From: Sulfuricurvum sp.
GTDB lineage: Bacteria > Campylobacterota > Campylobacteria > Campylobacterales > Sulfurimonadaceae
Assembly: GCA_024637295.1 (NCBI GenBank)
Contig: JAGXFL010000002.1
Span: 62,001-126,000 of the forward strand
Length of the DNA stretch: 64,000 bases
Direction: 5' to 3'
The position numbers and the translations under genes are program-made. The notes beneath the pieces are model-generated. The model made no database searches and was not told the origin of the DNA. It was given only the letters and a program-made list of their open reading frames with translations. Below are positions 1 to 64,000 of this stretch, piece after piece (the first letter of the stretch is position 1; the number at the start of each line of letters is the position of its first letter).

Positions 1-492
1 ATTATCTTTTTACACATTATCAGTGCCGTTATTTGGGTAGGTGGGATGATCACGATGCGTTTTGCCGCGCATGCGTCATGCAGTATGATCGAAGATCCAA
101 AGATGCGAATGCAACGTGCAACACATGCACTTAACCGCCTTTTTAATCTTGCATGGCCAGCAGCAACGGTATTGATTATCACGGCTATTTTAATGGCAGT
201 TGGTCTTGGTTTTCGTGAAGCAGCGGTAGATGCAAGCGGAAATGTTATCGATGCCTACGCGATGAGTCTGTATCAGACAGTCCACATCAAAGAGGCAATT
301 TGGATCGTTATGGTGATCAATTTGGGTGCTATGATGTATCGACGAAGTCAAGCTGCCAAAGCATTGGCGGAAGATAATTTGGCACGCGCTAAAGCCATGC
401 TCACCCCGATTGCTCAATACATGGTTCCCGTGAACATTGCATTGGGACTTATTGCTATTTTTATGGGCGTGGTTCTTCGTAACGCCTATTAA
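1..492 (+). CDS. CopD-like integral membrane protein, 3' part
   Basis: The reading frame is open from the first base, so the gene begins upstream of the window; 163 codons are visible. Four hydrophobic segments are seen (residues about 1-19, 47-71, 97-112 and 140-159 of the visible part). The first carries a His followed by an AVIWVGG-type motif, as in the CopD/copper-export and related four-helix membrane families. The ATG at 46 is internal to this helix and is not the start. The stop overlaps the ATG of the next gene (TAATG), so the two are probably translationally coupled. The family call rests on topology and one motif; copper transport is not shown. Confidence 0.6.
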   Translation: MIFLHIISAVIWVGGMITMRFAAHASCSMIEDPKMRMQRATHALNRLFNLAWPAATVLIITAILMAVGLGFREAAVDASGNVIDAYAMSLYQTVHIKEAIWIVMVINLGAMMYRRSQAAKALAEDNLARAKAMLTPIAQYMVPVNIALGLIAIFMGVVLRNAY

Positions 493-1040
493 TGTTACGC
501 TTAGCCTCTTCTTCCATCACCCGTGCGCAGCTTTTGAGTGCGGCGGGTATCCCCTTTATTCAAGAATCCATCGATTTTGACGAAGATTCGATTGTCTCTT
601 CTTGCCCTAAAAACTTTGTCTATCAAGCTACATTGGGAAAATACCGTGTCAATTTTGAAAAATTCGGTTGTGCTGATTACCCTCTCCTCGTTGCCGATAC
701 CGTCGTAACCGCACAGGGAAAAATATTGCGCAAAGCCAAAGATGAAGCGGATGCGCGTGCTATTTTGGCCACACAAAGCGGCAGTGAAGTCTCCATTATC
801 ACATGTATGATTTACAAAACACCACGACTCGAACTCCTCGATATCTCTTCAACCCGTTATTTTTTCGACTCCTTTGACCCTGATGCTGTGGAAGCTTATA
901 TCCAAAGTGGTGAATGGCGCGGAAAAGCGGGAGCGTGCATGGTGGAGGGGTTTTGTAAATCGTATATACGTGAAGTTCGAGGCTATGAGAGTACGGCTAT
1001 GGGACTCTCTGTCGAAATTTTGAAGCCGTTTTTAGCATGA
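492..1040 (+). CDS. maf: Maf-like nucleotide pyrophosphatase
   Basis: Maf-family house-cleaning enzyme that hydrolyses non-canonical or excess nucleoside triphosphates to monophosphates in the cytoplasm. The 182 residues match the usual family length. The N-terminal LASSSITRAQLL phosphate-binding segment (residues 4-15) and the ADTVV segment with the catalytic Asp at about residue 69 are both present. The start overlaps the stop of the upstream membrane gene by one base, and the stop overlaps the start of the aminotransferase gene by four bases (ATGA), so these genes form one operon. Which Maf subfamily (dTTP/UTP or m7GTP) it belongs to cannot be decided by eye. Confidence 0.88.
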   Translation: MLRLASSSITRAQLLSAAGIPFIQESIDFDEDSIVSSCPKNFVYQATLGKYRVNFEKFGCADYPLLVADTVVTAQGKILRKAKDEADARAILATQSGSEVSIITCMIYKTPRLELLDISSTRYFFDSFDPDAVEAYIQSGEWRGKAGACMVEGFCKSYIREVRGYESTAMGLSVEILKPFLA

Positions 1041-2143
1041 AGAATCCTTACGAAAACGAGCTCAAAGCGCTAAAGCGTTCAGGGCGTTACCGAGAGCGTC
1101 ATTTGGTTGATGAGACGTTGTTGGATGGTGCTTCTAACGATTATTTAGGGTTAGCACATCTAAAAGAATTGCATGACAAAGCATACGAAACATTGAGTTC
1201 GTATACGTTTCATGCTCCCAAATCTTCGATGCTGGTCAACGGCTACCATCCCATCCATCAACATTTTGAGCGTGCGTTGTGTGACGCCAATGGTTTTGAA
1301 GCGGGGATTGTGATGGGGAGCGGATTTAACGCCAATATTGGCCTTATCGAATCCCTTGCACGCAAAGGGGATTTGCTCTTGATGGATGAGTCGTATCATG
1401 CAAGCGGTGTGATGGCGACGCGTATGTGCGATGCAAGAGTCGAATTTTTTACCCATAATGATGCGATGGCATTAGAGCAAGCTCTTCAAAAGGCAACCGA
1501 AAAACGGATTATTGTTGCAGTAGAGGGGATCTATTCGATGAGCGGGGATAAACTCACCCGTGAAATTCTGGAAGTGTGTGAACGTCATGATGTTTTGGTG
1601 ATCCTCGATGAAGCACACAGCAGTGGGGTGATCGGTAAAAATCTGATGGGGATTCTCGACTATTATGATATTAAACCGACCCACAATATGATCAAAATGG
1701 GGACGCTAGGCAAAGCCTACGGGAGTTTTGGGGCGTATGTTCTTTCGTCATCACACATCAGTGACTATCTCATTAATCGGGCTAAAAATGTCATTTATGC
1801 GACAGCTCCTTCTTTGTATGATACGGCATTGGCGCATCATGCCCTTGAATACATACAAATGAATGTACAGCAGTTAACAGAGGCGATTACAGCACGTCAG
1901 CGTATCGTGAAAGATGTACTTGGGATTGCTATGGATGGCTTGATTGTTCCTATAGAAATTGGGGATAATGTTCGTGTGATGGAACTCCAAAAATCCTTGA
2001 AAGAGGAGTTGGACATATTAGTAGGAGCTATCCGTCAACCAACGGTTGAACGGGCTATTATACGCCTGATCGCGCGGCTGGATATCTGTGAAGATACTTT
2101 GGTACGTGTGTGTGAACGTTTTAGTCACAATAGGATAAAATAG
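1037..2143 (+). CDS. BioF-like PLP-dependent aminotransferase family protein
   Basis: Fold-type I PLP enzyme of the alpha-oxoamine synthase group (8-amino-7-oxononanoate synthase, KBL). The N-terminal SNDYLGLA motif, the DEAHSSGVIG segment carrying the PLP-ring Asp, and TLGKAYG with the Schiff-base lysine at residue 226 are visible. At 368 residues it is slightly short for BioF. No other biotin gene lies beside it, so biotin synthesis is plausible but unproven; Campylobacterota carry BioF-like proteins whose substrate is uncertain. It starts inside the end of maf (4-base overlap) and ends 4 bases before an ABC ATPase gene. Confidence 0.8.
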   Translation: MKNPYENELKALKRSGRYRERHLVDETLLDGASNDYLGLAHLKELHDKAYETLSSYTFHAPKSSMLVNGYHPIHQHFERALCDANGFEAGIVMGSGFNANIGLIESLARKGDLLLMDESYHASGVMATRMCDARVEFFTHNDAMALEQALQKATEKRIIVAVEGIYSMSGDKLTREILEVCERHDVLVILDEAHSSGVIGKNLMGILDYYDIKPTHNMIKMGTLGKAYGSFGAYVLSSSHISDYLINRAKNVIYATAPSLYDTALAHHALEYIQMNVQQLTEAITARQRIVKDVLGIAMDGLIVPIEIGDNVRVMELQKSLKEELDILVGAIRQPTVERAIIRLIARLDICEDTLVRVCERFSHNRIK

Positions 2144-2147
2144 TACC

Positions 2148-2846
2148 ATGAGTAGTGTCCATATAGATCGGCTAAGAGTTACGCATATGGGTAGGACGCT
2201 GGTCGATTGCTCTTTTGAAATAGATCGTTCACTGGCTTTGGTCGGTGAGAGTGGAAGTGGTAAATCTTTGATCCTTAAGGCTCTTTTGGGGTTGTGTGAT
2301 ACGGCGTTGGAAATAGACTTACAAAAGCGTTCACCGTTTGAGTGGATTAGAGGAAAAAGCGTAGCGTTGGTTCCGCAAAATCCCTTTACAGCACTTTCAC
2401 CGCTCACGAAGATTGAAGATCAGATGTTTTTAGCACGTGAACGCTCTTTGGAGCTGTTTGGGATGTTGGGTCTTGATGGTTCGTTATTGAGCCGTTATCC
2501 AAATGAACTCTCAGGGGGGCAGCTTCAGCGCGTCGTTGTTGCGATGGCGCTAGGATCCAACCCAAAGCTATTGCTGTTGGATGAACCGACAACGGCACTG
2601 GATGGTGAGTCTCGAACCGTAATGATCCAACAGTTGCTCTCTTTGCAGGAGGCATTAGGATTTTCGATCCTTTTTGTGACCCATGATATGGGTGTTGCGG
2701 CGGCTTTGTGTGAAGATATATGTGTCCTTCAAAAAGGAAATATTATAGAGAGTGGAAAATTAAATAAAGTAGTAGAAACGCCAATGATGCCCTATACGCG
2801 TCAATTGATCGAAGCTGATTTTAAAAACCGGGAATATAGAAAATGA
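2148..2846 (+). CDS. ABC transporter ATP-binding protein, peptide/nickel type
   Basis: Single ABC ATPase domain of 232 residues. Walker A GESGSGKS is at residues 33-40, the signature LSGGQLQR begins at 121, Walker B LLLLDEPT is near 141-148, and a switch His follows in FVTHD. The sequence most resembles DppD/OppD-type subunits of peptide or nickel importers. No permease or binding protein lies beside it; it sits between a BioF-like gene and the PBP1A gene and overlaps the latter by four bases. The transported substrate, or even whether it serves a transporter, cannot be told from this window. Confidence 0.8.
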   Translation: MSSVHIDRLRVTHMGRTLVDCSFEIDRSLALVGESGSGKSLILKALLGLCDTALEIDLQKRSPFEWIRGKSVALVPQNPFTALSPLTKIEDQMFLARERSLELFGMLGLDGSLLSRYPNELSGGQLQRVVVAMALGSNPKLLLLDEPTTALDGESRTVMIQQLLSLQEALGFSILFVTHDMGVAAALCEDICVLQKGNIIESGKLNKVVETPMMPYTRQLIEADFKNREYRK

Positions 2847-4807
2847 ATAAAAATTTATGGATCGCACTGGGTCTGGTCATCATGATACCTATCGGGTATT
2901 TAGGATATGTCATTTACAATTTTGAATATGAGACTCAGCGTTTGATCAACTATAAACCTCGCTTGACAACAGAGGTTTACGATCGCAACGGTGAGAAGAT
3001 CGCCAACTTGTTTAGCAATGAACACCGTTACTATGTATCGATAGACAACATCCCTCCTCGTCTTATCGAGGCATTGCTTGCGATCGAGGATACCGACTTT
3101 TTTGAACATCATGGGGTCAGTCCGGATGCTATTTTCAGAGCGATACTCAAAGATATCACAGCAGGAAAGCTCAAAGAAGGAGCAAGTACCATCACACAGC
3201 AGCTGGTTAAAAATGCCCTTCTAACACGTGAAAAGAAGTTTTCACGCAAATTTAAAGAGGTTCTGTATGCGATACGAATCGAGCAAGAACTGACCAAAGA
3301 ACAGATTTTAGAACGTTATTTCAATGAAATTTATTTAGGTCACGGCTATTACGGTATTAAAACGGCATCGGATGGCTATTTTAGAAAAGGGCTCAAAGAG
3401 CTGACGCTCAAAGAGATGGCGATGCTTGTAGCTCTTCCCAAAGGGCCTAACTTTTATGCTCCTACCAAAAACTATGAGTTAAACCTTGGGCGTGCCAATC
3501 GCATTATTGAGCGGATGTTGCAGCTGGGCTGGATCGATCAAGACACCTATGACCATGCCACGCAGGAACGCCCAAAAGTCTATAACGACACGTTGAGTAA
3601 AAACTCAGGTCCGTACGTCATCGACGAAGTCATGCGCCAGCTTGGAGATGCCTTTCCCGATATTCGTAGTGGCGGGTATAAGATCTATACCACCATTGAT
3701 ATGCGCCTTCAAGAAGCGGGATACAAAGCACTTCAGTCAGGACGTAATGAGATCATAGAACGGGCAAAGGAAGCGGGAGAATTGGATGCGAACATACAGT
3801 CACAGCTCAATGGGGCCTTGATGAGTATGGATCCTAATACGGGTGAAGTCTTGGCAATGGTCGGGGGTTATGACTATGCTACAAGCCCTTATAATCGCGT
3901 GACTCAAGCCAAACGTCAACCGGGTTCCGCATTTAAACCGTTTGTCTATCAAGTGGCACTCGATAGCGGTATGTCTCCGGCATCACTTGTTCCTGATATC
4001 GCTCGTACCTATACGTATGCCGGCGATGACGGTGAAGAAAAAACATGGAAACCAAAAAACTATAAAAATGAGTATAAAGGGATGGTGACGATTCGTGATG
4101 CGTTGACCCACTCCCGTAACTTGGCGACGATCAACATGGTCAGTGATATGGGATTTAGAAATATTGTTGAGGGACTGCACCGCTATGGGATTGTTGAAAA
4201 CCTCCCTCCTGATCTCTCCATTGCATTGGGAACGATCGGTATTTCTCCGTACGATTTAGCCAAATATTATACGATGTTTGCATCGGGCGGTTTTTTGACC
4301 ACTCCGATTTTGATCCGTCAGGTTATCAGCCCTAAAGGGGAGACCTTTCGATATGAAAACAAGCGCCGTCAGGTGAATACACGCGAACAGACATATCTGA
4401 TGACGTCGATTTTACAGGATGTCGTGAGATTTGGAACAGGAACAGCCGCAAGTGTCCCAGGTCTTGAGATCGCGGGTAAGACAGGAACGACCAATAAAAA
4501 TGTGGACGCATGGTTTATTGGATACTCACCTACAGTGGAAACAGTGGTATGGATGGGGCATGATAACAATACGCCAATGCGCCGCAGTGAGACGGGAGGA
4601 CGTGCAGCCGCTCCTATTTTCCGTTATTACTATCAAGATTTATTGCGTATCTATCCTAATACTAAGCGTTATTTTGATCGTCCTGCAGGGGTCTATGCGG
4701 AAGGTCAAGGGGATTCAAATACAACTGAAAACTTTACGGATGTCTCTTTGCAACCTGATGCAACACAAGAGCAGGCACCTAAGACGGATGAACAGCTGGT
4801 TTTTTAA
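2843..4807 (+). CDS. mrcA: Penicillin-binding protein 1A, bifunctional transglycosylase/transpeptidase
   Basis: Class A PBP that polymerises glycan strands and cross-links peptides at the outer face of the inner membrane. A single N-terminal membrane anchor (residues about 5-27) precedes a GT51 domain with catalytic Glu in EDTDFFEHHG (E82) and the GASTITQQLVKN motif. The transpeptidase domain has S362-A-F-K365, the SRN triad motif and KTGTT. The 654 residues are normal for PBP1A of this phylum. The start overlaps the ABC ATPase gene by four bases. The C-terminal tail is Thr/Gln/Asp-rich and of low complexity. Confidence 0.93.
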   Translation: MNKNLWIALGLVIMIPIGYLGYVIYNFEYETQRLINYKPRLTTEVYDRNGEKIANLFSNEHRYYVSIDNIPPRLIEALLAIEDTDFFEHHGVSPDAIFRAILKDITAGKLKEGASTITQQLVKNALLTREKKFSRKFKEVLYAIRIEQELTKEQILERYFNEIYLGHGYYGIKTASDGYFRKGLKELTLKEMAMLVALPKGPNFYAPTKNYELNLGRANRIIERMLQLGWIDQDTYDHATQERPKVYNDTLSKNSGPYVIDEVMRQLGDAFPDIRSGGYKIYTTIDMRLQEAGYKALQSGRNEIIERAKEAGELDANIQSQLNGALMSMDPNTGEVLAMVGGYDYATSPYNRVTQAKRQPGSAFKPFVYQVALDSGMSPASLVPDIARTYTYAGDDGEEKTWKPKNYKNEYKGMVTIRDALTHSRNLATINMVSDMGFRNIVEGLHRYGIVENLPPDLSIALGTIGISPYDLAKYYTMFASGGFLTTPILIRQVISPKGETFRYENKRRQVNTREQTYLMTSILQDVVRFGTGTAASVPGLEIAGKTGTTNKNVDAWFIGYSPTVETVVWMGHDNNTPMRRSETGGRAAAPIFRYYYQDLLRIYPNTKRYFDRPAGVYAEGQGDSNTTENFTDVSLQPDATQEQAPKTDEQLVF

Positions 4808-4832
4808 AGAAAAAAATAACATTACTTCCAAG

Positions 4833-4856
4833 AGCACTTTTACTAAGTGCTTTTAT
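4833..4856 (+). terminator. Probable terminator after the PBP1A gene
   Basis: A 7-bp stem, AGCACTT (4833-4839) with AAGTGCT (4845-4851), loop of 5, followed by TTTTAT. It lies 26 bases after the stop of the PBP1A gene. The T-tract is short, so strength is uncertain. Confidence 0.6.
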
Positions 4857-4888
4857 CCCCATTCTTGAAATTTGATACTGTTAAAATA

Positions 4889-4935
4889 ACGATATAATAA
4901 TTAATAATATCCCTCAATAATACGATATAATAATT
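4889..4935 (+). promoter_or_regulatory. Tandem -10-like direct repeat upstream of a membrane protein gene
   Basis: The 14-base sequence ACGATATAATAATT occurs exactly twice, at 4889-4902 and 4922-4935, start to start 33 bp (about three helical turns). Each copy contains TATAAT (4893-4898 and 4926-4931). This could be two tandem promoters or a regulator site that includes the -10 element. The next gene starts at 4967 after an AAGGAA ribosome binding site. Confidence 0.5.
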
Positions 4936-4966
4936 TGTTATAAAATTACTCTACAAGGAATTTCAA

Positions 4967-5392
4967 ATGGGAACAGTTCTGGTTTTGATAGGGATAGGGT
5001 TTGTATTTGCTCTTTTAGTTTTTTTCTTTTGTGAAGAAAAGTCGCTTAAGGATGTAAAGTTTTCAGATATGAAATGTATGATCACGGAAGAGGCTAATAT
5101 ATCGGAATGTTTTGAAAAGTTTAAAACGGTTCGTTATCTGGCTTTTTATTTTGCGGTCATGTTTGTTTTTGATGTTCTTATCGCAAACTTTGTCTATCTT
5201 CCAAATGGTTTCGGTCTGCTTGAGATAACATTGTATACATTTGTACCATCTCTTGTTGGCTCAGGTATTATCTTGCTGGTCAAATGGACATATCAACCGG
5301 TTATTAAACTTGTCTCATCATTTTTATTCGGGTCTATTTTTATGGGTGCGTCAGGGTTGGCTTTCGCTTTGAGCTATCTTGTAAACGGGTAA
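4967..5392 (+). CDS. Small four-helix membrane protein, unknown function
   Basis: 141 residues with four predicted membrane segments (about 3-22, 52-74, 85-105 and 115-138). A ribosome binding site (AAGGAATTTC) precedes the ATG. I do not recognise the family with confidence. The segment around residues 47-75 (VRYLAFYFAVMFVFDV) weakly recalls the central part of NuoA, but the third and fourth segments do not fit that family. It is flanked by terminators and stands alone as a single-gene unit, convergent with dedA. Confidence 0.7.
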   Translation: MGTVLVLIGIGFVFALLVFFFCEEKSLKDVKFSDMKCMITEEANISECFEKFKTVRYLAFYFAVMFVFDVLIANFVYLPNGFGLLEITLYTFVPSLVGSGIILLVKWTYQPVIKLVSSFLFGSIFMGASGLAFALSYLVNG

Positions 5393-5399
5393 AATAAGT

Positions 5400-5421
5400 G
5401 AGGTTCTTTTTAGAGAACCTC
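5400..5421. terminator. Bidirectional terminator between convergent genes
   Basis: A perfect 8-bp stem, GAGGTTCT (5400-5407) with AGAACCTC (5414-5421), and a 6-base loop. It lies between the stop of the membrane protein gene (5392) and the stop of dedA (5445), so it can serve both strands. T-tracts are weak on both sides. Confidence 0.6.
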
Positions 5422-5444
5422 TGTTTAATAGAAACAACTAAATA

Positions 5445-6005
5445 TCAATGTTTTTTGGTAGCTTGTGAGAGATAAAACCACACGCTCCCACCCACGATGA
5501 TGAGTGAGATCGGAGCTAGATAGGGCTTGTCAGCGACAAGTTCATAGGCCTTGATCAACGCACCTCCAAAAAGATAGCTTCCTCCCCCTACGACAACAGT
5601 CCACACAAGTGCTCCGATGGCATTGTAGGTGCTAAATTTCCAAAAACTGTATTTGCTCAGACCGATTGCAAGAGGAACCAGTGTCTTAAGCCCGTAGATG
5701 AATTTTTTCATGACGATGATCCATGAACCGTGTCGTTTCATCAGGAGATGAGAAAACGCGAGTTTACGTTTATGCTGTTTTAAATATTCCATCATGTCTG
5801 TTTTATGATAGCGGGACATGTAAAACAGAAGAGTATCTCCGATAAAATTGGCGATAAATGCGATACTCAAGGAGAGCCCTAAATCCATTTTTCCCATGAA
5901 ACTAAGAACCCCGGCACCCAATAAAGCGAGTAATCCACCACCCAGTGAGTAGAGAAAAAGAACGAGATAGCCATAGGTGGCCAGATTTTTGAGCATATCA
6001 TCCAT
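5445..6005 (-). CDS. DedA family membrane protein
   Basis: 186 residues with the DedA/SNARE-associated layout: a re-entrant and transmembrane N-terminal part, a central segment rich in basic residues ending in MKKFIYGLKTLVPLAIG (the conserved F/Y-x-G/R-x4-P-x3-G region), and a C-terminal pair of helices. DedA proteins are linked to polyprenyl-phosphate or lipid flipping and membrane homeostasis. A good ribosome binding site (AAGGAAATTATAATT) precedes the ATG. It follows uvrB by two bases and is probably co-transcribed with it. Confidence 0.82.
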   Translation of the reverse strand: MDDMLKNLATYGYLVLFLYSLGGGLLALLGAGVLSFMGKMDLGLSLSIAFIANFIGDTLLFYMSRYHKTDMMEYLKQHKRKLAFSHLLMKRHGSWIIVMKKFIYGLKTLVPLAIGLSKYSFWKFSTYNAIGALVWTVVVGGGSYLFGGALIKAYELVADKPYLAPISLIIVGGSVWFYLSQATKKH

Positions 6006-6007
6006 AA

Positions 6008-7981
6008 TTATAATTTCCTTATTTTTGCAATTTCATCACGTAGACGTGCTGCTTCTTCGAATTCGAGTTTTTTAGAGGCTTCTTTCATCTTGAGTGTCAG
6101 CTCATCGACCAGTTTTTTACGTTCTGCCGCAGGAAGCGTTTTGGCTTTTTTAGAACGGTTGTAGAGATCACCGACATCCTCGAGTTTGAGATTTTCATCG
6201 AGGGATCGTTTGGTCGTTATGGGTGTGATTCCATGCTCGATGTTATAGGCCTCTTGGACGGCACGTCGATCATTGGTTTTTTTGATGGCACGTTCCATCG
6301 AGCCTGTGATTTTGTTGGCATAGAGGATGACTCTGCCTCTGGCGTTACGTGCCGCACGCCCGATAGTTTGGATAAGGGATGTTTCCGAACGCAAGAACCC
6401 CTCTTTGTCCGCATCCAAAATAGCGACGAGACTCACCTCTGGCAGATCAAGCCCTTCGCGTAGAAGATTGATTCCTATAAGAACATCAAAATCTCCCACA
6501 CGCAATCCCCGTATGATTTGATTACGTTCAATTGTATCGATCTCGGAATGCATGTACTGTACTTTAATCCCAAGATCGGCGAGATATTTTGTGAGTGCCT
6601 CTGCCATTTTTTTGGTAAGTACTGTGACAAGGACACGATCTCCCAAAGCCACCGTTTTGATGATCTCATCGTGAAGGTCTTCGACTTGATTGGTAGAAGA
6701 TTTGATCGTGATGGGCGGATCAAGCAAGCCTGTGGGACGGATGATCTGCTGCGCTACAGTGGTGCTTAGATCCATTTCTTGAAGGGCAGGGGTCGCGGAA
6801 ACGAAGAGATAATGCGGTGATTTGTTCAGATATTCATCAATCATAAGAGGTCGGTTGTCCAGTGCGCTGGGGAGCCTGAATCCGTAGTCGACCAATACTT
6901 CTTTACGACTTCGGTCAGCGGCATACATCCCTCGAAACTGTGGCAAACTCACATGGGATTCATCGACGATGATGAGAAATTTGTCGTGGTGCAACGTAAA
7001 ATAATCAAGCAAGGTATAGGGAGCTTCGCCCGGTAGTTTATCAGTTAAAAGGCGTGAGTAGTTTTCGATACCCTTACACATACCGGTTGCCTGAAGCATC
7101 TCGAGATCAAATTCACATCGTTGGCGCAGGCGTTGCGCTTCGACGATTTTTCCCTGTTTTTCTAGTTCTTGTAAACGCTCTCCCAATTCGTCTTCGATGC
7201 GTTTGATGGCACGGGAGAGTTTATCCTGACTCACGGCAAACTGGCTCGTAGCATAGACGGTAATTGATTCGTGTTTCTCAGTCACAGAGTTGTTAAGCGG
7301 TTCAAAATAGGTGATACGTTCCACTTCATCACCGTAAAACTCAACACGTATCGCCTGGTCTTGCCAATAAGGGGGATAGATGTCGATCACTTCGCCGTTG
7401 ACCCGAATATTTCCGCCGTCAAAATAGGCGTCATTACGGGTATATCCCATCTCTACGAGACGCAGAAGTAGCTGTTTTTGATTGATCTCATCTCCGATCG
7501 CTATAACCTGTACCATCTTCTCATACTCTTCAGGGTCTCCCAATCCATAATTGGCAGAGACGGAGGCGACGACAATGACGTCATCATAGCTGAGGAGATT
7601 GGCAGAGGCAGATAGACGTAACCGCTCCAGCTCTTCATTGATGGAACTGTCTTTTTCGATGAACAAATCTTGACGTGGTATGTACGCTTCGGGCTGATAA
7701 TAATCATAATAGGACACAAAATACTCAACATGGTTTTGAGGAAAGAAACTTCTAAACTCACTGTACAGCTGTGCCGCGAGTGTTTTATTATGGGTCATGA
7801 TGATGGTCGGCAGCTGTACGCTCTCGATAACCTTTGCCATTGTATACGTTTTACCGCTACCCGTGACACCTTCTAAGGCTACAAAGCGCTCACCATGCTT
7901 GATGGCAGAGGATAGTGCTTCGATGGCAACAGGCTGATCACCTGCGGGTTGATAGGGGGTATGGACTTTAAAAATCGGCAA
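6008..7981 (-). CDS. uvrB: UvrABC excision nuclease subunit B
   Basis: DNA damage recognition helicase of nucleotide excision repair, working with UvrA and UvrC. Walker A GVTGSGKT lies near residues 40-47, followed by the beta-hairpin region ([12 protein letters not shown]), Walker B-like DESHVSLPQ, the helicase motifs around TIGRAARN, and a C-terminal UVR motif ([18 protein letters not shown]). The 657 residues are full length. The start is TTG (7981), preceded by CAGGG; no in-frame ATG lies closer. It has its own promoter (TATAAT, minus strand, at 8019-8024) and is followed by dedA. Confidence 0.96.
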
Positions 7982-8017
7982 TGAATGACCCTGAATTAAT
8001 TTCTATAATAGTGGGCG

Positions 8018-8082
8018 AATTATAGCGCAATTGCTGTTTTCTAAAGAGGGTGACTGCCTATAGGCTGCTTGGTTAAGGTGAG
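8018..8082 (-). promoter_or_regulatory. uvrB promoter with duplicated upstream module (copy 1)
   Basis: On the minus strand a TATAAT -10 (8019-8024) lies about 40 bases before the uvrB start. The 65 bases from this -10 upstream match 16361-16425 without gaps at 53 of 65 positions, including the palindrome GCCTATAGGC and a TAGAAAA block. At the far end both copies read CTCACCTTAA; in copy 2 this is the last codons of a gene. Confidence 0.65.
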
Positions 8083-8189
8083 GTTTCGAATGAGTTCTTT
8101 GAGAAAAAGTCCAAACTTTATTGTTATATTATTATTAGGTTAAAATAGTGTAAAATAATTTATATTTTTTACAAAGTAGATAATAAAAT

Positions 8190-10784
8190 ATGAAAATCAT
8201 GACACTTCCTGAATTATTTTCAACCTATGAGACATCTGAGGATGGGTTGAACGATCCTGAAGTCAAACAAAGACAGCTGCATCATGGGCTTAATGCACTT
8301 CCTGCAATCCCTACTAAACCATGGTATTCTAAATTAGCTGCTCAATTCACCCATTTTTTTGCCCTTTTGCTGTGGGCTGCCGCGGCAATCAGTTTTGTGG
8401 CCGCTAGGATTGATCCGACTTCAAATATGCTCCCCATAGGATGGGCGATCATCATTGTGATTGTTTTGAACGGGGCATTCGGTTTTTATCAAGAGTATCG
8501 CACCGAAAAAAGTTTGGAAGCTTTGCGAAATATGCTCCCCTTAAAAGTAAATGTATTTCGTCAAGGGACGGAGGGGATGGTATTAGCAACTGAACTTGTC
8601 CCGGGCGATATAGTACTACTAAAAGAGGGAGACAAGGTACCTGCTGATATGTATTTGATTCATGCATCGGATGTATGGGTTAATGAAAGTACTTTAAGCG
8701 GCGAGAGCGAACTTGTTTCAGCAGATGTCGTGGGAAGCGAAAATAGTAAAAATATCCTCTATTCGGGAACGTATGTTGTCAAAGGAGAAGGACGAGGTCT
8801 GGTATTTGCCACAGGCAAGGAGAGCCGATATGGTACGATCGCGGTATTAACACAAACGGTGGAGGCAGGTGTCAGTCACTTGCAAAAAGAGATTGCCCAT
8901 ATCTCTAAAATCGTTGCTTTGACATCCTTGGCAATTGCTGGAAGTTTGATCGTTATTTCGGGATTTGGAGAGAATGAATTAGTGAAAACATTTTTGTTTT
9001 CACTAGGTGTACTGGTCGCATTGATTCCTGAGGGATTGTTGCCAACCGTGACGCTCTCATTGGCATTCGGTGCGCAGCGAATGGCATCCAAAGGATTTTT
9101 GGTGAATGGTCTTTCCGTCATCGAAAATCTGGGAGCCGTGACGGTGATCGCAACCGATAAAACGGGGACAATCACTCAAAATAAGATGGAAGTATCCGCA
9201 TGGGATGAGGATGAAAAACAAGATCCATCGCAAGAACTGCTTGATGCCGCACTGTTGTGCAACCTCGCCGATGCGACGAGCGGGGATCCTGTAGAACAGG
9301 CCCTTTATATATTTGCGGGGAAGTATACCGATGTCGCGTCACGACGAAGCGACTATCCGCTGGTAAGTGAATATCCGTTTGATTATCACCTAAAGCGAAT
9401 GAGCACGGTACACTCCGACAAAGAGGGCTTCACTGTCTTGTCCAAAGGGGCGCCTGAAGTAATTCTCGAATTGTGCGATGATGTCTATACTAAGGATGGG
9501 AAGAAAGAGATTACTGAGGATGAACACAAAAAACTGATGGAAAAACATGATGCCCTGGCAGCAAAAGGATATAGGGTTATCGGTTTTGCTTCACGTAAGT
9601 GCAGCGCATTGCCAACATCGCGCCAAGAAGCTGAAAATGCTCTAACGTTTATCGGCTTTATCGCGATGGCGGATCCGCTACGTGACGATATCATAGCGGC
9701 AGTGGAGCTCTGCCATAAAGCAGGTATCAGACTGATGATGATTACGGGTGATCATCCTCTAACCGCCGGAGCAATAGGGATGAGTGCAGGAATTATCACC
9801 TCCATTACGGAAGTAACAACGGGTGGAGAACTCGATAAGCTTCCCCCCTCCGCAATCAAACAGCTTTTGCGGCGTAATCATGTATTTGCACGCGTTTCAC
9901 CGGAACAGAAACTTTCGCTTGTTACTTTACTCACAGAGATGGGGGATACGGTAGCCGTTACCGGTGATGGTGTTAACGACGCCCCCGCACTTAAAAAAGC
10001 CGATGTCGGTATTGCTATGGGTTCAGGTACGGATGTGGCAAAACAGTCCGCTGATGCCGTGTTGATGGACGATCATTTTGCGACGATTGTCAAAGCAATA
10101 GAAGAGGGACGAACCGTCTATGAAAACATACGACGGTTTATCACCTATATGCTCTCCAGCAATCTCCCTGAAGCGGTCCCTTATGTCTTCTTTTTTGCGA
10201 TAGGGATTCCATTGGCCCTTCCCGTCCCTCTGGTATTAGCGATAGATTTAGGTACGGATATTCTTCCTGGGATGGCTTTAGGGGCTGAGTCGCCGCATAA
10301 AGGGTTGATGGATGTAGGTCCCCGTAGCCGTAAAGAGCACATTTTGACTGTGGGTGTTTATTTAAGAGCCTTTGGCTTTTTAGGACTCATTACGGCAGTA
10401 CTGTCTATGGGTCTCTTTTTGTTCTATCTCAAGTCACACGGTTGGAACGGAGAAGCCTTGGGATGGCGAGATCCTTTGTATCTTCAAGCAACAACATTAG
10501 CCTTTAGCGCCATTGTCTTTGCACAAATCGGTAACGGACTTTCGTGCCGGAGTAGGAAGGACTCCTTATTCATGATAGGATGGTGGAGTAACCGCTTTTA
10601 CTGGATCGGTGTTGCAGCAGAGTTGGGCCTATTGGGCATCCTTATTTATGTTACACCGCTAGCTCATATCTTCGGAACTTCTTCGTTTGATCCAGTCTAT
10701 TGGTGGGCAGTCATAGCTGTTACGGGTATTGTATTGCTAGCGGAAGAAGGAAGAAAATGGTGGTTACGTCGTTTTAAGCTTTAA
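8190..10784 (+). CDS. P2-type cation-transporting P-type ATPase
   Basis: 864-residue ion pump of the inner membrane. Visible are an N-terminal cation-ATPase domain, actuator motif TLSGES, phosphorylation motif D323KTGT, hinge TGDGVNDAPALKKADVGIAM, a PEGLLPTVTLSLA segment in the fourth membrane helix, and six C-terminal membrane helices. The PEGLL and AIDLGTDILPGMALG segments are closer to Na+/K+-type (P2C) pumps than to classic SERCA-like Ca2+ pumps, but the ion cannot be assigned by eye. No heavy-metal domain or CPC motif is present. It is a single-gene unit with a long AT-rich upstream region. Confidence 0.88.
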   Translation: MKIMTLPELFSTYETSEDGLNDPEVKQRQLHHGLNALPAIPTKPWYSKLAAQFTHFFALLLWAAAAISFVAARIDPTSNMLPIGWAIIIVIVLNGAFGFYQEYRTEKSLEALRNMLPLKVNVFRQGTEGMVLATELVPGDIVLLKEGDKVPADMYLIHASDVWVNESTLSGESELVSADVVGSENSKNILYSGTYVVKGEGRGLVFATGKESRYGTIAVLTQTVEAGVSHLQKEIAHISKIVALTSLAIAGSLIVISGFGENELVKTFLFSLGVLVALIPEGLLPTVTLSLAFGAQRMASKGFLVNGLSVIENLGAVTVIATDKTGTITQNKMEVSAWDEDEKQDPSQELLDAALLCNLADATSGDPVEQALYIFAGKYTDVASRRSDYPLVSEYPFDYHLKRMSTVHSDKEGFTVLSKGAPEVILELCDDVYTKDGKKEITEDEHKKLMEKHDALAAKGYRVIGFASRKCSALPTSRQEAENALTFIGFIAMADPLRDDIIAAVELCHKAGIRLMMITGDHPLTAGAIGMSAGIITSITEVTTGGELDKLPPSAIKQLLRRNHVFARVSPEQKLSLVTLLTEMGDTVAVTGDGVNDAPALKKADVGIAMGSGTDVAKQSADAVLMDDHFATIVKAIEEGRTVYENIRRFITYMLSSNLPEAVPYVFFFAIGIPLALPVPLVLAIDLGTDILPGMALGAESPHKGLMDVGPRSRKEHILTVGVYLRAFGFLGLITAVLSMGLFLFYLKSHGWNGEALGWRDPLYLQATTLAFSAIVFAQIGNGLSCRSRKDSLFMIGWWSNRFYWIGVAAELGLLGILIYVTPLAHIFGTSSFDPVYWWAVIAVTGIVLLAEEGRKWWLRRFKL

Positions 10785-11126
10785 AAGAATAAATGTTCAC
10801 AGCAAAGACATTGGATTAATACTGGCGAAGTACGAAATGCACTAGACAGGACCTTATTTTAATTTCAGTAATACGTGGCAACTTGTTATTAATACCTCTA
10901 CAACTATTATCAAGGGCTCTATCAGGCATTGGCAAGAAAAGCATGAGTACGAATTGAAAATGGGGACAAAGACACAAATATGCCTTCTTCTTATAGAGGG
11001 GAATAATTATTTCAATAAACAAATAAATATTTTTTTTCATTACGCATTTTATTCAGGTTGTTTAACATTAATAGTTATATAATATGTTAATATATTGCAA
11101 TATATAAAAATACATAAGGATCTAAA
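10785..11126. other. Intergenic stretch without a recognisable gene
   Basis: About 340 bases hold no convincing gene. A 74-codon frame on the minus strand (10816-11040) has no good ribosome binding site and an unconvincing composition. A TATAAT (11078-11083) and an AAGGATC ribosome binding site serve the small gene at 11127. The middle part (about 10800-11000) is less AT-rich than true spacers here and could be a decayed gene; I could not identify it. Confidence 0.5.
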
Positions 11127-11348
11127 ATGAAAAAGGTAATTCTTTCAATAGCACTAATCGGTCTCGTATCACTTTTTGCAGCAGACGCTGTTACGCCTGC
11201 AACACCTGCAACAACACCTGTAACACCTACTGAGGGTCCAGGCCAAAAAACTCAAGTTGAAAAAAATGTGGTTAAAGTTGAAAAAGTAGGGATAAAAGCA
11301 GGAGGACAAGTTAAAAAAGAAGTCAATAGAGTTGGCGAGAAGTTTTAA
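11127..11348 (+). CDS. Small secreted Thr/Pro- and Lys/Val-rich protein
   Basis: 73 residues: a clear signal peptide (residues 1-20, cleavage likely after LFAADA), a low-complexity ATPATTPVTP stretch, then a basic tail of Lys/Val/Gly repeats (KVEKVGIKAGGQ). It is preceded by AAGGATC and followed by a strong terminator. I do not recognise a family; the composition recalls small envelope or entericidin-like peptides, which is only an impression. Confidence 0.6.
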   Translation: MKKVILSIALIGLVSLFAADAVTPATPATTPVTPTEGPGQKTQVEKNVVKVEKVGIKAGGQVKKEVNRVGEKF

Positions 11349-11360
11349 TTTGATATAAAA

Positions 11361-11392
11361 GGAGTATTATTTTTAAAATAATACTCCGATTT
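11361..11392. terminator. Strong bidirectional terminator
   Basis: GGAGTATTAT (11361-11370) pairs perfectly with ATAATACTCC (11378-11387), extended inward by T/A pairs, with GATTTTAA after it on the plus strand and a T-rich run (TTTTATATC) on the minus strand. It separates two convergent small genes. Confidence 0.8.
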
Positions 11393-11408
11393 TAATGATA
11401 GTTAATCT

Positions 11409-11504
11409 CTAATTTTTTTTCGTATTTTTATCATTACGTTTTTCTTTTAACGTTTTTGTTGGTGCTTTTTTAACTGCTTTTTTTGAATCTTGACCTTTTG
11501 CCAT
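11409..11504 (-). CDS. 31-residue lysine-rich small protein
   Basis: A short frame reads MAKGQDSKKAVKK at its N-terminus, continues with KAPTKTLKEKRND and ends in a Lys/Asn run, 31 residues in all with about 13 lysines. The ATG (11504) is preceded by AAAGGGGATATT, a good ribosome binding site, and the frame ends close to the shared terminator. Small lysine-rich proteins beginning MAKGQ or MAKSQ are, as I recall, common and uncharacterised in proteobacteria. Function unknown; the strong ribosome binding site makes it likely to be real. Confidence 0.65.
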   Translation of the reverse strand: MAKGQDSKKAVKKAPTKTLKEKRNDKNTKKN

Positions 11505-11693
11505 AATATCCCCTTTATTTGGATTTATTGATCATACAATTATTCACACATAGTATAGGACTTATGCTTAAAAGGCAGTGCCAATAAGTTCTCTTATTTA
11601 CTTCACTCAGTTACATCATAGTGTAAGACTTTATATTAAAACTGTACAATAATGGCAATTTATATTAAAAAAACAAGAGAAAAATGAGTTCTT

Positions 11694-14600
11694 ATGTCTG
11701 ATTTTACTTCTTTTACCAATGAGCGTCATGATACATTTTCGAAAGGGTGGATTGCTGGAATATTGGCATTTTTCATCGCTTTTATACTATTAGTCATAAT
11801 AATTAGGCATTTAGGAGAGATGCATGTTCATAATTTACGAGATAAAATCGAAAATATTGCCAAAGAAAACTCTTATTATCTAGAAAAAACTATTGACCAT
11901 AAAATGGCACTTGCCTATCCTCTCGCTGCGATGATTCAGCAAGATGGAGTTATCCAAAACTTTGAATCTCTTGGTAACAAACTGATTGCTTATAATCTTA
12001 ATATTGCTGAAATTGCTCTTGCGCCAAACGGTGTTATCAAACAGGTAGTTCCACTTGCGGGTAATGAAAAAGCTCTTGGTTTTGATCTTTTTGCCGATCC
12101 GCAACAGCAAGCTGAAGCTTGGATAACCCGTAAAACAGGAAAACTTACTTTGGCAGGACCTTTGCATCTTATACAAGGCGGAGAGGGACTGGTTGGACGG
12201 TTACCGGTTTTCACAAATGAAAATAAGTTTTGGGGATTTGTAATAATCGTGATGCGTTTTCCCGATATTCTTAACACAACTTCTCTGAGAAATCTAAAAA
12301 AAGAGGGATATCAATACACTCTTAGCCGCATACATCCTAAGACAAACAAAGAACAGATAATCATCTCATCGGGAACAAAAAAGCTATATCTACCTATCGA
12401 ACAAAGGATTAATATACCTAATGGTACGTGGACACTTCGTATAGCACCCATTGGCGGATGGCAAGATAAGGGACTTTTGCTGATTGAATCAGTAATCGCT
12501 TTTTTATTCAGTATTCTTGTTGGGTATAGTGTAAAACAGTATATTGAATTAAGAAGCTATCGCTTTTCCCTTGAAAGAGTTGTATATAAACGTACCGCAG
12601 AGATTTTAGAAACCAAAAATCAGCTCCATACATTGCTTGACACTATCCCTGATTTAATATGGCTTAAAAATAAGGCCGGTGTCTATCTAGTATGTAATCC
12701 AATGTTTGAGCGTTTTTTTGGTGCCAAAGAGGAAGTGATTATAGGTAAGACTGATTATGATTTTGTTGAAAAAGAACTGGCAGATTTTTTTCGTGAAAAA
12801 GACCGTTTAGCAATGGAAACAGATGGTTTGAGTATTAACGAAGAGTGGATTACTTTTGCTGATGATGGCCATTCGGCTCTGCTGGAAACCATTAAAACAC
12901 CTATGTTCGACGATAAGGGCAGTTTAATCGGTGTATTGGGAATATCACGGGATATTACACAGCATCATGAGAGCAAAGAGCATATTCAACAGCTTTCCTA
13001 TCTTTATTCAGCGCTCAGTTATTGTAACAAAGCTATTGTCCGCTCTGCAACTTGCGAGCAACTTTTTATGGAAGTGTGTAAAGGGATTGTCTCTGAGGGT
13101 CCTATTAGTATGTCCTGGATAGGCCTTATCAATTCTCAGAGTAATCTTGTAGATCCTGTCGCCTCGTACGGGGATGAAAAACATTACCTTGATGGGATAG
13201 AAATTTCTACTCTTTTTGATAGTATCACAGGTAAAGGACCCACAGGCACGGCTATCCGAGAAAACCGTCCTTATTGGTGTCAGGATTTTATGAACGATCC
13301 TTCTACGGAGCCTTGGCATGAACGAGGAAGAATAATGGGATGGGGAGCCTCTGCTTCTTTACCGATTCATCAAAATGGTGAAGTGATAGGAGCATTTACT
13401 GTCTATGCGCGTAAGATCAATGCGTTTGACTCGTTAAGCCAGAGTTTGCTCATAGAGATGGCAATGGATATCAGCTTTGCTATGGAAAATTTTGATCGTG
13501 AAGCAAAACGAAAAGATTCGGAAGAATCTTTGGCACAAACTGAAAAACTTCTTGAAGAGATGAGTTCTGCTGCACATATCGGTGGATGGGATATTGATAT
13601 GCGTAATGGAAGAGGAGTTTGGACGAAAGAAGCAGCGCTCATTTATGAAATGGATACAGTTGAATTAATGACGCTGGAAATAGGACTCAGTGTTTTTGAA
13701 GGTGAATGGCTTAAAAAAGCAAAAGTTGCACTGGATGAGATGCTTAAGCGAGGCACTTCTGCTGATCTCGAGCTCAAAATGAGAAGTAGAAAAGGGAATC
13801 AAAAGTGGGTTCGCCTTATCGTGTCACCCGTCATAGAGGATAATAAAGTAATTCATATTCATGGTTCTATTCAAGACATTACCGAGAAAAAGCAGTCTGA
13901 AGCGTACATTGAAAATCTTGCCCATTTCGATCAATTAACCGGCTTGCCAAATCGTGTCATGCTTTATGATAGGGTTGCTTATCTTCTCGGTATGGCACAA
14001 CGCAGCAATCAACCTTTGGCAGTTATGTTTTTGGATCTTGACCATTTTAAAAATATCAACGATACCTTAGGACACACTATTGGTGATTATATACTCATAG
14101 AGATGGCAAAACGAATCAAGGCAACGGTTCGTGATGAAGATACGGTATCACGATTGGGAGGTGATGAGTTCATTATGCTTTTTCCTAATACCGATGCGAA
14201 TTCGGCCATGCATATTGCCACAAAACTCATCACGGAAATTTCAAAACCTTCTATGATTGAAAACAATGAGCTAACCATAACCCCCTCAATCGGCATTGCC
14301 ATCTATCCCAATGACGGTGAAGATTTCGAAACACTGCTTAAAAATGCTGATACCGCTATGTACAAAGTTAAGAGTGACAGCCGCAATAATTTTCATTTCT
14401 TTACACAAGAGATGCAGTTCAATTCAGCCCGTAATCTACAGCTGGAGAATGCACTGCGCCATGCACTGGCACGAAATGAATTTGAAGTCTATTATCAGCC
14501 TCAGATTTCAATATCGGATGGGCATGTTATCGGGGCAGAGGCATTATTACGATGGCATCATCCAGAATTAGGGATGATTTCCCCTGCTGAATTCATTCCA

Positions 14601-15200
14601 ATAGCTGAAAGTAGCGGTCAGATCATCGAGATTGGGGAATGGGTTCTTCGTACTGCGATTCAACAAACGAAAGCGTGGATGGATGAAGGATTTGCTCCTA
14701 TGATAATCGCAGTAAATTTATCAGCAGTGCAGTTTCGACAGCAAAATTTGCTGACACTGGTCACAGAGATTCTGGAAGAAGTGCAATTGCCGCACGAATA
14801 TCTAGAACTGGAACTGACCGAAGCCGTTACGATGGATGATCCAGAATCTGTAATTGGTGTGATGAACAGGTTTCATGAACAGGGTATTCGTATGTCAATC
14901 GATGACTTCGGTACTGGCTACTCCTCGTTAAGCTATCTGAAACAGTTCAAAATATACAAACTAAAAATTGATCAATCGTTTATTTGTGATATCTCCGAGG
15001 ATCCCGATGACCGCGCTATCGTAAGTGCCATCATCGATATGGCGCATAATCTAGGATTGATAACGATAGCAGAGGGTGTGGAGACAGTTGAACAGCTAGC
15101 ATTCCTTCGCTTGCACGGATGTAATGAAGTACAAGGATATTACTTTAGCAAACCGCTTCCTACTGGAGAGTTTGAGCTGTTCTTACAAAATAGAAGATAG
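11694..15200 (+). CDS. CHASE-PAS-GAF-PAS-GGDEF-EAL cyclic-di-GMP signalling protein
   Basis: 1168-residue membrane sensor. Order: TM helix (about 20-42); periplasmic CHASE domain (about 50-230) with the typical AP-G-V, GNEKALGFDL and GPLHLIQGGEG segments; second TM (about 263-282); PAS (about 315-420); GAF (about 440-590); second PAS (about 620-740); GGDEF with intact RLGGDEF (about 820-826); EAL with intact EALLRW (about 947). Both catalytic signatures look complete, so it could make or break c-di-GMP; bifunctional or allosteric use is possible. It stands alone. The ligand of the CHASE domain is unknown. Confidence 0.93.
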   Translation: MSDFTSFTNERHDTFSKGWIAGILAFFIAFILLVIIIRHLGEMHVHNLRDKIENIAKENSYYLEKTIDHKMALAYPLAAMIQQDGVIQNFESLGNKLIAYNLNIAEIALAPNGVIKQVVPLAGNEKALGFDLFADPQQQAEAWITRKTGKLTLAGPLHLIQGGEGLVGRLPVFTNENKFWGFVIIVMRFPDILNTTSLRNLKKEGYQYTLSRIHPKTNKEQIIISSGTKKLYLPIEQRINIPNGTWTLRIAPIGGWQDKGLLLIESVIAFLFSILVGYSVKQYIELRSYRFSLERVVYKRTAEILETKNQLHTLLDTIPDLIWLKNKAGVYLVCNPMFERFFGAKEEVIIGKTDYDFVEKELADFFREKDRLAMETDGLSINEEWITFADDGHSALLETIKTPMFDDKGSLIGVLGISRDITQHHESKEHIQQLSYLYSALSYCNKAIVRSATCEQLFMEVCKGIVSEGPISMSWIGLINSQSNLVDPVASYGDEKHYLDGIEISTLFDSITGKGPTGTAIRENRPYWCQDFMNDPSTEPWHERGRIMGWGASASLPIHQNGEVIGAFTVYARKINAFDSLSQSLLIEMAMDISFAMENFDREAKRKDSEESLAQTEKLLEEMSSAAHIGGWDIDMRNGRGVWTKEAALIYEMDTVELMTLEIGLSVFEGEWLKKAKVALDEMLKRGTSADLELKMRSRKGNQKWVRLIVSPVIEDNKVIHIHGSIQDITEKKQSEAYIENLAHFDQLTGLPNRVMLYDRVAYLLGMAQRSNQPLAVMFLDLDHFKNINDTLGHTIGDYILIEMAKRIKATVRDEDTVSRLGGDEFIMLFPNTDANSAMHIATKLITEISKPSMIENNELTITPSIGIAIYPNDGEDFETLLKNADTAMYKVKSDSRNNFHFFTQEMQFNSARNLQLENALRHALARNEFEVYYQPQISISDGHVIGAEALLRWHHPELGMISPAEFIPIAESSGQIIEIGEWVLRTAIQQTKAWMDEGFAPMIIAVNLSAVQFRQQNLLTLVTEILEEVQLPHEYLELELTEAVTMDDPESVIGVMNRFHEQGIRMSIDDFGTGYSSLSYLKQFKIYKLKIDQSFICDISEDPDDRAIVSAIIDMAHNLGLITIAEGVETVEQLAFLRLHGCNEVQGYYFSKPLPTGEFELFLQNRR

Positions 15201-15204
15201 TAGG

Positions 15205-15642
15205 CTACTCATTATCATCTTTGTGTGCCTTAATAAATGCATCTATTAAGAGGGTAAGTGATCCAAGTGTCTCTTTGTACGGGTCGTCCATTTTCAGTAA
15301 TTTACTGTCTAAATAGGTATAGGCAAAGGTCTCTATTTTGTCTTTGCGTTTTGTGATCACTTCTTCTCCAAGACCTACTTCTATATGAACGGCTTGAGTC
15401 CCTTTTAGCTCTATGGCATCGATCTTTACGACAAGGATAGAGGCATCGGTTTCTCCCAAGACAAAACCTGCTTTTTTTAGTTTTTCAGCAACCATCTCTT
15501 TTAATATACTTGCTTGATCCTTGGTTAAAAACTTTGTTTGATTTGAGAAGTAGAGATTTAACGAATGGACATTATCCAGAGTATACAGTGAGGCACTATA
15601 CAGTGAACTTGAGAGTAAAAGCGCTAAAAACAATTTTTTCAT
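15205..15642 (-). CDS. Periplasmic protein of unknown function
   Basis: 145 residues with a signal peptide (about 1-17, LYSAS cleavage region) and a mixed alpha/beta mature part without cysteines or known motifs. Its ATG overlaps the stop of the upstream thioredoxin-like gene (TAATG), so the two are coupled and may act together in the periplasm. I do not recognise the family. Confidence 0.75.
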   Translation of the reverse strand: MKKLFLALLLSSSLYSASLYTLDNVHSLNLYFSNQTKFLTKDQASILKEMVAEKLKKAGFVLGETDASILVVKIDAIELKGTQAVHIEVGLGEEVITKRKDKIETFAYTYLDSKLLKMDDPYKETLGSLTLLIDAFIKAHKDDNE

Positions 15643-16076
15643 TACTTTTTCTCCGATTTATTTTGATTCAGAGCATAATCCATATTTTCCATAAATTCAT
15701 CCGATTTCATATAGGCAACCGTCTCAAAAAGAGATTTCTGGTTTTTAGGATCAATGAAAAACACCGCAGGAATCAAAGGGGCAGAGAATTCTTGGGGATA
15801 TTTTCCTTTATCTTTGTATTTATCAATGACAATACCCACAAAGCTTTCATTGGTTTTTGTCATAACAGCAGAATCTTTAAGTGTCTTTCGTTCAAACTTT
15901 TTACACCAAGGACAATAATCGGCTACCACTACCAACATGACAATCTTATTTTGCTTTTTGGCAGTTTTGACAGCCGTATCGTAGTTTCGTAGATAATGGA
16001 CATCAGCAGCAAACTCATCGATCTGAGCAGCATAAATGAAGCTAAACAGAGTTAGCAATGTCATTAAAATTTTCAT
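15642..16076 (-). CDS. Periplasmic thioredoxin-fold protein
   Basis: 144 residues with a signal peptide (about 1-16) and a thioredoxin fold of the Thioredoxin_7/DUF255-like kind. The redox motif CPWC sits in ADYCPWCKKFE (about residues 53-58), after a beta strand rich in Val/Met, and the cis-Pro region is seen as PLIPAVFF. It is likely a thiol-disulfide oxidoreductase or reductase of periplasmic proteins. It is coupled to the downstream unknown periplasmic gene. Confidence 0.82.
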   Translation of the reverse strand: MKILMTLLTLFSFIYAAQIDEFAADVHYLRNYDTAVKTAKKQNKIVMLVVVADYCPWCKKFERKTLKDSAVMTKTNESFVGIVIDKYKDKGKYPQEFSAPLIPAVFFIDPKNQKSLFETVAYMKSDEFMENMDYALNQNKSEKK

Positions 16077-16120
16077 TTTATCCCTTTATTCGAATATTAT
16101 TTGAAACGCTACGTATTTCA

Positions 16121-16336
16121 TCACAGATTTACTTTTTTGCTAACTTTGTTGGCTCTATAGATCTGATGAGTTGCTTTTTCATTTTCACGACCTCTTATTA
16201 CAGGGTCTAGCTCGTTTAATTTTAATTTACTGGCTTGTTTTTCATAGGGCATACCAAAGAAAAAGAAAATAAAATCCCAAATAAAAACAATCGTCTTAAT
16301 GCTGTATTTGGTAATAGTGCCAAAAAGATATTTCAT
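16121..16336 (-). CDS. Small protein with one membrane segment
   Basis: 71 residues: a hydrophobic segment (about 11-30, rich in Ile/Phe) followed by a charged cytoplasmic-type tail. A good ribosome binding site (GAAGGAAAATA) precedes the ATG, and a TATAAT promoter lies 26 bases further up, within the duplicated module copy 2. Family not recognised. Confidence 0.65.
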   Translation of the reverse strand: MKYLFGTITKYSIKTIVFIWDFIFFFFGMPYEKQASKLKLNELDPVIRGRENEKATHQIYRANKVSKKVNL

Positions 16337-16360
16337 TATTTTCCTTCGATAAATATATCC

Positions 16361-16425
16361 AATTATAGCGGAATAGTTCTTTTCTAACGAGGATGATTAC
16401 CTATAGGCGCTTTGTTTAAGGTGAG
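16361..16425 (-). promoter_or_regulatory. Promoter with duplicated upstream module (copy 2)
   Basis: Minus-strand TATAAT (16362-16367) for the 71-residue protein gene. It shares 53 of 65 ungapped positions with the uvrB promoter region (8018-8082). The upstream end overlaps the stop codon of the neighbouring membrane gene (16416-16418), so this copy could be the source and the uvrB copy the duplicate, or the reverse. Confidence 0.65.
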
Positions 16426-16997
16426 CTTTTAGGTGCGGTTTTTATTGATTCCATACTTTTTAAAGCGACCAACGCAAATAGTAAATAGGCACATGTTTGG
16501 AGAAAAAACCATGGTAAATGATTGGTAATGGCAACTATGAGGTACAACAAATCTGCTGCAATAAAGAGAATAAAACCTATGAAAATAGCTCGCTTATCTC
16601 TTACCGCCCATAAAAATGATGCGATGATGGCCAAGATAGAAGGGTAAAAATCAAATCCGATATGAAAGGCTTCGAAGAATACTGAAAAGAAAAATCCAGT
16701 AGAGATTAGTACGGCAATCACAGAGATGATACTGAGTATCCATGATGAACGGGTATAGAGCTGTAAAGAACTTGCAGCACTTAACAAAACGAGTTGTATA
16801 GCCATAGCACTCAATCCCAGGTGAGCGGCAACGACAAATAATAAGATATTGGATACGATAAAGGAGATTCCCCCTATGCTCCAATAAGTTCTCGCTTTAT
16901 TAGCCTCTTTTTCTATTGCAGCTCTGGAGGTTGCAAAGGCACCGATGATTCCGAAAAACATCGCGACGAATTCATAATTCACAATAAATGCATCCAT
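16416..16997 (-). CDS. Multi-spanning membrane protein, unknown function
   Basis: 193 residues with about six hydrophobic helices spread over the whole length and a short hydrophilic C-terminus ending KSSP. There are no recognised catalytic motifs; it resembles small YgjV/PnuC-like or uncharacterised inner-membrane proteins only in general topology. A TATAAT (minus strand, 17039-17044) with a partial copy of the duplicated promoter block lies upstream. Its end overlaps the promoter module of the next gene. Confidence 0.7.
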   Translation of the reverse strand: MDAFIVNYEFVAMFFGIIGAFATSRAAIEKEANKARTYWSIGGISFIVSNILLFVVAAHLGLSAMAIQLVLLSAASSLQLYTRSSWILSIISVIAVLISTGFFFSVFFEAFHIGFDFYPSILAIIASFLWAVRDKRAIFIGFILFIAADLLYLIVAITNHLPWFFLQTCAYLLFALVALKSMESIKTAPKSSP

Positions 16998-17037
16998 GTA
17001 TAGAGGGAAGGCAAATGGTGTTGCGCTTCATTGCTTA

Positions 17038-17070
17038 GATTATATCGGAAAAGTAGTTTTCTAGGATGAT
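17038..17070 (-). promoter_or_regulatory. Promoter with partial third copy of the module
   Basis: Minus-strand TATAAT at 17039-17044. Upstream, a CGG/CCG triplet, a TAGAAAA block and an ATCATCC block occur in the same order and nearly the same spacing as in copies 1 and 2; three bases are missing between the last two blocks. It serves the 193-residue membrane protein gene. Confidence 0.45.
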
Positions 17071-17200
17071 AAAGCAATAAAAGGTTTTATGTTATCGCAG
17101 GAAGGGGGGGTATTCTCAAGATTAAAAAATTGACAATTGAGCAACCCAAGGATAAAGTGTGTTAGAATTCTAAACAAAACACTCTATCGTAAGGTAAATC

Positions 17201-17431
17201 ATGCTTTTTAATCCTACCCCACTCGAACGTCTCACTAAGCTTACTACAGAACTTATCACCAAACACGCTACGACGGCGCAAGAGCTTAAATCGCTGCAAG
17301 ACGAGATGGTCTCTATTCGCGCGCATGCCAAGAGTAAAGACGATGAGATAGAGCGTTTGACGGCAGAACTTGCGGAAAAAGACAATGAAATTGAAGCGAT
17401 CGTTTCAAAGATCGAAAGTTTATTGGGATAA
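17201..17431 (+). CDS. Small coiled-coil protein
   Basis: 76 residues, almost entirely a predicted coiled coil with heptad-spaced Leu/Ile (LERLTKLTTELI, then EIERLTAELAEKDNEIEAI). This resembles the architecture of ZapB-like cell-division proteins, but I cannot assign it. The next gene starts with GTG four bases after its stop, so the two form a pair. Confidence 0.7.
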   Translation: MLFNPTPLERLTKLTTELITKHATTAQELKSLQDEMVSIRAHAKSKDDEIERLTAELAEKDNEIEAIVSKIESLLG

Positions 17432-17434
17432 ATA

Positions 17435-17656
17435 GTGAAGGTCAAAGTCTCTTTAACGCTCAATGCAAAGCGGTATGATATTGATGTTGAAGAAGAATTT
17501 GCCCACTTTTTGACAGGGCACATGAAAAATGATTTTCAAGTGGATGGCAACAATGATCTTCGTGCACTGTTGCAAGCGTATGTGCGTAGTAACTTCGCCT
17601 TGTATACCCAAGAAAAAGAAATGATGGCTCTAATCGAACAGCTTCAAGAAATTTAA
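17435..17656 (+). CDS. Small protein paired with the coiled-coil gene
   Basis: 73 residues starting with GTG, three bases after the preceding stop. The N-terminal part looks like a beta-strand pair (VKVSLTLNAKRYDIDVEEE) and the C-terminal part is helical. Spacing argues for co-translation and possibly a complex with the upstream coiled-coil protein. No family recognised. It is followed within five bases by an 11-bp tandem repeat belonging to the next transcription unit. Confidence 0.65.
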   Translation: MKVKVSLTLNAKRYDIDVEEEFAHFLTGHMKNDFQVDGNNDLRALLQAYVRSNFALYTQEKEMMALIEQLQEI

Positions 17657-17660
17657 TCCC

Positions 17661-17693
17661 CTTCACAATCTCTTCACAATCTTTTTTTATACT
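17661..17693 (+). promoter_or_regulatory. Exact 11-bp tandem repeat operator with -10 element
   Basis: CTTCACAATCT is repeated exactly head-to-tail at 17661-17671 and 17672-17682. It is followed by a T-run and TATACT (17688-17693), a plausible -10. Two direct half-sites one helical turn apart, overlapping the -35 position, are the standard arrangement for OmpR/PhoB-family activators. An OmpR-family regulator is encoded nearby at 19587-20252. Confidence 0.65.
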
Positions 17694-17750
17694 GCTTTCA
17701 TAACAAACGAGAATCTCAATGATGAGGTTTTTACAATGAAGGAGTTTCCA

Positions 17751-18080
17751 ATGAAAAAGTTACTAATGATTTTAGCCTCAGTTGCCTTGATGGTTTCTGT
17801 TGCTCAAGCAGATGTAAAGGCAGGTCAAAAAGCTTATTTAAAAACGTTAAAAGCTTCTTTTGCGATGAATGGGACCAAATTTGCGGCAGAGCATTCTGTA
17901 GCTGAATGGGAAGCACTTTTTGCTGATGGTGCAAAAGGGTTTATCAAAGAATACAGCGAGCGTTTTCCAAAAGCAGAAAAGATACTCAATAACCCGTCAA
18001 ATGCAAAAAAACTTAAAGATATTGGCGATTTCGTCATAGAGTACGGTAATGATTCGGGCAATGTCCCATCATGCGGTTAA
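17751..18080 (+). CDS. Periplasmic cytochrome-like protein lacking a heme motif
   Basis: 109 residues with a signal peptide (cleavage after about AQA, residue 20). The mature part opens with DVKAGQKAYLKTLKASF and contains an AAEHSVAEWEALF segment, reminiscent of small c-type cytochromes, but there is no CXXCH; the only cysteine is near the C-terminus (SGNVPSCG). The start at 17751 is chosen over 17736 because GAAGGAG lies six bases before it. It is co-transcribed with the cytochrome c gene 31 bases downstream. Heme binding is not supported. Confidence 0.7.
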   Translation: MKKLLMILASVALMVSVAQADVKAGQKAYLKTLKASFAMNGTKFAAEHSVAEWEALFADGAKGFIKEYSERFPKAEKILNNPSNAKKLKDIGDFVIEYGNDSGNVPSCG

Positions 18081-18111
18081 TGCAATCATAAAAAGACAAA
18101 AAGGATTCATC

Positions 18112-18405
18112 ATGAAAACACTACTTGCAATTTTAGGTCTTACCGTTATGTTGAGCGCTGCAAACGGCAGTGCTTTGTATCAAAAATGTGCAGCATGTCA
18201 TGGGCTTAAAGCTGAAAAACAAGCTCTTGCAAAATCAGAAGTGATTGCCGGATGGAAATCCGATAAAACACTCGAAGCACTCAAGGGGTATAAAGCGGGG
18301 ACTCGTAATACCAAAGGTATGGGTGCCTTGATGAAAGGGCAAATGGCAACTATGAGCGATGCTGATATGAAAGCTTTGGCAGATTATATTGCGACATTGA
18401 AATAA
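18112..18405 (+). CDS. Monoheme cytochrome c, class I
   Basis: 97 residues with signal peptide (about 1-18), heme motif CAACH (about residues 26-30) and a candidate axial Met in the C-terminal half (MKGQMATM), ending in a typical ADYIATL helix. It is a small periplasmic electron carrier. The ATG at 18112 follows AAGGATTCATC; the longer frame from 18049 lies inside the preceding gene and has no signal peptide. It is likely controlled with the heme-less neighbour by the 11-bp tandem repeat. Confidence 0.88.
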   Translation: MKTLLAILGLTVMLSAANGSALYQKCAACHGLKAEKQALAKSEVIAGWKSDKTLEALKGYKAGTRNTKGMGALMKGQMATMSDADMKALADYIATLK

Positions 18406-18413
18406 CACCCCTG

Positions 18414-18444
18414 AGGCTTTTCCCGTTTATTCGGGATCAAGCCT
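18414..18444. terminator. Two-tier hairpin between convergent genes
   Basis: AGGCTT (18414-18419) pairs with AAGCCT (18439-18444), and inside CCCG (18422-18425) pairs with CGGG (18432-18435). It spans the stop codon of the histidine kinase gene on the other strand. No strong T-tract. Confidence 0.45.
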
Positions 18445-19624
18445 TCCATCCTACACAAATCTTCGTCCCTATTTTTTCTTCTGACTTGATACTGATATCC
18501 AGATCATACTCTTTGGCGATCATGGCGACAATATGCAGCCCTATCCCAAACCCTCCGACACTTTTATCTGCTCTTGTGTAGCGTTCAAACACTTGGTCTA
18601 TCATGGAAGAGGGGATGCCGATCCCATTGTCTTGAACGCATAGGAACTCTTTGTCTAAGCCAATCGTTAGCGTTCCCCCTATTTTATTATATTTGATCGC
18701 GTTGGAGAGGAGATTATCGATAATACGGGTCATTTTGGTGCGATCAATCGTGTGGAGAGTCAGGGGAGTAATAGAAAGTTCACAATGAATTTTCTTTTGT
18801 TCAATATGATGGCGAAAATACTCCAGACGTTCGTGTAATAATGCACTCACATCCAATGGCTCGTTGATGACGGCTAGATCGTGGTTGAGGATGAGATAGG
18901 TGAGATCATTATACAAGGTGGAGATAGTACGCGATGCGATTTCTATACGGTTAAGTTTTTTTTGCATAGTTGAAGGAATGGGTTCGTCTTTGAGTGCTTC
19001 AAGGTTGGTTAAAATCGCACTGATTGGCGTATTGAGTTCATGGGTAGTGTCTTTGATAAAATCATCCAGAAGGGCAATGGCTTTGTTCATCGGACTTAGT
19101 AAAAGCCGAGCAAGGATAAATCCGATCAGCAGCAAAAAGGCAAATAATAGGGATCCGACGATCAGTGCTGTTTGCACTGCTTGTATACGCCACAGTTCAT
19201 CATCGGGAGTCTCAAAGATGAGATAAAACTCGCCCAAACCGTATGGAGCCAAAGGGACAATGAGGTGGATATATTTGTCCTTTAGGGTGATACTCTCTTT
19301 AAAATCCAGTGAGTTGTTTTTCAAGTTTCCGACAAGAATTTTTTGATCGTAACCGTACAAAGCTGTCTCATAGGCAAGGTCTTTTGGAAATGTAGAGAGA
19401 TTGCGATCTTTTGTAAGCCACTGCTTTAGGATGGGGACATAGCTTTCAGATTCCAATTGCATTGCAAGCCGATGGGATGAGAGCATCTGCGTTTTAGCGT
19501 ATTGGTAATACAGTGTCCCTAAAAGGGAAAGGATCACGATGACAAGTACTCCGTACAGTGCTAAAAATCGTTTGAGAGTCCGGTATTTAGCGGAACTGAT
19601 ACCCGATGCGTTTGTGGCTGACAA
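18437..19624 (-). CDS. Sensor histidine kinase
   Basis: About 395 residues: TM helix near the N-terminus, a periplasmic sensor of about 110 residues, second TM, then HisKA with H-box THELNTP, N-box DNLLSNAIKYNK, G1 DNGIGIP and G2 GGFGIGLHI. The frame is open further upstream (to 19729), but that part lies wholly inside the response regulator gene. I favour the TTG at 19624, with AAAGGA five bases before it, giving a 38-base overlap with the regulator. It is the partner of the OmpR-family regulator; the signal is unknown. Confidence 0.85.
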   Translation of the reverse strand: MSATNASGISSAKYRTLKRFLALYGVLVIVILSLLGTLYYQYAKTQMLSSHRLAMQLESESYVPILKQWLTKDRNLSTFPKDLAYETALYGYDQKILVGNLKNNSLDFKESITLKDKYIHLIVPLAPYGLGEFYLIFETPDDELWRIQAVQTALIVGSLLFAFLLLIGFILARLLLSPMNKAIALLDDFIKDTTHELNTPISAILTNLEALKDEPIPSTMQKKLNRIEIASRTISTLYNDLTYLILNHDLAVINEPLDVSALLHERLEYFRHHIEQKKIHCELSITPLTLHTIDRTKMTRIIDNLLSNAIKYNKIGGTLTIGLDKEFLCVQDNGIGIPSSMIDQVFERYTRADKSVGGFGIGLHIVAMIAKEYDLDISIKSEEKIGTKICVGWKA

Positions 19625-20252
19625 TGCGATCCTTTCCCAGCAGTTTTCGTAGTGTTTTGATGTAAGTACGTAAGCTCCCATCATTGGACGTCTCATCGTA
19701 TTCCCATAGATACTCCATGATGGTCTCATGGGAAAGAAGCTCCCCTTGGTGTTGGATAAAAAGCTTTAGGAGTTTATGTTCTTTGGGCTGAAGGGATTGT
19801 TCGATCCCTTTTGAAAGTAAAGATTGGTTTTCAATGTCATAAGAGATATCATTTCCAAGATCAAGAAGAGCGCTGGGTGAGTGAAAGAAGTTACGTTTTA
19901 GGATCGTTTGTATCCGCAGTAATAGCTCTTTAAGTTCGTAGGGTTTACGCAAATAATCATCGCCACCACTGGCAAACCCCTCTTCGAGATCGTTCATAGC
20001 ATTGCGTGAGGTGATGAAAATAGCAGGGGTGGTGTTCCCATTTTGGCGTGAATGTTTGAGGAGTGAAAATCCATTTCCTGCGGGGACATTGACGTCCAAA
20101 AGGAGAAGGTCAAATCGGGTTTCATAGAGAATATCTTCAGCACTGGCGGCATCGTAAGCACACACAACGGTATACCCTTGTGCTTCCAGATATTCCGTGA
20201 CACTTTCACTGAGGTTCGGGTCATCTTCTAAAAGAAAAAGTTTGGCTTTCAA
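19587..20252 (-). CDS. OmpR-family response regulator
   Basis: 221 residues. The receiver domain has acidic pocket EDD (9-11), phosphorylatable Asp in LLLLDVNVP (about residue 53) and Lys in RKPYE. The C-terminal winged helix ends in the usual LRTYIKTLRKLLG...RIGYQFR form. The start overlaps the upstream secreted-peptide gene by four bases and the end overlaps the histidine kinase. It is the natural candidate to bind the 11-bp tandem repeat upstream of the neighbouring cytochrome genes, which is inference. Confidence 0.92.
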   Translation of the reverse strand: MKAKLFLLEDDPNLSESVTEYLEAQGYTVVCAYDAASAEDILYETRFDLLLLDVNVPAGNGFSLLKHSRQNGNTTPAIFITSRNAMNDLEEGFASGGDDYLRKPYELKELLLRIQTILKRNFFHSPSALLDLGNDISYDIENQSLLSKGIEQSLQPKEHKLLKLFIQHQGELLSHETIMEYLWEYDETSNDGSLRTYIKTLRKLLGKDRIVSHKRIGYQFR

Positions 20253-20515
20253 TGCTCATCCTCGTCATCTTTTAATGGCTTTAGGAGTGTTTGCATTTTT
20301 TTTTGGATTTGGTTTTTGATCGATTCATCGATGGTTTTAGTAGGGGCAACGGTACTTTTTGCACAGCTTTCCAGGGGAATCCATTTGACCTGTTTTTCTT
20401 TAGAAATATTGGGAGTAGCCATGGATAAAGGGGTCTGTTCTTGGAAAGGTTCTATGGCATATGCACTTAGAACAACAAGACAGATCAAAGAGGTTTTACG
20501 CAATGAGAAATCCAA
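20249..20515 (-). CDS. Small secreted protein in a two-component operon
   Basis: 88 residues with a likely signal peptide (about 1-20, ending in SAYA), then a Pro/Thr-rich region with one Cys and an acidic C-terminus (DDEDEH). It overlaps the antiporter gene by 20 bases at its start and the regulator gene by four bases at its end, so it is embedded in the operon. It may be a periplasmic accessory or sensor partner of the kinase; no family is recognised. Confidence 0.65.
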   Translation of the reverse strand: MDFSLRKTSLICLVVLSAYAIEPFQEQTPLSMATPNISKEKQVKWIPLESCAKSTVAPTKTIDESIKNQIQKKMQTLLKPLKDDEDEH

Positions 20516-21857
20516 CCACGATAAACATAAGGAAAGAAATAAGAGCTGATATCAGTGCATAAGGAAGTTGTGTTTTGACATGTTCTTGGACACTGCACCC
20601 GCTTGCCATCGATGAGATGATAGTGGTATCAGAAATTGGTGAACAGTGATCACCAAATACCCCGCCCGAGATGACGGCACCCATGGCGAGTGCTACGGGT
20701 GCATCCAGTCCTACTGCCAGAGGAACAGCGATAGGAAGCATGATGCTAAACGTTCCCCAGCTCGTACCCGTTGCAAAGGCGATAATGGCTGCTAGGATAA
20801 AAATAGCGGCTGCGAGATAAGGGCTTGGGAGGTAATCGCCGATAAAAGAGGCAAGATATTGACCTACGTGCATATCGGAGCTCACCCCTCCAATGGCAAA
20901 GGCGAGTAGTAAGATAGAGGCAATGGGTGCCATGGACTTTGCACCTGCAAGTGTCGAATCGATAAATATCTTGGTGTTCATTGCCCCTTTGAAACGATAA
21001 TATCCATACATCAAAAGCAGTGTCATGATTAGGGTATAAAAGATGGAGCTTGATCCTGAACCTTTGAGAAGATTCCCATCGCCTGTTATGAGCATAAATA
21101 TCAGGACTCCAAGAATCATCCATACCATCGGCCACAAAAAAAGTCCCAAAGAACCTTTTTCATCTTCACATTCAATGGAAGGTTCAATGATGGTGGCGTG
21201 TTTCATAGACCCAATTTCGATGTTGTACCAAATGGTTGCAAAGGTAATGATGAGTGCGATGTAGGCGTAAAAGTTATAGCCGATTGCGCTGATGAGCCAT
21301 TGGGCCTCTTCACCTGCGATAAGTCCCGCGGAGATTTGTCCTCCGATAAGACCTAAGAGCAATGCTCCCCAACCGTTGATGGCGATGATTGAACACACAG
21401 GCGCTGAGGTAGAGTCACACACAAAAGCCAGTTTCGCACGACTGACGCCATAGCGATCGCAAAATGGCCGTCCTATAGCACCGGCGACGAGAGAGGTAAT
21501 AGAAGATTCGATAAAAATAACAAGTCCTGCAATGAAACTTGGTATGAGAGCAGCACGTTTTGAGGTCACAAGAGAGCGTTTGGTACTAAGTTCATGAACA
21601 AGTCCATCAACTCCTCCACTACGCTCGATGAGTGCCATAACGCTTCCTACCATCATTGCAAAGCTTAGTGTTTTAAGAACCCATAGCTCATTAAGTAAAC
21701 TCCACAATCGTTCACTCATAAGGAGTAGAGTATCCACTACATGGTATTGAGCTATGATAAACTCACCGACAAGTATAGCCGTAAGAAGGGCAATAAAAAC
21801 AGAACGGCTAAAAAGGGCAAGTACTATTGCAATAAAAGGGGGAACAAGTCCGAGCAA
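20496..21857 (-). CDS. nhaC: NhaC-type Na+/H+ antiporter
   Basis: About 453 residues with some eleven membrane helices. Typical NhaC features are visible: SSITSLVAGAIGRP, the DSTSAPVCSI segment and GGVFGDHCSPISDTTI near the C-terminus. It exchanges cytoplasmic Na+ (or another solute) for protons. No ATG is available: TTG at 21857 lies 18 bases from AAAAGGA, whereas an ATC codon at 21869, right after a stop, is ideally spaced (six bases) and would add an IEFG N-terminus. The true start is therefore uncertain. It lies in an operon with a GNAT gene upstream and a two-component system downstream. Confidence 0.85.
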   Translation of the reverse strand: MLGLVPPFIAIVLALFSRSVFIALLTAILVGEFIIAQYHVVDTLLLMSERLWSLLNELWVLKTLSFAMMVGSVMALIERSGGVDGLVHELSTKRSLVTSKRAALIPSFIAGLVIFIESSITSLVAGAIGRPFCDRYGVSRAKLAFVCDSTSAPVCSIIAINGWGALLLGLIGGQISAGLIAGEEAQWLISAIGYNFYAYIALIITFATIWYNIEIGSMKHATIIEPSIECEDEKGSLGLFLWPMVWMILGVLIFMLITGDGNLLKGSGSSSIFYTLIMTLLLMYGYYRFKGAMNTKIFIDSTLAGAKSMAPIASILLLAFAIGGVSSDMHVGQYLASFIGDYLPSPYLAAAIFILAAIIAFATGTSWGTFSIMLPIAVPLAVGLDAPVALAMGAVISGGVFGDHCSPISDTTIISSMASGCSVQEHVKTQLPYALISALISFLMFIVVGFLIA

Positions 21858-21890
21858 TCCAAATTCGATCTAAAATCCTTTTGTAGTCTT

Positions 21891-22514
21891 TTAAAGGATA
21901 ATTTGAAGACGCATAAGACCGGCTCGGCTAAATTGCTCTTCGTAATAATCACTTCGTTTTTCATCAATGAGAGTAAAGCCCAATTTCTTATAGATCAGCT
22001 CGGTCTCTACGGAACCGATCTCGACCATTGTTTGTACTTTTCGGTATCCCTTCAGGCGTGCAGGAAGCATGCTTTTAGTAACGAGTTCTTTATAGTTTTC
22101 GATACTTTTAAATTCTTCTTGGAGCGTGAGGAAATCCAGTACCCACGTTTGATTGTCGACCTCAGGCTCACACAGTAAGTAGCCAGCGATTCGTTCATGA
22201 TAGCTTTCATCGATTCCAATCTCTTCGAGTGCTTTGGCAAATGCATCATGTGTGGCGATACGAGGTTCGTAGGCACATATAGCACCGACGCTATTGCTAC
22301 CTGAAACGGCAATAAAGAAGTTTGAATAATGGCAATAACATTTGGTTGTCGTAGTCGTTAGGCGTTTGAGATAATCTAAGAGCTGCTCATCACTAGAAGC
22401 TTGAAAGACAAAGTCAAAAAGACCGAGCCGTTTTCCGGCACGGGAACTTTCGAGCAAAGCTTTGCAGATAATCACAGTATCGGCTTCAGATGCTTTTCGA
22501 ACAGTGATCTTCAT
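21891..22514 (-). CDS. GNAT-like acetyltransferase
   Basis: About 207 residues. The N-terminal ITVRKASEADTVIICKALLES resembles GNAT starts; the central strand IAGYLLCEPEV, a helix-rich middle and the C-terminal LIYKKLGFTLIDEKRSDYYEEQ fit the acetyl-CoA fold. The start at 22514 is chosen over 22541 because AGAGGGA lies six bases before it. Substrate unknown. It is the first gene of the run leading into the antiporter and two-component genes. Confidence 0.75.
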   Translation of the reverse strand: MKITVRKASEADTVIICKALLESSRAGKRLGLFDFVFQASSDEQLLDYLKRLTTTTTKCYCHYSNFFIAVSGSNSVGAICAYEPRIATHDAFAKALEEIGIDESYHERIAGYLLCEPEVDNQTWVLDFLTLQEEFKSIENYKELVTKSMLPARLKGYRKVQTMVEIGSVETELIYKKLGFTLIDEKRSDYYEEQFSRAGLMRLQIIL

Positions 22515-22586
22515 ACTTTGTCCCTCTAGTGAATATTTCATTATGCTATACTACCTAACTTTAAAAGTAACTAAGGCCATCTTTTT

Positions 22587-23267
22587 ATGTCACAGTTTAG
22601 GTTATCAACTTTTTTTATGGTTCTTTCTCCCATGCTGTTTGGAGCGCAGCAACTTGTAGTGGTGATCGCATCGGATATGAATGTGACATCGGCTGTGATG
22701 ACGCGGTATGAAAAAGAGGCTGATAGGTATAACGCTGTTTCTGCCCCTGTCGCAGTTGTTTTAGGACGAAGCGGCTTGGGATGGGATCAGGGTCGCCAAC
22801 CTCTAAAATATGAGGGAGACGGACGAAGCCCTGCCGGAGTATTTGATATTACCGATTCATTTGGTGAAGATCCAAAGCCTAATTCGGCACTTTCTTATTT
22901 ATATGCAGACGATAAGCTGATATGTATTGATGACATAAATGATTCACGCTATAACACAATAGGGAATTTGGATGTCAACAATGTTCCTAAAAGTTATGAA
23001 TCAATGCGCCGTGCAGATGCTGTATATCGTAATGGTGCCGTGATCAATTATAATACTCAACGAGTCAGTGGACGCGGTTCATGTATCTTTTTTCATCTTA
23101 ATCATCCCAATAAACGCCCAACTTCGGGATGTACAGCAATGGATGAACAGCCGTTATTAGACCTTCTTGGTTGGTTTGATCCGCATAAAAAGCCGAAACT
23201 ACTGCAAATACCTCAAAGTGCATGTGAACAATACCGAAAAGAATTTACAGGAATCGAGTGTCAGTGA
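22587..23267 (+). CDS. YkuD-type L,D-transpeptidase family protein
   Basis: 226 residues with an N-terminal signal segment (about 1-20). It carries LGRSGLGWDQGR, a GDGRSPAGVF segment typical of YkuD-like proteins, and the catalytic region HLNHPNKRPTSGCTAM with His and Cys in the expected spacing. Such enzymes make 3-3 peptidoglycan cross-links, attach proteins, or trim peptides (as Csd6 does in Helicobacter). Its ATG lies 73 bases from the divergent GNAT start. Confidence 0.85.
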   Translation: MSQFRLSTFFMVLSPMLFGAQQLVVVIASDMNVTSAVMTRYEKEADRYNAVSAPVAVVLGRSGLGWDQGRQPLKYEGDGRSPAGVFDITDSFGEDPKPNSALSYLYADDKLICIDDINDSRYNTIGNLDVNNVPKSYESMRRADAVYRNGAVINYNTQRVSGRGSCIFFHLNHPNKRPTSGCTAMDEQPLLDLLGWFDPHKKPKLLQIPQSACEQYRKEFTGIECQ

Positions 23268-23298
23268 AGAAGTTTCCCGCAACGAGTGCGGGGAACGA

Positions 23299-24312
23299 TT
23301 AATTGACGTTGATCTTTGGGGTTGTTGGGTTGGATGCAGGGAACATTGGATAAATGATCTCCGGTTTACGTCCATCAAGTGCTTTTAGGAAAGTTTCAAT
23401 CGAAGCTGTTTCAGCATCGCTTAGGGTAATGCCAAGTTGAATACGTCCCATCTCTTGGATCGCTTCGCTCAAAGTAGCAATCTGTCCATTGTGGAAGTAA
23501 GGAGCGGTTTGGGTGATGTTACGCAATGTCGGAACACGCACTAATCCGTTTTTATCCCCTTTGAAATCACCGACATCCATATGTTTGTAGGGTGCAGTTA
23601 CTCCAAATGCTTGCATGGTCCCACCCAATGCGATACCGTTATGACACGTTGTACATCCTTTGTCGATAAAAGTCTTAAGCCCTTTTTGTTCGGCTTTGGT
23701 CAGTGCTGTTTTATCCCCGTTGAGGAAATCGTCATAGCGTGATGGAGTCACCAGTGTGCGTTCAAACACAGCAATGGTATCGGCGATTTTTTCAAATGTG
23801 ATGTTAACCGTTTTTCCGTATGCCTGCTTGAACATCGCTACGTATTGAGGGATCGAATTGATGACATCGGTGACGTGCTCTTTGGGTGCTGCCATCTCAG
23901 GTCCTGCTTGGATTGGTCCTTGGGCTTGATCTTCTAGATGAGGAGAGCGTCCATCCCAAAATTGCTGGCTGTAAAAGACTGCATTGTAAACGGTTGGTGA
24001 ACTAAGGCCGTGAGGATTGGAAGTCCATTTATGTCCTACGGCTGAACTCATCCCGTCACTTCCGCCCAATCCGACGTTATGACAGCTGTTACAGCTGATA
24101 AGACCGCTTTTTGAAAGACGTGGGTCCATATAAAGTATTTTACCCAATTCGACTTTGGCGCAAGTCGTAGGATTAGCAGGATTAGAGGTGAGTTTAAGCA
24201 ACGCTTTTTTGGTATCAGGGATAGGCTTTAAGCCTGCTTTATGAGCGTCACTAGCCAGAGAGCCTGCCATGAGAGAAGCGGCTACAAGTGCAGATAAAAC
24301 GAATGCTTTCAT
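23299..24312 (-). CDS. ccpA: Di-heme cytochrome c peroxidase
   Basis: 337 residues with a signal peptide (about 1-21). Two heme motifs are visible: CNSCH (C74-H78) and CTTCH (around residue 219), plus the WDGRSPHLEDQA segment and the FHNGQIATLSEAI region typical of bacterial CCP/MauG proteins. It reduces periplasmic H2O2 with electrons from small cytochromes c. The start at 24312 is preferred to the upstream ATG because AAAGGAA lies seven bases before it and the signal peptide then begins properly. Confidence 0.92.
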   Translation of the reverse strand: MKAFVLSALVAASLMAGSLASDAHKAGLKPIPDTKKALLKLTSNPANPTTCAKVELGKILYMDPRLSKSGLISCNSCHNVGLGGSDGMSSAVGHKWTSNPHGLSSPTVYNAVFYSQQFWDGRSPHLEDQAQGPIQAGPEMAAPKEHVTDVINSIPQYVAMFKQAYGKTVNITFEKIADTIAVFERTLVTPSRYDDFLNGDKTALTKAEQKGLKTFIDKGCTTCHNGIALGGTMQAFGVTAPYKHMDVGDFKGDKNGLVRVPTLRNITQTAPYFHNGQIATLSEAIQEMGRIQLGITLSDAETASIETFLKALDGRKPEIIYPMFPASNPTTPKINVN

Positions 24313-24369
24313 TGTGGTTCCTTTGGAATAAATCATAGTACGAAAATTATAGCATACCAAATGTTACGA

Positions 24370-26601
24370 TTATAACTCTTGCATCACGGTATGACGGTTA
24401 GTATGCTCTAGCCGTCTGCATGAGGCTTCAAATGCACCGGATTCACCGACAATATAACAATGTCCTTTAGCACGAGTGATAGCGGTGTACAACAGCTTAG
24501 TATTGAGCATGATGAGGTGTGAAAAACTCATCACCATAACAACGGTGTCGTATTCCATCCCCTGGACTTTATGGACACTTAGGGCATACGATAGACTCAG
24601 TAGATGGCTCATCTCATCGTATTTGTATTGTACGACGATCTCTTCATTGGGATAGAAGACATGGCACAGTTCCTCTTCGTCGTCAAGTTTGAAAATAAGT
24701 CCGCACATCCCGTTAAAGATTCGGCGTTCACTGGGATCACCCCCTTCTTTGAACTGTTCAGTAGTGTAGGAGAGCATGTTTTCATTTTTGGTATGGACGA
24801 CTTTATCCAGTAGCCGATATTCCCCTTTATGGGTTTTTACTCTCTTTTTTGGAGTTGGATTAAAATACTCTTGCAAGAGTACATTGAGATTATCGACTCC
24901 TAGAGCATGTCCACGCATCGGAGAGATAACTTGAAATGCACTCAGGTATTCCCGTATTTTTTTATCGGCAAGTTTGTTTCTGGAAGCAGGGAGATGTTCG
25001 AGTGTCACTTGTGCGATGGAGGCTAAGATATTATGGGCATTGGTCTTGACCACATCATCAAACTCTTGAGCACCAAGGGAGCGTTTGAGGGCGTGACGGT
25101 TTGGAATATCGACACCGATAAACGTAAAATCTTCATAAGGTTCTTGGTAAGGTGGGATGATTCCCTGCCGGACATCATTGGCGATAAGTGCGATAGCTTG
25201 TTCGGCACGCTGACGGTAGATTTGGGTAAGCATCACTGTAGGAGCCAGCTTGAGGGCGATGGCATCCGTGAGAGGGTTGCCTGCTCCGATTGGAGGAAGT
25301 TGTGCATCATCACCTACGATGATGACGACGGCATCAGAAGCAATTTTTACCATTAATCGAGCGAAGAGGGTGGAATTGATCATAGAGGCTTCATCGATTA
25401 GCACCACTTTGTAGGGCATGGTGTCTTGGGATTCAAATTTAACCAGTAGGCTTTGAATAGTTCCGCTGTCATAGCCGCTGCGCTCACGGATACGCTGGGA
25501 GGCAATACCGCTAAGGGCACAGGTCATGATGAGTGAACGGTCCATGCGAAGTGCCAAAAGATCCAGTAACGCTTTGGCAGTGGTGCTTTTTCCGGTTCCT
25601 GCATATCCGATGAGAAACAACAGCCCGACACCTGCATTGATTTGTTCGAGTGCCGTATGCTGTTGATCACCCAAAGTGAGAGAATGTTCGTGTAAAAAGC
25701 TTTCCAAATCTTTACAGATCGTCTCACCTTTGCTCTTCCCACGTCGGATAAACTGTTCGAACAGTACTTTTTCCGCTTCGTATAGCCGTGATGGGGAGAG
25801 TCTTCCACTTGGAAGAAGTATGATCTTGTCTTCATTTATACGGTCTTCGAGGGCATGACCGTAGATCTCTTCATCATTAAGTTCTAAAAGTAGATCGAGT
25901 TTGTTATAGAGGATGTCTTGGGTGATACAGCTATTTCCCTCCGCATCACAATATTCGCTTAGGGTATATTCCATAGCGGCTTGTATACGCCGCTCATCAT
26001 GATGAGAGATTCCCATATTGTGAGCGATCTCATCCGCTTTTTTAAATCCGATACCGTTGATGGACATGAGACCGTAAGGATTTTTTTTGATGATCTCGAT
26101 AGGTTCTTGAACCCCTTTCATCGCCGTAGCGATGAGGCGAAGTAAGGTAGGGGTGACACCGTATGGGGCTAAAAATTCTCCCAATAATCGCATGGAGCGA
26201 AACTGTTTCCACCCATTGGAGAGTTTTTCGAGACGCTTTTCGTTCATCCCTTTTATTTCCATGAGACGTTGGATATCGTTTTCCAAAATCTCGATGAGTC
26301 CCTCTTGTCCATATTTTTCGATCAGTTCGGCGGTGAGTTTTTTGGTAAATCCTTTGACAACACGGTTGAGAAAAAAGAAGAGTTCGTTTTGATTGACCAA
26401 CAATGATTCAGCTTTGAAGGTTTTACCGTAGTTTTTGTGTACTTCCCACTCCCCTTTGAGGGTAATAGCGGCATTGAGGAGGTTTTCGACCTCGCTCTCA
26501 TAATAGTGGGCACTGATTTTTTCACCGCTTTTGAGTGCGGCGATAAAAAATCCGCTGTTCTCGTAGATGATTTTATCGATTTGCCCGATGAGTGTTTGCA
26601 T
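24370..26601 (-). CDS. recD2: RecD2-like superfamily 1 DNA helicase
   Basis: 743 residues. The N-terminal OB-like domain (QTLIGQIDKIIYENSGFFIA) and the tandem helix-hairpin-helix region mark RecD2 rather than RecBCD RecD. Helicase motif I is GYAGTGKSTTA (about 329-340), followed by DEASMINSTL (motif II), GDDAQLPPIG (motif III) and a C-terminal YTAITRAK motif. It is a 5'-3' helicase in recombination or repair. The ATG at 26601 is chosen because homologous proteins begin there; no clear ribosome binding site is seen. Confidence 0.87.
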   Translation of the reverse strand: MQTLIGQIDKIIYENSGFFIAALKSGEKISAHYYESEVENLLNAAITLKGEWEVHKNYGKTFKAESLLVNQNELFFFLNRVVKGFTKKLTAELIEKYGQEGLIEILENDIQRLMEIKGMNEKRLEKLSNGWKQFRSMRLLGEFLAPYGVTPTLLRLIATAMKGVQEPIEIIKKNPYGLMSINGIGFKKADEIAHNMGISHHDERRIQAAMEYTLSEYCDAEGNSCITQDILYNKLDLLLELNDEEIYGHALEDRINEDKIILLPSGRLSPSRLYEAEKVLFEQFIRRGKSKGETICKDLESFLHEHSLTLGDQQHTALEQINAGVGLLFLIGYAGTGKSTTAKALLDLLALRMDRSLIMTCALSGIASQRIRERSGYDSGTIQSLLVKFESQDTMPYKVVLIDEASMINSTLFARLMVKIASDAVVIIVGDDAQLPPIGAGNPLTDAIALKLAPTVMLTQIYRQRAEQAIALIANDVRQGIIPPYQEPYEDFTFIGVDIPNRHALKRSLGAQEFDDVVKTNAHNILASIAQVTLEHLPASRNKLADKKIREYLSAFQVISPMRGHALGVDNLNVLLQEYFNPTPKKRVKTHKGEYRLLDKVVHTKNENMLSYTTEQFKEGGDPSERRIFNGMCGLIFKLDDEEELCHVFYPNEEIVVQYKYDEMSHLLSLSYALSVHKVQGMEYDTVVMVMSFSHLIMLNTKLLYTAITRAKGHCYIVGESGAFEASCRRLEHTNRHTVMQEL

Positions 26602-26658
26602 GGTGCGATTGTAGCACAATCACAAAAGAGGATGTATTTAGAAGGTCAAAATGCCAAA

Positions 26659-27540
26659 TTACGCTTTAACTCGAATGTTTCGTTCTTCTTCTTGTGATTT
26701 ATACAGCTCTGCACACCCTTTTGAGAGTTCGCGAATTTTGAGGATGTAGTTTGCGCGTTCTGTGACAGAGATCGCTTTTCGCGCATCGAGGGTATTAAAT
26801 GTATGCGATGCCATCATGCATAGATCGTAAGCTGGCAGTGGAAGCCCAGCATCAAGACATTTTTTACACTCCGCTGATTTTGCTTCAAATTCGGCAAACA
26901 GCATGGCAGTATCGGCAATCTCAAAGTTGTATTTGCTAAACTCGATTTCACCCTCTTTGTGGATGTCACGATACAGTGTCTTGCCGTATTGGTTTTCACT
27001 CCATACGATGTCAAACACCGTATCAACCCCTTGCAGATACATCGCAAGACGTTCAGTCCCGTAGGTGATCTCAACGGCAACAGGATCACAGGCGATTCCG
27101 CCCACTTGTTGAAAATAGGTAAATTGAGTCACTTCCATACCGTTGAGCCATACTTCCCAACCCAGACCCCATGCACCCAATGTCGGAGATTCCCAGTTGT
27201 CTTCGACAAAACGGATATCGTGTTCTTTGAGATTAAGTCCTAGATACTCGAGGCTTTTGAGATAAAGTTCTTGGATATTTTCAGGACTTGGTTTAATGAG
27301 GGCTTGAAACTGATAGTAGCTCCCCAAGCGGTTAGGATTTTCGCCATAACGACCATCGGTTGGACGACGGCTTGGAGCGACATAGGCCACCGACCAAGGT
27401 TTGGAATCAAGAGAACGCAAAAAAGTAGCAGGATGAAAGGTACCTGCACCGGCAGGGATGTCATAAGGCTGAACAATCGCACACCCTTGATCATTCCAAA
27501 ATTGTTGAAGTTTTAAAAGCATATCGCCAAATGTAATCAT
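26659..27540 (-). CDS. glyQ: Glycyl-tRNA synthetase alpha subunit
   Basis: 293 residues, full length for the bacterial alpha2-beta2 enzyme. The opening [19 protein letters not shown], the [16 protein letters not shown] segment (motif 2 region) and [21 protein letters not shown] are characteristic. It forms the aminoacylation site with GlyS, whose gene is not in this window. It is separated from the DUF89 gene by about 35 bases and may be co-transcribed with it. Confidence 0.96.
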
Positions 27541-27575
27541 TAAATGTCTCCGCTAAATAGTAATGGAATTATAAC

Positions 27576-28433
27576 TTAGTCTATCTTACAGATGATAGAA
27601 CCTATTTCGTGGCCCAAAGAGCGGGAAACGACGGAGCATTTTATTTTGAGTAAAAAACAGATGTTTTGACGCCGTAAGGGGGTCATACATTCGTAATTTC
27701 CCATCCCTTTGGCGATGATAAGATCAGCGGTATCAAATAAGTTTTGAGCTTTTTGTGTCGCACGTTCATAGACAAATCCAGGAGTATTGACACCACTGTC
27801 GATGAGGGTACATAACTCATCCATACCGGCTTCTAGTGCCTCTTTCATCGTGACATCGTTGATGATGAAGTTACCGCGTACCATATAGAAGATTTCGAGT
27901 TCGGGATATAACCGTTTGAGATGTTCTATAGCTAGGGCATCAAATAGATGTTCACCGGTATTATCACCGATATAGACTAAGCTCTTGGCTTTTGTTAGCT
28001 GTTCATGTAGTTTTGCAGAATCATTGTGAGCAAAAGGGGTATCAAAGACAGAAGTTATTGCTCCATGCAGGTCAAAAGTGATTTCCGCCGCCAAATCGAT
28101 GACATTGCCGACAACTGCCGTTTTGAGTAATGCCATAAAGGGATCGTCACTTTGCTCGATGGTCTCTCGTAAAAACGGCATATAAAAATTTGCTTGAGTT
28201 ATAGCGTGAGCCTTTTGTTCATCGTAAAGGTCTACTTTTTGACTTAATCGTGCCATCTCTTCATATAATGGAGCCGCTATTACAGGAGGAGAGAGGCTAA
28301 AATCAGGATTGTTCAATGAGGTCTTAACATGAGATAGCATAGCGTTAGCTAATGCATTATTTGCACCAATTGCGTCAGCAACACGTTTACTTTGCTCTAT
28401 GATACAGGCGATGCATTCCTCTTGTATATTCAT
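27576..28433 (-). CDS. DUF89 (ARMT1-like) family protein
   Basis: 285 residues. The N-terminal NIQEECIACIIEQ Cys pair, YIGDNTGEHLFDALAIEHL with the metal-binding Asp-Asn, a MVRGNFIINDVTMKEALEAGM segment and IAKGMGNYECM are the DUF89 signature. The family comprises metal-dependent damage-control phosphatases acting on phosphometabolites. The start at 28433 overlaps the stop of the DUF3972 gene by four bases (ATGA), so the longer frame is not used. Confidence 0.82.
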   Translation of the reverse strand: MNIQEECIACIIEQSKRVADAIGANNALANAMLSHVKTSLNNPDFSLSPPVIAAPLYEEMARLSQKVDLYDEQKAHAITQANFYMPFLRETIEQSDDPFMALLKTAVVGNVIDLAAEITFDLHGAITSVFDTPFAHNDSAKLHEQLTKAKSLVYIGDNTGEHLFDALAIEHLKRLYPELEIFYMVRGNFIINDVTMKEALEAGMDELCTLIDSGVNTPGFVYERATQKAQNLFDTADLIIAKGMGNYECMTPLRRQNICFLLKIKCSVVSRSLGHEIGSIICKID

Positions 28434-28906
28434 GCAGTACCGTGTTCGTCGATGACTTTCCCCCACATGAGTTTGTATTTACGGCGCATGAACTCAACTT
28501 CTTGTTGGGAGAGTTTGAGCTGAGTAGTAAGTGTGTCGATTGTTTTGCGGTCTTCGTCGTAGAGTTCCTGTAGGGAAGCGAGAGCTTCTTTTAAAAACAT
28601 GTTTTCATTTTTGATCGATTCGATCGTCTCTTCTTTGGCAATGAGTACTTTTTCATGGAGGTTGATAATTGTGCCGATGGTTTTTTCGACGAAACTCGCA
28701 CCCATAGTGATGTCGGCATGTGATGCACTAAGTTGGGTAAGTGTTGCAGGAACAAGATCGCCCATACTCTGGGAAGGGTCGATGAGAACGACACCCTCTT
28801 CAACAATTGTCGCGAGTTTGCCACGAACGATCAAAGCTTCTACCGCTTCAACGTCCATATTGGTCATTTCGGCATACTCGTAAATACTCATCCAGTGTTC
28901 GTGCAT
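28430..28906 (-). CDS. DUF3972 family protein
   Basis: 158 residues: an N-terminal region resembling a small winged helix or DNA-binding module (MSIYEYAEMTNMDVEAVEAL), then a long coiled coil (about 85-150) ending in a basic segment. It matches a Campylobacterota-specific family whose role is unknown. It overlaps the DUF89 gene by four bases and follows purE by about 50 bases. Confidence 0.75.
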   Translation of the reverse strand: MHEHWMSIYEYAEMTNMDVEAVEALIVRGKLATIVEEGVVLIDPSQSMGDLVPATLTQLSASHADITMGASFVEKTIGTIINLHEKVLIAKEETIESIKNENMFLKEALASLQELYDEDRKTIDTLTTQLKLSQQEVEFMRRKYKLMWGKVIDEHGTA

Positions 28907-28955
28907 CTCTATTGCCTTATGTCATTTGCATAATGAAAGCAAAAGGCGTACCTAC

Positions 28956-29450
28956 TTATAAAATAGTCTCTATCTCCATAGAATCCATTTCTACTTTTTT
29001 AGCTTTGCTGATACGGTCTTCTTGCAATTTCATGCGTAACTCTTCGTTTTCTAATGCCAAGATCTGCATCGCTAAATACGCTGAGTTAATTGCACCTGCT
29101 TTTCCAATAGCAACCGTTGCAACCGGCATCCCCGCTGGCATTTGTACGGTTGAAAGCAATGCATCGATACCGCTAAGAGCAGAAGCACTCATCGGTACAC
29201 CGATGATAGGTTTGATCGTTTTAGAGGCTAGCACACCTGCCAAATGGGCAGCCATTCCTGCGGCTGCGATAAACACCTGTGCCCCTTTAGCTTCTGCTGC
29301 AATAACGTAATCTTTAGTACGTTCAGGACTTCGGTGAGCCGATGATATGATGAGTTCATATTGAACACCAAATTCTTCGAGGGTTTGAGAACACGATTGC
29401 ATAACATCATAATCGCTTTTGCTCCCCATAATAATTGATACAAATTTCAT
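28956..29450 (-). CDS. purE: N5-carboxyaminoimidazole ribonucleotide mutase
   Basis: 164 residues of the class I PurE type. IIMGSKSDYDVM (6-17) and SAHRSPERT with the catalytic His at residue 39 are present, as are the GMAAHLAGVLASKT and GVPMSASALSGIDALLSTVQMP segments. It converts N5-CAIR to CAIR in purine synthesis; PurK is not in the window. It lies downstream of the U32 gene on the same strand with a 22-base gap. Confidence 0.96.
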   Translation of the reverse strand: MKFVSIIMGSKSDYDVMQSCSQTLEEFGVQYELIISSAHRSPERTKDYVIAAEAKGAQVFIAAAGMAAHLAGVLASKTIKPIIGVPMSASALSGIDALLSTVQMPAGMPVATVAIGKAGAINSAYLAMQILALENEELRMKLQEDRISKAKKVEMDSMEIETIL

Positions 29451-29472
29451 TTATTTTCCTTTAGTTTTGGTT

Positions 29473-30765
29473 TTAAGATTTGGTTATTGTTCCCATATCC
29501 AGAGTTGCGGGGATACGAAAAAAGGTATAGGCAGGAAGCGGAGCAGGGAGTTTAAAACGGTTGAGATTTCCGCTGTGCACTTGATCCCAAACTTTGCCAT
29601 TTTCAGCAATCAGCTGTTTAAAACGGATATTCCATTGCCCATTTTCGCAAAAAATGCTTCCGATATCGTTGTCGATTTCATTCAATACTGAACCTTCAGG
29701 AACGACAAGTTCCATTGTGTCACCAGGAAAGGTTTTGTATTTGCATTCAAAAAACTCGCCACTCTCATCGACGATGGCCGCAACTTGGTGTGTCCCCATC
29801 ATCATGGTGAAATCGAGGTTTTGGGTATCGTGCTTTTCAAAAGGGCGATTGATGAGGTACGCATCAGTAAATCCGCGATTTTGGGTAGTATTGAGCTCAC
29901 GCTGATAGGCATCACCGTCAAATTTCCCCTCATAAAAATCATCGATAGCACGGCGATAGGTTTTAGCTGTAATGGCGGCATAGTAGGGTGACTTTGTACG
30001 TCCCTCGACTTTGACCGAATCGATACACCCGCTCTCTAAGATCTCTTTCATGTGACTCGCCAGATTGAGGTCTTTGGAATTCATGATATAGGTACCGATT
30101 CCCTCTTCTTCGACGAGCTTGAAAAGGGTTCCCGTTTCAGGATTTGCGGCAAAAATCTCATACGGGAATCGGCAGTCATTGGCACAGCTACCACGGTTAG
30201 GAACCCGTCCGCTTTGCAATGTCGAGATCAAACATCGTCCGCTGTAGGCAAAACACATTGAACCGTGTACAAAGACTTCAATCTCCAAATCAGGAAGTTC
30301 TGCTTTAATGACGGTCAAATCTTTGAGAGAAATTTCACGCGCTGCGATGATACGGCGTGCGCCCATATCGTAATAAACTTGCGCATCCAAGACATTCATG
30401 ACATTGGCTTGAGTTGAGAGGTGTAGCGGTATGTGAGGTGCGATCTGGTGTGCGAGTTTGAGAACACCAGGTGTTGCCACGATAAACGCATCCGGTTCGA
30501 GTGCAGCCATTGCAGCGATGTGTTCTTTGAGAAGCTTGAGTTGAGAGTTAAACGGAAAACCGTTGATGGTGACGTAGACTTTGCGCCCTCGTGCATGAGC
30601 GTAGTCAATCCCTTCTTTGAAACTTTCAAGATCAAACTCTTTTCCTGAACGGATACGAAGCGAGAAATGGCTGACTCCGCCATAAACGGCATCCGCGCCG
30701 TAATCAATGGCGATCTTGAGTTTTTCTAAATTTCCCGCAGGGGAGAGGAGTTCCACTTTTTTCAA
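29473..30765 (-). CDS. U32 family peptidase-like protein, tRNA/rRNA hydroxylation type
   Basis: 430 residues of the YegQ/TrhP-RlhA-like U32 family. It opens with VELLSPAGNLEKLKIAIDYGADAVY in pieces typical of the family, and has HLSTQANVMN, the FVHGSMCFAYSGRC segment, and RGSCANDCRFPYE with the conserved cysteines thought to hold an iron-sulfur cluster. TrhP makes 5-hydroxyuridine at the tRNA wobble position with prephenate; this role is inferred from the family. It precedes purE. Confidence 0.85.
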   Translation of the reverse strand: MKKVELLSPAGNLEKLKIAIDYGADAVYGGVSHFSLRIRSGKEFDLESFKEGIDYAHARGRKVYVTINGFPFNSQLKLLKEHIAAMAALEPDAFIVATPGVLKLAHQIAPHIPLHLSTQANVMNVLDAQVYYDMGARRIIAAREISLKDLTVIKAELPDLEIEVFVHGSMCFAYSGRCLISTLQSGRVPNRGSCANDCRFPYEIFAANPETGTLFKLVEEEGIGTYIMNSKDLNLASHMKEILESGCIDSVKVEGRTKSPYYAAITAKTYRRAIDDFYEGKFDGDAYQRELNTTQNRGFTDAYLINRPFEKHDTQNLDFTMMMGTHQVAAIVDESGEFFECKYKTFPGDTMELVVPEGSVLNEIDNDIGSIFCENGQWNIRFKQLIAENGKVWDQVHSGNLNRFKLPAPLPAYTFFRIPATLDMGTITKS

Positions 30766-30878
30766 AGCCTATTCTCGATTCGTTTATAATTTTAGGGGAA
30801 TTTTACCGTGAAAAAGGTGTTAGGAAAATGAATTGTATGAGTTAATCATCATTCCCGAGTATTTCGGAAATAATAGAC

Positions 30879-31577
30879 TTATTTTTGCCCAAAGGATGCG
30901 AGTAGCGCTTCGATGTCTTCGCTGCTAACAATATCAGCAGTAGCATCGCCCGGTAGATGAACGGCAGAAGTAACCCGCTTAGAATCGTCGACTTTACTGG
31001 AGAAAAGATGATTCATATAGGTTGATAATGCACGCATGACATTGATGACCCGTTCGATTTTTTGACGATGAATGTCTTGATACTGCATAATGTCCATGAT
31101 GTTCATGACAGTATCAATATTAGTCTCCATCATCTCTTTGAGAGAACTGTTTTTTTCTTGTGCTTCTTTATTCTGTGCCAATTGCGTTTGAAAGGCTTCT
31201 ACATGGGGAAATTTAGCGGATAAGGTTTCAAAAAGGGCAATGTTGGCTTTTAAAACGGTATCAATTTCGTCAACGGTATCCTCAGAATTATTTAAATCAT
31301 CACTAATACCTTCGATAAGGTCAAAGATCTCTGTTGCTTTTTCTTCGCTCTCTTTGGTAACGTCATCGAGTTGGTGGACCATCTTGTTATCATCTGTCGG
31401 AGGGGGGGGAGGCCAGCTATGGACAGCGGAAGCTCTGTAATTATGGGGGTCGTCTAAACTGTTAAATGTTGTTTCAATTTCTTCTTCAGCCTCTGGAACT
31501 ACCGGTTCATCCGTTATATCATCCATCTCCATATCAATATCTTCATTCATCAGTGCATCAAGTTCTTCTTGGGTCAT
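30879..31577 (-). CDS. cheZ: Remote CheZ-like chemotaxis phosphatase (HP0170 type)
   Basis: 232 residues: acidic N-terminus, a proline run (WPPPPPT) encoded by eight consecutive C on the coding strand, a long helical hairpin, and MQYQDIHRQKIERVINVM with the Gln expected for CheY-P attack; the C-terminal helix (SSEDIEALLASFG) fits the CheY-binding peptide of CheZ. This is the divergent CheZ described for Helicobacter. The enzyme dephosphorylates CheY-P. No other chemotaxis gene is nearby. Confidence 0.75.
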   Translation of the reverse strand: MTQEELDALMNEDIDMEMDDITDEPVVPEAEEEIETTFNSLDDPHNYRASAVHSWPPPPPTDDNKMVHQLDDVTKESEEKATEIFDLIEGISDDLNNSEDTVDEIDTVLKANIALFETLSAKFPHVEAFQTQLAQNKEAQEKNSSLKEMMETNIDTVMNIMDIMQYQDIHRQKIERVINVMRALSTYMNHLFSSKVDDSKRVTSAVHLPGDATADIVSSEDIEALLASFGQK

Positions 31578-31649
31578 AATATAACTACCTCAGGTTGCAA
31601 AATATTGCACTATAATATCATTAAAATGATTATTTTCAATAGGAATACG

Positions 31650-32429
31650 ATGAAAGTTGATCTTCACAATCACACAGTGCTGTGTAATCATGCAACAGGC
31701 AGCGTAAATGAGTATGTAGAAGCTGCCATTGCATGCGGTACAGAGTATTTCGGCATTTCCGACCATGCTCCTATGGATTATGATCCCCAGTATCGCATGA
31801 GTTTTGGACAAATGGACTTATACGAGCAGTGGGTGAACGAAGCAAAAGAGCGTTATGGTGACAATATAACGGTTTTGTTGGGATACGAAGTTGATTATTT
31901 ACCCGGTCATATGGACGAGCGGGTTTTAAAACGCCCCTGTGATTATACTATCGGATCGGTTCATTTTATTGATGAATGGGGATTTGACAACCCGGAGTTT
32001 ATCGGCCGCTATGACGGTGTTGATATGGATGAGATATATACCCGTTATTTTGCACTTATCGAAGAGATGGCCCAGAGTGGGCACTTTAATATCGTAGGTC
32101 ATTTGGATCTGTTAAAAGTATTTAATTTCTTTCCCAAGACAGATATACGTATGTTAGCTAGAAATGCGTTAAGGGCAATAAAAAAAGCAGATATGGCAAT
32201 AGAGATCAATGTCTCTGGATGGCGTAAACCGGTACGTGAGGCGTATCCTTCCTTGGGTCTTTTGGAAGAGATTGCGGCATTGGATATCCCCATTACTTTT
32301 GGTTCTGATGCTCATCGCAGTGATCAGATTGGAATGTTTAGTGATGAGGCAGAAGCGTTGGCCAGGAGGGTCGGATATACTCAATGTGCGTTATACCGAA
32401 ACAAAGAGCGGACTATGATTAAATTTTAA
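31650..32429 (+). CDS. hisJ: PHP-domain histidinol-phosphatase
   Basis: 259 residues beginning VDLHNHTVLCNHATG, the metal-binding PHP motif. Further ligands are seen in FGISDHAP, LGYEVDYLPGH, IGSVHF, IVGHLDLL and TFGSDAHRSDQIG, so the PHP metal-binding motifs are all present. It most likely performs the histidinol-phosphate dephosphorylation step of histidine synthesis. The ATG at 31650 follows TAGGAATACG; the longer frame upstream overlaps the divergent cheZ promoter region. Confidence 0.88.
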   Translation: MKVDLHNHTVLCNHATGSVNEYVEAAIACGTEYFGISDHAPMDYDPQYRMSFGQMDLYEQWVNEAKERYGDNITVLLGYEVDYLPGHMDERVLKRPCDYTIGSVHFIDEWGFDNPEFIGRYDGVDMDEIYTRYFALIEEMAQSGHFNIVGHLDLLKVFNFFPKTDIRMLARNALRAIKKADMAIEINVSGWRKPVREAYPSLGLLEEIAALDIPITFGSDAHRSDQIGMFSDEAEALARRVGYTQCALYRNKERTMIKF

Positions 32430-32450
32430 GCACCATACTAGATGGTGTTT
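32429..32450 (+). terminator. Probable terminator after the PHP phosphatase gene
   Basis: CACCAT (32431-32436) pairs with ATGGTG (32442-32447), loop ACTAG, with flanking A/T pairs and a short TTT run. Confidence 0.55.
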
Positions 32451-32464
32451 AACTTTTAATTCGC

Positions 32465-32496
32465 TATACTTTTTGAACTATTATTATATTTCAGGA
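32465..32496 (+). promoter_or_regulatory. glnA promoter and ribosome binding site
   Basis: TATACT (32465-32470) is a plausible -10 about 34 bases before the glnA start, and CAGGAG (about 32491-32496) is a strong ribosome binding site. No sigma-54 -24/-12 pair (GG-N10-GC) is apparent. Confidence 0.45.
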
Positions 32497-32503
32497 GATC
32501 CGT

Positions 32504-33934
32504 ATGGGTAAATTCGTAAACAGCGTCGACGAGTTTTTTAGTTTTTGTAAAGAGAACGATGTTCAGTTCGTAGATTTTCGCTTCACAGATATGAAAGGGA
32601 CATGGCACCATGTTACCTACCGTTATAGTGCAGTAAATGCAGGTCAGTTTGAAGGTGGTTTACCGTTTGACGGTTCTTCTATCGATGCGTGGCAGCCGAT
32701 TAATAAATCTGACATGCTTTTAAAGCCGGATGTGCAATCAGCATTTATGGATCCATTTACAGCTGATCCTACCATTATCGTTTTCTGTGACGTTTTTGAT
32801 ATCTATAAGGGTCAAATGTACGAAAAATGCCCACGTTCAATCGCTAAAAAAGCATTAGAGCATCTTGCACAAGCTGGATTTGGTGATGTTGCGTATTTCG
32901 GTCCTGAAAATGAGTTCTTTGTTTTTGATGACGTCAAAATTCGTGATGAAGTAAACTGTTCATACTATGAAGTAGATACAGAAGAGGGTTCATGGAACGA
33001 TTCTAAGTCATTTCCTGATGGTTACAACACAGGTCATCGCCCACGTACAAAAGGTGGTTATTTCCCAGTAGCACCGATCGATACTATGGTTGATCTTCGT
33101 GCAGAGATGATGTTGGTATTGGAGCAAGTGGGTCTTGAGGTCATCTTGGGTCACCACGAAGTAGCACAAGGTCAAGGTGAGATCGGTATCGTATTTGATA
33201 CTCTTGTAAATGCAGCAGATAATGTTCAAAAACTCAAATACGTTATCAAAATGGTGGCACATCTAAACGGTAAAACGGTTACTTTCATGCCTAAACCACT
33301 TTACGGTGATAACGGAAATGGTATGCACGTTCACCAATCAATTTGGAAAGACGGCAAAAATACATTCTACAAAGAGGGCGGCTACAGCAACTTATCTGAA
33401 ACAGCGCTTCATTATGTTGGTGGTGTTTTTGCTCACGCTCGTGCAGTTGCTGCGTTTACAAACCCATCAACTAACTCATTTAAACGTCTTATCCCTGGAT
33501 TTGAAGCACCGTCAATTTTGACATATTCAAGCCAAAATCGTTCAGCTTCTTGTCGTGTTCCTTATGGTGCAGGTGAAAAAGCGACACGTATTGAAATGCG
33601 TTTCCCAGACTCTACATCATGCCCATACCTTGCATTTACAGCGATGTTGCTTGCAGGTCTTGATGGTATCAAAAACAAAATGGTTCCGGTTGGACCAATG
33701 GATGAAGATTTGTTTGAACTTTCTTTGAATGAAATCCGTGAAAAAGGTATCCCGCAAATGCCACATACATTACGCGGTGCATTGGAAGCATTGATTCGTG
33801 ATAACGACTTCTTGAAACCTGTTATGAGTGACTTGTTTATCGATACATACCAAAACTATAAGTTTGAAACACAAGTATGGCCGGATGAAGCTCGCCCTAC
33901 TGCATTTGAATTTATTTCTACCTATTCTTGCTAA
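32504..33934 (+). CDS. glnA: Glutamine synthetase, type I
   Basis: 476 residues; makes glutamine from glutamate, ATP and ammonia. The DFRFTDMKG start, [21 protein letters not shown], the [10 protein letters not shown] substrate loop and the NRSASCRVP active-site segment are all present. The adenylylation site is missing: where enterobacterial GlnA has NLYDLPP, this protein has DLFELS with Phe404 in place of Tyr. Regulation by GlnE is therefore not expected, as known for Helicobacter. Codon use is even more biased than its neighbours, as for a highly expressed gene. Confidence 0.97.
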
Positions 33935-33951
33935 TCTCTCTCTAAACAAAC

Positions 33952-33972
33952 GTTCCCGTCTCGGCGGGAAAC
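33952..33972 (+). terminator. Hairpin after glnA
   Basis: TTCCCG (33953-33958) pairs with CGGGAA (33965-33970) with a 6-base loop, closed outside by G/C. It lies 19 bases after the glnA stop. There is no T-tract, so efficiency is uncertain. Confidence 0.45.
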
Positions 33973-34065
33973 TCTACATAAATATTACTGCCTTACTACA
34001 CCTGCCTTTAATTTAAAGTTTTTTTTGCAATAATAAACCTTATTTAATACTAAAAGGGATGATGG

Positions 34066-34494
34066 ATGCAACGTAAGGGTTATACACGTGCCAGTTTGGC
34101 AATCGCATTAGTAGCAGCAGTAGGATTAGGCTATATTGCCTATTTGCAATATCAACTTGCTAAGGTAGATTCAATAATTGCAGAAACCATTGTTGGTGCT
34201 CATAATGCTGCAAAAAGTTGTAAGCTAAAACGAGAGGGAAATAAGATCATAGAACTGTGTGAAACACCTGATTTAGAAAAAAAAGGGTGGAAGCTTTCTG
34301 GAGACAAGCAAAGTTATGAGCTAAGTACGGGTGGAAAAGTACACGCGAGAATGATATTGGATCATAAAACGGGTAAAGTCATCTATAAAATTGATTGTGG
34401 TAGTTTTGAGGGTGATGATGCTCAACAAGAGTGTTCCGATGTTCTTGACGGGACAGGTAAAAACTACGTTAATACAGACGAGGTACCTTGGTAG
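34066..34494 (+). CDS. Membrane-anchored periplasmic protein, unknown function
   Basis: 142 residues with one N-terminal membrane anchor (about 9-27) followed by a short helix and a mainly beta mature domain with four cysteines (around KSCKLKR, ELCETPD, KIDCGSF and QECSDV) that could form two disulfides. It has a good ribosome binding site (AAAAGGGATG). The N-terminus recalls pilin anchors, but there is no prepilin peptidase motif. Single-gene unit ended by a strong terminator. Confidence 0.7.
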   Translation: MQRKGYTRASLAIALVAAVGLGYIAYLQYQLAKVDSIIAETIVGAHNAAKSCKLKREGNKIIELCETPDLEKKGWKLSGDKQSYELSTGGKVHARMILDHKTGKVIYKIDCGSFEGDDAQQECSDVLDGTGKNYVNTDEVPW

Positions 34495-34499
34495 TATTA

Positions 34500-34532
34500 A
34501 TTTCGCTTTCTCAATGAAAGCGAAATATTTTT
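34500..34532. terminator. Strong bidirectional terminator before pckA end
   Basis: ATTTCGCTTTC (34500-34510) pairs perfectly with GAAAGCGAAAT (34516-34526), 11 bp, loop TCAAT, followed by TTTTTT. It serves the upstream plus-strand gene and probably pckA, whose stop is at 34533. Confidence 0.85.
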
Positions 34533-36119
34533 TCAGTCTATTACTTTTGGTCCCGCAGCAGAATAATCAAATCCGTTCTGTCCATCCGTATATTTTTTGA
34601 AATTGTTGATAAACAATCCAGCCAAATGATCACGCTGAACAAGGTATGCATCTTTGTCTTCCCATGCATTACGAGGGTTTAAGATCGTGGGATTGACACC
34701 TTTGAGTGTTGTCGGGATATTAAATCGGAAGGTATTGGTCGTATCAAATTCGCTTTCGTTAATAGAACCATCGAGGATAGCATGGATACACGCACGAGTA
34801 TCTTTAATACTCATACGTTTACCAACACCGTAACCGCCTCCTGTCCATCCAGTATTGACCAAATAAACATTAACATTGTGTTTATCAATCTTTTCACCTA
34901 AGAGTTTTGCATAAACAGTAGGATGCAGCGGTAAGAACGCTTCTCCAAAACATGAACTAAATGTTGCAACAGGCTCCGTGATACCGCGCTCAGTACCGGC
35001 AACTTTTGCTGTATAACCACTAAGAAAATAGTACATCGCCTGTTCTTTGGAAAGTTTACTGACGGGAGGGAGAACACCAAATGCATCTGCAGAGAGGAAG
35101 ATGATATTTTGCGGATGATCGGCTTGGAGTGACGATTGATGATTTTCAATGTGTTCAATTGGGTAAGAAACACGGGTATTTTCAGTCTTGGAACCATCAT
35201 TATAGTCGACCATTCCATCTTCATCATAGACAACATTTTCCAGTAGTGCGTTCTTTCGGATAGCGGCATGAATCTCAGGCTCACTAGACGCATCAAGATT
35301 GATCACTTTTGCATAACATCCACCCTCAAAGTTAAAGACACCATTGTCATCCCAGCCATGTTCATCATCACCGATGAGTGCACGTTCAGGATCTGTAGAA
35401 AGAGTTGTCTTACCTGTACCGCTTAGGCCGAAGAACAAACAAGTGTCACCATTAGGCCCCACATTGGCAGAACAGTGCATCGCCAGTTTACCTTCAAGTG
35501 GAAGCCAGTAGTTCATCATGGAGAAAATACCTTTTTTCATCTCGCCGCCGTACCACGTACCGCCGATGATACATAGATTTTCTTCTACGTTAAAGAGAAC
35601 AAACACTTCGGAGTTTAATCCATGGTTTTTCCATTGGTCATTAGTGGCTTTACAAGCATTCAGGACGGTAAATTGAGGTTTAAAAGAAGTCAGTTCAGAG
35701 GTTGTGGGACGGATAAACATGTTTTTGACAAAGTGAGACTGCCATGCGATTTCAGAGATAAACCGGACCGAGCGCTTGCTTTCATCACTTGCACCACAGT
35801 AAACATCCGTAACATAAAGGGATTTATTGGAAAGCTGTTCACGGGCTACTTCAAGTAATTCATTGAAGATTGCTTTATCGATAGGTTTATTAACGTCACC
35901 CCATGCTATGAACTTATTGGAAGGGTCTTCGTTGACAAAATATTTGTCTTTTGGACTGCGACCTGTGAAGATACCAGTGTCAACTGTCGTAGCACCACTG
36001 CTTGTAAGGGCACATTCGCCATTTTGCAACTCATGTTCAATCAACTCATCAAAGCTCAGATTATGGAAAATCTCCTGAGCGTTTTTAATCCCTAGCGTTT
36101 CAATCTCTGCGGATATCAT
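34533..36119 (-). CDS. pckA: ATP-dependent phosphoenolpyruvate carboxykinase
   Basis: 528 residues. It interconverts oxaloacetate plus ATP with PEP plus CO2. TGRSPKDKY (52-60), the metal/substrate segment [15 protein letters not shown], the P-loop [10 protein letters not shown] (231-240) and the GDDEHGW metal-binding segment are present, as is the [15 protein letters not shown] segment. In an autotroph-like metabolism it links the reductive TCA cycle to sugar synthesis, which is inference. It is a single-gene unit. Confidence 0.97.
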
Positions 36120-36317
36120 GGTATTGCTGTCCCTTTATGTCTCGATACACTGCACCTGTAAAAGGTTGTAGTGACAATATGGCGCGAATTATACGCCCCT
36201 TATGTTTAATCGTAATTAAAGAGAATGAATTGTTTTGAAATTAAATAATAAATTATTATCCAATAGCTTATAGCATTAATTATTTTTTAAGAGTAAAAGG
36301 CACATAATGGTGTTCAG

Positions 36318-36342
36318 AGTTACGAGTGTAACTACTTTTTTT
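36318..36342 (+). promoter_or_regulatory. Terminator-like hairpin in the pseudopilin leader
   Basis: AGTTAC (36318-36323) pairs with GTAACT (36328-36333), loop GAGT, followed after AC by seven T (36336-36342). It ends 18 bases before the ATG of the first pseudopilin gene, just before the ribosome binding site AAGGAG. It could act as an attenuator or mark the end of a short upstream transcript. The 240 bases between pckA and this gene hold no ORF. Confidence 0.5.
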
Positions 36343-36360
36343 ATCTATAAGGAGTAAGCC

Positions 36361-36825
36361 ATGAAACGTTCTGGTTTTACTATGATCGAGTTGATCTTCG
36401 TTATCGTTATTCTTGGTATTTTGGCAGCAGTTGCCATTCCTAAATTGGCAGCAACACGTGATGATGCTACTATTGCTAAAATGGCTACAAATGCAGCAAC
36501 CCTAGTAAGTGATTACGGCGCTGCATATACAGCAGCACCTGCTGGATTTGATGCCAATCAAACATGGACAAATGTTACGGGTGTTGCAACTGAAACTGCT
36601 GCAGGTACGCCTACAGCTACTACTACAGCACTTACGACGGCAGTTTTATTGACAGATGGTACTAATACATGTGTTACATTTACACCATCTCAGTCTGTTG
36701 CTGGTGGACAGTATGACAGATTGACAGTTACAACAGGTACAACTGGTACAGTTTGTACGGCAGTTGCTGCTAAAGTCGCATCTATAACAAAAGCGCATAC
36801 GTTTGGTGGAACAGGCGTACAGTAA
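36361..36825 (+). CDS. Type IV pilin-like protein (pseudopilin)
   Basis: 154 residues with a class III prepilin signal: short basic leader MKRSG, cleavage before FTMIEL with Glu at +5, then the hydrophobic helix (IFVIVILGILAAVAIP). The C-terminal part is Thr/Ala-rich with two cysteines (NTCVTF and GTVCTA) that could form a disulfide. It fits a pseudopilin of a type II secretion or DNA-uptake apparatus. A close paralog follows at 36924 and the two share almost the same first 35 residues. Confidence 0.88.
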   Translation: MKRSGFTMIELIFVIVILGILAAVAIPKLAATRDDATIAKMATNAATLVSDYGAAYTAAPAGFDANQTWTNVTGVATETAAGTPTATTTALTTAVLLTDGTNTCVTFTPSQSVAGGQYDRLTVTTGTTGTVCTAVAAKVASITKAHTFGGTGVQ

Positions 36826-36831
36826 GTTATT

Positions 36832-36859
36832 TTGTGTCACCATATGGTGACACAATTTT
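36832..36859 (+). terminator. Strong terminator between the two pseudopilin genes
   Basis: TTGTGTCACC (36832-36841) pairs perfectly with GGTGACACAA (36846-36855), loop ATAT, followed by TTTT. The arms form one 24-base perfect palindrome, so it may act on both strands. Confidence 0.8.
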
Positions 36860-36923
36860 AAATATTGAATTGACTTTTGGGATTGTTTTTCAATCATAGA
36901 ATTCAGCGCAATAGGATTGAAAT

Positions 36924-37361
36924 ATGAGACGTACTGCATTTACCATGATCGAGCTTGTTTTTGTTATCGTAATTTTGGGTATTTTGGCTGCTGTTGCGAT
37001 TCCTCATCTTGCCGCAACGCGTGATGACGCAGAGGTTGCCAAAGGGCGTAGTGATGTTGCGGCTATTCGTTCAGCAATAGTGAGTGAGCGGCAGGGTCGG
37101 TTACTGCAAGGGGATAGTGCTTATATTTCAGAATTGGATGGCAATGTCACAGCCGGTGCTGAAGGAGTGTCTCTGTTTAATAATGGTCTATTGCAATATG
37201 GAGTCATTACTGCTAATAAAAATGGGCATTGGATGAAGACAGGAACGAATGCCTATACGTTCCAAGTAATGGGAGATCCAGTTGCATTTACCTATACACA
37301 AGCCACAGGTGCGTTTGATTGTACTCATACTAATGCAAACTGTAAACTTCTAACAGAGTAA
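36924..37361 (+). CDS. Type IV pilin-like protein (pseudopilin), second copy
   Basis: 145 residues. The leader MRRTA is followed by FTMIEL and a hydrophobic helix nearly identical to the first pseudopilin, then a different globular part with a C-terminal Cys pair (DCTHTNANC). The residue before the cleavage site is Ala rather than the usual Gly. Prepilin peptidases can tolerate Ala poorly to moderately, so processing may be slower. It is followed immediately by priA. Confidence 0.87.
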   Translation: MRRTAFTMIELVFVIVILGILAAVAIPHLAATRDDAEVAKGRSDVAAIRSAIVSERQGRLLQGDSAYISELDGNVTAGAEGVSLFNNGLLQYGVITANKNGHWMKTGTNAYTFQVMGDPVAFTYTQATGAFDCTHTNANCKLLTE

Positions 37362-37382
37362 AATCTGAAGTATTTTTATCAA

Positions 37383-39230
37383 ATGGCCCTTTTGGGCTCT
37401 CCACTCGAACCGCTTACGTATCACAGTGATTTTCTCCTAGAGATGGGTATGCAAGTTGCGCTTAACTTGAGCAAGCGTGAGATGAAGGGTGTTGTGATTG
37501 AGAATACTCAACAGCCTGCATTTAAAACACAGCCTATCGGTGATCTTCTCCCTTTTTATTTTTCAGCTTCTCAGATCAAGATGGCACAGTTTATGGCTGA
37601 GTATTACGGATGTTCATTGGGAGAAACCATTAATCTATTTGTTCCATATTCCGTTCGCCCTGAGCCTGTCGAAGGGTTCATGGTTCGACAGGCTCACCAC
37701 GAACGGGTGGCTATCGATGTAACCCTCTCGTCAACACAAGAAGAAGCCCTCAGTTTTATTCGTGCTCATCCAGTATCACTGTTGTTCGGTGATACGGGTG
37801 CGGGGAAAAGCGAAATCTATATGAAGCGTATGGATGAGATTTTGAGCGAGGGGAAACGGGCACTGCTGTTACTGCCTGAGATCTCACTGACCCCTCAAAT
37901 GGAGGAGCGTTTCAAGCACCATTTTGGAGAAATTTTCGTGTTGTGGCACTCGAAGATGACTCCAAAGCAAAAAAAAATTGCGTTAGAAAAAATTTATAAT
38001 GGTAGTGCACGTATCATTGCCGGTCCACGATCGGCGCTGTTTTTGCCGATCAAAGATCTGGGGATCATCGTGGTGGACGAAGAGCACGATGAGAGCTATA
38101 AATCCTCTTCGCGTCCACGTTACCATGCACGAGACATGGCTATCTATACGGGTAAGATACTCACTATCCCTGTAGTGCTTGGGAGTGCGACACCCAGTTT
38201 GTCCAGTTATGCCAAATATCCTTATTTTCGATTACGTGGCGGATATTATACCTCTAAGCGGACGTTTGTATTCGAACCCTCTGTTGAGGCATTAACGCCG
38301 TCTATTGATGAAGCGATTGTTAAAAATTATCACGAAAATCATCAAGGGATTGTTTTTATCCCTACGCGGGCGAATTTCAAGTACATGATGTGTGAGTCGT
38401 GCGGTTATACGATTGAGTGCCCGTTTTGCAGTGTGGGAATGAGTTTGCACCGTAATGCAAAAGCGTTGAAGTGTCACTATTGTAACTATACCGAAGTATT
38501 ACCGCGCCTTTGTCCTAAGTGTCAAAGTTCAAAACTCACTAATTCACGGTTAGGGACAGCGGAAGCAGTGGAGCATATGCGAACCCTGAGTGATGAAATG
38601 AAGGTGGCGCAGTTTGATCGTGATATGATAACGACGCAAAACAAGCTAATCAAGACGCTCAAAGCGTTTAACAATCGTGAAATTGATTTGCTCGTAGGGA
38701 CGCAGATGCTCTCTAAGGGGCATGACTATCACGATATCACACTTGCGGTCGTAATGGGAATCGATAATCTGTTGGCGCAAGCGGACTACCGTTCAAGGGA
38801 AAAAGCCCTTTCGCTGCTGATCCAAATCGCTGGACGCAGTGGACGTAAAGACGATTCTACTGTCATTGTACAGAGTTTTAATGAGTCGTTTTTTAGAGAG
38901 TATTTGGACGATTATGAACTCTTCTTACAAAGTGAACTGCGTTTGAGAGAGGGTAAATATCCGCCAAGTAAAAAATTGGCTAGGCTTTTGTATTCACATG
39001 CTAATGGTCTTAAAGCCAAAGAGGTGATGGAAGAGGCAAGTGAACAATTGAGTACTATTCCTACGATTGAAGTGGTCGGATATGGAGCGTCTCCGATTGA
39101 GAAGATCGGGGGAAAATACCGTTTTCAGATTTTACTGCGCAGTGGCAAAAGTACCCAGCTCATACGTGCGATCAAGTCTGTTAAATCTCCTCTATGTGAG
39201 ATCGATATGGACCCTATAGAATTTACGTAA
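37383..39230 (+). CDS. priA: Primosomal protein N' (replication restart helicase)
   Basis: 615 residues, shorter than enterobacterial PriA but usual for this phylum. Domains: N-terminal 3'-end-binding part (1-80), helicase Walker A GDTGAGKS, DEEH box in VVVDEEHDESYK, zinc-binding cysteines in CESCGYTIECPFC and CHYCNY...CPKCQ, and the C-terminal helicase part. A 57-base palindromic insert at 37651-37707 adds about 19 residues (90-108) between the first two domains without breaking the frame. The start may be earlier: CTG at 37365 would add KYFYQ, a segment usual in PriA. Upstream is the second pseudopilin gene. Confidence 0.92.
   Translation: MALLGSPLEPLTYHSDFLLEMGMQVALNLSKREMKGVVIENTQQPAFKTQPIGDLLPFYFSASQIKMAQFMAEYYGCSLGETINLFVPYSVRPEPVEGFMVRQAHHERVAIDVTLSSTQEEALSFIRAHPVSLLFGDTGAGKSEIYMKRMDEILSEGKRALLLLPEISLTPQMEERFKHHFGEIFVLWHSKMTPKQKKIALEKIYNGSARIIAGPRSALFLPIKDLGIIVVDEEHDESYKSSSRPRYHARDMAIYTGKILTIPVVLGSATPSLSSYAKYPYFRLRGGYYTSKRTFVFEPSVEALTPSIDEAIVKNYHENHQGIVFIPTRANFKYMMCESCGYTIECPFCSVGMSLHRNAKALKCHYCNYTEVLPRLCPKCQSSKLTNSRLGTAEAVEHMRTLSDEMKVAQFDRDMITTQNKLIKTLKAFNNREIDLLVGTQMLSKGHDYHDITLAVVMGIDNLLAQADYRSREKALSLLIQIAGRSGRKDDSTVIVQSFNESFFREYLDDYELFLQSELRLREGKYPPSKKLARLLYSHANGLKAKEVMEEASEQLSTIPTIEVVGYGASPIEKIGGKYRFQILLRSGKSTQLIRAIKSVKSPLCEIDMDPIEFT
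37651..37707. repeat. Palindromic element inserted in frame in priA
   Basis: Left arm 37651-37675 and right arm 37682-37706 are inverted copies matching at 20 of 25 positions (CCGTTCG, then TGAGCCTGTCGAA). The total is 57 bases, a multiple of three. It translates to SVRPEPVEG followed by FMVRQAHHER. As I recall, RPEPVEG/VRQAHHER-type peptides are a translation signature of dispersed palindromic repeats in various bacterial genomes. Confidence 0.75.
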
Positions 39231-39260
39231 AATTAACGTGTTAAAAGCTACAATCCTCCT

Positions 39261-40322
39261 ATGATTACACGTTACCCTACCAAAAAAATATACGTCGGAA
39301 ATGTTGCCATCGGTGGAGATGCTCCTATATCCGTACAATCGATGACCTATTCTCGTACGTCGGATGTGGCCGCAACCGTCGAGCAGATCAATCGTCTCCA
39401 TTTCGCAGGGTGCGATATCGTCCGTGTTGCTGTTCCTGAAGAGGCGGACGCGTTGGCACTCAAAGCGATCAAAGAACAGATTTCACTTCCCTTGGTCGCT
39501 GATATTCATTTCAACTATAAACTCGCGCTTATTGCTGCGGAAGTAGTCGATTGTATCCGTTTTAATCCCGGAAATATCGGAGAAAAATCGCGTATCAAAG
39601 AGATTGTAAAAGCGTGTCAGGAGAGGAATATTCCTATTCGCATCGGGGTAAATGCGGGAAGTCTTGAAAAAGAGTTTGAACAACGGTACGGTCAAACAGC
39701 CGAAGGTATGGTTGCTTCTGCTGAATACAACATCAAGTTTCTCGAAGATTTAGGGTTTACCGATATTAAAGTATCACTCAAAGCCAGTGATGTACAGCGC
39801 ACTGTGGATGCGTATCGACTGTTGCGTCCGAAAAATGACTATCCGTTTCATCTGGGTGTGACGGAAGCGGGGACAATTTTTCACGCAACGATCAAAAGCG
39901 CTATCGGTCTTGGGGCACTATTGCTTGATGGAATCGGTGATACGATGCGTGTATCGATCACGGGTGAGCTTGAAGAAGAGATCAAAGTGGGGCGTGCGAT
40001 ACTCAAAGACAGTGGGGCGGCAAAAGATGGGGTGAATATCATCTCTTGTCCTACTTGCGGGCGTATAGAAGCAGATTTGGTCTCTGCGGTTGCGGTCATC
40101 GAAGAGCGTACTAAGCACATCAAAAAACCGTTGGATATTTCGGTCATGGGATGTGTGGTCAATGCCATCGGTGAAGCAAAGCATGCCGATGTGGCTATCG
40201 CGTACGGCAAAGGCTCCGGTTTGGTCATGGTCAAGGGGGAAGTGGTCGCACGGTTGAATGAAGATGAGCTCGTCGACCGTTTTGTAGCAGAGGTCGAAAA
40301 AATGGCCAAGGAAGAGGAGTAA
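39261..40322 (+). CDS. ispG: 4-hydroxy-3-methylbut-2-enyl diphosphate synthase
   Basis: 353 residues; the penultimate enzyme of the MEP isoprenoid pathway, a [4Fe-4S] protein. [18 protein letters not shown] in pieces at the N-terminus, [20 protein letters not shown] and the cluster ligands in SCPTCGR and [11 protein letters not shown] are visible. It is preceded by priA and followed three bases later by dnaB, in a plus-strand run. Confidence 0.96.
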
Positions 40323-40324
40323 AA

Positions 40325-41773
40325 GTGGAAGAATCGCTTTATAACCTGGCCTTTGAACGTTCTGTTTTAAGTTCTATTATCTTTGACCCTGCACAATTTG
40401 ATGATTTTGAAGCGGTCTTGGTTCCTGAGGATTTTTATCTCGCGGCACATCAAGAGATATACCGTTCGATGCTTACCCTTGCTCGCCGTGATTTGCCTAT
40501 CGATGAAGAGTTTGTAAAAAAAGAGCTTATTGGTCGACAAAAGTTTGATGAACGGGTTATGGTCGATATCCTCACCGCCAATCCAATTTCCAATACGACG
40601 GCGTATGTCCAAGAGATAAAAGACAAGGCAATGAAGCGTCATTTGTTGACGCTTACCACTGAGATCAAGCGTGTAACGATGAGCGAAGATCTTTGCGGTG
40701 CTGATGTTGTGGATATGGTTGAAAAAAAGTTGTATGAGATCACTCAAAATTCAACGGCCACCGATTTTAAAGATGCCCCTCAAATCACCGAAGAGACACT
40801 CGCCTATATCCAAGAGATGCGTAGTCGCGGGGATGCGGTTTTGGTCGGGGTTGATACCGGATTTGCCGAGCTTAACAAGATGACGACTGGTTTTGGAAAA
40901 GGGGATCTGGTCATCGTTGCCGCGCGTCCTGCAATGGGGAAAACATCATTTGCTCTGAATATGATTCAAAACCTGCTCGATAAGGGAAAAGGGGTTGCTT
41001 TTTTCTCGCTGGAGATGCCGGCAGAACAGTTGATGTTACGACTTTTGAGTGTACAGACTTCTATTCAGCTTCAACGGTTACGTTTAGGGGATATGAATCC
41101 AGAAGAGTATAAACGGCTTAACGATGCAGTGGACAAGATGAAACACAGCAAACTTTTTGTGGACGATCACGGCTCTTTGAACATCAATCAGCTTCGTTCA
41201 AAATTGCGTAAACTCAAAAGCCGCCATCCAGAGATTGAACTGGCTGTCATCGACTATCTCCAAATTATGAGCGGAGTCGGGGGGAAAGATCGTCACCTAG
41301 AGGTGAGTGAAATATCACGTGGTCTGAAAATGCTGGCTCGTGAGTTGGAAATCCCTATCGTCGCCCTCTCTCAGCTGAATCGTTCCCTCGAGTCACGCTC
41401 CGATAAGCGCCCGATGCTCAGCGATATTCGTGAGTCGGGGTCAATCGAGCAGGATGCCGATATCATCCTCTTTGTCTATCGTAACGATGTCTATTTGTAC
41501 AAAGAGGAAAAAGAGCGGGAAAAAGATGCCATTGCCTCGGGTAAAGAGTTTATCTCCAAGTACGTGGAAAAAGAGGAAGAAGAAGCGGAGATCATTATCG
41601 GGAAACAGCGTAACGGTCCCACAGGGCATGTGAAATTGATGTTCCAGAAAAAATTCACCCGTTTTGTGGACAAGCCGACGTTTGGCGCGGCGCAGATCGT
41701 GTATGAAAGCATTGATATGAAACCCGCAGTTATGGGTGTCACAGATGAGAACTTCTCCATGCCGATTATATAG
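40325..41773 (+). CDS. dnaB: Replicative DNA helicase
   Basis: 482 residues, starting with GTG two bases after the ispG stop. The N-terminal DnaB domain (EESLYNLAFERSVLS onward), a linker helix, and the RecA-like domain with Walker A RPAMGKTSFA, Walker B LAVIDYLQIM and the DIRESGSIEQDAD motif are clear. Between the last two helicase segments there is a strongly charged Lys/Glu-rich helical stretch (KEEKEREKDA...EKEEEEAEI) as in other Campylobacterota DnaB. It shares a base with the start of comEC. Confidence 0.97.
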   Translation: MEESLYNLAFERSVLSSIIFDPAQFDDFEAVLVPEDFYLAAHQEIYRSMLTLARRDLPIDEEFVKKELIGRQKFDERVMVDILTANPISNTTAYVQEIKDKAMKRHLLTLTTEIKRVTMSEDLCGADVVDMVEKKLYEITQNSTATDFKDAPQITEETLAYIQEMRSRGDAVLVGVDTGFAELNKMTTGFGKGDLVIVAARPAMGKTSFALNMIQNLLDKGKGVAFFSLEMPAEQLMLRLLSVQTSIQLQRLRLGDMNPEEYKRLNDAVDKMKHSKLFVDDHGSLNINQLRSKLRKLKSRHPEIELAVIDYLQIMSGVGGKDRHLEVSEISRGLKMLARELEIPIVALSQLNRSLESRSDKRPMLSDIRESGSIEQDADIILFVYRNDVYLYKEEKEREKDAIASGKEFISKYVEKEEEEAEIIIGKQRNGPTGHVKLMFQKKFTRFVDKPTFGAAQIVYESIDMKPAVMGVTDENFSMPII

Positions 41774-43035
41774 TGTCCAAATTAGAGAGTATTGAGCTTT
41801 TCGATCGCAAAAGCGGCTCTCTTTTTGTTCTTTTCCTCCTTTTAATCGCTTCTCTTTCACTTTCGCTAGAATATTCCAATTTTAAGCAATTTAAACGTTT
41901 TGATGATCCGCTCATACGTGCCCAAGTGATCGATCAAGAGGTACGGCTCATTAATGATGAACCTAAGACCTCTATGAAACTGCGTCTGGATAATGGATCG
42001 CTTTGCCGATGTGTCATGAGCCCCTATTTGCGTGATCTACGCGGGCGTGAAGTATTGGTTGAACTGCAAGTGGCAAAAATCACTTTTTTGGATTATCTCA
42101 AAGGGTTTCGGACACGTGGAAGTATTCAAGAGGTATATCCATATTTGAGTCTCAAAGAGCGCTGGTATCGTATCATCGCGTCAGCTCATGATGAGCAAAG
42201 GATGAAAGAGCTTTACGGAGCATTGTTTGTGGCAACACCTATGAGTCAAGAGTTCCAAGTGCTCGTGGGGGCAATGGGATTGAGTCATATTCTCTCTATC
42301 AGTGGGTATCATTTTGGAATACTAAGTGTGATTGCTTTTTTCTTTCTTCGTCCGATGTATCGATGGTTTCAGGAACGCTATTTCCCTTATCGTCATGGTA
42401 ATCGTGATCTTTTTTTTGTGGTATTGGGGCTTTTGTTTATCTATCTATGGGCGCTTGAGTTTATTCCCCCTATGATGAGATCGTTTGGAATGTTGTGCGT
42501 AGGGTATTTTTTACATGATCGAGGGATAAAAATTATCTCTTTTCAGACGTTGTTTATTGCTTTGGGAATACTGCTCGCTTTTTTTCCGAAGCTCTTCTTT
42601 TCTCTGGGCTTTTGGTTTTCATCTTTTGGGGTATTGAGTATCTTCATTTTTATCCGTTATTATGAGCATTGGAAGGTATGGCAGATATTTTTGGCATTGC
42701 ATTTTTGGTGTTATGCGGTGATGCTCCCGATTTCATTGGCTATTTTTGGAACGTTTGGATTTTGGCATATAGGATCGATTCCGCTGGCACTGCTTTTTAA
42801 TCTCTATTATCCGGCCGTTTTGGTATTGCATCTGACCCCTTGGGGGGATTTATTTGACCCCTATTTAATCCAGCTTTTCAATGCAGGGGATATGCATACG
42901 GTGAGCATACCGATGGGTATCGGGATTTTAAGTATTGTGCTGGCCATTATTGCGATGCGTTTCAAGATCGCGTTTTGGGCTTTGGGTATTTTGGGCAGCG
43001 CTACGTTGATAGGCGCGGTTTATCAAATAGCATAA
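41773..43035 (+). CDS. comEC: ComEC/Rec2-family DNA uptake channel, short form
   Basis: 420 residues starting with GTG overlapping the dnaB stop. An N-terminal OB-like part (DUF4131 region) with Cys residues near LCRCVMSPYLRDLRG is followed by the Competence domain GLSHILSISGYHFGILS and about ten membrane helices. The C-terminal metallo-beta-lactamase-like domain of long ComEC proteins is absent, as is usual for Campylobacterota. It would carry single-stranded DNA across the inner membrane. The last 108 bases overlap the convergent yihY gene. Confidence 0.85.
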   Translation: MSKLESIELFDRKSGSLFVLFLLLIASLSLSLEYSNFKQFKRFDDPLIRAQVIDQEVRLINDEPKTSMKLRLDNGSLCRCVMSPYLRDLRGREVLVELQVAKITFLDYLKGFRTRGSIQEVYPYLSLKERWYRIIASAHDEQRMKELYGALFVATPMSQEFQVLVGAMGLSHILSISGYHFGILSVIAFFFLRPMYRWFQERYFPYRHGNRDLFFVVLGLLFIYLWALEFIPPMMRSFGMLCVGYFLHDRGIKIISFQTLFIALGILLAFFPKLFFSLGFWFSSFGVLSIFIFIRYYEHWKVWQIFLALHFWCYAVMLPISLAIFGTFGFWHIGSIPLALLFNLYYPAVLVLHLTPWGDLFDPYLIQLFNAGDMHTVSIPMGIGILSIVLAIIAMRFKIAFWALGILGSATLIGAVYQIA

Positions 43036-43788
43036 CTTCATCCCATAGATGACAATGATCCACGAGAGATAGATCCATAAGAAGAAGAAGATAAGAGCCG
43101 AAAATGAACCGTACATGGTTGTATAGGTTTTGTTGTAAAAAACGTATTGGACAAAACTGTTTTTAGCCATTCCCCATACCAATGCAACGATAAAAGAGCT
43201 GATGGCAGCAGCCTTGGGAGAGATGTTGGCATTGACAGCGATTTTATAGATAAGAAAAAAGATTCCCCACAGCAGTAAAAAAGGAAAAATAGAAAGGGCA
43301 TTGAGTGCAATCCCGCTCATATGGGATTGGAGATACGCTTCAAGACTCATGGAGGCGATCAAGACGATTGGGGTGAGTGTGATAAGGGTCCAATACGTGG
43401 TGATGGACTCCCAGACGCCGCGTTGTTGCGATTTGAAAATTTTTCCGACAATGTGTTCAAAGTTTTGAAAAAATAACAAAGAGGAAACCACCATTGTTGT
43501 AAAGCCGATGACCCCTAACTGAACCGAGTTTTTGAAAAATGATTCGAGATAGCCTGCGATGGCAGCCGTTTGAACGGGCATGATACTGTCAAAAATAAAG
43601 ACTTGGATTTTACCGTATTGTTCACTAAATACGGGGACATTGGCAATGAGACTTAAAGAGATAATGAGCAAGGGAACGACGGTAAAGATGGTGTAAAAAC
43701 TTAAACTAGACGCGTAAACGGTAATGTCACGATCAAACATCATCAGGATAAACAGTTTGAGATGTTTGAACGCAGCTTTGATCTTCAT
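42928..43788 (-). CDS. yihY: YihY/BrkB family inner-membrane protein
   Basis: 286 residues with six membrane helices. Family markers are SLSFYTIFTVVPLLI near the N-terminus, the AKNSFVQYVFYNKTYTTMYGSFSAL region, and the FLWIYLSWIIVIYG helix. Function of the family is unsettled. The C-terminal 30 residues, which are hydrophilic (QNTQSPKRDLE), are encoded antisense to the end of comEC and may be an extension of a shorter ancestral protein. Confidence 0.85.
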   Translation of the reverse strand: MKIKAAFKHLKLFILMMFDRDITVYASSLSFYTIFTVVPLLIISLSLIANVPVFSEQYGKIQVFIFDSIMPVQTAAIAGYLESFFKNSVQLGVIGFTTMVVSSLLFFQNFEHIVGKIFKSQQRGVWESITTYWTLITLTPIVLIASMSLEAYLQSHMSGIALNALSIFPFLLLWGIFFLIYKIAVNANISPKAAAISSFIVALVWGMAKNSFVQYVFYNKTYTTMYGSFSALIFFFLWIYLSWIIVIYGMKLCYLINRAYQRSAAQNTQSPKRDLETHRNNGQHNT

Positions 43789-43791
43789 AGT

Positions 43792-45177
43792 TTAGTGAAG
43801 CCCCATCTTGAAAGGGTTTAGAATATTATTGGGGTCAAATGCGCGTTTAATGGATTGAAAGAGTGCCATTTCTTCAGGGGTAAAGGCCATCGACATGTAA
43901 GGAGCTTTGGACAGACCAATACCGTGCTCACCGCTAAGTGTACCGCCCAAATCAATGGTGGTTTGGAAAACTTCTTCGATAGCATGATGACCGATTTTTA
44001 TTTGTTCGGGATCTTTTCCGTCTACCATGACATTGGTGTGAACATTGCCATCGCCTGTATGACCGAAGCATGGGATATTGATGTTGTATTTTTTGGCAAT
44101 GAGGTCAAACTTCTCAAGCAGTTCAGGTAATGCCGAACGGGGAACAGTGATGTCTTCGTTGATCTTTTTAGAACCGTACACTGATATGCATTGGCTGACA
44201 TTACGGCGTGCAAACCACAAATCGGCTGCTTCTTGCTTGTCTTTTGCGATTTTGAAATCACTGCATCCATTTTGACGGAATACTTTTTTGATTTGTTCCA
44301 ATTGGAAGTCAAGATCTTCTTCAAGGTTTCCATCGACATCCGTAATCAAAATAGCACCCGCTTCGATGGGGAGTCCTTTGTGATAGGTTTGCTCAACGGC
44401 TCGTATGGAAAGATTGTCCAAAAACTCCATAGCAACAGGAGTAACACCGCTGGCCATCGTTTTATAGACGGCTTGCATTGCTTCATTGACCGTCGGAAAG
44501 ATTCCCATAGCGGTTTTGGTCATTTTTGGTTTTGCGAGAAGTTTGAGGGTGACTTCGGTGGTAACGGCCAGTGTTCCCTCGGATGCGATCAAAATACCGG
44601 CAATGTTATAACCTGCGACATCTTTAATAGTACGTTTGCCCGCTTTGATAATATCGCCGTTAGGTAAAACGGCACGAATGGCCATGACGTAATCTTTGGT
44701 GATGCCGTATTTGGCTGCGCGCATTCCTCCTGCATTTTCATTGACGTTTCCGCCGATGGTGGAGTACTCTTGGCTCGCAGGATCAGGCGGATAGAAAAGA
44801 CCGACTTCTTCAACCGCACGTTGGAGTTCCATATTGATAACGCCCGGCTGGACGATGGCGACCATGTTTTGCATGTCGATCTCTAAAATTTTGTTCATGT
44901 GCTTTTCAAAACCCAGAACAACCCCGCCATTGGCAGGTAACGCTCCACCGGTAAATCCGCTTCCCGCACCGCGAGGTACGAGCACTATGCGATGTTCATT
45001 ACAGTATTTTAAAATATCGCTTACATCTTGCTCATGGCGTGGGAACAATACGGCATTAGGTTCAAATCGTTCACGCGTTGCATCGTATGAATAGGCGATC
45101 AAATGGGCTTTATCGCTGTAAACATTTTCTTTTCCGATTAAATTGGTAAAAAAGTCCAGTGCGCCAGAGGGGAGCAT
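43792..45177 (-). CDS. glcD: FAD-linked glycolate/D-lactate oxidase subunit
   Basis: 461 residues. The FAD-binding type 4 domain shows VLVPRGAGSGFTGGALP and the EYSTIGGNVNENAGG segment; the C-terminal cap shows GHTGDGNVHTN and GGTLSGEHGIGL. It oxidises a 2-hydroxy acid (glycolate or D-lactate) and passes electrons to the membrane chain. GlcE/GlcF partners are not adjacent. The start lies two bases after the stop of the PgbA-domain gene, so they form an operon; the order resembles HP0508-HP0509 of Helicobacter pylori as I recall it. Confidence 0.9.
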   Translation of the reverse strand: MLPSGALDFFTNLIGKENVYSDKAHLIAYSYDATRERFEPNAVLFPRHEQDVSDILKYCNEHRIVLVPRGAGSGFTGGALPANGGVVLGFEKHMNKILEIDMQNMVAIVQPGVINMELQRAVEEVGLFYPPDPASQEYSTIGGNVNENAGGMRAAKYGITKDYVMAIRAVLPNGDIIKAGKRTIKDVAGYNIAGILIASEGTLAVTTEVTLKLLAKPKMTKTAMGIFPTVNEAMQAVYKTMASGVTPVAMEFLDNLSIRAVEQTYHKGLPIEAGAILITDVDGNLEEDLDFQLEQIKKVFRQNGCSDFKIAKDKQEAADLWFARRNVSQCISVYGSKKINEDITVPRSALPELLEKFDLIAKKYNINIPCFGHTGDGNVHTNVMVDGKDPEQIKIGHHAIEEVFQTTIDLGGTLSGEHGIGLSKAPYMSMAFTPEEMALFQSIKRAFDPNNILNPFKMGLH

Positions 45178-45179
45178 AC

Positions 45180-45974
45180 TTATTCCTTCACGTCAAAATT
45201 GCGCAATAGTGCGCTTTTTTCACTAAATTTTGCTTTGTAAAGTTCATATAGTTCTTTGTTTTTGGAATTATTTAAAGCAATTTCTTCAAGATAGTAAGGC
45301 TCATAAGTGGCAAGTCGTGAGCTGCCTGCTCCAAACCAATTCGCCCGTATATCTGTGATACGTGTATAAAAGGGAGTCATAGACTCTTTTTTGGATGGTT
45401 TCATCCCAGCTGTTTGTAACAGAGCAAAGTTTTTGCAATCAAGGGTAAAAAGTGTGTCTGCACTTTGGATATAGAGTAATCCGACAGAATTGGCGGTACA
45501 AAATTGGTGAAAATCTTCAACAAGAGGGGTTGGATGCCCTTTGTGTGAAAGATAGGTTGCATAAGTGTCGGGATGCATCCATTCTGTATTGGGAATACTT
45601 TTTGTAAATGCAGCATACGTTTCATCATCGGGAGCTATGAATAATGCGCGCTCATAATCATAAGCGATAACCACTTCATCATGGACTCTTGCTTGCCAGT
45701 TTCCACCGGGTAAGGAGTCTTGATGCAAACCGTCGTAGGGTGAAAGATCGACTTGGGCATTATTGGTAGCGGAATTGATTGCAGATACGCGAGCATTGGC
45801 AATGATACTGCTGTGAGTTTCATCAAAATGTCGAACGACAAAGCCGCTCATCCCTATTTTTACTTGAGAAGCTTGTATTGTTCCTGTATGTTCTTGTACA
45901 TCAAGAAGCAAAGCAGAGATGGGTGAGGCTTGAAGCATACCAGTACAAAAAATAGCTAAGAAGAAAATGCGCAT
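45180..45974 (-). CDS. PgbA N-terminal-domain periplasmic protein
   Basis: 264 residues with a signal peptide (about 1-16). The mature part is beta-rich (LLLDVQEHTGTIQASQVKIGMSGFVVRHF) and resembles the domain at the N-terminus of the Helicobacter plasminogen-binding protein PgbA. Here it probably has a housekeeping envelope role rather than plasminogen binding. Two cysteines (FCTANS and LDCKNF) may form a disulfide. It is co-transcribed with glcD and divergent from the M23 peptidase gene. Confidence 0.75.
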   Translation of the reverse strand: MRIFFLAIFCTGMLQASPISALLLDVQEHTGTIQASQVKIGMSGFVVRHFDETHSSIIANARVSAINSATNNAQVDLSPYDGLHQDSLPGGNWQARVHDEVVIAYDYERALFIAPDDETYAAFTKSIPNTEWMHPDTYATYLSHKGHPTPLVEDFHQFCTANSVGLLYIQSADTLFTLDCKNFALLQTAGMKPSKKESMTPFYTRITDIRANWFGAGSSRLATYEPYYLEEIALNNSKNKELYELYKAKFSEKSALLRNFDVKE

Positions 45975-46102
45975 AGTGGTAACCTTTGGTGTAATAAATA
46001 ACCTAGATTATAGCTAAGAGAGTCTTTGTAAACAGAATTTTTGCTATTATTTTCATCGATATACGTGTTGTTGTAAAACACGGGAGTGGATTAAGGATAG
46101 AG

Positions 46103-47296
46103 ATGGGTCGATATTTATGGTTATTATTGTTGCCCCTCTTTTTATTCGGTTCTTCAGTAAAGACGTTCAAATGGAATAACGGAGAAAGTTTTTTACATTT
46201 TTTGGAGCATAAAAAACTCCCCCTTTCCCTTTATTACAGTATGGATAAAGAAGATCAAAAACTGACCGAAGATATTCCGTTTAGTGCAACATGCCAAATG
46301 TTGATCAGCAATAAAAAAATCATTGAGCAAATCCTCATCCCAGTCAATGACGAGCTTCAGCTTCAAATTTACCTTACCAAGAAGAAAAAATATCATATAC
46401 GTATAATTCCGATTGTGGCTGAAATGTATCATGAGGTTCTGTATACCGAGATCAAAACGGCTCCTTATGACGATATTTTAAAATCAACAGGTTCTAAAAA
46501 CTTGGCATCCACCTTTGTCAAAATGTTTAAAGGGCGCGTGAATTTTAAAAAGGATATAAAGCCAGGCGATCCATTAGTAATCGTCTATAATCAACAATAT
46601 CGGCTTGGTAAGTATTTTTCCATGCCCGAAGTTTCGGGTGCTATGATGGAAATTTCCGGTAAACGTTACGCGGTGTATAAACATACGGATGGACGCTATT
46701 ATGATGCTAAAGGGGCGCAGTATGAAAAGTTTCTGTTTAAACTTCCTATTCGTAATGCACGTATAACATCTCGCTTTACCAAGCGACGTTATCATCCGGT
46801 ACTTCATCGCTATCGCGCACATGTCGGTGTTGATTTTGGTGCCCGTCCCGGAACACAGATTTTGGCTACAGGGGATGGAAGAGTCTGTTTTTGCGGATAT
46901 TCCAATGGATACGGTAAAACGATTAAAATACGTCACTCCAATGGTCTTACTAGTCTTTATGCGCATCAAAAAGGGTTTAAAGCAGGGATCCATATGGGTT
47001 CTAAAATAAAGCAGGGTGAGCTAATCGGATATGTTGGTTCAACGGGGCTTTCATCCGGTCCGCATCTGCATTTTGGCATGTATGACGGAAGTACGCCTAT
47101 CAATCCATTGAGTGTTATGAAGAAAAAAACCGAAGGTTTCACGGGTAAAGAGTATCGTCAGTTTGTTGCTATTCGCAGCAAGTTAGACAAAATATTCAAT
47201 GAAAAGATGAAAACTAAACCGGTAAGACACAAGCTGGTTGATTTTCAAAATACTTATTATGTGGATAAAGACACCTTTAAAGCGAAAGTATTTTAA
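46103..47296 (+). CDS. M23 peptidoglycan endopeptidase (Csd3/HdpA-like)
   Basis: 397 residues with a signal peptide (about 1-16). A long N-terminal part (residues about 20-215) with an inhibitory-type domain precedes the M23 domain, whose zinc ligands appear in HVGVDFG and HLHFG, along with the GDGRVCFCGYSNGYG loop. It is likely a cell-shape D,D-endopeptidase/carboxypeptidase. Its place beside the PgbA-domain and glcD genes matches the Helicobacter csd3 locus, as I recall it. Confidence 0.88.
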   Translation: MGRYLWLLLLPLFLFGSSVKTFKWNNGESFLHFLEHKKLPLSLYYSMDKEDQKLTEDIPFSATCQMLISNKKIIEQILIPVNDELQLQIYLTKKKKYHIRIIPIVAEMYHEVLYTEIKTAPYDDILKSTGSKNLASTFVKMFKGRVNFKKDIKPGDPLVIVYNQQYRLGKYFSMPEVSGAMMEISGKRYAVYKHTDGRYYDAKGAQYEKFLFKLPIRNARITSRFTKRRYHPVLHRYRAHVGVDFGARPGTQILATGDGRVCFCGYSNGYGKTIKIRHSNGLTSLYAHQKGFKAGIHMGSKIKQGELIGYVGSTGLSSGPHLHFGMYDGSTPINPLSVMKKKTEGFTGKEYRQFVAIRSKLDKIFNEKMKTKPVRHKLVDFQNTYYVDKDTFKAKVF

Positions 47297-47303
47297 AGAA
47301 GAC

Positions 47304-47367
47304 CTCCCGGTAAAGGGAGCGGAGAATTCTGAAGTTTTGACGAAACATTCAGATGCCCCGAAGGGCA
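47304..47367. terminator. Two small hairpins between the M23 and copper receptor genes
   Basis: CTCCC (47304-47308) pairs with GGGAG (47315-47319), and TGCCC (47354-47358) pairs with GGGCA (47363-47367). Both lie between two convergent genes (stops at 47296 and 47376). No T-tract is present, so termination is only possible. Confidence 0.35.
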
Positions 47368-47375
47368 GTGTAAGA

Positions 47376-49484
47376 TTAGAATTTGAGATTTAACGCTATA
47401 TTATAAGAGCGTCCCATACCTTGCATCGGAGCATAAGGTGCTGCTGAGTTATTTACAAGATCCAAACCACCCAGTGGTAAAGAATACGCTCTGTTAAATA
47501 GATTTGTCGCTGCAAGATCCATTTTAAGGTTTTTCATCAATTCATAGCTAGCACGCAAATCAACAAGTGTATGCCCTGGTGTCATTGGCTCACTACGACG
47601 AGCATCTACGGTTTCTTTTGCGGCAACTGCTTGCAGGTCAATTCCATTTTTCCATTTTCCGATTGCGTGATCCAAACTCATTTTCGCATAAAACGGCATC
47701 ATATGATACAGTGATCCGCCATCTTCACGGAATCCACGTGTGATGCCAATATTGGATTTAACGGTACCCGTACCCATGTCAGAACTTGACCAAAGGGTCG
47801 CGAAGCCAGAGAGGTCAGCACCAAATAATATTGCATCATGGTTTTCGAATTGTAAATACTGAACGGTACTGGTATCGCTGGTATTGAGGTCTCTTACGTC
47901 AATATAGTTTTGAACCATAGTGTAGTAAGGGGTAAATTTGACTCCCCATCCACTTTTAGTAGTGTCATGCAATGAGACACTACCGCTGATGGTATTCGCA
48001 ACTTCAGGTTTAAGATCAACGTTTCCGACATAGCCGTTGCCATCACCAAACCAGTTGATCATACGCATATCCATTTTTATTGGATTGGTTAAATTGATTC
48101 CTGGTTTACTTCCAGCCCATGAATAGCGTTCATATATGTTAGGCGAACGGGTTTTACGGGCGAATCCAAATTCAAAGTCACTGTTTTTATCATTCTCGTA
48201 TTTTGCCATCGCGGTCAAATCAAAATTATTATCGCGTTTTGAACGATCGAGTGAGTTAAAATAGGCTGCATCAAGGGGATCATTACTTGTACTATTGTAA
48301 CCAACAACATCGCCTGTATTCATCGTAACAATATCGGTGCGTATGCCAAAAAGGGTCGAAAGTTTATCGCTCCATTGATAGTCGGATTCGGCAAAAAGTC
48401 CTAAGCGATCCCGTTTTCCATTGTTGATATTCCAAAATGTATTTGGATTCATACCTCCCATATTATTGACCGTATCTGGTGGCCACCAATCGTTCAAAGA
48501 GTATTTGTCGTAATCATTTCCGATTTTCAAGGTATGTGAGGTAGAAAGAGGGATGGTCGCTTTGATGTTATAGCCCATTTCATCCGCTTCAGTGTACATG
48601 GGCATATTCCCTGTTCGTTCGCCAATGATTTTATTCATATAGTGAGAGGTGTCTTGGCGGAAGATATTGGCGTCGATTAATGTGTCGCCGACTTTGCCTT
48701 TATAGCTAAGATTTCCGTGGGTTGCTCGGTTGTCCAACATATCCATGTATTGATTTGCAAAACCTTCATCGTCGACATTTTGAGTTCCAAGTTCAAATGC
48801 TACTACCCCTTCGTCGAGTTTGTAAGCAAAGGTAGCTGAATGATTTTGCTGTTCATAAAGGGTACCATCAACGGTGACACCATCACCATTCTTGTAGCTG
48901 TTGGCTTTTTCTGTATAACCTGAATAGCTTGCACTTATTTTATTGTTTGCTGCATTGACATTGACAGCAACGCCACGAGCTGCGTTGTTGCTGTGATAAA
49001 ACCCGGTCACATCACCACCCATTACTACTTCGCCTGATTTTTGCGCAAAAACAGGATTTTTAGATTTTACAACGATGGTTCCACCGATACTGTCACCACC
49101 TTGGCTAACAGGGGTAATACCTGCAACAACATCCATCTCAGCAATTTTAGACGTATCGGTATACGAAAGTGCCGGATTCATATGATTTGGACAAGCGGAA
49201 GTGATGGTCATACCATCAACATCGATTTTGACACGATCATCTGCCATACCATGAATAACAGGCAGTGATGAGATACCACCGCCTGTGTATAGACTAACGC
49301 CCGGTGTATCCGCTAAACGTGAAGCGGAGTCCCCGGTCATGTTTTTAGCTGGGGATGCTGCAATTGTCTCTTGCGGTAGAGAAGCAGTTGTCGGGTCTTC
49401 AGTAACGGTGATCTTTTGAATGGCTACAGGTTCAGAGGCGAGCGCCGCGATGGCTGCCAATGAGAGGAGTGAAAATTTATTCAT
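47376..49484 (-). CDS. oprC: TonB-dependent copper receptor, OprC-like
   Basis: 702 residues: signal peptide (about 1-16), plug domain, and a 22-strand-type beta barrel ending in aromatic NIALNLKF. The plug carries CPNHM (C98, M102) and a later HYM (H281, M283); the CxxxM and HxM pairs are the copper ligands known in OprC of Pseudomonas. It should bring copper across the outer membrane with TonB-ExbBD, not in this window. No TonB box is obvious; ITVTE after the signal peptide may serve. The ribosome binding site lies in a hairpin. Confidence 0.85.
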   Translation of the reverse strand: MNKFSLLSLAAIAALASEPVAIQKITVTEDPTTASLPQETIAASPAKNMTGDSASRLADTPGVSLYTGGGISSLPVIHGMADDRVKIDVDGMTITSACPNHMNPALSYTDTSKIAEMDVVAGITPVSQGGDSIGGTIVVKSKNPVFAQKSGEVVMGGDVTGFYHSNNAARGVAVNVNAANNKISASYSGYTEKANSYKNGDGVTVDGTLYEQQNHSATFAYKLDEGVVAFELGTQNVDDEGFANQYMDMLDNRATHGNLSYKGKVGDTLIDANIFRQDTSHYMNKIIGERTGNMPMYTEADEMGYNIKATIPLSTSHTLKIGNDYDKYSLNDWWPPDTVNNMGGMNPNTFWNINNGKRDRLGLFAESDYQWSDKLSTLFGIRTDIVTMNTGDVVGYNSTSNDPLDAAYFNSLDRSKRDNNFDLTAMAKYENDKNSDFEFGFARKTRSPNIYERYSWAGSKPGINLTNPIKMDMRMINWFGDGNGYVGNVDLKPEVANTISGSVSLHDTTKSGWGVKFTPYYTMVQNYIDVRDLNTSDTSTVQYLQFENHDAILFGADLSGFATLWSSSDMGTGTVKSNIGITRGFREDGGSLYHMMPFYAKMSLDHAIGKWKNGIDLQAVAAKETVDARRSEPMTPGHTLVDLRASYELMKNLKMDLAATNLFNRAYSLPLGGLDLVNNSAAPYAPMQGMGRSYNIALNLKF

Positions 49485-49490
49485 ACAGGT

Positions 49491-49515
49491 ATTCCTTCGA
49501 AAAATATGAAGGAAT
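49491..49515 (-). promoter_or_regulatory. Hairpin sequestering the copper receptor ribosome binding site
   Basis: On the minus strand ATTCCTTC (from 49515) pairs perfectly with GAAGGAAT (to 49491), loop of 9. GAAGGA is the only ribosome binding site for the start at 49484 (six bases on). In the folded form it would be closed. An RNA thermometer, metal- or protein-controlled switch, or chance are all possible. Confidence 0.5.
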
Positions 49516-49556
49516 CATATAAGAGTAGTGTTACATTTGTGTTAAGAGGAGGTGTT

Positions 49557-50570
49557 TTAATCGATTCTTAACGATACTTCTTCTGGAAATTGCATCGTAA
49601 CACAGTGCAGTGAACCGTGTTGGCGGATAAGAACAGAACAGTTGATGGGGATGATTTGGCGCCCATGAAATGCTTTTTCACAAATCGCTATGGCTTGTGC
49701 ATCATGAACATCATTATAGACAGGTAATAAAACGGCATCGTTGATGATCAAGAAATTGGCATAGGTGGCAGGAAGACGTTCGCCCTCATAAAATACAGGT
49801 AAACACATCGGCAGTGCTATGAGTTCAAACGGTTCGCCTTCGGTATCGCGAAGCGTTTGAAGTTCTTCTTCCATCTTTTTAAGTGCTTCATAGTGCTCAT
49901 CGTTTTTATCGTCACATTTAACGTACATGATGGTGTCAATATCGATAAAACGGGCTAAGGTATCGATGTGGCTGTCGGTGTCATCCCCTGCGAGATAACC
50001 GTGATTGAGCCATAAGACCTGTTCAACGCCAAACTCTTTTTTGAGCATTGCTTCGGTTTGTTTTTTATTCATGTGAGGGTTGCGATTAGGATTGAGCAGA
50101 CATTCCGCTGTGGTCAGTAATGATCCATTACCGTTTGATTCAACGCCACCACCTTCTAAAATTAGATCGATCTTTTTCATAGGGGCACCGTATGCTTTTG
50201 CAATGGATGAGCTCATCGCATTGTCACGCGATGCGTCAAACTTACCGCCCCATCCGGTGAAAGTGAAGTCTAACAACAGCGCTTCATCCTCATCTTCATC
50301 GATGACACTTAGTACGCTGCAGTCACGTGCCCATGTATCATCGGTTTGATAAGGGATAAAAATGAGATCAGTATGATCGTTAAAATAGCTTTTAACCACA
50401 TCGACATCGTCACAGATGATGAGGCAGGGCTGATATTGGGCAACGGCATTGGCGATATTCACAAAGCATTGACGCGCTTCTTCGAGATAAGGTGCCCAAT
50501 CACTTTGGGGATGAGGGAAGATGAGTTGAACAAAACTTTGGGGTTCAAATTCGGCGGGAAAGTAGCGCAT
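49557..50570 (-). CDS. aguA: Agmatine deiminase / peptidylarginine deiminase family enzyme
   Basis: 337 residues of the bacterial PAD family. Catalytic segments seen: TDDTWARDC, ILEGGGVESNGNG, LAGDDTDSHIDTLARF with the catalytic His, and the C-terminal HGSLHC nucleophile Cys. It hydrolyses agmatine to N-carbamoylputrescine (polyamine synthesis) or a similar guanidine. Campylobacterota usually encode this enzyme for polyamine synthesis, which is the likeliest role. Divergent from alr with only 27 bases between starts. Confidence 0.88.
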   Translation of the reverse strand: MRYFPAEFEPQSFVQLIFPHPQSDWAPYLEEARQCFVNIANAVAQYQPCLIICDDVDVVKSYFNDHTDLIFIPYQTDDTWARDCSVLSVIDEDEDEALLLDFTFTGWGGKFDASRDNAMSSSIAKAYGAPMKKIDLILEGGGVESNGNGSLLTTAECLLNPNRNPHMNKKQTEAMLKKEFGVEQVLWLNHGYLAGDDTDSHIDTLARFIDIDTIMYVKCDDKNDEHYEALKKMEEELQTLRDTEGEPFELIALPMCLPVFYEGERLPATYANFLIINDAVLLPVYNDVHDAQAIAICEKAFHGRQIIPINCSVLIRQHGSLHCVTMQFPEEVSLRID

Positions 50571-50585
50571 TAAGTGACCTTAGCA

Positions 50586-50591
50586 TATAAT
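50586..50591 (+). promoter_or_regulatory. -10 element very close to the alr start
   Basis: TATAAT ends six bases before the A of the alr ATG (50598). Transcription from it would begin at or within a base or two of the start codon, implying a leaderless or near-leaderless mRNA. No ribosome binding site is visible between them. Confidence 0.5.
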
Positions 50592-50597
50592 ATTGGT

Positions 50598-51614
50598 ATG
50601 GGAACGATTAAATTAAGCCGTGAGGCACTTCATTGGAATCTTGATATTATCGCACAGCAAGTTGGTGCAATAGATAAAATAGCGGTAGTTTTAAAAGATA
50701 ATGCTTACGGTCACGGGGCTAAAATCATCGCCAAAGAAGTCCAGCAGTATGGCATTAAACAAGCAGTGGTCAGGCTGGAGCGAGAAGCATTGGAAGTCAC
50801 AGAGTATTTTGATCGTATTTTGATCTTGGCGGATGTTCCGACGGTGTTAAATCCTGCTTTCAGTTATACTATCAATACGATAGACTCCATCTCTAGCTTT
50901 CCTTGTGGAACGAAAGTCGAATTGAAAATTGACACGGGAATGCACCGTCACGGGATTGCAACGGGTGATTTGGAATATGCTTTTAAGCGTATGTCGCAAC
51001 AAGGGTTGGAGTGTGTTGGCGTAATGAGTCATTACAAGAGCGCTGATACGCTGAGTTCCGAATGGTTTTGGCAACGAAAAGCATTTGATGATCTTAAAGA
51101 AAATGCAATGAAGTTAGCAAAAAGCTATGGTTGGACTGTCCGCTTTCATATTTCCAATTCAGCAGGAACGTTTCGTTCATCGCAATGCACGGATGATCTA
51201 GTGCGTATCGGGATCGCATTATACGGGTGTTTGCAAATGGACACTCCTTTGATACAACCTGCTTTGAAACCGGTACTTTCTTTGATGGGTGAAAGAATTG
51301 CAACACGTAGCCTCAAAGCAGGGCAGAGAGTAGGTTATAACGGTATTTATGAAGCAAGCGAGGATGAGGTAGTCTCTACGTATGATTTGGGTTATGCCAA
51401 CGGATTGGATCGCTTGGCGTCAAATCGGTATATCACACCTGAGGGGATTGCTTTACGGGGACGTATTTCGATGGACAGTGCTACATTTTCTACGGATGTT
51501 GATGAACTGTTAATATTTAATGATGCGAATGCATATGCGGCATCCGTAGGGACAATCGGCTATGAAATTTTGGCGTGTTTGGATAAAGCGTTAAAAAGAG
51601 AATGGTGTGATTAA
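50598..51614 (+). CDS. alr: Alanine racemase
   Basis: 338 residues, slightly short. It supplies D-alanine for peptidoglycan. The PLP lysine is K33 in VVLKDNAYGHG, and the second catalytic Tyr is expected in AGQRVGYNGIYEA; RISMDSATF is the usual C-terminal motif. The ATG at 50598 is preferred to the GTG at 50574 because homologs begin there, although there is no ribosome binding site. Confidence 0.88.
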   Translation: MGTIKLSREALHWNLDIIAQQVGAIDKIAVVLKDNAYGHGAKIIAKEVQQYGIKQAVVRLEREALEVTEYFDRILILADVPTVLNPAFSYTINTIDSISSFPCGTKVELKIDTGMHRHGIATGDLEYAFKRMSQQGLECVGVMSHYKSADTLSSEWFWQRKAFDDLKENAMKLAKSYGWTVRFHISNSAGTFRSSQCTDDLVRIGIALYGCLQMDTPLIQPALKPVLSLMGERIATRSLKAGQRVGYNGIYEASEDEVVSTYDLGYANGLDRLASNRYITPEGIALRGRISMDSATFSTDVDELLIFNDANAYAASVGTIGYEILACLDKALKREWCD

Positions 51615-52003
51615 GAGGTTATTTTAACTATCGCCTCTATAAAAACAGCACCATCGAGTCGCATCTCGATTAGTTTTTCAAGCTGATCTTCTTGATCAAT
51701 ATACCCCAATACTTTTGCATCAAACAAATAATGATCAGCTACTTTTTGAATCTCTTGTGCAATTTTAGGGTGCACCAGTAAAAAATCGGCATTCATGTTT
51801 TCGGCCAATACGGCTTCGGTCGTTGAAGCAACGTATAAAGCAAAACGAACTTTATTGGCTCTCAGATAGACGATAAGATCAAGATTCTGTGGGGAAAAAA
51901 AGAGGGCGATAATTGAGTTAGACGGAGTTTTTGCAATCGCTTCAAGAGACTCTATATGGTAAAAACGCTCCGATGGGATCAGCGGATGTCCGAAAAGTCT
52001 CAT
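51611..52003 (-). CDS. Conserved protein of unknown function
   Basis: 130 residues starting at ATG 52003, which is preceded by GGAGG seven bases away. The longer frame (to 52093) overlaps the upstream PP0621-like gene and is rejected. The sequence is alpha/beta (IIALFFSPQNLDLIVYLRANKVRF, then ADFLLVHPKIAQEIQ), resembling a receiver-like or Rossmann-like small domain but without its catalytic residues. It overlaps the alr stop by four bases on the opposite strand. Confidence 0.65.
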   Translation of the reverse strand: MRLFGHPLIPSERFYHIESLEAIAKTPSNSIIALFFSPQNLDLIVYLRANKVRFALYVASTTEAVLAENMNADFLLVHPKIAQEIQKVADHYLFDAKVLGYIDQEDQLEKLIEMRLDGAVFIEAIVKITS

Positions 52004-52004
52004 T

Positions 52005-52220
52005 TTATGCCTCCATGCATTCGGGTGAACAATAGGAGTGTCCATCACGGGTAACTGTTTCTTTGACATCTGCATACGTTCCGCATTTAGCACATGCGAT
52101 CATAGGTTCTTGTGTTTTATGATCCTCTTTTTTGGATGCGGAAGGAAGTGTTTTCTTATTGAAAAAGGTGTAATAAGCCAAGGTGATAAAACCACCCAAA
52201 AGTAAAAGTTTAAATAGCAT
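52005..52220 (-). CDS. PP0621-like small protein with a four-cysteine motif
   Basis: 71 residues: one membrane helix (about 3-19), a Lys/Ser-rich linker, and a C-terminal zinc-knuckle-like motif CAKCG...YCSPEC. Short membrane-anchored proteins of this form (PP0621 family) are widespread and uncharacterised. It begins two bases after rsmG stops and ends two bases before the next gene begins, so the three are co-transcribed. Confidence 0.75.
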   Translation of the reverse strand: MLFKLLLLGGFITLAYYTFFNKKTLPSASKKEDHKTQEPMIACAKCGTYADVKETVTRDGHSYCSPECMEA

Positions 52221-52222
52221 GG

Positions 52223-52801
52223 TTATGACTCGATTAGAAGATAATGGCGATTGACCATTTCAATAATTTTATAGTTGGAAAGACCGTTTACTTCATCGTA
52301 CACTTTTTCCCCTTTGTAGAAGAGTAAAAGACTTCCCTCTTGGCGAAAAGGTTCAGAGAGTTTCAATAACATAGTCGTATCGGTAACCGCACGAGAGGTA
52401 ATCAAGTCATAGGGGCTTGGTGGCAATTGTTCTACACGAACCGCTTTTACATCTACATTTTGTAGACCTAAATCGGCTTTGACAAATTGCAAAAAACTGG
52501 CCCGTTTTGCTAGAGGTTCTACGAGGGTAAAATGGGTGTCTGGCATTCCCATAGCCAATATCATTCCTGGAAATCCTGCCCCCGTACCAATATCCATAGC
52601 AGTTTTTAGACTTGGAAGAAAGGTAATAGGCGCTATGGCATCCACGATAAACTCATCGATTTGTGCAGGGGTTTTGGCACCGGTTAGGTTATGGACTTTA
52701 TTCCATTTTACTAATAACTCTTTGTATTGCTGTGCATAGTCATAAAAACGTTCATCAACCGTGATATTTTGCTCTTTCATTAAGCGGTGCAAATTAGTCA
52801 A
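52223..52801 (-). CDS. rsmG: 16S rRNA (guanine-527 N7) methyltransferase
   Basis: 192 residues. It methylates G527 of 16S rRNA with SAM. The HNLTGAKTP segment, SAM motif [27 protein letters not shown] and the SRAV motif are present. The start overlaps the end of ribA by eight bases, so it follows ribA in an operon. Confidence 0.94.
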
Positions 52802-53405
52802 GGAAATGTCCCATATGATCTTTTTTAGTTTTTAAATACTCTTCATTATAGGGATTCGAATCGATAATCACAGGAATACGTTCAACTATTTCAACATTCA
52901 ATCCTTCAACTACGAGGACTTTAGCCGGATTATTGGTTAACAGTTTGATTTTGGTGAGTCCAAAGTCATTGAAGATCTCACGGACAACATCATAGGTTCG
53001 CTGGTCAGGCTGGAATCCAAGTTCAACATTGGCTTGAATGGTATTACGCCCTTGGTCTTGAAGCGCATAGGCATTGAGTTTGTTGAGTAGACCGATATTA
53101 CGTCCTTCTTGCGCGTGATAGATGATGAGTCCACCTTCTTTGGCAATGAGTTCGAGTGCTTTATGGAGTTGATTGTTACAATCGCATTTGATACTTCCAA
53201 AGGTATCGCCTGTAAGACACTGAGAATGGATACGTACTAAAGGTGCTTCGGAAGTTTCAAATTTATCGGTAAAAATAGCAAGGTGCTCTTGAGCCCCTTC
53301 TTTGTACGCACGTACTTTAAAATGTCCATATTGCGTTGGTAGATTGGCGATTTGCGATTTTTCAAAAAAATGTGTTGTTTTCATTGGTGTCATTATAATG
53401 TCCAT
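52794..53405 (-). CDS. ribA: GTP cyclohydrolase II
   Basis: 203 residues. It opens the GTP ring in riboflavin synthesis. The zinc ligands are in [18 protein letters not shown], and [22 protein letters not shown] carries the active-site part. It is a stand-alone RibA, not fused to RibB. Alternative starts at 53390 or 53384 are possible; none has a strong ribosome binding site. It overlaps rsmG by eight bases and diverges from hemB. Confidence 0.93.
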
Positions 53406-53476
53406 TTCTGAAAAAATGGTTTATTAATCATAGTGGAGGTACAATCTTCCCTTTATTTTTGTATCGGAGCCTCATT

Positions 53477-54439
53477 ATGGATCGTTTACGCCGAACACGC
53501 ATGAATCCTCACCTTAGATCACTGGTACGCGAAACGTACGTTCGTCCTGATGATTTTATTTATCCCCTTTTTGTTAAACCGGGGGAGGGGATCAAAACTG
53601 AAGTAGCGTCAATGCCGGGTGTGTATCAAATGAGTCTGGATGAGATACTAAAAGAGTGTGAACTACTAGAAGCACTCGGAATCCATTCGATCATACTTTT
53701 TGGAATCCCTGCCATTAAAGATTCGGTTGGATCGGATGCTTTGTGTGATCATGGGATTATTGCGACGGCAGTACGCGCTGTCAAACGGGCATTTCCAAAG
53801 ATGTTTGTGGTCACCGATCTTTGTTTTTGCGAATATACCGATCACGGGCATTGTGGCATATTGGATCATGTCCATGAAACGGTCGATAATGATCTGACAC
53901 TGAGCATTTCAGGTCAACAAGCACTCGTGCATGCACGTGCAGGTGCTGATATGATTGCGCCATCAGGGATGATGGATGGGATTATTACAACATTACGTGA
54001 CGCATTGGATGGTGGGGGATATCCCAATCTTCCTATTATGAGTTATTCGACGAAATTCGCGAGCGGTTATTATGGGCCATTTCGTGATGTGGCTGAGTCG
54101 GTTCCAAGTTTCGGAGATCGATCTACGTATCAAATGGATCCTGCAAATCGTCGTGAGGCAATACGTGAGAGTCTTTTGGATGAAGCGCAGGGGGCTGATA
54201 TCTTGATGGTCAAACCGGCTTTGGCGTATCTTGATATTATTCGAGATATTCGTGAAGCCTCCAATCTTCCATTGGCTGTCTATAATGTCAGCGGGGAATA
54301 TGCGATGCTAAAACACGCCGGAAATGCGGGATTGATTGATTACAACCGTGTGATGATGGAAACAATGATCGGATTCAAACGAGCCGGAGCTGATATCATC
54401 ATCAGTTACCATGCCAAAGAAGTGGCAGGATTGTTGTAA
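53477..54439 (+). CDS. hemB: Delta-aminolevulinic acid dehydratase (porphobilinogen synthase)
   Basis: 320 residues. It condenses two 5-aminolevulinate to porphobilinogen in heme synthesis, matching the cytochrome-rich gene content. The zinc-binding cysteine segment [15 protein letters not shown] and the two Schiff-base lysines ([12 protein letters not shown] and [10 protein letters not shown]) are present. The ATG at 53477 has GGAG seven bases before it and is preferred to the TTG at 53459. Confidence 0.96.
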
Positions 54440-54481
54440 TTATTTTATGATATGATTGTTTTTTGAAAATGAGGAATTAGA

Positions 54482-55405
54482 GTGAGACATTTTTTGACGT
54501 TGAAGGACTATACGAAAGAGGAAATCTTAGAGATAGTTGATTTAGCATTAGCCATAAAAAAAGAGCAAAAGGCGAAAAAGCCGCATCCCTACTTAGCGGG
54601 ACAGACCCTTGCAATGATTTTTGAAAAAAGCTCAACACGTACGCGTGTTAGTTTTGAAGTGGGGATGTTTCAGCTGGGAGGACATGCATTATTTCTCTCA
54701 AACCGTGATATCCACCTTGGACGCGGAGAGCCGGTAAAAGATACGGCCCGCGTTATTTCTTCCATGTGTGATATGGTGATGATCCGTACCTATGAACACT
54801 CAAAGCTCGAAGAGTTTTCGAAATTTTCGGCTGTCCCAGTGATCAATGGCCTTAGCGACAGTTATCATCCGGTACAGCTTATTGCCGATTATATGACGAT
54901 GGTTGAGTGCGGACGCCATGTTGACCCTATCGTGGCTTACATCGGTGATGGGAATAATATGACTCATTCGTGGTTGATGCTAGCAGCAAAGCTTGGGTTC
55001 CAATTACGAGTAGCAACACCAGTAGGATATGAATGTGATCCTATTATCGTGACAGAGGCAATCGAATTAGCAAAACAAAGCGGTGCAAAAATCTCTTTCA
55101 CTAATGATCCAAAAGTTGCGGTATCGGGTGCTACAGTAGTGACAACCGATACGTGGATATCAATGGGGCAAGAAGAAGAAAAAGCACAGCGTATTGCTGA
55201 TTTTAAAGGTTATATTGTTGATGATGCATTGATGGCTTTGGCAGATACGTATGCTATTTTCTTGCATTGTTTACCGGCATATCGTGAAGTAGAAGTGAGC
55301 GAATCGGTGCTGGAGGGGAATAAAAGTGTGATTTTTCAAGAGGCGGAAAATCGTCTACATGGACAAAAAGGGCTTATGGTCTGGTTGGATCGTCACCGTA
55401 AGTGA
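54482..55405 (+). CDS. argF: Ornithine carbamoyltransferase
   Basis: 307 residues starting with GTG after GAGGAA. It makes citrulline from ornithine and carbamoyl phosphate in arginine synthesis. The carbamoyl phosphate motif [23 protein letters not shown], and the HCLPAYR ornithine motif are clear. It follows hemB by 42 bases and may be co-transcribed. A CGTCAC/GTGACG hairpin spans the stop codon (55391-55407). Confidence 0.96.
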
Positions 55406-55407
55406 CG
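55391..55407 (+). terminator. Hairpin over the argF stop codon
   Basis: CGTCAC (55391-55396) pairs with GTGACG (55402-55407), loop of 5, followed by ATAGTTTTAG. The TGA stop is in the right arm. Weak T-tract. Confidence 0.45.
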
Positions 55408-55413
55408 ATAGTT

Positions 55414-55617
55414 TTAGTTCATTTCAACTTTAATTAGTAAATCATTGCCTTCTTCGACAACCGCAAAACGGTGCTTACGGCAAAATGTTTCATTCATCTC
55501 TTCTGCCCAATCCTGAGCCTCTACTAATGCATCGTCTTTATTATCAAATGCTTTGATTGTCGGCATTCCGCTACGCTTAAAACACCCACATTCTTTTTCG
55601 ATACGTACATTGAACAT
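55414..55617 (-). CDS. Small conserved cysteine-containing protein
   Basis: 67 residues with CGCF near the N-terminus (10-13), a second Cys in ETFCRKHRF, and an alternating strand-helix-strand pattern ending in VVEEGNDLLIKVEM. A GGGAGAA ribosome binding site precedes the ATG. I do not recognise the family for certain; it looks like a conserved Campylobacterota hypothetical. It is convergent with argF. Confidence 0.65.
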   Translation of the reverse strand: MFNVRIEKECGCFKRSGMPTIKAFDNKDDALVEAQDWAEEMNETFCRKHRFAVVEEGNDLLIKVEMN

Positions 55618-55758
55618 AATGAGTTCTCCCTAATGTTTTTCGCAGTATAGTGATCAAAAATTAAAAAAATGGCACAAAAGATAAGCGAATGGAAACTAAA
55701 AGTTAACTTTAATTTTTAGTATTGATACATTATCAGGAGATATTATGCTCTATGTGGG

Positions 55759-55973
55759 TATAATTCGCTCAAATTTTTGGGTACCTTCGTAAGTCTTTAT
55801 AAAAATAAAGTTTTACAAAGGTACCTTCCATGGTAGAGATCCAGATTTATGATCTCTGAAAATTTTCTGCCCAATTAGAGGGTCAAGATACAACGTCATA
55901 GCCGCACAGCATAGTAACATGGGCTTTTTAGGGACCATCTTTAATAAGATTAAGATGCGTAGTCCCTTTTTTT
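55759..55973 (+). ncRNA. Structured leader RNA ending in an intrinsic terminator, before a DEAD-box helicase
   Basis: TATAAT (55759-55764) gives a transcript start near 55771. Hairpin 1 (55780-55825) stacks GGTACCTT/AAGGTACC, GTAA/TTAC and CTTTAT/ATAAAG. Hairpin 2 is AGAGATC (55835-55841) with GATCTCT (55851-55857). A longer pairing joins GCCCA (55869-55873) with TGGGC (55920-55924). A terminator follows: AGGGAC (55930-55935)/GTCCCT (55962-55967) with inner ATCTT/AAGAT and seven T (55967-55973). The helicase ATG is at 56005. It is either a cis-acting attenuator leader or a separate small RNA of about 200 nt. Confidence 0.6.
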
Positions 55974-56004
55974 GCCGGCATGGCGTATTAATTAAAGGTA
56001 ATTT

Positions 56005-57621
56005 ATGAGTACAATAGAAATCGACGAAAATGCAGCAAATCTTGGAACATTTGCAGACTTTGGTCTTCGCAGCGAAATTATGCAAAGCATCACACATGCT
56101 GGATTTACAGTTCCAAGCCCTATCCAATCAATGGTCATTCCTGTTATTATGCAAGGTCGTGACGTTGTAGGACAAGCACATACAGGTACGGGTAAAACAG
56201 CGGCATTTGGTTTGCCGGCATTGAACAAAATGCATTTAAAAGGTGGAATCGAAGTTCTAATCGTTACACCAACACGTGAACTTGCGAATCAAGTAAGTGA
56301 CGAAATTTTCAAATACGGTAAACACCTTGGTGTCCGTACCGTGACTATTTATGGCGGAAGTTCTTATAACCGTCAAATTGATTTGATCGAGCGTGGCGCA
56401 CAAGTTATTATCGCTACACCAGGACGTTTGTTGGATATGCTTAGCCGCAATATGCTTAAAGGTTTTGCTCCATCAACGGTTATTTTGGATGAAGCGGATG
56501 AGATGTTGGATATGGGCTTCTTGGATGATATCAATGAAATCTTCAGCTACCTTCCAACAGAGCGTCAAACATTGCTCTTCTCAGCAACAATGCCAATGCC
56601 TATTAAAAAGCTTGCAGAGCGTATCTTAGTTGATCCATTCTTTGCATCAATCACACGCGAAGAAACAACTAATACAGATATTACACAGCAGTACTATGTT
56701 ATCGAAGAATCTGAGCGTGATGATGCGATTATCCGTTTGATGGATGCTGAAGATGCAAAGAAAACGGTTGTTTTCTGCCGTACGAAAAAAGAGGTTGATC
56801 GTCTTTCGAATGTCCTTTCAGCTGCCGGTTATTCGGCTAAAGGTCTTCATGGAGACATGGAGCAGCGTCAGCGTGAAAGCGTTATCAAGGGTGTAAAATC
56901 CGATGCATTTGATGTATTGATCGCGACAGACGTTGCAGCACGCGGTTTGCATATCGATGATATCACACACGTCTTTAACTACCATATTCCTTTTGATCCT
57001 GAGAGTTATGTACACCGTATTGGACGTACAGGACGTGCGGGTAAAAAAGGGGTTGCGATTACTTTGGTAACACCGATTGAATTCAAAGAGCTTCAGCGTA
57101 TTAAATCTAAAGTTGGTACAACAATGGAGCATGCATACATTCCAAGCAAGCTTGATGTTAAAGAAGCCCAAATCAACCGCCTTGTTGCAGAGATCGAAAA
57201 ACAGCATGTAAATGACATCGCACACAAAGTATTGGATGTTCTAAAGCAGGATTTTGACCAAGAGCAGATTGCTTATAAATTAATCTCTTTACTTATGGAG
57301 CGTAATACGGTTCAAGGACCAAACAATATTGGTATTTCTGCAGAGCGCATGGAAAAAATCCTTAGCAATCTTGCAAACAGTCATGACCGTGGCGGTAATC
57401 GTGGCGGAGGATACCGTGGTAATCGTAGTGGTGGTGGATACCGTGGTAACAATGACCGCAATGCTAGTGGCGGTGATCGTGGCGGCAACAGCGGCGGCGG
57501 ATACCGTGGTAACAATGATCGTAATGCAAGCAGCGGTGATCGCAGCGGTGCAGATCGCGGAGACCGTTCACGCAGTTTCAGCGGCCAAAACCGTTCAGCT
57601 AGCAGTAAGCCTAGAAGCTAA
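56005..57621 (+). CDS. DEAD-box ATP-dependent RNA helicase with RGG-type tail
   Basis: 538 residues. Q-motif region, motif I AHTGTGKTAAFGLP, PTRELA, DEAD box in ILDEADEMLDMGF, SATMP, and the C-terminal motifs ATDVAARG and HRIGRTGRAG are complete. A linker region (about 375-460) is followed by a Gly/Arg/Asn-rich tail with repeated GGGYRGN units (about 462-538), likely an RNA-binding tail. It resembles RhlE/CsdA-type enzymes that unwind RNA in ribosome assembly and decay, often cold-induced. The long structured leader suggests post-initiation control. Its end overlaps the convergent HIT gene by 27 bases. Confidence 0.93.
   Translation: MSTIEIDENAANLGTFADFGLRSEIMQSITHAGFTVPSPIQSMVIPVIMQGRDVVGQAHTGTGKTAAFGLPALNKMHLKGGIEVLIVTPTRELANQVSDEIFKYGKHLGVRTVTIYGGSSYNRQIDLIERGAQVIIATPGRLLDMLSRNMLKGFAPSTVILDEADEMLDMGFLDDINEIFSYLPTERQTLLFSATMPMPIKKLAERILVDPFFASITREETTNTDITQQYYVIEESERDDAIIRLMDAEDAKKTVVFCRTKKEVDRLSNVLSAAGYSAKGLHGDMEQRQRESVIKGVKSDAFDVLIATDVAARGLHIDDITHVFNYHIPFDPESYVHRIGRTGRAGKKGVAITLVTPIEFKELQRIKSKVGTTMEHAYIPSKLDVKEAQINRLVAEIEKQHVNDIAHKVLDVLKQDFDQEQIAYKLISLLMERNTVQGPNNIGISAERMEKILSNLANSHDRGGNRGGGYRGNRSGGGYRGNNDRNASGGDRGGNSGGGYRGNNDRNASSGDRSGADRGDRSRSFSGQNRSASSKPRS
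57403..57560 (+). repeat. Imperfect repeats encoding the RGG-type helicase tail
   Basis: GGATACCGTGGTAA recurs at about 57409, 57438 and 57498, each time followed by AAT-rich codons (NNDRN). The units vary at wobble positions, so this is coding repetition and not a simple tandem duplication. Confidence 0.7.
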
Positions 57622-57972
57622 TATCGCTTTTAGATCTTCAATAAATGGCTCCATCGGAGCTATTTTTACATCTCCAATTCTCTGCTTTACCCCCCACATC
57701 GGTTCCGGAAAATAACTATCACCTTCAAATCGTGCCATAATATGCCAATGGACTTGAGGAAGCATATTCCCAAAAGAAGCTATGTTGACTTTTGTAGGTA
57801 TGAAATAGTTGATCATTGCTTTTTCAATAATATCAAGAGCTTCCCAGATATTTTCTTTTTCATCACGACTGCATTGGGAGAATTCTTTTCGGGGAGCTTG
57901 GGTGAAAACTTTTAGCCAGGGGATTTCACTCTCATGAATTTCAATGTAAATAAGGGAGTTGGAGTAGATCAT
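57595..57972 (-). CDS. HIT-family hydrolase-like protein
   Basis: 125 residues. The histidine-triad region reads QVHWHIMARFEGD (a degenerate HxHxH with the third His replaced by Met-Ala), preceded by the family's KVNIASFGNMLP strand. It resembles the HIT subgroup found next to other genes in Campylobacterota; nucleotide hydrolysis is inferred and the missing third His makes it uncertain. Convergent with the helicase gene. Confidence 0.75.
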   Translation of the reverse strand: MIYSNSLIYIEIHESEIPWLKVFTQAPRKEFSQCSRDEKENIWEALDIIEKAMINYFIPTKVNIASFGNMLPQVHWHIMARFEGDSYFPEPMWGVKQRIGDVKIAPMEPFIEDLKAILASRLTAS

Positions 57973-58009
57973 GTCGAACCTTTAAAAAGATTCGATAGTG
58001 TAGCAATAT

Positions 58010-59008
58010 TTAGATACTTTTTCCTGCAAAAGGGACGAGCGCGCTTCCCCATGTTAATCCGCCGCCAAAAGCATCAAGGAGCATTAAGTCTCCCTCTTTC
58101 AATCGACCTGACTCATAGATGTCATTGATTGCCATTGGAATGGAGGCACCAGAAGTATTGCCATATTTTTCAACGGTTAATACAACTTGGCTTTCTTCTA
58201 ATTCCAAGGCATCACCTACCGCTTTTATGATACGGTAATTGGCTTGATGAGGGACAAAATGTTTAATATTGGATGATGGGATATTATTTTCTTTCAAAAT
58301 AGCTACAACATCATTAGTAAGCGTTCTAACAGCAACTTTGAACGTTTCATTTCCCTTCATTTTCATAAAGCAGCTTGCAGATTCACGGTCAAGCTCGTCA
58401 TGTGCTGAACCGCTTCCACCATTAGGGGTCATTAGAAGGTCGGCAAAACTGCCATCGGAACCTGTGTGAATGTCAATAATCGCTTTTTCTTTATCTTCAG
58501 TAGCACTTACAATAGCAGCACCCGCACCGTCACCGAACAATATACACGTACCACGATCCGTATAATCAGTGATGGCGCTGAGTTTTTCAGCACCGATTAT
58601 AAGGACATTTTTTTTCATTCCTGATTCTACAAAAGCTTTTGCAATACTCAGTGCATATACAAAACCGGTACATGCAGCAGAGATGTCAAAAGCGGTTACT
58701 TTATCAAGACCAAGCTTGGTTGCAATGATAGTAGCCGTTGAGGGCATACAAAAATAATCGGGAGAAATAGTAGCACAGACGATCAAATCAATTTGTGATT
58801 TTTCTAATCCAGAGCGATCGATAGCGATTTGGGCAGCTTTAGCCCCCATATCACTTGTCGTTTCACCCGCAGCAGCAATATGCCGTTCTTTGATTCCGGT
58901 ACGTTTAAAGATCCATTCATCCGTGGTATCGACCATGGTCTCAAGATCAAAATTAGTAAGGATTTTTGATGGAACATAAGCTCCGATGGAGCAAAGCGCA
59001 GCGTACAT
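58010..59008 (-). CDS. fabH: 3-oxoacyl-[acyl-carrier-protein] synthase III
   Basis: 332 residues. It starts fatty-acid elongation from acetyl-CoA and malonyl-ACP. The catalytic Cys is C113 in ISAACTGF; His and Asn are in [11 protein letters not shown] and [12 protein letters not shown]. It follows plsX by 28 bases in the conserved yceD-rpmF-plsX-fabH order. Confidence 0.96.
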
Positions 59009-59036
59009 AAATTGGCCTTTTGCGAATTGTAAATTA

Positions 59037-60026
59037 TTACTTATTTAAAGCTTCCAAGCGTGCTTCGATGTGTTCATTAACGCCTGTATTGACGTAATTG
59101 ATTGCTTGAAAAATGGCGTTTTTGATGGCTTTTGGATTACTTTTTCCATGTCCAACGATTGCACACCCTTTGATCCCTACCAATGGAGCACCACCGATTT
59201 CAGCATAATCAATCTCTTTTTTCAAACGAGCAAAGACTTTACGCATCAATAGTGCACCGGTAAGGGCAAAAGGAGATTTGCGCATAAACTGTTTAATGAA
59301 ATAGCTGATAGTCGTAGCGACACCTTCGGATGCTTTGAGGACAAGATTTCCAATAAACCCATCACACACGATGACGTCACAGGTAGAATCAAAGATATTG
59401 TTCCCTTCAACATTTCCAATAAAGCCCTCAGTCCCCTGAAGCAAGGCAAATGTTTCTTTAGTCACCTCATTACCTTTTGAGTCTTCTTCTCCGTTTGCAA
59501 GAAGACCCACACGAGGTGATTGGATTTTCATCATATCTTTCGCATAGGAGTGACCCATGATAGCAAACTGGAACAGATGCTCGGGTTTACAATCAACATT
59601 GGCACCTGCGTCCATGAGCATGCTGCGTTTGCCATTTTTAGTGGGCATCAGTGTTACCAATGCAGGGCGCAATACGTGTTTAAGACGGCCAAGACGTAAG
59701 GTTGCAAGGCTCATAGTAGCACCACTGTGTCCAGCGCTGACTACTCCGTCTGCTTCACCGTTACGCACGAGCTCCATAGCGACATAGATTGAACTTTCTT
59801 TGCGCTTTAACGCATCGGTAGCCGCATCTCCCATATCGATAACATCATTTGCTTCTACAATCGAAATTTTACCTTTATAGCCCTTGGGTAACAAAGCTAA
59901 AATCTCATCTTTTTTACCGACGAGAATTGCTTCGAACTCTTTTGCTTTTAAAGCTTCTAGTGTTCCTTTTACAATTGGTTCGGGACCAAAGTCCCCTCCC
60001 ATTGCATCAATAGCAATCTTGATCAT
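59037..60026 (-). CDS. plsX: Phosphate acyltransferase PlsX
   Basis: 329 residues. It converts acyl-ACP to acyl-phosphate for phospholipid synthesis. The N-terminal [18 protein letters not shown] and the [20 protein letters not shown] segments are family signatures. The gene begins three bases after rpmF stops. Confidence 0.96.
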
Positions 60027-60029
60027 CGA

Positions 60030-60179
60030 TTATTTATACTCACCGGTAGTCGGGTTGACAAAGTGAGACAATTTATACGTGCCGTCTTTGTCTTTTACAG
60101 GACGAGCAAGTGAAATTTTATAGTGAGTTCTACGTTTCGCTGCGCGAGTGTGACTCACTCTTCTTTTAGGTACTGCCAT
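60030..60179 (-). CDS. rpmF: 50S ribosomal protein L32
   Basis: 49 residues beginning [17 protein letters not shown] and ending GEYK, the typical L32 N-terminus. It lacks the four zinc-binding cysteines seen in some L32 paralogs. It sits between yceD and plsX, three bases before plsX, as in many bacteria. Confidence 0.97.
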
Positions 60180-60217
60180 CGTTATAGTCCTTTCTGTTTA
60201 AATTTAGATAGTGAACA

Positions 60218-60592
60218 TTAAAACTCTTGTTCTAATGTCTTTCCTTCACAATTTGAGCAACAAAAATAGTCACTCTTGATCAATTCAAGTTCTGAACTAA
60301 AAAGTTCATCCAAGTCGATTACCGAATTCTCAATTTCTACAATTTCTAGCTCACGATCATTTTCGTGAACTTCACCGTCTGCAAGGTAGAATGAAACTTC
60401 CTCATCCAAAGTGTTTTCAAAAACTTCAGCGCAGATATCGCAAGAAATAAAAATACTTCCCGTTATTGTACCGTTTAATTGGGCAATATTATGCTTTTTA
60501 TGAATAATTGTCCCTAAAAATAGTGCATTTTCTTCTCTTGCTTCAAATGCCATAGGCACTGAATTCAAGTGTTTAAACGGGATGATATTCAT
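60218..60592 (-). CDS. YceD/DUF177-family protein
   Basis: 124 residues with an all-beta core and two CxxC pairs (CDIC near residue 53 and CCSNC near the C-terminus). The family lies upstream of rpmF in most bacteria and is linked to 23S rRNA accumulation or rRNA processing. The ATG lies one base after the ndk stop. Confidence 0.85.
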   Translation of the reverse strand: MNIIPFKHLNSVPMAFEAREENALFLGTIIHKKHNIAQLNGTITGSIFISCDICAEVFENTLDEEVSFYLADGEVHENDRELEIVEIENSVIDLDELFSSELELIKSDYFCCSNCEGKTLEQEF

Positions 60593-61006
60593 TTACGAGA
60601 TCTCACGGCCTGAAAAGAAAAATGCGATTTCATTCTTTGCATTTTCAACTGAGTCACTTCCGTGAACAGCATTAGCATCAATGTTTTCAGCAAAATCAGC
60701 ACGGATAGTACCGGCTTCTGCTTCTTTAGGGTTTGTTGCACCCATCAAATCACGGTTTCTTTGAACAGCGTTTTCACCCTCAAGAACCGTAATAACAACA
60801 GGACCGCTTACCATGAAATCAACAAGGTCGTTGAAAAATGGACGCGCAGCGTGTACTGCGTAAAATGCTTCAGCGTCTTGACGGCTAAGCTGAACTTTTT
60901 TGGTAGCTGCGATTTTAAGACCATCAGTCTCAAAACGATCCAAAATTTTTCCAATAACACCCTTTGCTACGGCGTCTGGCTTGATGATTGATAATGTTTG
61001 TTCCAT
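60593..61006 (-). CDS. ndk: Nucleoside diphosphate kinase
   Basis: 137 residues. It equilibrates NTPs and dNTPs. [10 protein letters not shown] opens the protein, and the active-site His lies in NAVHGSDS (about 115). The ATG at 61006 has AGGAG six bases upstream, so it is chosen over TTG at 61009. It leads the run ndk-yceD-rpmF-plsX-fabH. Confidence 0.97.
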
Positions 61007-61103
61007 CAATGCTCCTGTTTTATGTAGATAATAGAGCGGGATTATAGCGAAATAATAATTTGAATTAGATTAAAGATGGAGGAAGCGAGGTTTGAGAGGA
61101 AAT

Positions 61104-61121
61104 TTAAAGGGCAAAGCCCTT
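61104..61121 (-). terminator. Terminator after the ferredoxin gene
   Basis: AAGGGC/GCCCTT (61107-61112 and 61116-61121) with loop AAA, followed on the minus strand by a TTTAAATTT run. It lies just after the ferredoxin stop (61126). Confidence 0.6.
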
Positions 61122-61125
61122 CAAA

Positions 61126-61410
61126 TCAATCGATTACGTTTGCTTTTGACGAACGCATGTCGTCAGTGATATCATCACGGTGTGCTGGACTTTCACCGAT
61201 TGCATCCCATGTGATACAACCTTCTGTCGGACAAGCAGTTGCGCATGCAGGAGCATCGTGGTGACCTACACATTCAACACATTTGTCACCGTAAACGTAG
61301 TAAACTTCTTCACCTGTCGGATTATCATCCTCGTCTACGATTGCTTCTACTGGACACTCATCAATACAAGCGCCACAGTTAATACATGTGTCATTAATAA
61401 CTACTGACAT
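61126..61410 (-). CDS. fdx: 2[4Fe-4S] ferredoxin
   Basis: 94 residues. Cluster 1: CINCGACIDECP. Cluster 2 has the extended spacing CVECVGHHDAPACATACP, as in Allochromatium/YfhL-type ferredoxins. A C-terminal tail of about 30 residues follows (ESPAHRDDITD). It is a cytoplasmic low-potential electron carrier. Single-gene unit. Confidence 0.92.
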   Translation of the reverse strand: MSVVINDTCINCGACIDECPVEAIVDEDDNPTGEEVYYVYGDKCVECVGHHDAPACATACPTEGCITWDAIGESPAHRDDITDDMRSSKANVID

Positions 61411-61538
61411 GGAATTCTCCTCTAGATAATTTTAAATATGGGTAACTATAACAGAAGAGTTTTAAAGATACCTAAAAGAAGAAAGAGTTCGGCGGATTTA
61501 TTTAGTCAACTGTTACGATGTGAGAGGATTGTTTATAT

Positions 61539-62696
61539 TTAGAGTCCTAAATATAAACGAATCGCTTCTGCTTTATCTGTTTTTTCCCACGTAAATTCAG
61601 GTAGTTCGCGTCCAAAATGGCCATAGGCTGCCGTTTTCCGATAAATTGGACGTAATAGGTCGAGCGATTCAATGATCCCGCGCGGTGTTAGATCAAAGAG
61701 TTCTTTGATACAGGCTTCAATTTTTTCTTCGGCAACCACAGAAGTTCCATGAGTATTGACCATTATGGAGATAGGTTGCACTACACCAATGGCATAAGAG
61801 ACTTGGATAGTTGCACGCTCACATGCCCCCGAAGCAACCAGATTTTTGGCGACATAGCGAGCGGCATATGCAGCTGAACGGTCTACTTTGGTAGGATCTT
61901 TTCCGCTAAATGCCCCACCGCCGTGCGGGCAAGCCCCGCCGTAGGTGTCAACAATGATTTTACGTCCTGTAAGTCCGGCATCACCTTGCGGTCCGCCAAT
62001 GACGAATTTACCGGTTGGATTGATATGATAAATAATGTTTGGGCTCATGAGATCACGAGGTATGACCTGTTCAATGACTTCTTTGATGACATCGGCATGT
62101 AATTTTTCTTGAGATACTTCAGGAGCATGCTGTGTTGAGATGACAACGGTTTCTACGGATACCGGCTTATCATCTACATAACGGACACTTACTTGGGTTT
62201 TTCCATCAGGTCGAAGATACGGAATGATCCCTTCTTTGCGTACTTGTGCCAAGCGTTCAGCAAGTCGGTGTGAGAGATAGATTGGCAATGGCATCAAGAC
62301 ATTTGTTTCACGGCAAGCATATCCAAACATAAGTCCCTGATCGCCGGCTCCAATTTCTCCGTCTGCTTGATCAACGCCTTGATTGATGTCGGGAGATTGT
62401 TCGCCGATTCCGTTAAGTACTGCTGCAGCACGGTAATCAAATCCGTAGGTTGCATCCGTATAGCCGATCTCACGGATGACTTGGCGTGCGATTTCTTGCA
62501 TTGGGGCATAAGCGGTTGTTTTAAGCTCACCCGCAATGACACAAAAGCCATTGGAGACAAGGGTTTCACATGCCACGCGTGCTTTTGGATCATGCTCAAT
62601 AATGTAATCCAAAATGGCGTCGCTTATTTGATCGGCCATTTTGTCCGGGTGCCCTTCTGTGACGGATTCGGAGGTGAAAATATATTCTTTTGGCAT
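61539..62696 (-). CDS. metK: S-adenosylmethionine synthetase
   Basis: 385 residues. [21 protein letters not shown] in pieces at the N-terminus, [12 protein letters not shown], and [19 protein letters not shown] with the P-loop-like segment are clear. It makes SAM from methionine and ATP. AAAGGTTCC precedes the ATG. Confidence 0.97.
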
Positions 62697-62747
62697 AAGG
62701 AACCTTTATTAAAATTGATTCTAGAAATAATATTTGAAGATAGGGGA

Positions 62748-63203
62748 TTATAGCGAATCGGTTTTTAAAAAATCTCTTTCCCAAAAAAAATCGATCCAAT
62801 CAGTTGCTTCATGCAGTGAAAAATCAGGCTGTATGAGTGCAGTTTGTTTGGTGAAAATCGAAGCACTGGCAAAAGAAACATGAGGATGGCGTTGTTGTAA
62901 TATCGGAATCAAGGCATTGAGTGTTTTACCGCTATCGACAATATCATCAACAATTAAGACTCTATTGGAGTATGTAAAATCGCATTCTCCAAAGATAGAT
63001 ACGGCTTCACGCTGTTGGGCATGATCGTAACTCTCACAACGCAAAGATTGAAGATTGCGGATATTTAACGCCATAGAGAGTGCATGTCCTACCGTCATCC
63101 CTCCACGTGCTATGGCAAGAAGGGTGTCAGGTTTAAATACGGTACATTTATCAGCAAGCTCTAAAATATCAATTTTAAAACGATTATAGTCATAGTAAAT
63201 CAT
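62748..63203 (-). CDS. Phosphoribosyltransferase
   Basis: About 151 residues. The PRPP-binding motif VLIVDDIVDSGKT and the LLAIARGGMTVGHALS segment define a type I PRTase, close to xanthine/hypoxanthine-guanine phosphoribosyltransferases (Gpt/Hpt). The ATG at 63203 is preferred to the GTG at 63227 from homology of the opening. It is divergent from der; the purine salvage role is inferred. Confidence 0.8.
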   Translation of the reverse strand: MIYYDYNRFKIDILELADKCTVFKPDTLLAIARGGMTVGHALSMALNIRNLQSLRCESYDHAQQREAVSIFGECDFTYSNRVLIVDDIVDSGKTLNALIPILQQRHPHVSFASASIFTKQTALIQPDFSLHEATDWIDFFWERDFLKTDSL

Positions 63204-63233
63204 ATAACAATCATAACATAAGCCCACCTATGA

Positions 63234-63239
63234 TATAAT
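63234..63239 (+). promoter_or_regulatory. -10 element upstream of der
   Basis: TATAAT, 28 bases before the TTG start of der, in the short divergent space between der and the phosphoribosyltransferase gene. Confidence 0.45.
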
Positions 63240-63266
63240 AAAAAACTTATTAACAAAAGGGTTTAA

Positions 63267-64000
63267 TTGAAAAAATTAGCCATAATCGGCCGTCCTAATG
63301 TCGGCAAAAGTTCTCTTTTTAATCGTCTATTAAAGCAGCGCGATGCAATCACCTCTGAATTTGCCGGTACTACGCGTGATGTCAAAAAACGGGTTGCTGT
63401 TGTTGTGGACAAAGAAGTTGAAATCCTAGATACCGGTGGATTGGATGAAGGGTGTGAACTTTTTGATCGCATCAAAGAAAAATCACTGGAAGCTGCTCAT
63501 AAAGCAGATCTTATTTTGTTTATGGTTGACGGGAAAAGTCTGCCGGAAGAAGATGATAAAAAACTTTTTTATGAGCTTGAAGCGATGGGAAAATCCATAG
63601 CATTGGTTGTCAATAAAATCGATAACGATAAAATGCAAGAAAAGCTTTGGGAATATTATGAGTTTGGAACCAATCGTATTTTTGGCATTTCGGTTGCTCA
63701 TAATCGTTCATTATTACCGTTGCTCAACTGGATTGCTTCGGAACTTCCTGAATCGTCAATTGTAAAGCCTGTTGAAGAGATTGAGCAAGACGATGATGAT
63801 ATGGATGGATTTGATGCTGTTATCAGCGGGTACAGTGATGAGAACGAAGAATTCGACGATGAAGATGACGATGAGTTAGACGATGACGACAGCGATGTGT
63901 CTGACGATGATATTGACGATATCGCAGCCATGGAGGAAGCGTATCGTGGAATCGTCAAAGAGTACGCTCCCGCAGATACCCAGAAGATGAAAGTAGCGAT
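63267..64000 (+). CDS. der: GTPase Der (EngA), 5' part
   Basis: The gene begins with TTG (63267), directly giving KKLAIIGRPNVGKSSLFN, the G1 motif of the first GTPase domain, and runs off the window end. G2-G4 motifs follow (EILDTGGLD; VVNKIDNDK). Between the first and second G domains lies a long acidic linker (about residues 165-230) with runs of Asp and Glu. Der acts in 50S ribosome assembly. Only the first G domain, the linker and the approach to the second are visible. Confidence 0.95.
   Translation, partial: MKKLAIIGRPNVGKSSLFNRLLKQRDAITSEFAGTTRDVKKRVAVVVDKEVEILDTGGLDEGCELFDRIKEKSLEAAHKADLILFMVDGKSLPEEDDKKLFYELEAMGKSIALVVNKIDNDKMQEKLWEYYEFGTNRIFGISVAHNRSLLPLLNWIASELPESSIVKPVEEIEQDDDDMDGFDAVISGYSDENEEFDDEDDDELDDDDSDVSDDDIDDIAAMEEAYRGIVKEYAPADTQKMKVA

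Follow-up and report, generated by a model that had tools for sequence, protein, structure and literature searches.

RNase E lowers its own synthesis through its own leader (rne5 type). To our knowledge, little is known about how the helicase level is set in bacteria with an RNase J/DEAD-box degradosome. The RNase J/RhpA degradosome of H. pylori exerts feedback on the 5' UTR of rnj, and no induction of RhpA was observed in the cold (PMC5874925). The cyanobacterial CrhR, a well-studied autoregulated DEAD-box helicase, is controlled partly after transcription start, in a temperature- and redox-linked manner and without a known homologous leader (PMC3485376). The segment analyzed in the current study lies upstream of a DEAD-box helicase gene in Sulfuricurvum and, like the RNase E leader and the rnj 5' UTR (PMC5874925), forms the structured leader of an mRNA that encodes a core RNA-decay enzyme. 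Unlike them, it belongs to another gene, is unrelated in sequence, and has one half derived from a repeat as well as a terminator-like hairpin; both known leaders are thought to sense the activity of the encoded enzyme, which for the present locus is only proposed, by analogy. It shares with CrhR the type of protein encoded, but not a link to temperature, for which no support was obtained here.

The window (the whole stretch of Sulfuricurvum sp. DNA that was analyzed, 64,000 nt) contains the features listed in Table 1. The original prediction had described a -10 element, two hairpins and a terminator hairpin with seven T, ending 31 nt before the helicase ATG, and all of these were found at the same positions. 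It had also held that neither a gene nor a known RNA family fits this interval. In agreement, no conserved ORF with a plausible start was detected between the -10 box and the ATG; Rfam gave no match to the leader at the gathering threshold in the window, and no match to positions 55650-56050 even at E<=5. A conserved short ORF starting from AACATGGGC was considered and rejected, being open in some genomes and carrying stops or indels in others. The terminator-like hairpin was absent from the list of a simple terminator scan, as its loop exceeds the length that the scan permits. The best-scoring model for the helicase was that of the degradosome helicase CshA, with a score below the cut-off, and DEAD and Helicase_C domains are present; the protein is assigned here to the same type as H. 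pylori RhpA.

Table 1. Positions of the leader elements and the helicase gene in the window.
Feature	Position	Strand	Basis
-10 box TATAAT; box and following (T)TCG..CAAATTT kept across the leaders of the genus	55759..55764	+	read directly
Predicted transcription start, just 5' of conserved CAAATTTTTGGG	~55770-55772	+	
Hairpin P1, GGGUACCUU / AAGGUACCU plus inner stems, near the RNA 5' end; outer arms 55779-55787 and 55818-55826 (direct reading)	55779..55826	+	alignment, pairing probability
Hairpin P2, AGAGAUC / GAUCUCU; arms 55835-55841 and 55851-55857	55835..55857	+	fold, class 1 alignment
Degenerate copy of the dispersed GTAG-tagged REP-like repeat, leader 3' half; aligned part 55866-55927, outer palindrome arm inferred to about 55990	55865..55990	+	profile match, alignment, reciprocal covariance model matches
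Hairpin P3, GCCC / GGGU, equivalent of the first hairpin of the dispersed repeat	55869..55883	+	comparison with repeat
Long-range helix P4, ACGUCAU (55893-55899) with AUGGCGU (55980-55986); ends 7 nt 5' of the Shine-Dalgarno sequence	55893..55986	+	alignment, folding
Terminator-like hairpin plus T7; GGGAC/CATCTT (55931-55941) against AAGATG (55952-55957) and GTCCC (55962-55966), then TTTTTTT (55967-55973)	55930..55973	+	-12.7 kcal/mol; compensatory changes; missing from class 2
Shine-Dalgarno (SD) sequence AAAGG	55994..55998	+	read directly; kept in relatives
DEAD-box RNA helicase, CshA/RhpA type, 538 aa, RG-rich tail	56005..57621	+	ORF, domain and model searches

A DNA search of 100 relatives found the segment restricted to the genus of the window, plus one marginal match. 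Leaders were extracted between a divergent 67-aa gene and the helicase gene, and were present in about 40 of the 41 Sulfuricurvum genomes, that is, in every one with an assembled helicase 5' end. They fall into two types, class 1 (about 217–236 nt, excluding the insertion in leader L027), which includes the window, and class 2 (about 154–165 nt). The covariance-model search of related genomes that the original prediction had suggested, carried out with a model of class 1 (R1), gave matches in 39 of the 41 genomes, a tally in which the weakest matches (G014 and G015) are not the leader itself, the leaders of these two genomes being confirmed by direct reading. The two negative genomes were G037, which carries a diverged class 2-like leader, and G006, in which the helicase is truncated at a contig end. 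Class 1 leaders contain long blocks that are invariant across genomes (mean column identity 77%), with compensatory changes. Class 2 retains P1, a P4-like pairing, and a hairpin at the position matching the class 1 terminator-like hairpin, but the T-run is absent. The sequences suggest that class 2 may have arisen when a segment between two AAGC repeats was deleted.

The helicase protein tree and the leader class disagree, each class occurring in two places (L005-L041, L125, L279); recombination, repeated loss and tree error are all possibilities. The leader L027 (genome G039) carries an insertion of ~110 nt inside P2, which includes AGCGTAGC as well as a long palindrome, CACTAAAACG..CGTTTTAGTG; the insertion may represent a further repeat family that landed in this leader. 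The 67-aa ORF (55414-55617, reverse strand), which has a CGCFKRS motif and no Pfam or NCBIfam match, is conserved and divergent to the helicase gene throughout the genus. A perfect palindrome, AAAGTTAACTTT (55699-55710), lies in a genus-conserved block between the divergent promoters and is a possible operator; its class 2 counterpart, AAAGGTTATCTTTA, is less symmetric.

The sequence from 55765 to 55975 folds at -54.6 kcal/mol (z = -3.64), with none of 200 shuffles as good; together with the conserved -10 box, this bears out the claim of a structured helicase-mRNA leader with its own promoter. When 20 class 1 leaders were aligned, the paired cells amounted to 88.6%, compared with 86.4 +/- 0.3% in shuffles (0 of 500 as high) and at most 57.6% in slid-structure controls. 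The same leaders had 19 double-change cells (7.2 expected), so that the stems upstream of the helicase are conserved in relatives with compensating changes, as had been predicted. P1 and P4 are the best-preserved helices in class 1 (96% and 98%). For P1, 95.8% of cells were paired, with double changes in the inner stem, and its pairing probability was 0.95. For P4, 98.3% of cells were paired with mostly one-sided changes, and the covariation support for this helix alone is modest; its predicted probability was 0.98 in the window sequence and 0.7–0.99 in 19 of the 20 class 1 leaders, where it could be located. A subgroup form of P2, AGAGAG/CUCUCU, is displaced by one base in the alignment. A closing helix, AAAUUUU/AAAAUUU, is invariant in class 1 and is not claimed, its pairing probability being low and its pairing poor in L037 and L038. 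Reverse-strand R1 matches at the leader position are a product of the GGUACC palindrome in P1.

The long-range pairing of the original prediction, CCAUG (55828-55832) with CAUGG (55918-55922), is predicted only for RNA ending at the T-run; in the predicted fold of the read-through RNA, P4 forms in its place. Since P4 encloses the terminator-like hairpin, it exists only in read-through RNA. This bears on the choice, left open by the original prediction, between a read-through leader and a small RNA. An independent trans-acting sRNA of ~200 nt, running from the 55759 promoter to the T-run, with the helicase made only by leak-through, would agree with the presence of a promoter, a compact structured RNA, a hairpin plus T7, and a T-run retained in nearly all class 1 genomes. 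It is nevertheless quite unlikely, as no other conserved promoter is visible 5' of the helicase gene, and the predicted P4 requires positions past the T-run, so that the function would not be complete within the terminated transcript. A cis leader is favored over a free sRNA because P4 spans the T-run, class 2 genomes lack the T-run, and the structure is invariably linked to the helicase gene, every strong match of the whole element in the R1 search lying 5' of that gene. Between the promoter and the start codon of this one gene there is a conserved, covarying structure, and its action in cis, as the 5' untranslated leader of the helicase mRNA, is well supported. The leader probably sets the amount of helicase.

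Intrinsic-terminator attenuators likewise have a hairpin and a T-run between promoter and gene, but at this locus the pair is confined to class 1 and has no conserved antiterminator. The latter was sought in the class 1 leaders, where the predicted partners of the terminator 5' arm vary among relatives, so the terminator/antiterminator pairing to be compared in homologs did not emerge. At least 6 T in 8 are present in every class 1 leader except those of the L023/L024 lineage, while stem strength varies between -12.7 and -6.3 kcal/mol and is weak in several relatives. The predicted terminator hairpin is present with its T7 in the window, but its T-run is missing from class 2 and from L023/L024. 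These losses, and the weak stems (-6.3 kcal/mol), rule out attenuation as the core function common to the leaders.

R1 also matched other loci, with E values of about 1e-10 to 1e-5, and direct reading of these revealed a dispersed, intergenic, GTAG-tagged repeat of 76 bp with the consensus TTCTGCCTCG-AAGAGGCAAGCTTTAGTGCCATAGCGGCTAGCGTAG-palindrome-CGTT. The possibility that these matches are extra copies of the leader was rejected, their orientation relative to genes being mixed: according to simple-ORF gene calls, 34 placements were in the same orientation, 24 opposite, 10 convergent and 8 divergent. The occurrence of both orientations between genes points to a repeat and not to a family of leaders. 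Of the 24 genomes searched, 22 contain 1–47 copies each and two (G068 and G075) contain none; the loci (L116-L127, L130-L159, L168-L197) come from Sulfurimonadaceae and other families of Campylobacterota, with some copies in tandem (e.g. L131, L159). Among 40 copies, covariation in the repeat hairpins was very strong, with 126 double-change cells compared with 38.8 in shuffles (score 0.501 versus 0.188). The repeat copies had no Rfam match, the tmRNA and isrG matches falling elsewhere in those loci, and the plasmid and phage collections contained no match to the repeat.

As far as the published descriptions of GTAG-tagged REPs (Di Nocera et al. 2013, PMC3733652) and REPINs (PMC3116915) extend, the repeat shares with them a dispersed, intergenic location, single or tandem units, and GTAG beside a palindrome with covarying arms. 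It differs from what is described there by a conserved 45-nt 5' domain containing two further hairpins (76 bp in total), by its absence from the flanks of the Y1 transposase genes examined, and by having one copy, that of the helicase leader, which is degenerate and fixed in the whole genus. A role of RAYT as the mover of the repeat was not supported: Y1_Tnp is missing from several repeat-bearing genomes (e.g. G010, G016, G021), and no repeat lies within about 1.5 kb of the 8 Y1 loci checked. No earlier description was found in the literature searched, the comparison with the consensus of PMC3733652 being by description; the family looks new, and fits the GTAG-tagged REP class of that paper.

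Alignments and reciprocal model matches showed that the 3' half of the leader descends from this repeat, an origin that the original prediction had missed. A repeat-only profile had a single match in the 64-kb window, at exactly 55866-55927 (E = 7.3e-4). The best alignment of the window leader with repeat copies scored 39 (maximum 28 in 200 shuffles), and the leaders L013, L019 and L010 reached 52. A model built from repeats alone (R2) had 14 of its 16 matches on leaders, and R1 and R2 matched each other's elements reciprocally. For the class 1 leaders L014, L016 and L026 the repeat alignment was near or inside the shuffle range, and the homology of class 2 to the repeat consists mainly of position and the GGCAAGCGTA block, with pairwise scores mostly near shuffles. 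The copy in the window carries a degenerate tag, ATAG. The leader appears to have incorporated a mobile-type repeat, and we infer an order of events in which an ancestral leader with P1 received the repeat in the genus, followed by the T-run hairpin within the class 1 palindrome loop.

A rival explanation is a leader without a regulatory role, in which P1 merely stabilizes the mRNA and the repeat half with the T-run hairpin is a decaying insertion. The repeats do occur in many intergenic places and in both orientations, a large part of the repeat half and the T-run hairpin are lacking in class 2, and T-run and stem strength are variable; but the long invariant blocks and compensatory changes are unlike decay, and this explanation is possible but doubtful. 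The same blocks (AACAUGGGCUUUUUAGG and others), which are long and look unpaired in class 1, might instead bind a metabolite. A ligand-sensing riboswitch of this kind is very unlikely, as the invariant 3' blocks largely derive from the repeat rather than from an aptamer and are deleted in class 2, the element is associated with a single gene, and there is no Rfam similarity at E<=5.

In other Sulfurimonadaceae genera, the helicase ortholog is usually preceded by a -10 box (a TATAAT-like box at the equivalent position in most of them) and then by a different structured leader. The z value was below -2.9 for 6 of 17 such leaders, whereas the stability of L042, L048, L050 and L053 was no better than that of shuffles. 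In most of the 17, a long stem opens ~20 nt or less from the predicted start and closes shortly 5' of the SD, and 5'-proximal closing stems analogous to P1 are found in most other genera. Sulfurimonas leaders contain GGGGAAGAUGC / GUAUCAUCUCC stems with compensating changes, as judged by eye. Since different structured leaders precede the helicase ortholog across genera, what recurs in the family is the association of a structured leader with this gene, rather than one particular sequence. Leaders of the Sulfurospirillum type (L059, L061, L208, L211) have ACCUAC../GUAGGUUUUU hairpins (ACCUGC/GCAGGU in L061) with a T-run, possibly an independent attenuator before the same gene.

The best explanation of the whole, with a probability of about 0.5, is a cis leader with a repeat-derived half, 5'-end protection, partial attenuation, and feedback by helicase and RNase J. 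The last three are suggested by the anatomy of the leader and by the feedback of the H. pylori degradosome on rnj (PMC5874925). P1, near the RNA 5' end, would shield the RNA against 5'-to-3' decay by RNase J; the T-run hairpin would halt part of the transcripts, and helicase would be made only from read-through RNA, with P4 folded around that hairpin. By analogy, the helicase, alone or with the degradosome RNase J, may unwind or destroy the leader, resulting in less helicase. It counts against this feedback that CrhR apparently does not act directly on the decay of its own mRNA (PMC3485376). In a further reading, which is unlikely, a REP-like repeat captured in the Sulfuricurvum ancestor became a degradosome feedback sensor, the action of helicase and RNase J on the repeat-derived domain choosing between termination and helicase synthesis, and the same enzymes may also target other transcribed copies. 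Many DEAD-box helicases are encoded by cold genes, and the original prediction had raised temperature sensing. An RNA thermometer or cold-sensing leader, for which crhR would be a precedent (PMC3485376), is most improbable here, as the SD lies outside every conserved helix and the H. pylori homolog RhpA is not cold-induced (PMC5874925).

These results provide a defined, testable helicase leader in free-living Campylobacterota. The repeat shows strong covariation over several families, without an Rfam entry or a description in the literature searched, and its copy in the helicase leader is a fairly clear case of a dispersed palindromic repeat that turned into part of a conserved mRNA leader.
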